DNA of 20,748 nt from a virus. Positions 1 to 20,748 of the stretch are shown here, in pieces (the first letter of the stretch is position 1; every line of letters starts with the position of its first letter). A model generated the notes under the pieces. It did not search any database and had not been told where the DNA came from. It was given only the letters and a program-made list of their open reading frames with translations. The stretch covers positions 1 through 20,748 of IMG/VR virus record IMGVR_UViG_3300032086_002540. One strand, given 5' to 3'. The translations under genes were made by a program, and so were the position numbers.

Positions 1-805
1 GTTTAAAGAATTTGAGATAATGATACTTCTCTAACATCTTGTAAATTACATTTTTAGGAAGTCGGTTCTTAACGCCAAACTTTCTGATTTCGTCTGGTGA
101 CATATCAGCTGTAAAAGCGTCTTTTCTGTCTTGTACAGTTTTGTCTCCAATATCAATTAATGTGTTAATAGAATCTTTAATCTCAGCTAACTTCTTAGCA
201 ACTAAACTACTTAATCCTTTTATGTCTGCAGGAGTTAGTTGTTTTAGTTCCTCATAATCAATCATATCTCTTACAAGTTCACCTTTAACAACATCTATTT
301 CAGATACACGTTTCTGAAAATCCGCTACGTATTTTTCTGGTTCAAAAGTTCCAGGATCTGGTCTTCTTATAAACTTATTAAGGTCTATATCAAAAGTACC
401 ATCTGCCATGTCTCTTGCCTTACTAAATGTAGCAGGATCTATGATAGAAAAGTAGTTGATAGGATGTTTTGTTCCTGGTATTACTTTACCATTTATTTCG
501 CCTTGATATTCTCTTATTTTTTCGTGTACTTTTTCTTGTTCAGCTTGTGAACCAGGTATATCAAATAAGATATTAATGTCAAGGTCTGCGTCATCCCTAT
601 ATTGTTTTGTAAGTATAGAACCAATTAAGGTATACTTAACTACTTTTCCAAATTTCTCAAATGTTTTAATTCCGTCTAATATTTGTTTTTTTACAGCAGG
701 CTTTAAAGATGGGCTGTTTGTGTCTGGATTATCAAACACAGGTTTAGCATACGTTTGTCTAGGTATGTCTATAATTGATTCTTTTAAAAAATCTTTAAAT
801 CTCAT
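1..805 (-). CDS. Nucleotidyltransferase-fold protein, C-terminus cut by window edge
   Basis: About 268 codons are visible and the frame is still open at base 1, so the C-terminus is missing. The start ATG (805-803) overlaps the TGA of the upstream kinase gene as ATGA. Residues 58-78 carry the nucleotidyltransferase (pol-beta-like) signature: a Gly-Ser pair at about 62-63, a short spacer, then D74-x-D76 in a hydrophobic strand (DADLDINIL). A third acidic residue could lie around D139/D141. Such proteins transfer a nucleotide to RNA, DNA, protein or a small molecule; the substrate cannot be read here. The N-terminus MRFKDFLKES fits the [FY]xx[FYQ][LI]xE tag shared by the next three upstream genes and resembling the T4 capsid-targeting sequence. 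The fold assignment is fairly sure; the role is inferred. Confidence 0.72.
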   Translation of the reverse strand, partial: MRFKDFLKESIIDIPRQTYAKPVFDNPDTNSPSLKPAVKKQILDGIKTFEKFGKVVKYTLIGSILTKQYRDDADLDINILFDIPGSQAEQEKVHEKIREYQGEINGKVIPGTKHPINYFSIIDPATFSKARDMADGTFDIDLNKFIRRPDPGTFEPEKYVADFQKRVSEIDVVKGELVRDMIDYEELKQLTPADIKGLSSLVAKKLAEIKDSINTLIDIGDKTVQDRKDAFTADMSPDEIRKFGVKNRLPKNVIYKMLEKYHYLKFFK

Positions 806-1488
806 CTTTTCTTAGCCCTTAATTCTTTTTGTATCCATTGTTTTGCAATATAACTTTTTATAGGTGTCGTTAAATATTTATTTACAATTTTACTAACTCT
901 ATTCATTGTCAATGTTGTTAGTTCTAAGTCTGACTTATTGTTATCTACAACTATAAAATTACTCATACCAAATAATCTTTGAAACTTACCAATGTTTGAT
1001 TGAACACCTTCCCAACTATTTTTTACTATGTATTGTGGTATTGTTCTTTCTCTTCTTGCCTGTCTTTCTAACGCAACATCTAAACTTGTGTTTACAAATA
1101 TCATGTAAGTGTCATAACCCAAAGTAGATAATAAATTTTTATTTCTAGCAATTTGATCATAATCTCTACCAGTACCATCTATTACTAATCCTAATCTACC
1201 TTCTACATATTGATCTAACTGTGTTAGTACACTCATTTTTGCTCTTTTTCTAATTAAATCTCTAAAATAAGTTTCTTCAGGAGGCATTTGTAATGATAAA
1301 TTTGCTTTCTTTAATCCTTTCTCAAAAATAATATCTGAGTTAATAACTTTTAATCCTGAGCCAGCAAATGCTGTAGAGGTAACAAATGTCTTACCTGAAC
1401 CAGGACCACCTGCTAAAAAGAACGCTTTAAATATTCCTTTATCATATACACCTTCATTTATCTGTTGTACAAAACTTTTAACTTCCAT
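802..1488 (-). CDS. P-loop kinase, zeta-toxin / polynucleotide-kinase-like
   Basis: A 228-aa P-loop NTPase. Walker A GGPGSGKT is at about 27-34, followed by a strand ending INSD (49-52), a second strand with VIDGTGRD (about 102-109), and an Arg-rich lid-like stretch (RQARRER, about 143-149). This layout fits the zeta-toxin/PNK-like kinase group, which phosphorylates nucleotide sugars, nucleic-acid ends or small molecules; the acceptor is unknown. No antitoxin-like partner is visible, so a toxin role is not supported. The start overlaps the adenylate kinase stop by 11 nt and the stop overlaps the next start as ATGA, so the four genes look co-translated. Before the kinase fold there is a short extension ending QINE at residue 12, which fits the capsid-targeting pattern less perfectly than its neighbours do. 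Confidence 0.75.
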   Translation of the reverse strand: MEVKSFVQQINEGVYDKGIFKAFFLAGGPGSGKTFVTSTAFAGSGLKVINSDIIFEKGLKKANLSLQMPPEETYFRDLIRKRAKMSVLTQLDQYVEGRLGLVIDGTGRDYDQIARNKNLLSTLGYDTYMIFVNTSLDVALERQARRERTIPQYIVKNSWEGVQSNIGKFQRLFGMSNFIVVDNNKSDLELTTLTMNRVSKIVNKYLTTPIKSYIAKQWIQKELRAKKR

Positions 1489-2056
1489 CTTCTATTGCCT
1501 TTATAATTTTTTCTGCGTTATCTTCAATTGTGCCACCCTCTGCTTTTATTTCTATAAAGTTAGGTTTTTGCCTAAAATATTCTACAGCAGGACCTGTTTC
1601 TTTATTATACAAGTCTATTCTATTATTAATTATCTCTTCGGTATCGTCTGCTCTACCTCTTGCAAGTAGTCGTTTTAAAATCTCCTCTCTACTTACATCT
1701 AAAAATATTACTTTGTCGTAACCTATGTTTGCCTCTTCCATATCTCTTACTTGCGTCATATATCTAGGCCAACCATCTAATACGTAACCGTTAGGTGATT
1801 GTTCTACTTTATCTTTAATTAGTTTTAGTACAATCTCATTAGGTACAAACTGACCTTTTGCTAATAAATCTTTTACTTGTTTACCTATTTCTGTTTCTTG
1901 TTCTACTTCTTTTCTTAACATACCACCTGGATAGATATGAGGTATTGTATATCGTTTTGTAATATATTCTGCATAAGTAGATTTACCAGAACCAGGTCCA
2001 CCCATTAATATAATTCTTCTAGTTGTCTCTTCTAAAAATGTTGCAAATGTTTTCAT
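1478..2056 (-). CDS. adk: Adenylate kinase, short-lid form with an N-terminal tag
   Basis: Adenylate kinase catalyses ATP + AMP <-> 2 ADP. The 192-aa protein shows the P-loop GGPGSGKST (19-27), the nucleotide-binding DGWPR (94-98, usually DGFPR), the catalytic-Arg segment LARGRADD (131-138) and a conserved Arg in NNRID (about 144-148). The short distance between these shows a short lid without zinc cysteines. Cellular enzymes start almost directly with the first strand (M-RIILLG); here 12-13 extra residues, MKTFATFLEETT, precede RRIILMGG. That extension closely resembles the T4 internal-protein targeting peptide MKTYQEFIAE, with a possible protease site after LEE. The start overlaps the ligase-like gene stop as ATGA. 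The enzyme call is strong; packaging in the virion is inference. It could alternatively act on other NMPs to feed nucleotide pools. Confidence 0.9.
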   Translation of the reverse strand: MKTFATFLEETTRRIILMGGPGSGKSTYAEYITKRYTIPHIYPGGMLRKEVEQETEIGKQVKDLLAKGQFVPNEIVLKLIKDKVEQSPNGYVLDGWPRYMTQVRDMEEANIGYDKVIFLDVSREEILKRLLARGRADDTEEIINNRIDLYNKETGPAVEYFRQKPNFIEIKAEGGTIEDNAEKIIKAIEDGS

Positions 2057-3276
2057 CCTTTAATCCAATTCTTTTGTAAATTAAAGTTAGCAGTGCTAAA
2101 CTCTAATCTATCTACTAATTTAACAGCATTACCCATTCTATCTACAGCAACATAGCCTTCTGGATTAGTTATCTGAAAGCCATTGTTTGTTTGTAAATAT
2201 GTGCCAATAGATTTTATTTGATTCATTTTATTTACTAAAAAGTTCTTTGCTGTTTGTAAAGATACATAACTTGCAATTGCAAAATAAATTTCATTTTCGT
2301 ATCTATCAATAAATTTTAAACCTTCATTTCTAATAGTTTCGTATTTTCTTTTTGCACTATCAGTTTTTCTTTTACTTACCTCATCATCTAAAACTGAAGC
2401 ATAGTATTTTCTAAAATCTGTTTGTAGTTTTTTAACACCACTTATTGATCTACCTCTTTTAATATAATCATTGAAGTATATTTTTAATCTTGCACCAACT
2501 GATAGTAAACTTGTTTGTGTTTTAAGTAAGTTTAATATTCTTTTACCTTTACTAATAGAACCCATAGCCATTCTTAAAATGCCATCGTATCTTTCACTTT
2601 CTGTATCTGTAAATGTGGCAACACCAGAATTGTCTTTATAACTTGCGTCATCAAAAAATACTGATGGCGTCTTTGTAAACGAATTTACATTAACGCCAAA
2701 ACTTGCTTTTAAATCAGACATCTTTCGTCCTGTGTAAGTAGTATGAAATATTATGCCTAATTTAGCTCGTAAGATTTTTTTTGCAAGATCAGTATTTTCA
2801 GGTACAGCGTAAGTAATAGTGTTAGGTTTAAATGCAATTGAATCTTCACCTCTAATACTTACTTTTTCAATATCTTTAGGTGTAAATAATAAGTCGCCTT
2901 GTACAACACCTTTGATATTTAATTTAGGTAATTCTTTTAAACAGACTATAAGTTTATCTGCTAAACCACCTGCGTGATTTCTTCTTATGTCTGAAACTGT
3001 ATAATTGATTTTAGGATTTACGTTGAATATAGATTTAGAACCGACAAAGAATTTGCCGTTCTCTGGATTACGACCACAGAAAACTGCAGGCGCACCATCC
3101 CACTTTACAGATAGATTAACTTTTCTACGTGAAGAACCTAAAAGCATATTTCTTAAAGATTTAAGAAACTCTACTGCCTCTAAGCCACCACTGTAGCCGT
3201 TATTGATTATGTTGTCTTCTAAGTGTTCTAAATGTGTATTTTTAGCTTCACTTAAATATTGTTTAAAACTGTACAT
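2053..3276 (-). CDS. RNA/DNA-ligase-like nucleotidyltransferase (DUF6267-like)
   Basis: A 407-aa protein that I read as a covalent nucleotidyltransferase. Motif I is KWDG at 58-61, with Lys58 as the likely adenylylated residue. A motif-III-like strand VVQGDLLF lies at about 124-131. Near the C-terminus EGYVAV (about 373-378) followed by VKLVDR (about 385-390) resembles motifs IV and V of T4 RNA ligase 1, which also contains EGYVAV. A long helical, basic region (about 240-350) sits between III and IV, so this is not a standard ligase. I recall similar phage proteins filed as DUF6267; I could not check this. The N-terminus MYSFKQYLSEAK matches the capsid-targeting pattern with cleavage possible after LSE. 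It is the first gene of its operon: a good ribosome site (GGGAG) lies 6 nt upstream, with consensus and late-type promoters before it. Confidence 0.68.
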   Translation of the reverse strand: MYSFKQYLSEAKNTHLEHLEDNIINNGYSGGLEAVEFLKSLRNMLLGSSRRKVNLSVKWDGAPAVFCGRNPENGKFFVGSKSIFNVNPKINYTVSDIRRNHAGGLADKLIVCLKELPKLNIKGVVQGDLLFTPKDIEKVSIRGEDSIAFKPNTITYAVPENTDLAKKILRAKLGIIFHTTYTGRKMSDLKASFGVNVNSFTKTPSVFFDDASYKDNSGVATFTDTESERYDGILRMAMGSISKGKRILNLLKTQTSLLSVGARLKIYFNDYIKRGRSISGVKKLQTDFRKYYASVLDDEVSKRKTDSAKRKYETIRNEGLKFIDRYENEIYFAIASYVSLQTAKNFLVNKMNQIKSIGTYLQTNNGFQITNPEGYVAVDRMGNAVKLVDRLEFSTANFNLQKNWIKG

Positions 3277-3294
3277 TGTTCTCCCACTATATCC

Positions 3295-3323
3295 ATTATA
3301 TCAAAAATCAAGGCCATTGTCAA
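3295..3323 (-). promoter_or_regulatory. Consensus sigma70 promoter of the ligase-like cassette
   Basis: On the minus strand TTGACA (3323-3318) and TATAAT (3300-3295) are separated by exactly 17 nt, a perfect match to the bacterial housekeeping consensus. The predicted start is near 3288, giving a leader of about 12 nt that contains the GGGAG ribosome site of the gene starting at 3276. It would allow transcription by unmodified host polymerase. Confidence 0.85.
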
Positions 3324-3367
3324 GTAAAATTCCAATGGATCCATGTATAAATCACTACTTACGACAA

Positions 3368-3375
3368 TATTTATA
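3368..3375 (-). promoter_or_regulatory. T4-type late promoter box TATAAATA
   Basis: Minus-strand TATAAATA at 3375-3368 is an exact match to the T4 late promoter -10 box, which is recognised by the gp55 sigma factor coupled to the gp45 clamp. It lies just after the stop of the 402-aa gene and about 90 nt before the ligase-like gene. It is the only exact copy I noticed in a non-coding gap. AT-rich DNA can produce such a box by chance, but the location is right for a promoter. Confidence 0.55.
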
Positions 3376-3378
3376 AGA

Positions 3379-4587
3379 TTAATTGCCTTTGGCAATAACA
3401 AATTTGCCTGAAAGAGGTGTACGAGAGGTTACGTATTGATACATAATTAAAACAAAGTCGTTAATTTGTTGTTGACTTCTTTTATCTGTTCTTCTAAACC
3501 ACTTCTTCAGGACAGGCATAACTTTATTAATAATATTTAAGGCAGATATTTCACCTCTTTTAAAATTGAATAAATCTTTATTTTTTTTCTCTAATGCTGC
3601 TCTTTGTTTTACAACAGGTGCAATCTGTTTAAAATACATCTTTTCACCATCTTCATATAATTTTTTTACTTTTACTGCTGTTTGTTTATCTACAAATGAT
3701 AACAGTTCAGCAAACACTCTCATAGAGCCTATTGAACCACCTCTTGCTTCTGCACCACCTCCTAAAAACTCAGCAACAAATCTCTTTGCACTAGGGTCGT
3801 GTCTTAATTTTATGTCACCAGATTTAAGCAATATTCTCATATCTCTAGTTTCTGTTTTTTTACCAAATGCAACTTTCTTATAAGGTTTCCAATCTGTTGT
3901 TCCTTTTACTACTAAATTTTTTAATGCTTTAATTTCTGCTTTTCTGTCAAAGTTGACTAGTTGTATTATAGCTTTCTTTGTAGTCTTCTTTAATGATAAA
4001 GGTAACATATCACCACTATCAATTAAGTCGCTGATTAAAAGATTAAGTTGAGGAAAACCAAATGAGTTTGGTTTAGCTTCTTGTAGTGTAATTCGTATTT
4101 TATCTTTTGCTTTTTTACTTGCAAGATATATATCAGCAGGTGACCATTTGTTTATATCACCAAAACGTGTTTGATTTTTTACTGTGATAGGCATTTTGTT
4201 TGCCATAGACCATAACTTTTGTATGTTGCCCATGACATCTTTATCACCTCTAAAATAAAATAAATTTTGATAACCTTTTGCTTTAATGTTATAATCTTTA
4301 TCTATAGTTTCTATTTGTTTGATTAACTCAACAGCAATTAAATTAGATGATATGTACCAATCATTATTAGCAGTTAAAAAGGTAAGTATGTCATTATACA
4401 TAACACCAGGCGTGTCTATACGTCTGTACGCTTGTTCTAACTTTGTGTTATACTTGTCTCTAAAATCTGTAAATGTAGGATATTTTTTAAGGTCAAATGC
4501 CTTATCTATATTACTTGCGCCTACGTTATCTGCAACCGAAGAAAATAACGCTTGTGCTGATTCCAATAATGCTGTTTTGTCTGCCAT
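3379..4587 (-). CDS. Unknown 402-aa phage protein, possibly nuclease-fold or virion protein
   Basis: I do not recognise the family with confidence. The protein is rich in Lys and predicted helices. Its most conserved-looking stretch is KWSPADIY (about 147-154), followed about 40 residues later by a strand LPLSLKK (about 195-201). A paired acidic strand and S-x-K strand is typical of PD-(D/E)xK nuclease-like folds in large phages, but this is only a weak resemblance. A Gly-rich loop (about 275-287) and a basic C-terminus (RRTDKRS) suggest nucleic-acid contact. The residues ALLES at 6-10 give a possible prohead-protease site (LxE), though the tag shape of the following genes is absent. No clear ribosome site precedes the ATG at 4587. 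It lies just upstream of the packaged-enzyme candidates. Confidence 0.6.
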   Translation of the reverse strand: MADKTALLESAQALFSSVADNVGASNIDKAFDLKKYPTFTDFRDKYNTKLEQAYRRIDTPGVMYNDILTFLTANNDWYISSNLIAVELIKQIETIDKDYNIKAKGYQNLFYFRGDKDVMGNIQKLWSMANKMPITVKNQTRFGDINKWSPADIYLASKKAKDKIRITLQEAKPNSFGFPQLNLLISDLIDSGDMLPLSLKKTTKKAIIQLVNFDRKAEIKALKNLVVKGTTDWKPYKKVAFGKKTETRDMRILLKSGDIKLRHDPSAKRFVAEFLGGGAEARGGSIGSMRVFAELLSFVDKQTAVKVKKLYEDGEKMYFKQIAPVVKQRAALEKKNKDLFNFKRGEISALNIINKVMPVLKKWFRRTDKRSQQQINDFVLIMYQYVTSRTPLSGKFVIAKGN

Positions 4588-4595
4588 ACATATAT

Positions 4596-5162
4596 TTATG
4601 ATTGATAATCTACGTAAATATTGCTAGAAACAACGTATCTATAACCTTCAAAAGGTTGACTTACCACTTCGTGTCTCATCATAGCAGGAAATATTAATAA
4701 TAAACCTTGTCTTATGTTTTTTATAACACCAAAACCTTTTTTTGTCTTAACTTCAGGAAAATATAAACCTGGTGCATTTTTAGGTGCTGACACATAATAA
4801 GCACATGAATAAAGACCAGGCCAATGGTCATGTGCTTTTGCAGTTTCACCTGACTTATATTTTAAACCCCAAAGATTTTTTATAACAAATTTATATTGAT
4901 GTTTTGGATTAAATTGCATACGAGAAACTGAATCAACAGCTGATAAATAAATGTCTGCAAATTTTCTAAAACCTGGATACTCCCACATCTGCCAATAGGT
5001 CATTTGACATTGAGCGTTAGTTCTATTTTGTTGTTGATCTCCTACCTTATCTATTTCTTCAATAAGTAGTTTATCCATTTCAGGCTCATTGAGTTGCATT
5101 TCCCATACAGGCTCTTCTCTTTCTATGCCAAAATCATTTCTGACTACTTCGTATTTCTTCAT
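4596..5162 (-). CDS. Putative 2OG-Fe(II) oxygenase A
   Basis: A 188-aa protein with the double-stranded beta-helix layout of 2-oxoglutarate/Fe(II) oxygenases. AHDHWPGLYSCAYYV (about 110-124) supplies the first metal His residues (H111/H113). LLLIFPAMMRHEV (about 154-166) supplies the distal His164, and the R175 region (GYRYVVSSNIY) is the likely 2OG-binding Arg. It resembles the phage TIGR02466-type family. The preferred start is ATG at 5162; a GTG at 5165 would add one residue, and AGAAG lies just upstream. It overlaps the 95-aa gene by 29 nt. Members hydroxylate proteins, nucleic acids or small molecules; the substrate is unknown. The family call is likely; H-D-H in place of the classic HxD leaves some doubt about exact ligands. 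Confidence 0.7.
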   Translation of the reverse strand: MKKYEVVRNDFGIEREEPVWEMQLNEPEMDKLLIEEIDKVGDQQQNRTNAQCQMTYWQMWEYPGFRKFADIYLSAVDSVSRMQFNPKHQYKFVIKNLWGLKYKSGETAKAHDHWPGLYSCAYYVSAPKNAPGLYFPEVKTKKGFGVIKNIRQGLLLIFPAMMRHEVVSQPFEGYRYVVSSNIYVDYQS

Positions 5163-5421
5163 CACTTCTTATATCAAAACAACTTGGAAAACCAAATTTA
5201 CCAAATGTTTTATTTTTGTTTTGAAACTTAACTACTTTTTTTATATCTTCTTCAAAGAAAGACTCTTTTAAAACTAATCCTCTAGGCATTTCAATAGCAC
5301 GCCAAAGTATCTTACCATTCTTTTTAACCATGGCAGATTTGTAGTAAACACCATTTCTTGTATTGCCAGGTCTTTTATCACCTTTATGAAACCTTACTCT
5401 TTGTACTTTTCTTTTTATCAT
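5134..5421 (-). CDS. Unknown 95-aa basic protein between two oxygenases
   Basis: No family recognised. The protein is basic at the N-terminus (MIKRKVQRVRFHKGDKR), has predicted beta strands around GVYYKSAMV and KILWRAIEM (about 25-44), a charged middle, and ends with a segment containing GFPSCFDIR. Its start codon shares ATGA with the stop of oxygenase B, and its 3' end overlaps oxygenase A by 29 nt, so it is translationally tied to both. The tight context argues that it is a real gene and possibly a partner of the flanking oxygenases, but nothing in the sequence proves a function. Confidence 0.65.
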   Translation of the reverse strand: MIKRKVQRVRFHKGDKRPGNTRNGVYYKSAMVKKNGKILWRAIEMPRGLVLKESFFEEDIKKVVKFQNKNKTFGKFGFPSCFDIRSDEEIRSSQK

Positions 5422-6041
5422 AATGAATTAAAACTTAACGCTATCCTATTTGTTGATTGATTTACTTTATAACTTGAATCATGCTCAATCCATGATGGAA
5501 ATATTATCAAGTCGTTGTTTTTTGGTTTAAAATAAAAATTTCTACAATTGTTTTTATCTGCCTTATCAAATTGATATAATTTAATTTTATCATTAGGATT
5601 ATAAAAGTATATATCACTGCTAGACTCATCTATATTTAAATATATTACACCACTTAGTTTAGATGGTATATGGTCGTGTCTCATTAAACTACTCTCTTTA
5701 TCCATTATTGTAATCCATGAATTATCTACTTTTAAATTTGTAAATCCTAATTCTATTGAAGTTTTATCTATTATGTTTTGTATATCTTGTTTAAAATTTT
5801 TGCACTCGGGTATATTGTTTGTAAAATAATCTACTATGTAATCACCTTCTTTAAATTTAAACTTATCATTTTTAAAATGTGATATTTTAAAGTTGCCGTA
5901 ACCTACATTTTCAACATTACCTAAGTTAGAAAAAATATTTGAATTATCATCTATGTGTTTTACAATACTTTTTCTTACATTATCATTTAAAAAATTTTCA
6001 ATGTATATTATAGGTGTACTAAACAATTCTATTTTGTTCAT
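5418..6041 (-). CDS. Putative 2OG-Fe(II) oxygenase B
   Basis: A 207-aa protein with features of the TIGR02466-type phage 2OG-Fe(II) oxygenases. It begins with IELFSTPIIYIENF, typical of that group. It has RHDHIPSKLSGVIYLN (about 121-136) with H122/H124 as metal ligands, DLIIFPSWIEHDSS (about 177-190) with His187, and RIALSFN (199-205) with Arg199 for 2-oxoglutarate. All key positions are present, so it should be active. Start and stop both use ATGA overlaps, with gp41 upstream and the 95-aa gene downstream. Its base composition is even more A+T/Asn/Lys-rich than the neighbours, which could mean later acquisition. The substrate is unknown. Confidence 0.78.
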   Translation of the reverse strand: MNKIELFSTPIIYIENFLNDNVRKSIVKHIDDNSNIFSNLGNVENVGYGNFKISHFKNDKFKFKEGDYIVDYFTNNIPECKNFKQDIQNIIDKTSIELGFTNLKVDNSWITIMDKESSLMRHDHIPSKLSGVIYLNIDESSSDIYFYNPNDKIKLYQFDKADKNNCRNFYFKPKNNDLIIFPSWIEHDSSYKVNQSTNRIALSFNSL

Positions 6042-7435
6042 ACTTTAAAATCTGAAAACTTGTCATAAACATTTTCTGCTGGCCTAGGTCCTGCAGGTTG
6101 ATTTAGTTGTTCTTCACTCTCTTGGTTACCATCTGTTAAATTTTGTGCTGATTGTTCTACGTCATATAATCTCATTTTACTTCTATCTACACCAATAATA
6201 AAAGCACGATTAATACCTGGATCATTGTATCTATTTTTTAGTTGTTTAATTTTTAATTGATTTAATTGTTCTAAGTCTTCGTTAGATATAATAGCAAACA
6301 TAAAGTCTGCCGTTGCAGGAAGACCAAAACTTTCTGAAGTATCTTCTAAACCAACATCACTTGACATATAACCACTTCTAGTTGTTTGTGTAGCAGACAC
6401 AATAGGTAAATCATATCTCACAGCAAGACCTCTAAGTTCTTCAGCAATTGCTTTGATATAGAAATATGAAGATATATTACCACCTTTAAATCTACTTGAT
6501 GAACAGATATTTAAATAATCAACAAAGACAATATCTGGTTTAAATGATTTCTTTAATGCAAGTTCATCCATCAAAGATTTAAAATGACCTGCATGAGCAG
6601 ACGCAGTAGGATATTCTTTTATAATTAATTTACCTTGAGCCTTTTGTTTTAGTTTTGCAATCTTAGTATCATAATATTGTTTAGGCATTTCATAAAGTTC
6701 GTCAATGGTTACATCTAAAAGATTAGCGTCTATTCTTTCTGCGATACGCTCTTCAGCCATTTCTAAAGTTATGTATAATACATTTCTGCCTTGCAAAATC
6801 ATTGACGCAGCTAGATGACACATAAACAAAGACTTACCAACACCAGTGCCTGCAAGTGCCACGTTTAAAGTCTTAGGTGGTAAACCACCTTTTGTTATTC
6901 TGTTGAAATAATTTAAATCAAATTTTAATCTTTCTTCTTCTTTATGATAATAATCGAATCTTTCATCTGTTTGATTTAAGTAATCATGCCCGATATGTGT
7001 ATCAAACGAAACAGCAAGAGCGTCTGATAATATAGTAGGAATTGCTTCAGGTGTGTGTCTCTTATCTTTGCCGTCTAATATTTTGATACCTGATAGTACA
7101 GCATTATGAACAGCACGATCTTTACACCATTTTTCTGTAGTATCTGTTAACCATTCTATATCTGTTTTTTCGTCTGCGTTTAAACTATCTAAAACTCTTT
7201 TAGCAATTTTATATTCATCTTCAGTAATACTTTTTAAATTACTTAACTCAATACTAATTGCTTCTTTTGATGGTAGGTTGTTATATTGTAAAATATAATT
7301 TTCTATTAATTTAAATATGGTTACTTCTTCGTTTGAAGTAAAGTAATCTGTTTTAATAAAAGGTAAAACTTTTCTACTGAAAGCTTCGTTATGAATTAGA
7401 TTTTTTAATATTGTTGTTTCAAGTCTGTCGCTCAT
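6038..7435 (-). CDS. 41: Replicative DNA helicase (T4 gp41 / DnaB family)
   Basis: The hexameric helicase that unwinds DNA at the replication fork and works with primase. The 465-aa protein has an N-terminal helical domain (about 1-100) with [14 protein letters not shown] typical of DnaB proteins, and a RecA-like motor. Walker A is AGTGVGKS (195-202), the strand after it is VLYITLEMAEERIAERI (about 219-235), Walker B is VFVDYLNI (303-310), and the sensor/Q motif is SATQTTRSG (347-355). A conserved Arg-finger-like segment near GVDRSKMR (415-422) completes the ring contacts. Length is close to T4 gp41 (475 aa). A Pro/Gln-rich tail (about 435-460) precedes the acidic C-terminus. It overlaps the 99-aa gene by 17 nt and the oxygenase gene by ATGA. 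Very secure. Confidence 0.96.
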   Translation of the reverse strand: MSDRLETTILKNLIHNEAFSRKVLPFIKTDYFTSNEEVTIFKLIENYILQYNNLPSKEAISIELSNLKSITEDEYKIAKRVLDSLNADEKTDIEWLTDTTEKWCKDRAVHNAVLSGIKILDGKDKRHTPEAIPTILSDALAVSFDTHIGHDYLNQTDERFDYYHKEEERLKFDLNYFNRITKGGLPPKTLNVALAGTGVGKSLFMCHLAASMILQGRNVLYITLEMAEERIAERIDANLLDVTIDELYEMPKQYYDTKIAKLKQKAQGKLIIKEYPTASAHAGHFKSLMDELALKKSFKPDIVFVDYLNICSSSRFKGGNISSYFYIKAIAEELRGLAVRYDLPIVSATQTTRSGYMSSDVGLEDTSESFGLPATADFMFAIISNEDLEQLNQLKIKQLKNRYNDPGINRAFIIGVDRSKMRLYDVEQSAQNLTDGNQESEEQLNQPAGPRPAENVYDKFSDFKV

Positions 7436-7718
7436 TTATGTTAAGTTTACCTTCCTTTAATTGTTTTTCCATTACTTCTATTAATATATTGCCAATGGCG
7501 TTTCTAAAATCTTCACTTTCGGTATCTACATCATTTATATTTCTTTGTACATTATAGGTAAATTTTAAAGGTAATTGTCCTGCAACCTCTTTTTCTGCAA
7601 ACTTAACTTGACCATAAGTATATATAACACCTTCATATGGTCCATCTGTTATCTTTATACAGGAAAAGTCGTCAACCTCTCTTTGTACAAAGACGTATTT
7701 TGTTTTATTCTGTGCCAT
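7419..7718 (-). CDS. Unknown 99-aa protein between uvsX and gp41
   Basis: I set the start at ATG 7718 ([14 protein letters not shown]). A longer reading from 7808 would overlap uvsX by over 100 nt and begin with low-quality sequence. The protein looks like a small alpha/beta fold: strands around [26 protein letters not shown] and LKFTYNVQR, then a long C-terminal helix with acidic and basic residues. Overlaps of 14 nt with uvsX and 17 nt with gp41 bind it to both. I recall small unknown genes at this spot in other marine T4-like phages, which suggests a conserved accessory of recombination or helicase loading, but no function can be assigned. Confidence 0.7.
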
Positions 7719-8724
7719 AGAGGAACTCTTTTTTGGCAGCTTCGTCAATCTTATTGAGAACCTCTTTAGTATAGAATTTATCAGGTTCATTATTGATAGT
7801 TTTTGCATATTGTTTTGATCCGTCTGGTAATTCTATTCTTGTTGATACTGATTTAAATACACCATGTTTTACAGCAAGGTCTAATAGACCATAGTATCTT
7901 TCAAGGCCTGATTTGTAAGTTAATCTAACATCAACCATTGCATTTTCTTTTGTCAACCTTGATTTATAATTTTTACAATGTATTACATTACCGATAATTT
8001 CTTTACCATCTTTTTCTTTTCTTTTAGATAGATAAACTATATTACTAGCAGCGTATTTTAAACCACTACCACCACCCATTTCTTTTTGTGGGAACATAGA
8101 ACCAATAACATCATAAGTATGGTTTGTCATTATCATAGGTACTTTTGCCTTACCTAGTTTTAATGTTAAAACTCTAAATGCAGCCTTAACAATCTGCGAT
8201 CTAGTCATATCTCTAGTTTCTTTACCCTCAGCAGTATCTTCCATTTCTTTTGTAGTTGATAACATACCTAAACTATCTAACACAAACATTAATGGTTGTC
8301 TTTTATCTTCTGGTTGTTCTAAGTATTTGTCAATAACTTTAATTGATTGATGTCTAAACTCTTGTACAGTTGCAACAGGCACAATAACCATTCTTTTACT
8401 ATCAACGCCTCTACTCTCAACTATATCTTTTGTTAACGCACTTTCTGATTCAAAGTAAATCACACCTGCGTCTTTGTGTTTGTCTAAAAAACTTTTTACT
8501 ATACCTAAGGCAAAAAATGTTTTACCAGTTGCAGCTTCACCTGCAATAGCAGTTATCTTGTTTGATGGTAGACCACCATAAACTGAACCTGATAGTAAAG
8601 CATTTAGTGTATAAGAACCTGTGTCAATAAAACTATCAACATCACCTGCTTCAACACCTTCACTTACTAGAGTAGCATATTCATTGCCTGTCTCTTTAAT
8701 TACGTCTTTTAAAAAATCGTTCAT
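7705..8724 (-). CDS. uvsX: RecA-like recombinase UvsX
   Basis: Strand-exchange recombinase for recombination-dependent replication and repair. With the start at ATG 8724 the protein has 339 residues. Walker A GEAATGKT is at 62-69, [11 protein letters not shown] (about 88-98) follows, Walker [10 protein letters not shown] is at 145-153, and the DNA-binding loop region TNHTYDVIG with a Gly-rich [11 protein letters not shown] lies at about 200-225. I chose 8724 because a strong ribosome site (GAGGAG, 8733-8728) lies 3 nt before it; the upstream ATG would put that site inside the gene. It has its own promoter about 55 nt upstream. The length is somewhat shorter than T4 UvsX (391 aa), mainly at the C-terminus. 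Very secure. Confidence 0.96.
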
Positions 8725-8833
8725 AATCTCCTCTTTCTTTTTCACTAAACACTAAACTATATTGTTTGATATTTAAATCATAACACACTTTCATTATTTT
8801 GTCAATGTCCTTTGAAACAAAATCGTGTGTCAT
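8696..8833 (-). CDS. Possible 45-aa ORF overlapping the uvsX promoter and start
   Basis: An ATG at 8833 opens 45 codons ending in TAA at 8698-8696, with a product starting [12 protein letters not shown] and ending FFKRRN. It fills the gap between the DUF4385-like gene and uvsX and runs 29 nt into uvsX. The composition is protein-like, but its ribosome site is weak (AAGGA about 13 nt upstream). The uvsX promoter lies inside it, so transcripts from that promoter would not carry its start. It could be chance. Confidence 0.3.
8777..8805 (-). promoter_or_regulatory. Sigma70-type promoter of uvsX
   Basis: Minus-strand TTGACA (8805-8800) and TATGAT (8782-8777) are 17 nt apart, one mismatch from consensus. 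The predicted start near 8770 gives a leader of about 45 nt ending in the strong GAGGAG site before uvsX. Confidence 0.75.
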
Positions 8834-8840
8834 ATAGTTT

Positions 8841-9335
8841 TTATATCCTTTGTGTATTATTATTCTCATGTGCGTTTTCTAATTCACGCCAGTTTTTTCT
8901 CATATCTATGTATATCTTATCTTTAGTGACCTTATCTCTAAATGTTTTAAATATACTAGCAGATTTTGCCTTTTCGCAAGTCATGGCGTCTTTTTCTTGT
9001 GGTTTTACTTTACCATTACTATCATATTTTTTGCCGTCTCTATGATTAGCATATCGTCTTGCTCTTGTAAAACCCATTTCTAAAAACTTTCTACACATAT
9101 CCATACCTATAAAATCTTTTTTTGCTCTATACCATGCGTAAATTTCATATATTCTTTTAGCACTTAGTTTTGCCTCAGGAACAGTTTTAAATCGCCAGTA
9201 TGTACAAATAAAATTAGTATATGGTCTTACAAGTAATACACCTTGTTCACCACGACCTATTCTGTATAGTTTTCTTATGGTTGGGTCTTTAAAATTTAGT
9301 TTTTTATAATTTAATTTATAATCAAAGTTTTTCAT
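8841..9335 (-). CDS. DUF4385-like conserved phage protein
   Basis: A 164-aa protein with a distinctive conserved core: RIGRGEQGVLLVRPY (about 25-40), a WRFKT segment (about 47-51), a SAKRIYEIYAWY helix (about 58-69) and FIGMDMCRKFLEMGFTRARR (about 74-94). It closes with YANHRDGKKYD. I recognise this as the DUF4385 pattern found in T4-like phages and some bacteria; no function is established that I know of. The many conserved Arg and aromatic residues suggest nucleic-acid or nucleotide binding. I prefer ATG at 9335 (AAAGAG just upstream) over GTG at 9338. It overlaps the upstream 107-aa gene by 14 nt. Confidence 0.75.
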   Translation of the reverse strand: MKNFDYKLNYKKLNFKDPTIRKLYRIGRGEQGVLLVRPYTNFICTYWRFKTVPEAKLSAKRIYEIYAWYRAKKDFIGMDMCRKFLEMGFTRARRYANHRDGKKYDSNGKVKPQEKDAMTCEKAKSASIFKTFRDKVTKDKIYIDMRKNWRELENAHENNNTQRI

Positions 9336-9645
9336 CACTCTTTCGAGCTCTTAATACAACTGGTCTACCTGATGGTTTTGGCAATTGATTAAGTTCTTTC
9401 CATAGTTTATATTTTTCATCTTCAGGTATCCACGTTTTAGGTGGACTTTCTAAATCAGTTTCAGTTATTTTACCCCATAATAAAGTAAACATTTCATCTG
9501 GTGACATTTCTGGATAATGAAAGTTGTACTTATTTTGAACATTAACAATTTGTTTTCTAAGTAATTCTCTATTGTATTCCAACTTACGTTGATAATCCCA
9601 ATATGCTTTTAAATCTATGTAATCTTTTTCTGCAATTGCCATCAT
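9322..9645 (-). CDS. Unknown 107-aa protein
   Basis: No family recognised. The N-terminal half is helical and charged (about 5-40, with KAYWDYQRKLEYNRELLRKQ as a likely coiled coil). The middle has SPDEMFTLLWGKI, and the C-terminal part is Pro-rich and basic (LPKPSGRPVVLRARK). Two consecutive ATGs at 9645 and 9642 could start it and neither has a clear ribosome site. The start follows the stop of the 261-aa gene by 2 nt and the end overlaps the DUF4385-like gene, so it is probably translated by coupling. Confidence 0.6.
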   Translation of the reverse strand: MMAIAEKDYIDLKAYWDYQRKLEYNRELLRKQIVNVQNKYNFHYPEMSPDEMFTLLWGKITETDLESPPKTWIPEDEKYKLWKELNQLPKPSGRPVVLRARKSDEKL

Positions 9646-9647
9646 AG

Positions 9648-10433
9648 TTATTTATGAAAAGGACACTTTTTTTCTTCCTTCTTACGTGTTTTTAACCAGT
9701 TATATCCCCCAAACCATCTTGTTTGAATATTTAATCTTTGAGCCTCTACACCATAAAACAATTCAGGTCTATGACTTGGTGATGTGTAAGTAATTACCTC
9801 ATCTAAAAATTCTCTTTTAATTGGTATGTATTGTGCTAATGGCGTTCCTCTTGCTAAATTAATTTCGCCATAGTTATGTATAACCATTTGTTGATTTATT
9901 TGATTGTGAATATCTGATCTAATTACACCAGGTAAAGTATGAAAGTGTGGATTAAAATCATAGTAAACTGGAAGTTGTAAAACACTCCAACCTGGTGATG
10001 TTTTAACGTGCCAAGGACATTGTGGTTTCAATATAAATGAAAAATCTCTAGCTGACTCTGGTATTAAACTTTTAAATTGATGATTACCATGATGTGAAAA
10101 TGTAAATCTTTCAGTCGGTATTTTATATCGCCATGTCTTTTCATCTGAATTAATCCATATGTCACACCATAAAGGGACAACATAACCCATAGAAAAAAAT
10201 TCAGGTAATGCAGGACAGTGTCTTATTGTTCCTTTGTTTACATCATCTTTACTATCAATAGGTTTATTTTTAAAATCTGCGTCTGGTCTTTTTCTATTAG
10301 CCTGTTTATACCATTCTGGTATGTATTTAATTGGTGGAATAACTTTTTCTAAACCTGGTCTATCAGTAAACCACGTGATATTAGGTTTATCTTTTTTAAA
10401 TGATTTAATTAATTCTTTAAAAAACTTTATCAT
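9648..10433 (-). CDS. Conserved phage protein of unknown function (possibly DUF6065-like)
   Basis: A 261-aa protein rich in aromatic residues. Conserved-looking segments are ITWFTDRPGLEKVIPP (about 19-34) with EWYKQ, CPALPEFFSMGYVVPLWCD (about 73-91), a CPWHVKTSPGWSVLQLP stretch (about 139-155) and a C-terminal GTPLAQYIPIKRE (about 196-208). The order of strands, with His and Trp, suggests a beta-barrel or cupin-like fold. It reminds me of the DUF6065 group, but I cannot confirm this. The C-terminus ends CPFHK. The start shares ATGA with the stop of the upstream methyltransferase gene. The close link to a methyltransferase could mean a shared role in modification; that is inference. Confidence 0.62.
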   Translation of the reverse strand: MIKFFKELIKSFKKDKPNITWFTDRPGLEKVIPPIKYIPEWYKQANRKRPDADFKNKPIDSKDDVNKGTIRHCPALPEFFSMGYVVPLWCDIWINSDEKTWRYKIPTERFTFSHHGNHQFKSLIPESARDFSFILKPQCPWHVKTSPGWSVLQLPVYYDFNPHFHTLPGVIRSDIHNQINQQMVIHNYGEINLARGTPLAQYIPIKREFLDEVITYTSPSHRPELFYGVEAQRLNIQTRWFGGYNWLKTRKKEEKKCPFHK

Positions 10434-11752
10434 ATTGGTAATACACTTGTTCTTGCTTCTCTAAAATAGTCTATCTTTTTTTTAGAAAAACACCATACAT
10501 TTTCTATATATGTTTTATTCATAAACTCTTGCTTTGCTTCTTCACTTTCAAATAACTTATCTGATTTAGGTCTTTGCATAATTCTCATACCTATTTGACC
10601 AACAAAGTGTTCTTTCATACTGTCAACTAATTCATCACAGCTTTTATGTCTGTGATTTTTAACTTTAGGATCCATAATATTGATAAACAAATGACCATTA
10701 GAAGATAGTGAATTAAAACTTTTTTTTGAAACTGGTAAATAAAAATCATCACGCCATTTATTATATTCATTAAACTTAAACCAAGATTGATCTTCTTCGT
10801 ATTCTCCTCCTTTATTATATTCTTCAGTAGAAAAATATGGTGGACTTGTAAAGGCACAATCTATATTAGTTATATCTTCCCAAGGTAAATCTTCAGCACC
10901 ACATCTATATATTTTTACAAACTTGCGACCTGACATTGTGAAATAATTTCTACCTTTTTCGTCAACTCTTTCATCTACGTCAGCACCATTACCTAATAAC
11001 TCTTCATAATAAACACATTGTTCCATGTATTGTTCGTATGTGTTTGGATTAGGATCACAACCATAATATTGTGTTGCATTACTAGCATAAAAACCTGCAA
11101 GTCTATCACCCCAACCACAACTTGTATCTAACACTCTACCTGCATTAGTTATATCGTAAATCGTTTTTGCAACATTAGGTTTAAATTGTGTTGCAATATA
11201 TGTACCTAATCTAAAAGCACTTAAATAACTTGCCTCACTTAATTGACCACCTCTTAATTCTTCTTTGCCATCAACTATAACTTTTTTCATATCATTGATA
11301 CCACGCCATATAGGGCCTAAACAACGCCATATGTCTTTTGCGTTACCGTTTTGCCATACATCTAAAGGTGCTTTGAAACTATAACTTGAACAATTTAATC
11401 TTGTGGCTTGATGAAAATGATTTGATATATTATTAAAAGTAGATGGAGCGTCTATAATGCCTAGACCATATTCTTTATAATTATACTTGTAGTCGTCATA
11501 TTTTTCCATAACATTATTAACGTCAACTTTTAAATATTTGGCTGTATCAAATTTTTGCAATTCTTTAAAATCATTTCTTACATCATCCTTTGTAATTTTT
11601 TTTAAAGGAAATACAGGTCTTTCTTTTTCAATATAAGCAGCTAAGTCTTCTCTAAACTTTTCTTTACCTATTTCGTTTGTATAACGCTCAAATGTTATTT
11701 GATCCATTATAGGTAGTTTATTGTGATTTGCGTATTTGTATAAGTAATCCAT
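10430..11752 (-). CDS. DNA methyltransferase with TSPPY motif
   Basis: A 440-aa SAM-dependent amino-methyltransferase. The SAM-binding motif I is VLDTSCGWGDRLAGFY (207-222) and the next strand carries CDPN (232-235). The catalytic motif IV is TSPPYF (302-307), the form usual for N4-cytosine and some N6-adenine enzymes. NGHLFINIMDP (about 352-362) is the following strand. An N-terminal domain of about 200 residues precedes the catalytic part and may read DNA. No restriction partner is adjacent, so it probably protects phage DNA or marks it. The start follows an in-frame TAG codon and sits directly at the expected transcription start of a consensus promoter, so the mRNA may be leaderless; no ribosome site is visible. 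The next gene overlaps by ATGA. Confidence 0.85.
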   Translation of the reverse strand: MDYLYKYANHNKLPIMDQITFERYTNEIGKEKFREDLAAYIEKERPVFPLKKITKDDVRNDFKELQKFDTAKYLKVDVNNVMEKYDDYKYNYKEYGLGIIDAPSTFNNISNHFHQATRLNCSSYSFKAPLDVWQNGNAKDIWRCLGPIWRGINDMKKVIVDGKEELRGGQLSEASYLSAFRLGTYIATQFKPNVAKTIYDITNAGRVLDTSCGWGDRLAGFYASNATQYYGCDPNPNTYEQYMEQCVYYEELLGNGADVDERVDEKGRNYFTMSGRKFVKIYRCGAEDLPWEDITNIDCAFTSPPYFSTEEYNKGGEYEEDQSWFKFNEYNKWRDDFYLPVSKKSFNSLSSNGHLFINIMDPKVKNHRHKSCDELVDSMKEHFVGQIGMRIMQRPKSDKLFESEEAKQEFMNKTYIENVWCFSKKKIDYFREARTSVLPI

Positions 11753-11757
11753 AATCT

Positions 11758-11786
11758 ATTATAACACTTCTAGTTGAATTTGTCAA
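11758..11786 (-). promoter_or_regulatory. Consensus promoter abutting the TSPPY methyltransferase start
   Basis: Minus-strand TTGACA (11786-11781), 17-nt spacer, TATAAT (11763-11758): a perfect sigma70 consensus, with the -35 inside the last codons of the MT-A70 gene. Only AGATT separates the -10 box from the ATG at 11752, so the expected start site is about the A of the start codon. Confidence 0.85.
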
Positions 11787-12333
11787 CTTGATTTCCCCAA
11801 ACATCCCAACCTGGCATAGATGTTCTAGCAAATAATTCTATACGTGGTAAATCACCACATAATTTTACTATATCGTTTCTTATTCTATCAGGTTTTCTAC
11901 TATGTTCTCTACGTTCACTTACAACTAATCTATCTACGTTACCACTCATTCTTTTAGGTTTACCTTTAGTTGCAAGTATGCAAGTTTCAGTATTTGCTCT
12001 AGTCCAGTAACCTGGTCCTTTAAAATAATAATTTTTAATTTTGTCTTTGTTTGTTTTAACCCAAGTAAATCCTACTGTCTTATATGTAAATCCCCACTTC
12101 TCAACAATCGGTATCTGTTTATGTAGTAATGGATCTGTACACCACATAAACAATACACAATCTTTGTCTGCTATATCACCAATAGGTAAATTTTCTATGT
12201 CTTTCATAGTCATAGTATTATAATGTTTTTCAGGATTGGTTTGTGCGTTTTCATTATTCCAATTCTGAAAATGCCATGGTGGGTCAGCGTATATTATATT
12301 ATACTTCTTATCTAGTTTGAGTGTGAGGTCCAT
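11770..12333 (-). CDS. MT-A70 family N6-adenine methyltransferase
   Basis: With the start at ATG 12333 the protein is 187 aa. It begins near the first conserved strand YNIIYADPPW, whose DPPW (17-20) is the catalytic motif of MT-A70 adenine methyltransferases. Other family marks are LFMWCTDPLL (about 61-70), a GYWTRANTETCILATKG stretch (about 108-124), EHSRKPD (about 143-149) and RIELFAR followed by PGWDVWGN (about 164-181). It methylates adenine N6 in DNA or RNA using SAM. A longer frame to 12429 exists, but its extra 32 residues lie wholly within the peroxiredoxin gene and look unlike the family. The chosen start overlaps that gene by 26 nt; the ribosome site is weak. Family call secure, start less so. 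Confidence 0.9.
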   Translation of the reverse strand: MDLTLKLDKKYNIIYADPPWHFQNWNNENAQTNPEKHYNTMTMKDIENLPIGDIADKDCVLFMWCTDPLLHKQIPIVEKWGFTYKTVGFTWVKTNKDKIKNYYFKGPGYWTRANTETCILATKGKPKRMSGNVDRLVVSERREHSRKPDRIRNDIVKLCGDLPRIELFARTSMPGWDVWGNQVDKFN

Positions 12334-12865
12334 GTAAATAAGCCAACATCTTTTCTGGTGTAGTTTCAACATATGGGTCATCATCAGTGCCATCGTTATT
12401 GATACCTGGTTCTTGCCACCATTTTTCAATTACACCATCATTGATTACTGTCATAAATCTCCAACTTCTATTACCAAAACCTAAATGGTTTTTACCAATT
12501 AACATACCTAAAAATCTAGTTAAGTTACCTGAACCGTCAGGTATAACTTTGACATTACATATATTCATTTTTTCTGCCCATGCGTTCATTACAAACGAAT
12601 CATTTACACTCATACAATAAACTTCATCTATCTTTAGTGATTTCATAGTTTCATAATGATACTCAAAACCTGGCAATTGTTTTGATGAACAAGTCGGTGT
12701 AAATGCACCTGGTAGACTAAACAAGATTACTCTTTTGCCTTTGAAATAATCGTCTGTTGTTTTATCTAACCACGCACCACCAATAGGACAACCACCATCT
12801 TCTGGTTGTGTATCGCCTGTTCTTACTTTAAATGTTACCTTAGGTAACTGTACGCCTTCTCTCAT
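12308..12865 (-). CDS. Peroxiredoxin (Prx5-like, AhpC/TSA superfamily)
   Basis: A thiol peroxidase that reduces hydrogen peroxide or alkyl peroxides. The 185-aa protein has the family signature PGAFTPTCS (52-60) with Cys59 as peroxidatic cysteine and the supporting Thr56 two turns before. The conserved Arg lies in NRSWRFMTVI (about 131-140). Further cysteines (Cys26, one in VYCMSVN, one in NICNV) could resolve the sulfenic acid, but which one does cannot be told. The C-terminal GTDDDPYVETTPEKMLAYL is typical of Prx5/hybrid proteins. It has the best ribosome site of the window (AAGGAGGAG, 12881-12873, 7 nt before ATG), so high expression is likely. It is an auxiliary metabolic gene; the likely electron donor is host glutathione/glutaredoxin or thioredoxin. 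Confidence 0.92.
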   Translation of the reverse strand: MREGVQLPKVTFKVRTGDTQPEDGGCPIGGAWLDKTTDDYFKGKRVILFSLPGAFTPTCSSKQLPGFEYHYETMKSLKIDEVYCMSVNDSFVMNAWAEKMNICNVKVIPDGSGNLTRFLGMLIGKNHLGFGNRSWRFMTVINDGVIEKWWQEPGINNDGTDDDPYVETTPEKMLAYLHGPHTQTR

Positions 12866-12867
12866 AA

Positions 12868-13026
12868 TTATACTCCTCCTTGAGTTAAATTTACTGTCAT
12901 CATTTTTATAAACAATATTAACAGCAAAAACCTTGATATTGGTATATCACTTTTATAAGCAATAAATTGCCCTAAAGCAAATGACCAATGTAAAACTATA
13001 AACAATATTATTAATGATTCAATCAT
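12868..13026 (-). CDS. Small 52-aa membrane protein
   Basis: Start ATG 13026-13024 overlaps the polymerase TGA as ATGA, and TAA at 12870-12868 falls just before the peroxiredoxin start. The product begins MIESLIILFIVLHWSFALG and continues to a second hydrophobic run FLLLILFIKMM (about 33-43), separated by a short polar loop with Lys and Asp. One or two membrane segments are likely. The last codons (Gln-Gly-Gly-Val) are read from the strong ribosome site of peroxiredoxin, so translation of the two is probably coupled. No family recognised; the exact overlap geometry is the main evidence that it is real. Confidence 0.7.
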   Translation of the reverse strand: MIESLIILFIVLHWSFALGQFIAYKSDIPISRFLLLILFIKMMTVNLTQGGV

Positions 13027-15512
13027 CCAAAAAATGCCTCTAATGTTGCTTCTTTCTCTAGTTTCCAGTTGATAGCATTTAAGATAAACTTCAGTGGATC
13101 TGTAAATGTCTTTTCAAACTGACCATCATAATCTACATATTGTTTTAATTTAAACTCTCTAGGTAGATATGTTGAAAAAGAAATAACCGTATCTTTTATA
13201 GAGTTAGGTAGTCTTAACATTAAAAATTTTATTTTATCACCCTCTTTAATTACAGGATATCTTTGTTCTAAATTGTGTTTATGTAAGTAGTGATTATAAA
13301 GCAAAGAACCTTTTACATGAATAGGTGTGCCTTTCTTATAAATCTGTGACGGATCAATATATTTTTCTAAATTATTACAAGACCTAGGAAATGCAACACT
13401 TTCAGGACTTAAATTTCTAAATTGTGTTTTAAAATCTGCAACAAACTTAATCAAATCATCTTCACTTTGATTCATAATAACTCGTATTGCCTCTTTAATT
13501 TTACCTCTACAAACTTCAGGCGTAGATGATTTAACTGCTTCAACACCCATAACTTTAAGTTTAGGATATTCATATCTAACACCTTCTTCATCATACATAT
13601 TTAAGATATATCTTTTTTTAGCAATCCATATACCTTTATTAGCAATTGCTTCTCGTTTCATAATCATTTTTTGCTCATAGGCATTTACATATTCTGCAAG
13701 ATTTTCAAAACTCTTATCAATAACTTTTTGTATCTTCTCTTCAGCAGCCTTATCTAAAAAATCTGTAATCTGTTGTGGTGTTTTATTCTTACAAGTCTTT
13801 TGTACTAACTCATCTAATCTTAAATAGATTGAATCAGTATCAGACGCAACAACATAATTTTTATTTTCAGTGCCTAATACTTTATTCATAAACTTGTTTA
13901 TATCTTTTTCTATCCAACGAATAGTTAACTGACCACCCATAGTAATCGCCTCTGCCTGGTTCTTTTCAAAGTATCTAAAGTATTGATTACCGATTGCGCC
14001 GTAGGCAGAGTTTAGAGATATTTTCTTTGCCATCTGTATATTGTGACATCTAGCAATTTCTTTTTTATATAATGGGTCTTTAGTTTTCTCATACTCTTGT
14101 TTTGCCTTAATCATTTTCTTTTTAAATATAACTCTGGCGTCATAATTTTTTTTCATTAACTCTGGTAAGAAACCTAGTTTATCTCTTCTAAACATAGCGC
14201 CGTTAGGTGCAATTGTCACATCTTTGTCTTTTAACCACTTTGTATTATACTTTTGATTTAAATAATTTTCTACACCTACATTTTTAGGTTCTACACCTAC
14301 ATATGTTTCAGGACTGTTATTGTATTGCATAATTAAATGCGGATACAAACTGTTTAAGTCAAACGATACAATCCATTTATGTAATCCTAGTTGAGGGTCT
14401 TTTACATATGCACCTTCAAACTGTGTTGCCTTATCGTGGTCTTCTCTAGGTGGTATTGCGATTTTCTTTTTATGTAAATGATTATAGATTAAAGTATCCC
14501 AACATCTTACTTGCGAATAGACATCTGTATAATTTACTTTGAAGTCATAGGCCATAGTTAAACATAGGTCAATCAAACCCATTTTATCTTCTAATCTATC
14601 TACTAACTCCACATCTTGTATATTATATTCTACAAACTTTTGATAATCATTTGTATAAAATTCTTTAAATGTATCGTATGGATTATCTAATTTAGATTCA
14701 CCTAATTCTACTTTTGCAATATAATTTAGTTTATAAGACTCTTGTCTAACATAGGTAAACTTTTTATACAAGTCAAAATAATCTAGTACAGATATGCCTA
14801 ACATATTCCAGTACTGTTGATTTTTTGTTCCTAGTTGTACACGTTCAGCATTAACATAATTCCAAGGCGACATTTTATTAATCGTATCATTGTCAAATAT
14901 AAATCTCATTCTGTTCATTAGATATGGCACGTCAAAGAACTTAACATTCCAACCTGTAATAATATCAGGATGATTTTTACACCAGAATTTTAGAAACTCT
15001 AATAGTAAATGTTTTTCATTTTCACACTTAATATAGGTTACATTTGCTTTCTTTGTTAAGAAGTCACCAGTACCCCAAGTAATAATTTGTTTATTGCTAT
15101 GATTTTTTACAGTGATACAAATAATAGGTTCTTTTGCAGTATCTGGATCAGGAAAACCATGTTCACACTCACACTCTAAATCTAACGTAAAAATTTTAAT
15201 CTTATCTTTATCCCACTTTACATCTTCAGGATATTCATTTGCAATATACTGATAATTATATCTCGTCATACCATAAACTTTAAATTCTGGCATTGACTTA
15301 TATGTTTCAATAAAGTTTTTTGCTTTTACAATAGAACCAAACTTTTTATCTATTACGTTTTGACCTTTTAAAGTCTTCCATTCAGTTTGTTTATTTGTAG
15401 GAATGAATAGAGTAGGTTCATAATTTATTCTACTTAAATAAGATTGACCGTTTGCAACACCTCTAATAAGAAGTTTGCCTCTATATTCTATAACATTTGT
15501 GTAAAAATTCAT
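13023..15512 (-). CDS. 43: Replicative DNA polymerase (T4 gp43, family B)
   Basis: An 829-aa family B polymerase with proofreading exonuclease. Exo I is LDLECE (110-115, Asp111 and Glu113), Exo II is GWNVKFFDVPYL (187-198), and Exo III is YNIQDVELVD (296-305). In the polymerase domain motif A is SFDLNSLYPHLI (383-394), motif B is KKISLNSAYGAIGN (496-509), and motif C is SDTDSIYL (557-564, with the two metal Asp residues). The C-terminal EATLEAFFG resembles the clamp-binding tail of T4 gp43. Slightly shorter than T4 (898 aa). An in-frame TAG lies two codons before the ATG, so it cannot start earlier, and the family starts at FYTNV, so it is unlikely to start later. The start lies at the predicted transcription start of its promoter. 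Confidence 0.98.
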   Translation of the reverse strand: MNFYTNVIEYRGKLLIRGVANGQSYLSRINYEPTLFIPTNKQTEWKTLKGQNVIDKKFGSIVKAKNFIETYKSMPEFKVYGMTRYNYQYIANEYPEDVKWDKDKIKIFTLDLECECEHGFPDPDTAKEPIICITVKNHSNKQIITWGTGDFLTKKANVTYIKCENEKHLLLEFLKFWCKNHPDIITGWNVKFFDVPYLMNRMRFIFDNDTINKMSPWNYVNAERVQLGTKNQQYWNMLGISVLDYFDLYKKFTYVRQESYKLNYIAKVELGESKLDNPYDTFKEFYTNDYQKFVEYNIQDVELVDRLEDKMGLIDLCLTMAYDFKVNYTDVYSQVRCWDTLIYNHLHKKKIAIPPREDHDKATQFEGAYVKDPQLGLHKWIVSFDLNSLYPHLIMQYNNSPETYVGVEPKNVGVENYLNQKYNTKWLKDKDVTIAPNGAMFRRDKLGFLPELMKKNYDARVIFKKKMIKAKQEYEKTKDPLYKKEIARCHNIQMAKKISLNSAYGAIGNQYFRYFEKNQAEAITMGGQLTIRWIEKDINKFMNKVLGTENKNYVVASDTDSIYLRLDELVQKTCKNKTPQQITDFLDKAAEEKIQKVIDKSFENLAEYVNAYEQKMIMKREAIANKGIWIAKKRYILNMYDEEGVRYEYPKLKVMGVEAVKSSTPEVCRGKIKEAIRVIMNQSEDDLIKFVADFKTQFRNLSPESVAFPRSCNNLEKYIDPSQIYKKGTPIHVKGSLLYNHYLHKHNLEQRYPVIKEGDKIKFLMLRLPNSIKDTVISFSTYLPREFKLKQYVDYDGQFEKTFTDPLKFILNAINWKLEKEATLEAFFG

Positions 15513-15519
15513 TATCTAT

Positions 15520-15548
15520 ATTATACTTCACTATTTTAAAAAAGTCAA
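15520..15548 (-). promoter_or_regulatory. Sigma70-type promoter abutting the gp43 start
   Basis: Minus-strand TTGACT (15548-15543), 17-nt spacer, TATAAT (15525-15520). The -35 overlaps the last codons of oxygenase C. Seven nucleotides separate the -10 box from the gp43 ATG at 15512, leaving room for a leader of zero to one nucleotide and no ribosome site. Confidence 0.8.
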
Positions 15549-16063
15549 TACAACTTTTCATAATAATTTAAATTTATTATATATCTACAAGGCACATCAC
15601 GTGCAGTTTGAGCCCTATGCTCTAAAGAGGAGTTAAATATCACCATTTTATTAGCTTCTGATCTAACAAACTCTCCTGATTTAAATTCTGTACCACCATC
15701 ACAATCATTTAAGTATAAGATTGCTGTGTTTACTCTTTCATCAAATTGATCTGTATGATACGAAGACTTATCAAAAGTTTTGCTTATAAACAAATTACTT
15801 CTTGCTTGTATAATACCATTTACATTTAATTTATCTAATATAGGTATAATTAAATCGTTATAGTATTCTGAGGTAATTCTTTTATCATCAAAAAAATTAT
15901 GATAAAAATATAAATGCCAATCAGTATCAACAGCAGTTGTTTTATGTGTTTTACGCCACGGAAAACTATGATGAGTTATAGTATTCTGTAAATGTTTAAA
16001 AAAACTAGGTTCTAAAAAATTTCTAATTTCTTTAGGTTGGTATTTTAACTGTGAGTCCGTCAT
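15545..16063 (-). CDS. Putative 2OG-Fe(II) oxygenase C
   Basis: A 172-aa prolyl-hydroxylase-like dioxygenase. The iron triad reads H103-x-D105 (in SSYHTDQFD) and His149 (in FNSSLEHRAQ), with Arg160 (in CRYIINLNYY) as the likely 2-oxoglutarate contact. Between them, AILYLND and GGTEF are typical of the P4H-type barrel. All key residues are present, so activity is likely. It overlaps the ferredoxin gene by 32 nt, an unusually long overlap. A ribosome site is not obvious, so coupling or a different start is possible. The substrate is unknown; the neighbours (ferredoxin, methyltransferase) hint at a redox or modification pathway, by inference only. Confidence 0.82.
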   Translation of the reverse strand: MTDSQLKYQPKEIRNFLEPSFFKHLQNTITHHSFPWRKTHKTTAVDTDWHLYFYHNFFDDKRITSEYYNDLIIPILDKLNVNGIIQARSNLFISKTFDKSSYHTDQFDERVNTAILYLNDCDGGTEFKSGEFVRSEANKMVIFNSSLEHRAQTARDVPCRYIINLNYYEKLY

Positions 16064-16364
16064 GTTTTTTTTCTAAAAATATTTGACAAGATAATCTACT
16101 GTTATCTTTTGCCAATGGTTCATAATCTAATAATTCTTGTTCGGCACTATTGTTTTTAATTTTACCTGTTTTTTTAATCCAATTCTCTTCAACTATAACG
16201 TGACAAGTGGCACATGAACAACAACCACTACAGTCAGCATAGATTTCATCAATAGGTTCAGGTGCATAATCTCTTGCAGCCTCCATTAATGTTCTACCTG
16301 TATCTACTTCTACTTCAACTTTTTTACCATTTTGTTGAATAAAATATACTTTTATTTTCTCCAT
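16032..16364 (-). CDS. [2Fe-2S] ferredoxin, adrenodoxin type
   Basis: A 110-aa electron carrier. The cluster ligands follow the adrenodoxin/putidaredoxin pattern C45-x5-C51-x2-C54 and a distant C93 (in SRLSCQIFL). Cys48 and Cys49 lie inside the loop and are extra. The N-terminal beta sheet (KIKVYFIQQNGKKVEVEVD) and the GRTLMEAARD helix are typical of the family. Unlike the plant-type petF ferredoxins of cyanophages, this type usually serves Fe-S assembly or monooxygenase systems. No reductase is encoded nearby, so it must accept electrons from a host partner. It overlaps the methyltransferase gene by 13 nt and oxygenase C by 32 nt. An auxiliary metabolic gene; family call secure. Confidence 0.92.
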   Translation of the reverse strand: MEKIKVYFIQQNGKKVEVEVDTGRTLMEAARDYAPEPIDEIYADCSGCCSCATCHVIVEENWIKKTGKIKNNSAEQELLDYEPLAKDNSRLSCQIFLEKKHDGLTVKIPT

Positions 16365-16957
16365 ATAAATGTTTTATCAAAAAAAGATATTGTATTATGT
16401 ATTTTATTTCGTTCTCTAAATTCTGCTATGCCTAATTTTACAACATTCAAATGTGTATCGTGTCCTGCAAATAAACCACCTTGTTTAACTTTAGGATACC
16501 ATGTCTCTAAACTGTCTATAATTTCTTTGTGATTTGTATAGTTATCTACAAAAACAAAATCTAAACTTTCATTATCAAATTTTTTTGAAGCTTCAATATG
16601 GTCTTTTTCAATAATCTCTGCCTTATCTTTAAAACCTGAAAATTTAATTGAGTGATAAGCACTTAATTTAATACTTTCTATTTGTTTTTCATCATAGATA
16701 GCATCCACATTTTTCATATCATAGTTTTGAACAAGATAATCTGTATATGGTTCATATCTATCTATGCCATAAAGTTTTTTTATATTAGGACAATTTTGAA
16801 GCAATGTGCAAAAAGATTTGGCAAAGAATACACCTACCTCAACACCTACAAGGTCTTTACCTTGAAGATTTATACAATGAATAATACTTTGTATATCACA
16901 TTGTTTATTATCAATGTAATCGTAGTATTTTGATGTAGGTTTTCCCAATTGTTCCAT
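16352..16957 (-). CDS. Class I SAM-dependent methyltransferase (Methyltransf_24-like)
   Basis: A 201-aa Rossmann-fold methyltransferase. Motif I is GVEVGVFFAKS (38-48), and the acidic strand 2 is LYGIDRYEPY (62-71). A later strand DFVFVDNYTNHKEI and WYPKVKQGGLFAGHD (about 158-172) match the family that acts on small molecules, sugars or rRNA-like substrates. No DPPY-type motif is present, so it is not an amino-methyltransferase of DNA. Its start overlaps the upstream stop by one base (TAATG), and its end overlaps the ferredoxin gene. The acceptor cannot be deduced. Confidence 0.83.
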   Translation of the reverse strand: MEQLGKPTSKYYDYIDNKQCDIQSIIHCINLQGKDLVGVEVGVFFAKSFCTLLQNCPNIKKLYGIDRYEPYTDYLVQNYDMKNVDAIYDEKQIESIKLSAYHSIKFSGFKDKAEIIEKDHIEASKKFDNESLDFVFVDNYTNHKEIIDSLETWYPKVKQGGLFAGHDTHLNVVKLGIAEFRERNKIHNTISFFDKTFIWRK

Positions 16958-17274
16958 TACACTATCAAACTTGGTTTTGCACTTTTTATAACACCTGTAT
17001 TTTGTTCGTAAGCGTCTTTTATCTTACTATCAGGATTTGTAATTGTAATTACATTTTGACTTTTAATTTTAATTACTTTATCCTCTGAATACGGTATATA
17101 TGAATGAAAACCAATAGTGGCCTGACTAGTACCTTGTCTTACAGGTATTAACACAAATGGTTTTTCTATGTACTCAAAATCTATATGATTTGTAGCTTCA
17201 CCATCTACGTTTGGATCAGATAACTGTTTACCAATTAAATCTTCACCTGTTGTCAGCCTATATAACTTTATCAT
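16957..17274 (-). CDS. Unknown 105-aa small beta protein (Sm-like?)
   Basis: A short protein with successive predicted strands: IKLYRLTTGEDLIGKQ, HIDFEYIEKPFVLIPV, ATIGFHSYIPYS and VIKIKSQNVITI, then a polar tail. The strand pattern and the first segment (LTTGEDLIGK) resemble phage proteins with an Sm/Hfq-like barrel, an RNA-binding fold, but the match is by eye only. It has a usable ribosome site (GAGGA) about 8 nt before the ATG. It lies 20 nt after regA, whose product also binds mRNA, so an RNA role would make sense. Not proven. Confidence 0.6.
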   Translation of the reverse strand: MIKLYRLTTGEDLIGKQLSDPNVDGEATNHIDFEYIEKPFVLIPVRQGTSQATIGFHSYIPYSEDKVIKIKSQNVITITNPDSKIKDAYEQNTGVIKSAKPSLIV

Positions 17275-17294
17275 AATATATCCTCACTTGTTAA

Positions 17295-17729
17295 TTATTT
17301 AATGTCTTCGTTTTTTTCTTCTGCTTTTTTACCAATATTATATTTAGCTTGTAAGTTCCAGTTTTTCTTATCTTTAAATGCAATAATTTTTATCTGTGAT
17401 AAAGGTGCTTTATTTTCTAACTCTTCTGGTTTTACTACTGATAATAAACTCCAGTCTTGTAGTAAAGCACTTATTGTGTTTCTTCTTTGAATATCATTTA
17501 TAGACAACGTAGCTGTTTTGCCATCTAAAGCAAATAACTCTTTAAAGTGTACAATATAATATTTACCTTGTTTATGTAAAATGTGACAAGATTGAAATAA
17601 TGTTTTATCTTTTCTACTTGCAACACCAATACGAGATAAGGTTTCTCGTATCTTTAAAAAGTCATCTGGTTGTTTGAGTGTTACCTCTAACATATTTTCA
17701 GGTGACCAATTTAATTTTTCTTCACTCAT
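17295..17729 (-). CDS. regA: RegA translational repressor
   Basis: T4 RegA binds the start regions of many early mRNAs and blocks translation. The 144-aa protein matches it closely: the core MLEVTLKQPDDFLKIRETL (about 13-31) aligns with the T4 N-terminus, followed by DKTLFQSCHIL and YYIVHFKELF (about 41-66), then DWSLL and a Lys/Trp-rich end (KDKKNWNLQAKYNIG). It carries about 12 extra residues at the N-terminus relative to T4. The first ATG is favoured because AGGTGGG lies 5 nt before it and the gene starts by an ATGA overlap with gp62. A Lys/Glu tail follows. It probably also represses clamp loader and its own mRNA as in T4. Confidence 0.95.
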   Translation of the reverse strand: MSEEKLNWSPENMLEVTLKQPDDFLKIRETLSRIGVASRKDKTLFQSCHILHKQGKYYIVHFKELFALDGKTATLSINDIQRRNTISALLQDWSLLSVVKPEELENKAPLSQIKIIAFKDKKNWNLQAKYNIGKKAEEKNEDIK

Positions 17730-18139
17730 TTTTTCCCACCTACTGACACTTTTTTAAGAATAGTGTCTTGTTCTTGTTTTGTTAATATGTCTAAAGCCAC
17801 TCTTGCTTTTTCGTTGCTATAGCCATAGTATTTTTTGATAGCGTCAAAGTATTTACCTCTATTAGTAGATACCCATTTACTACCAAATCGCCTCATTTTT
17901 CTTATACTATTTATTAGAAAATGAAATTGTAGCCGATTAGAAATGCCTGATCTTTGATTCATTTCATTGACAATATAAATCAATTCTTTATGATAAGATA
18001 AACATCTATTAACTACGTAGGCAGGATATTTCTTTTCCCAAAATGGGTCTTCTTTATTCTCCATTAAAGGCTCTTTTGTATAGTTTATTGCATTGAGATA
18101 ATTGCTCAATGAATAAATTTCATTATATTTTTTCTTCAT
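17726..18139 (-). CDS. 62: Clamp loader small subunit (T4 gp62)
   Basis: Partner of gp44 in the ATP-driven loader that puts the gp45 ring on DNA. With the start at ATG 18139 the protein has 137 residues. Family marks are SLSNYLNAINYTKEPLM (about 9-25), a YPAYVVNRCLSY segment (about 38-49), an FHFLINSIRKMRR helix (about 72-84) and YYGYSNEKARVAL (about 104-116). The upstream ATG at 18172 is rejected: it would overlap the 47-aa gene in another frame, whereas 18139 gives a clean ATGA overlap with that gene. No strong ribosome site is visible, so coupled translation is likely. Shorter than T4 gp62 (187 aa), as is usual in marine relatives. Confidence 0.9.
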   Translation of the reverse strand: MKKKYNEIYSLSNYLNAINYTKEPLMENKEDPFWEKKYPAYVVNRCLSYHKELIYIVNEMNQRSGISNRLQFHFLINSIRKMRRFGSKWVSTNRGKYFDAIKKYYGYSNEKARVALDILTKQEQDTILKKVSVGGKK

Positions 18140-18279
18140 TTTTTTCGTTTTTTGTGTCTGCCCATATACCAATCACCAGGTTCATAATTATATCTTTTAC
18201 CATGATGACCTCTTATATCTGCATACCACATTCTCAACTTAACTATTATTTTAACAAATATATTATGACTTACTATCAT
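18136..18279 (-). CDS. Unknown 47-aa protein between gp44 and gp62
   Basis: An ATG at 18279 overlaps the gp44 TGA as ATGA, and its own TGA at 18138-18136 overlaps the gp62 ATG as ATGA. The product has a hydrophobic N-terminus (MIVSHNIFVKIIVKL), then MWYADIRGHHGKRYNYEPGD, and a very basic end (GRHKKRKK). Two-sided ATGA linking inside the clamp loader operon is good evidence that it is translated. A shorter start at Met17 is possible. The aromatic/basic make-up suggests binding of nucleic acid or of the loader. No family recognised. Confidence 0.72.
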   Translation of the reverse strand: MIVSHNIFVKIIVKLRMWYADIRGHHGKRYNYEPGDWYMGRHKKRKK

Positions 18280-19223
18280 TTTTTAAATTCGCACCTTTGC
18301 ATTATTTCGGTTAAACAAGCGACAATATTTATCTCGTGGTCTGCAACAAAGGCTGACTTGTATTGATAATCAGCAATAATTAAAACTGCTAATGGTATTG
18401 TCTTTGGCACTAAAGATTTATATAATGCCTCATATAGATTTGTAAATAGAGACGCAGGTTCTTTGTCTAGGTTTTGTACAACCCAATGTCTCATTTTACC
18501 AAACTCTTTATTCTTTAATAGATTAATTAACTCTTTTGTATGTATTTCTGAAAGAGATACTAGTATGCCTGTATCTATTTTACCTCTTACTGAATACCTT
18601 TGTAATTCATTAATTGTTCTTCTAAAGTCTGGATAATGTTTTTGAATTAACTCTGCTAATACTTTCTTATCATATTCTAAATGTTCTTGTTCTAATAGAT
18701 AACAAAGTCTTTTTAAAAGTGCTGTAGCAGTTTTGACTTTTTGACCATTGTGTATTTCAAAATCAATAACTGTAGTACGACTTTGTAAAGCAGGTAGTAT
18801 TTTGTTTTTGTAATTACAAGTAAAAATAAATCTACAATTCTTGTAAAATGTTTCTATAAAGTTTCTTAACGCAGGCTGAACTGTCTCAGCATTCATATAA
18901 TCTGCCTCGTCAAGTATTACAACTTTATGATTTGTACTTTCTTCTAAAGATACTGAAGACGCAAAGTTTTTAATTTGATTTCTTAGCGTATCAATATGAC
19001 GGCCTTCATCTGAACCATTAATAACTAGATAGTCACAACCTATTTCTTCACATAAAGCTTTTGCAACAGTAGTCTTACCTGTGCCTGCCCTACCTGATAA
19101 TAATAGATTTGGAATTTCTTTGTTATCTACAAATTTTTGAAAAGTATTTTTAAGGTCTTCACTTAAAATACAATCTTGTATTTTTCTAGGTCTGTATTTT
19201 TCAACCCATAAAAAGTCTGACAT
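18276..19223 (-). CDS. 44: Clamp loader large subunit (T4 gp44, AAA+ ATPase)
   Basis: AAA+ ATPase that opens the sliding clamp. In 315 residues: WVEKYRP (6-12) typical of clamp loaders, Walker A GRAGTGKT (44-51), Walker B VILDEADYM (102-110) with the DEAD box, sensor 1 FIFTCNYKNKI (132-142) and the Arg finger in LQSRTT (146-151). A sensor-2-like Arg lies in the DFRRTINELQRYS helix (about 203-215). The C-terminal collar domain follows. Length matches T4 gp44 (319 aa). The ribosome site AGAGGTGA is about 10 nt upstream. Unlike T4, where gp45 and gp44 are adjacent, an oxygenase and a 52-aa gene separate them here. Confidence 0.97.
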   Translation of the reverse strand: MSDFLWVEKYRPRKIQDCILSEDLKNTFQKFVDNKEIPNLLLSGRAGTGKTTVAKALCEEIGCDYLVINGSDEGRHIDTLRNQIKNFASSVSLEESTNHKVVILDEADYMNAETVQPALRNFIETFYKNCRFIFTCNYKNKILPALQSRTTVIDFEIHNGQKVKTATALLKRLCYLLEQEHLEYDKKVLAELIQKHYPDFRRTINELQRYSVRGKIDTGILVSLSEIHTKELINLLKNKEFGKMRHWVVQNLDKEPASLFTNLYEALYKSLVPKTIPLAVLIIADYQYKSAFVADHEINIVACLTEIMQRCEFKK

Positions 19224-19244
19224 AATATATTCACCTCTTCTTTC

Positions 19245-19272
19245 ATTATATAAATGTTGCCACTAAAGTCAC
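19245..19272 (-). promoter_or_regulatory. Possible weak promoter before gp44
   Basis: Minus-strand TATAAT (19250-19245) has a poor -35 candidate GTGACT (19272-19267) at a 16-nt spacing. It lies over the end of the oxygenase gene, and the predicted start near 19238 would give gp44 a short leader that keeps its ribosome site. Much weaker than the other promoters in the window. Confidence 0.35.
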
Positions 19273-19815
19273 ACGTCTAACACCAGGTTCAGGAAGTATA
19301 GCAGTATGCCACCTCATTCCGTCAAACACAACTGCCGTGTCTTCACATGGCTCAATAGTTTCACCTTTTTTAATTTTCTTATCAGGATAAGATTTAAAAG
19401 CAGGTAAAACTGGTTTGTCTTTATCATATTTAGTAGTTGAAATTAAAGTATTACCTTTTTTAGTTTTATTGAAATATACTAATAAGACTTTGTGATCTTT
19501 TTCAGGATGATCTACGTGCCAATCAGTAATAGGTGCAACACCAGCCTGAGCCATGTTAACACATATTCTTAATGGTTGAACAAAGTCTACCTTCATCTTG
19601 TCGGTTATATCTTTCATCAACTCTAAACAAAGTTTAAATCCTTCTTCAGATAATATCTTGCCTTCTCTATCTACAATCTCATTGCCTAGAAAAGGAAACT
19701 TATCTGAAGTAGATACAGGAGAATAAAACCAAGGAAATTTAGGATGTAAAACCCTAGACTTTATCTCATTGTAAGATTTAAATTCTGTTAAGTTTTCTAA
19801 CTTTACAATACTCAT
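19246..19815 (-). CDS. Putative 2OG-Fe(II) oxygenase D within the clamp operon
   Basis: A 189-aa protein with a complete dioxygenase motif set: H100-x-D102 (in ITDWHVDHPE), His170 (in FDGMRWHTA) and Arg180/181 (in GVRRVTLVATF). The strands VLLVYFN and TAVVFDGM fit the barrel. The ATG at 19815 is chosen over 19833 because it has AGAGG at the right distance and overlaps the TGA of the 52-aa gene as ATGA. Its placement between the sliding clamp and the clamp loader is odd: these are adjacent in T4. The substrate is unknown; a link to DNA or to a replication protein would be inference from position only. Confidence 0.82.
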   Translation of the reverse strand: MSIVKLENLTEFKSYNEIKSRVLHPKFPWFYSPVSTSDKFPFLGNEIVDREGKILSEEGFKLCLELMKDITDKMKVDFVQPLRICVNMAQAGVAPITDWHVDHPEKDHKVLLVYFNKTKKGNTLISTTKYDKDKPVLPAFKSYPDKKIKKGETIEPCEDTAVVFDGMRWHTAILPEPGVRRVTLVATFI

Positions 19816-19970
19816 TTGTAAGCCTCTGGCCATCTAGCGTCAAAACTATCAAACTGATTGTATTGATCATCTGTTGTTTGAGGTAGAACTTTACCGTTCT
19901 CATCCCTCTCAACATCAGCGTTTTTATCTTCCTCTTCGGGTGTCATTGGGACTTTATTTCTGTCGGTCAT
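19812..19970 (-). CDS. Unknown 52-aa acidic protein after gp45
   Basis: An ATG at 19970 overlaps the gp45 TAA by one base (TAATG) and has CGGAG a few bases before it. The frame ends in a TGA (19814-19812) that overlaps the oxygenase start as ATGA. The product is hydrophilic and acidic: MTDRNKVPMTPEEEDKNADV, then a run of Gln/Asp, and an aromatic end (FDSFDARWPEAYK). It is probably unstructured with a short binding motif at its C-terminus. No family recognised. The linkage to the clamp gene and the overlaps support reality. Confidence 0.72.
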   Translation of the reverse strand: MTDRNKVPMTPEEEDKNADVERDENGKVLPQTTDDQYNQFDSFDARWPEAYK

Positions 19971-20635
19971 TAAAACTCCGAGTCAGTTTCTAAAGCAATC
20001 CAATACTCAATATTTATTTTTTTGTTTATGAAATGAGCAATTTTTGCTTTTGATAAAGCAACGTCATAATCACCTGGTATAATTTTTAAATTTTCTGCTT
20101 TAATATACGCAGTAAATTCTAAATTAGTTTCGCCAACTGGTAAAGAAGACTCTGGTGCATTACTATTTTTCTTATCTAAAGCAACAATTTCAACTTTACC
20201 ACCCTTACCTCTAATTGCAATATCAGGTAAAGATAATGTAGCATACTGTCCTTTAATCATATCAAAGTCAGCTTGTTTTAAAGAAAATGCCACTGTCTTA
20301 TCTGGCATTGTTATATCTTTTGTAGGTGCTACTAAAGTTGATTTTTCAGCAAAAGGATATCTAGTTTTTAAAGATGAAGCGTCATCTGTAATTTTTAGAT
20401 TTGCTGTGCCGTTAAAATTTAGTTTAGGTTTTACAAACTTTTCAAAGGAACGTAAGAACTCTGGTAAATCATATATACCAAACTCTTGGTTAAACTCCTC
20501 ATCAATAGTTGCTTTTGCCATAATGTTTTTCATTGTTGACATTGTAGCAAGTTTCTTTCCTGGTTTAAACAGAATATTCTGATTAATGTCGGAAAAGTTT
20601 CTCAAAATAGAGATTGTTTTTTCACTTAGTTGCAT
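19970..20635 (-). CDS. 45: Sliding clamp (T4 gp45)
   Basis: The trimeric processivity ring of the replisome; in T4 it also activates late transcription with gp33 and gp55. The 221-aa protein matches gp45 in its start MQLSEKTISILRNFSDIN, the GIYDLPEFLRSFEKF segment (about 53-67) and the C-terminal half with KIAHFINKKINIEYWIALE. Length is near T4's 228 aa. A strong ribosome site GAGGAG lies 8 nt before the ATG, and a perfect consensus promoter drives it. If it serves late transcription here too, the TATAAATA box at 3368-3375 would be one of its targets. Confidence 0.95.
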   Translation of the reverse strand: MQLSEKTISILRNFSDINQNILFKPGKKLATMSTMKNIMAKATIDEEFNQEFGIYDLPEFLRSFEKFVKPKLNFNGTANLKITDDASSLKTRYPFAEKSTLVAPTKDITMPDKTVAFSLKQADFDMIKGQYATLSLPDIAIRGKGGKVEIVALDKKNSNAPESSLPVGETNLEFTAYIKAENLKIIPGDYDVALSKAKIAHFINKKINIEYWIALETDSEF

Positions 20636-20664
20636 ATTTTATTCTCCTCATAATTTATAGATTC

Positions 20665-20693
20665 ATTATATAATAAAAAAGGCGGGATGTCAA
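20665..20693 (-). promoter_or_regulatory. Perfect consensus promoter of gp45, overlapping a terminator
   Basis: Minus-strand TTGACA (20693-20688), 17-nt spacer, TATAAT (20670-20665). The -35 box forms most of the loop of the terminator hairpin, and the spacer holds one arm and the T-run. The predicted start near 20658 gives a leader of about 22 nt with the GAGGAG site of gp45. Confidence 0.88.
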
Positions 20694-20706
20694 TAGTCCC
20701 GCCTTT
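20675..20706 (-). terminator. Intrinsic terminator of the gene upstream of gp45
   Basis: A perfect 10-bp stem: AAAGGCGGGA pairs with TCCCGCCTTT around a 9-nt loop (20696-20688). On the minus-strand transcript it is followed by a U-run (six in total, three within the stem). It is the only GC-rich hairpin I noticed in this AT-rich window. On the plus strand the tail is only UUU, so termination in that direction is doubtful. Confidence 0.85.
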
Positions 20707-20718
20707 CTATGTAATTGA

Positions 20719-20748
20719 TTATTTAATATCAATTGTTTTCGCTTTTTT
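20719..20748 (-). CDS. Last nine codons of an upstream gene (partial)
   Basis: The frame read from the window end gives KKAKTIDIK and then TAA (20721-20719), 13 nt before the terminator hairpin. Of the other two frames, one has an early stop and the other would run through the terminator. Identity cannot be told from so few residues. Confidence 0.5.
   Translation of the reverse strand, partial: KKAKTIDIK

Follow-up and report, generated by a model that had tools for sequence, protein, structure and literature searches.

The question raised by this locus is why four consecutive enzymes of a T4-like ocean phage should all begin with the same kind of short peptide. The locus lies at the start of a 20,748-nt stretch of viral DNA (IMG/VR record IMGVR_UViG_3300032086_002540, hereafter the window), and the peptide resembles the T4 capsid-targeting sequence (CTS). 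An initial annotation had proposed that the four enzymes are packed in the head, trimmed and injected, perhaps to repair nucleic acids. As described below, the four quite probably form one CTS-addressed operon of head-packed cargo. Packaging and trimming would then occur in this phage as well, and injection would follow by analogy with T4 alone.

Among the 31 gene calls in the window, a T4-type CTS (search pattern ^M.{1,4}[FYW]..[FYWLIVMQ][LIVMF].E) occurs on exactly four, all adjacent: those for a DUF6267 protein, an adenylate kinase, a P-loop kinase and a nucleotidyltransferase. All four genes lie on the minus strand, and their start codons are well fixed: 4 nt are shared between the adenylate kinase gene and the DUF6267 stop, 4 nt between the nucleotidyltransferase gene and the kinase stop, and 11 nt between the kinase and adenylate kinase genes. 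The DUF6267 protein (407 aa; 2053..3276, minus strand; PF19782, E=8e-124) is encoded by the first gene of the operon and begins with MYSFKQYLSE↓A (3247..3276, minus strand; the arrow marks the predicted cut). The adenylate kinase (192 aa; 1478..2056, minus strand; PF00406, E=7e-40; matches to adenylate kinases in PDB down to E=2e-34) has a domain with P-loop and lid and begins with MKTFATFLEE↓T (2027..2056, minus strand). Both tags reproduce the T4 register exactly: residues 4 and 7 are aromatic (F4 and Y7 in DUF6267), followed by L8 and E10. The kinase (228 aa; 802..1488, minus strand; AAA_33/Zeta-toxin-like; PF13671, E=1e-11; PF06414, E=3e-9) has a looser tag, MEVKSFVQQINE↓G (1453..1488, minus strand), which is two residues longer than the T4 CTS and has Q instead of an aromatic as its second targeting residue; in extended form its N-terminal peptide is MEVKSFVQQINEG. 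The PolB-type nucleotidyltransferase, of which the window edge leaves the N-terminal part (2..805, minus strand; weak matches to PF01909/PF18765), begins with MRFKDFLKE↓S (779..805, minus strand), one residue shorter than the T4 register. A predicted cleavage site of the [L/I]xE type is present in all four tags. The initial annotation thus described the tagged genes, and the absence of the pattern from the rest of the window, correctly; its comparison with T4 is exact for DUF6267 and adenylate kinase but looser for the other two.

In the adenylate kinase the tag is an addition to the enzyme, as had been suggested. In an alignment with E. coli Adk (1ake), its residue 14 falls opposite residue 2, so the N-terminal extension comprises 12 aa. 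In the DUF6267 model, residues 1–15 have pLDDT below 50 and lie outside the folded core.

Chance origin of the tags was ruled out by an internal-ATG control and by the exclusive match to four adjacent genes. The search pattern follows none of 98 internal ATGs in the window, and 22 of 7238 pooled across 11 genomes. The binomial probability of at least 4 tagged genes in 31 is 2.5e-6 to 7e-5, a figure to which the adjacency of the genes is extra. The exact T4 register (aromatics at 4 and 7) is found after 1 of the 7238 internal ATGs and at 10 of 1947 other gene starts in the 11 genomes (window cluster and G001 cluster removed). These ten are T4 IPII, IPIII and gp61.1; three S-CREM2 virion proteins and the GC190 proteins of S-SM1 and Syn9; and DLP6 DUF6267 (MMKFTQFLAE↓S) and Melnitz gp15. 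Melnitz gp16 is a tagged gene too. The residue after the predicted cut is A, G, S or T in 53% of distinct tags, compared to 26% in the background. With the motif relaxed to [hydrophobic]xE close to the N-terminus, virion and non-virion proteins of S-CREM2 could not be told apart (p=0.40), and the informative form is therefore the aromatic-spaced one only.

Relatives keep the tag as a pattern, with positions 4, 7, 8 and 10 retained and those between them free. The adenylate kinase motif is retained in 37 of 44 relatives, and the 15 distinct tags all have F at −6 and F or Y at −3. Nucleotidyltransferase relatives, which were taken from IMG/VR loci, keep [ILV]xE[SA], and kinase relatives keep xE↓G, with variable tag length; E12-G13 is invariant in 17 aligned kinase relatives, and the residues upstream vary in length. 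Across 344 related loci, about ten unrelated-looking families near DUF6267 (eleven as counted) bear a tag, and a tagged PNK-phosphatase-like HAD enzyme is found in the same slot in relatives. In Agrobacterium phage Atu_ph07, five genes in a row all start M[KR]W[EN][QD]L[TN]E. HTVC008M, the nearest isolate, has no strict motif match, its N-termini being of the kind MYNDLLVED and MIPFILKEG. Conservation does not extend to all DUF6267 proteins: the tag is present in 0 of 140 from cyanophages, and about half of those from pelagiphages keep F4/F7 but have lost E10. Homologues that keep the fold without the tag, which the initial annotation had named as evidence against its proposal, are thus found in part, among cyanophage DUF6267 proteins.

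Two promoters precede the operon. The window has a single T4-type late promoter, TATAAATA (3368..3375, minus strand; 1 observed against 6.1 expected), which lies 92 nt before the operon and is retained in 26 of 28 related loci. A perfect sigma-70 promoter, TTGACA-17-TATAAT (3295..3323, minus strand), lies 47 nt before the DUF6267 start and has 0 or 1 mismatch in 22 of the 28. Judged by promoter sequence, the operon is predicted to be expressed late alongside the head proteins, and the sigma-70 promoter predicts early expression too. S-CREM2 has 12 TATAAATA sites, two of which lie 28–29 nt ahead of genes for tagged cargo. In the window, the slot just upstream of DUF6267 holds a 402-aa protein (phrog_1462; 3379..4587, minus strand) without a CTS, which by eye might be guessed to be a PD-(D/E)XK nuclease; in relatives this slot is occupied by unrelated tagged families.

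By published virion mass spectrometry, homologues of the fourth protein are present in the particles of S-SM1, S-CREM2 and S-SZBM1, and all three are tagged. These virion-detected cytidylyltransferases begin MKKFSAFLNEA (S-SM1 GC190), MKNFSSFLTEA (S-CREM2 gp154) and MRFRQFIIEA (S-SZBM1_140), the last in the same form as the window's nucleotidyltransferase tag. In S-CREM2, 7 of 10 motif-bearing proteins are virion-detected, compared to 43 of 211 others (p=0.0014). The seven include all four non-lysis cargo enzymes, among them a SAM hydrolase, a Cas9-like nuclease and an APH/ChoK-like kinase, for which a GTG start yields MKRFDAFLTEE. The association is modest per phage, with p of 0.001–0.04 in S-CREM2 and about 0.02–0.05 for the three phages combined; S-SZBM1_191 is tagged yet undetected, and the S-CREM2 authors cautioned that cargo enzymes could co-purify with virions. 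In S-SZBM1, the phage checked for this, the virion table lists the tagged neighbour of DUF6267 but not the untagged DUF6267 protein S-SZBM1_141 itself, and the cyanophage exception is to that extent consistent with the model. Virion mass spectrometry does not distinguish head from tail location.

In the proposed mechanism, the N-terminal 9–12 residues would act as a CTS, attaching late in infection to the core of the prohead. Cleavage behind [L/I]xE by gp21, the prohead protease (Peptidase_S77), would then leave the mature enzymes in the DNA-filled head, from which they would exit together with the DNA. A gp21 gene is found in the near-complete relative G001 and ten other genomes, and none is found in the 20.7-kb window. 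Major capsid protein regions of T4 (FGSFLTE↓A), G001 (AAFLSE↓A) and Melnitz (SAFLSE↓A) end like the tags. Head targeting and gp21-type trimming, as initially proposed, are well supported by the tagged homologues in three cyanophages' virions, together with the late promoters, the capsid-protein cleavage regions and the tag on many unrelated neighbourhood families.

What the enzymes would do is much less certain than their packaging. Their most likely task would concern the ends of nucleic acids and the adenylate pools, ahead of phage gene expression, a functional assignment that we regard as tentative and rather doubtful. In this scheme DUF6267 would be a ligase-like adenylyltransferase and adenylate kinase would recycle AMP; end processing would fall to the kinase and the PolB nucleotidyltransferase, and the cytidylyltransferase-like domain would be of NMNAT type. 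DUF6267 contains ligase-type motifs in order, K58-x-D60-G61 (I, KxDG), E373-G374-x-V376 (IV, EGxV) and K386 (V lysine), whose residues are invariant across 71 relatives. A fold search with the full-length window protein yielded nothing significant, for which a long helical insertion is the probable cause. With a compact cyanophage model (pLDDT 90), the 13 best PDB matches are all DNA or RNA ligases, at E of 0.03–0.19 and none below 0.001. By its motifs and these sub-significant fold matches, DUF6267 looks like a covalent nucleotidyltransferase of the ligase type; a literature search on it found no paper. The kinase matches phrog_505 PNK at E=6e-5 only, with similar scores for Zeta toxin and for L-seryl-tRNA(Sec) kinase, which its relatives also resemble (PDB profile matches 1gvn and 3adb). 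Full-length nucleotidyltransferase relatives (800–1140 aa) add a CTP_transf_like (NMNAT-type) domain (PF01467, E 8e-7 to 1e-4), at a position beyond the window edge, and several also have DUF5824 (PF19141). A query with the nucleotidyltransferase matched no phage records, and PADLOC found no defence system, with weak VakA/IetA P-loop cross-matches only. The repair function first suggested is plausible from the ligase-like DUF6267 and the tagged HAD enzyme, but lacks a significant fold match.

The cargo could instead supply NAD+ and adenylate at the start of infection, for example against NAD-depleting defence. The NMNAT-type domain, the adjacent adenylate kinase and the ATP-using ligase-like protein would make a set for this, and the CTP_transf_like domain is the partner most consistently found in virions. 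However, a PDB sequence search with that domain gave no match, to NMNAT or otherwise, DUF6267 resembles nucleic-acid ligases, and no part in NAD metabolism is obvious for the kinase or the PolB domain; we consider this supply role unlikely. Somewhat more unlikely is a role in modifying host macromolecules, in the manner of T4 Alt, with the cargo consisting of nucleotidylating and phosphorylating effectors instead of repair enzymes. The kinase is Zeta-toxin-like, proteins or RNA can be substrates of PolB-fold enzymes, and the same kinase domain occurs in the Atu_ph07 gene row behind another domain; but that N-domain has no Pfam assignment, and adenylate kinase and a ligase-like protein would be unusual effectors.

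It is very unlikely that these are ordinary auxiliary metabolic or nucleotide-salvage enzymes of the infected cell, with the N-terminus a chance amphipathic helix or translation-start preference. The motif is short, the early promoter is perfect, and pelagimyophage adk has been read in this way (PMC7029224); against this stand a motif on exactly four adjacent genes and rare elsewhere, its pattern-level conservation with free positions between, the late promoter and the tagged homologues in virions. Least likely of all is that the tag docks the enzymes onto some other phage assembly, be it the tail, the baseplate or a complex of enzymes inside the cell. This would fit the silence of mass spectrometry on head versus tail and one pelagiphage DUF6267 clade with both aromatics but no cleavage glutamate. 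Against it, the motif matches in register the T4 CTS, whose targeting residues 4 and 7 were established by mutation (PMC9026906), and tag ends resemble the same phages' capsid-protein cleavage region.

The head-cargo reading can be extended to the wider locus, as a possibility that we place somewhat short of an even chance. Between gp41 and gp61, T4-like ocean phages would maintain a locus for cargo whose unrelated enzymes are exchanged, each acquiring a transferable tag, and a working enzyme pathway would be injected at time zero. Its cargo would comprise the ligase-like DUF6267, adenylate kinase, the kinase, PolB and NMNAT-type transferases and the PNK-phosphatase-like HAD enzyme, and outside the locus, in S-CREM2, the SAM hydrolase and Cas9-like nuclease. 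Long cargo would be a polyprotein with a conserved gp21 site, [I/L/M]xE↓A, between the PolB and CTP_transf domains.

The tag offers a simple way to predict from sequence which enzymes of a phage are carried in the virion. This rule recovers the S-CREM2 non-lysis cargo enzymes, for which no head-entry mechanism had previously been stated, and the S-SM1 and S-SZBM1 cytidylyltransferases. The phages concerned infect very abundant ocean bacteria, and what phages inject besides DNA becomes a question testable from genomes. If head packing holds, ready-made enzymes may travel in the particle and be delivered with the DNA, and the tags suggest a natural means of loading enzymes into phage heads.

Pelagimyophage adk of groups A and B, published as an auxiliary metabolic gene (PMC7029224), encodes the same enzyme in the same phage group; the 12-residue tag is not mentioned there, and the gene can be reread as likely head cargo. 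The fourth protein is the counterpart of cyanophage T4-GC190, since its full-length relatives carry the cytidylyltransferase-like domain. T4-GC190 (S-SM1, S-CREM2, S-SZBM1, S-SCSM1, S-CBWM1) likewise combines a CTP_transf_like domain, the slot after DUF6267 and an N-terminal CTS, while the PolB-type domain is fused in front in pelagiphages. The published T4-GC190 papers report its presence in virions but not the tag, and a literature search for "capsid targeting sequence" together with "cyanophage" returned one paper only, a T4 review. The pairing of a kinase with a ligase-like enzyme would, in its way of working, be like the T4 heal-and-seal pair, polynucleotide kinase and RNA ligase, and the PNK-phosphatase-like HAD enzymes in relatives add to this likeness. 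Packaging of T4 Pnkp/Rnl1 is not known. The closest parallel is with T4 IPI–IPIII and Alt, whose gp21-cut CTS (MKTYQEFIAE↓A) has a common register with the window's tags (exactly so in DUF6267 and adenylate kinase) and like residue types at 4, 7, 8, 10 and 11; T4 alt also has a late promoter, as does the ocean-phage operon. T4 internal proteins are small basic proteins, whereas the probable cargo here is a set of nucleotide and nucleic-acid enzymes in one operon, which is best read as a new, multi-enzyme version of T4's internal-protein system.

The window, a 20,748-bp IMG/VR fragment of a T4-like phage, contains a replication block (gp41, gp43, gp44, gp45 and UvsX) and ends in four overlapping minus-strand genes. 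These encode a DUF6267 protein (2053–3276), adenylate kinase (ADK, 1478–2056), a P-loop kinase of the AAA_33/Zeta-like type (802–1488) and a PolB-type nucleotidyltransferase (NTase, 2–805) truncated by the window edge. For DUF6267 (54% identity) and the kinase (59%), the Pelagibacter phage HTVC008M is the closest isolated phage in the collection. The initial annotation proposed that these four consecutive enzymes, and no other genes in the window, begin with a T4-like capsid-targeting tag. A motif scan agrees: 4 of 31 gene calls match, exactly these four, compared to 0 of 98 internal ATGs. In the T4 sequence MKTYQEFIAE↓A (the arrow marks the gp21-type cut, predicted for tags outside T4), targeting occurs mainly via residues 4 and 7 and processing via residues 8 and 10 (Mullaney and Black, per PMC9026906). 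The exact T4 register is found in DUF6267 (MYSFKQYLSE↓A) and ADK (MKTFATFLEE↓T), while the NTase tag (MRFKDFLKE↓S) is one residue shorter and the kinase tag (MEVKSFVQQINE↓G) has Q instead of the second aromatic, in the second targeting position.

Pooled over 11 genomes, 22 of 7238 internal ATGs match the motif. Both aromatics in T4 register occur in 10 of 1947 other gene starts compared to 1 of 7238 internal ATGs. The ten are IPII, IPIII and gp61.1 of T4; SAM hydrolase, ORF136 and cytidylyltransferase of S-CREM2; the cytidylyltransferase GC190 of S-SM1 and Syn9; DLP6 DUF6267; and Melnitz gp15. In a near-complete relative (G001, 165 kb), DUF6267, ADK and NTase have the strict tag, and no other gene does. 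T4 gene 61.1 (NC_000866 18966–19130) encodes a 54-aa protein that starts MKTFKEFIKED, an exact capsid-targeting sequence, and is similar to the gp23 cleavage region (E 1.6e-4); the gene occupies the interval from gene 41 to gene 61, which is where the marine phages have their cargo genes. A RimK-like ATP-grasp protein of Melnitz-3 (L007 82–1131), distant from the DUF6267 cluster, starts with a similar, capsid-targeting-like tag, MTQKFSQFITEE.

The ADK tag had been described as an extension before the fold, and indeed ADK residue 14 aligns with E. coli Adk residue 2. Residues 1–15 of the DUF6267 model have pLDDT below 50. Among relatives, the spaced tag residues are conserved and the intervening ones variable; tag length varies, yet the [ILV]xE end precedes a fixed body, with junctions ending ES or EA before IIDIPR in the NTase and EG before [LV]YD in the kinase. 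Judged by these alignments and the model, the tag is a separable module. DUF6267 has the strict tag in 48 of 63 DLP6-like loci (a near-match in the other 15) and in 49 of 96 from pelagiphages, where most of the rest have lost E10 and read MFSFKGFxTxE or a similar sequence; among cyanophage loci the count is 0 of 140. The initial annotation held that homologues with the fold and without the tag would refute it; such homologues exist for DUF6267. They show that the fold does not include the tag, and they are no argument against packaging where the tag exists.

Across 344 IMG/VR loci, whose genes form 100 families of four or more members, the strict tag was found in CTP_transf/NTase (92/222), DUF6267 (87/267), ADK (37/44), the kinase (12/75) and seven smaller families, including DUF6321 (5/5) and a relative of PNK phosphatases from the HAD group (3/8). 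Most tagged families directly adjoin DUF6267, and a twelfth (fam51, 2/8) is probably a chance match. In most pelagiphage sequences of the fused NTase-CTP_transf protein, [ILVM]xE↓[AG] stands about 12 residues before FGRFNPP, with variable flanks; the site lies between the PolB and CTP_transf domains (L091 2374–5235 and relatives). The Melnitz CTP_transf protein has its N-terminus, MKKFSEIIEARGD, at the same place, and together these suggest that the long cargo may be cut into separate enzymes, as polyprotein processing in the head. In the Agrobacterium phage Atu_ph07 (MF403008.1; L133 426–6605), five genes in a row start M[KR]W[EN][QD]L[TN]E, and in the last of them a "YRGM" domain is joined to the Zeta-like kinase seen in the window. 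This jumbo phage has a gp21-type protease, and the shared start may be another head-targeting tag, distinct from that of T4.

The T4-type late promoter TATAAATA occurs once in the window (6.1 expected by chance), 92 nt before DUF6267, as if late-promoter octamers were selected against in the replication block, and it is conserved in 26 of 28 related loci. A sigma-70 promoter alongside it is perfect in the window and has at most one mismatch in 22 of 28 related loci. Two more sigma-70 promoters without a mismatch (TTGACA-17-TATAAT), where chance predicts none, lie at 11758–11786 and 20665–20693 (minus strand). In G001, gp21 and gp22 have late sites ahead of them, as do gp18–gp20, gp22–gp24 and alt in T4; two of the 12 S-CREM2 sites stand 28–29 nt upstream of its SAM hydrolase and cytidylyltransferase, both tagged. 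A gp21-family protease was found in G001 and in ten further genomes searched. The capsid-protein propeptides end as the tags do (T4 FGSFLTE↓A, G001 AAFLSE↓A, Melnitz SAFLSE↓A, DLP6 RSLLGE↓A; all but T4's are predicted sites).

Full-length relatives of the NTase contain a CTP_transf_like domain, as does GC190, which follows DUF6267 in cyanophages. As evidence independent of the motif, GC190 or its homologue was detected in virions of S-SM1 (PMC3037559), S-CREM2 (PMC10665884 Table 3) and S-SZBM1 (PMC9146016 Table 1), and all three are tagged (MKKFSAFLNEA, MKNFSSFLTEA and MRFRQFIIEA, respectively). The S-SZBM1 DUF6267 is untagged and missing from the same virion table; S-SZBM1_191 is tagged, yet undetected. 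GC190 was undetected in S-PM2 virions, but several known structural proteins escaped detection there as well (PMC3037559). In S-PM2 (L129 7992–9767), DUF6267 and cytidylyltransferase form a single untagged 591-aa fusion. In S-CREM2, the motif lies within the first 30 residues of 10 proteins, of which 7 were virion-detected, compared to 43 of 211 others (p=0.0014; the strict start-anchored motif was tried earlier, p 0.011–0.037, and p-values are uncorrected for the second look). Among the seven are all four of the non-lysis enzymes reported as cargo: SAM hydrolase, cytidylyltransferase, an APH/ChoK-like kinase (MKRFDAFLTEE if a GTG start is used) and an annotated CRISPR-Cas9 nuclease (LRFASFMAEA 17 residues inside the annotated N-terminus). 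In the latter two (OR473000.1 7704–12861) the tag lies a little inside the annotated protein, and their starts may be misannotated, being GTG (kinase) or non-standard. A 1937-aa baseplate protein among the seven is probably a chance match. S-CREM2 gp156, also virion-detected, adjoins the cytidylyltransferase and has a PolB-type domain. The S-CREM2 authors caution that abundant proteins may co-purify with virions (PMC10665884).

Only for ADK is the identity secure. In DUF6267 the motifs KxDG, EGxV and a lysine are invariant and follow each other as in ligases, and a compact member, modelled at pLDDT 90, has DNA or RNA ligases as all 13 best PDB matches (E 0.03–0.19, low TM-scores); it is predicted to be ligase-like. 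The kinase resembles both Zeta toxin and L-seryl-tRNA(Sec) kinase and falls between the two. The parts fit a set of enzymes that process and seal ends and recycle adenylate; NAD supply would also fit, as would host modification. The repair kit proposed initially is one of these three live options.

The T4 capsid-targeting sequence, head-packed enzymes such as Alt and the RNA polymerases of giant phages, and virion cytidylyltransferases are already known. In the open-access literature, no paper was found tying the tag to these enzymes, and pelagiphage adk has been published as an auxiliary metabolic gene (PMC7029224). What appears new here is a probable multi-enzyme cargo operon addressed by the tag.
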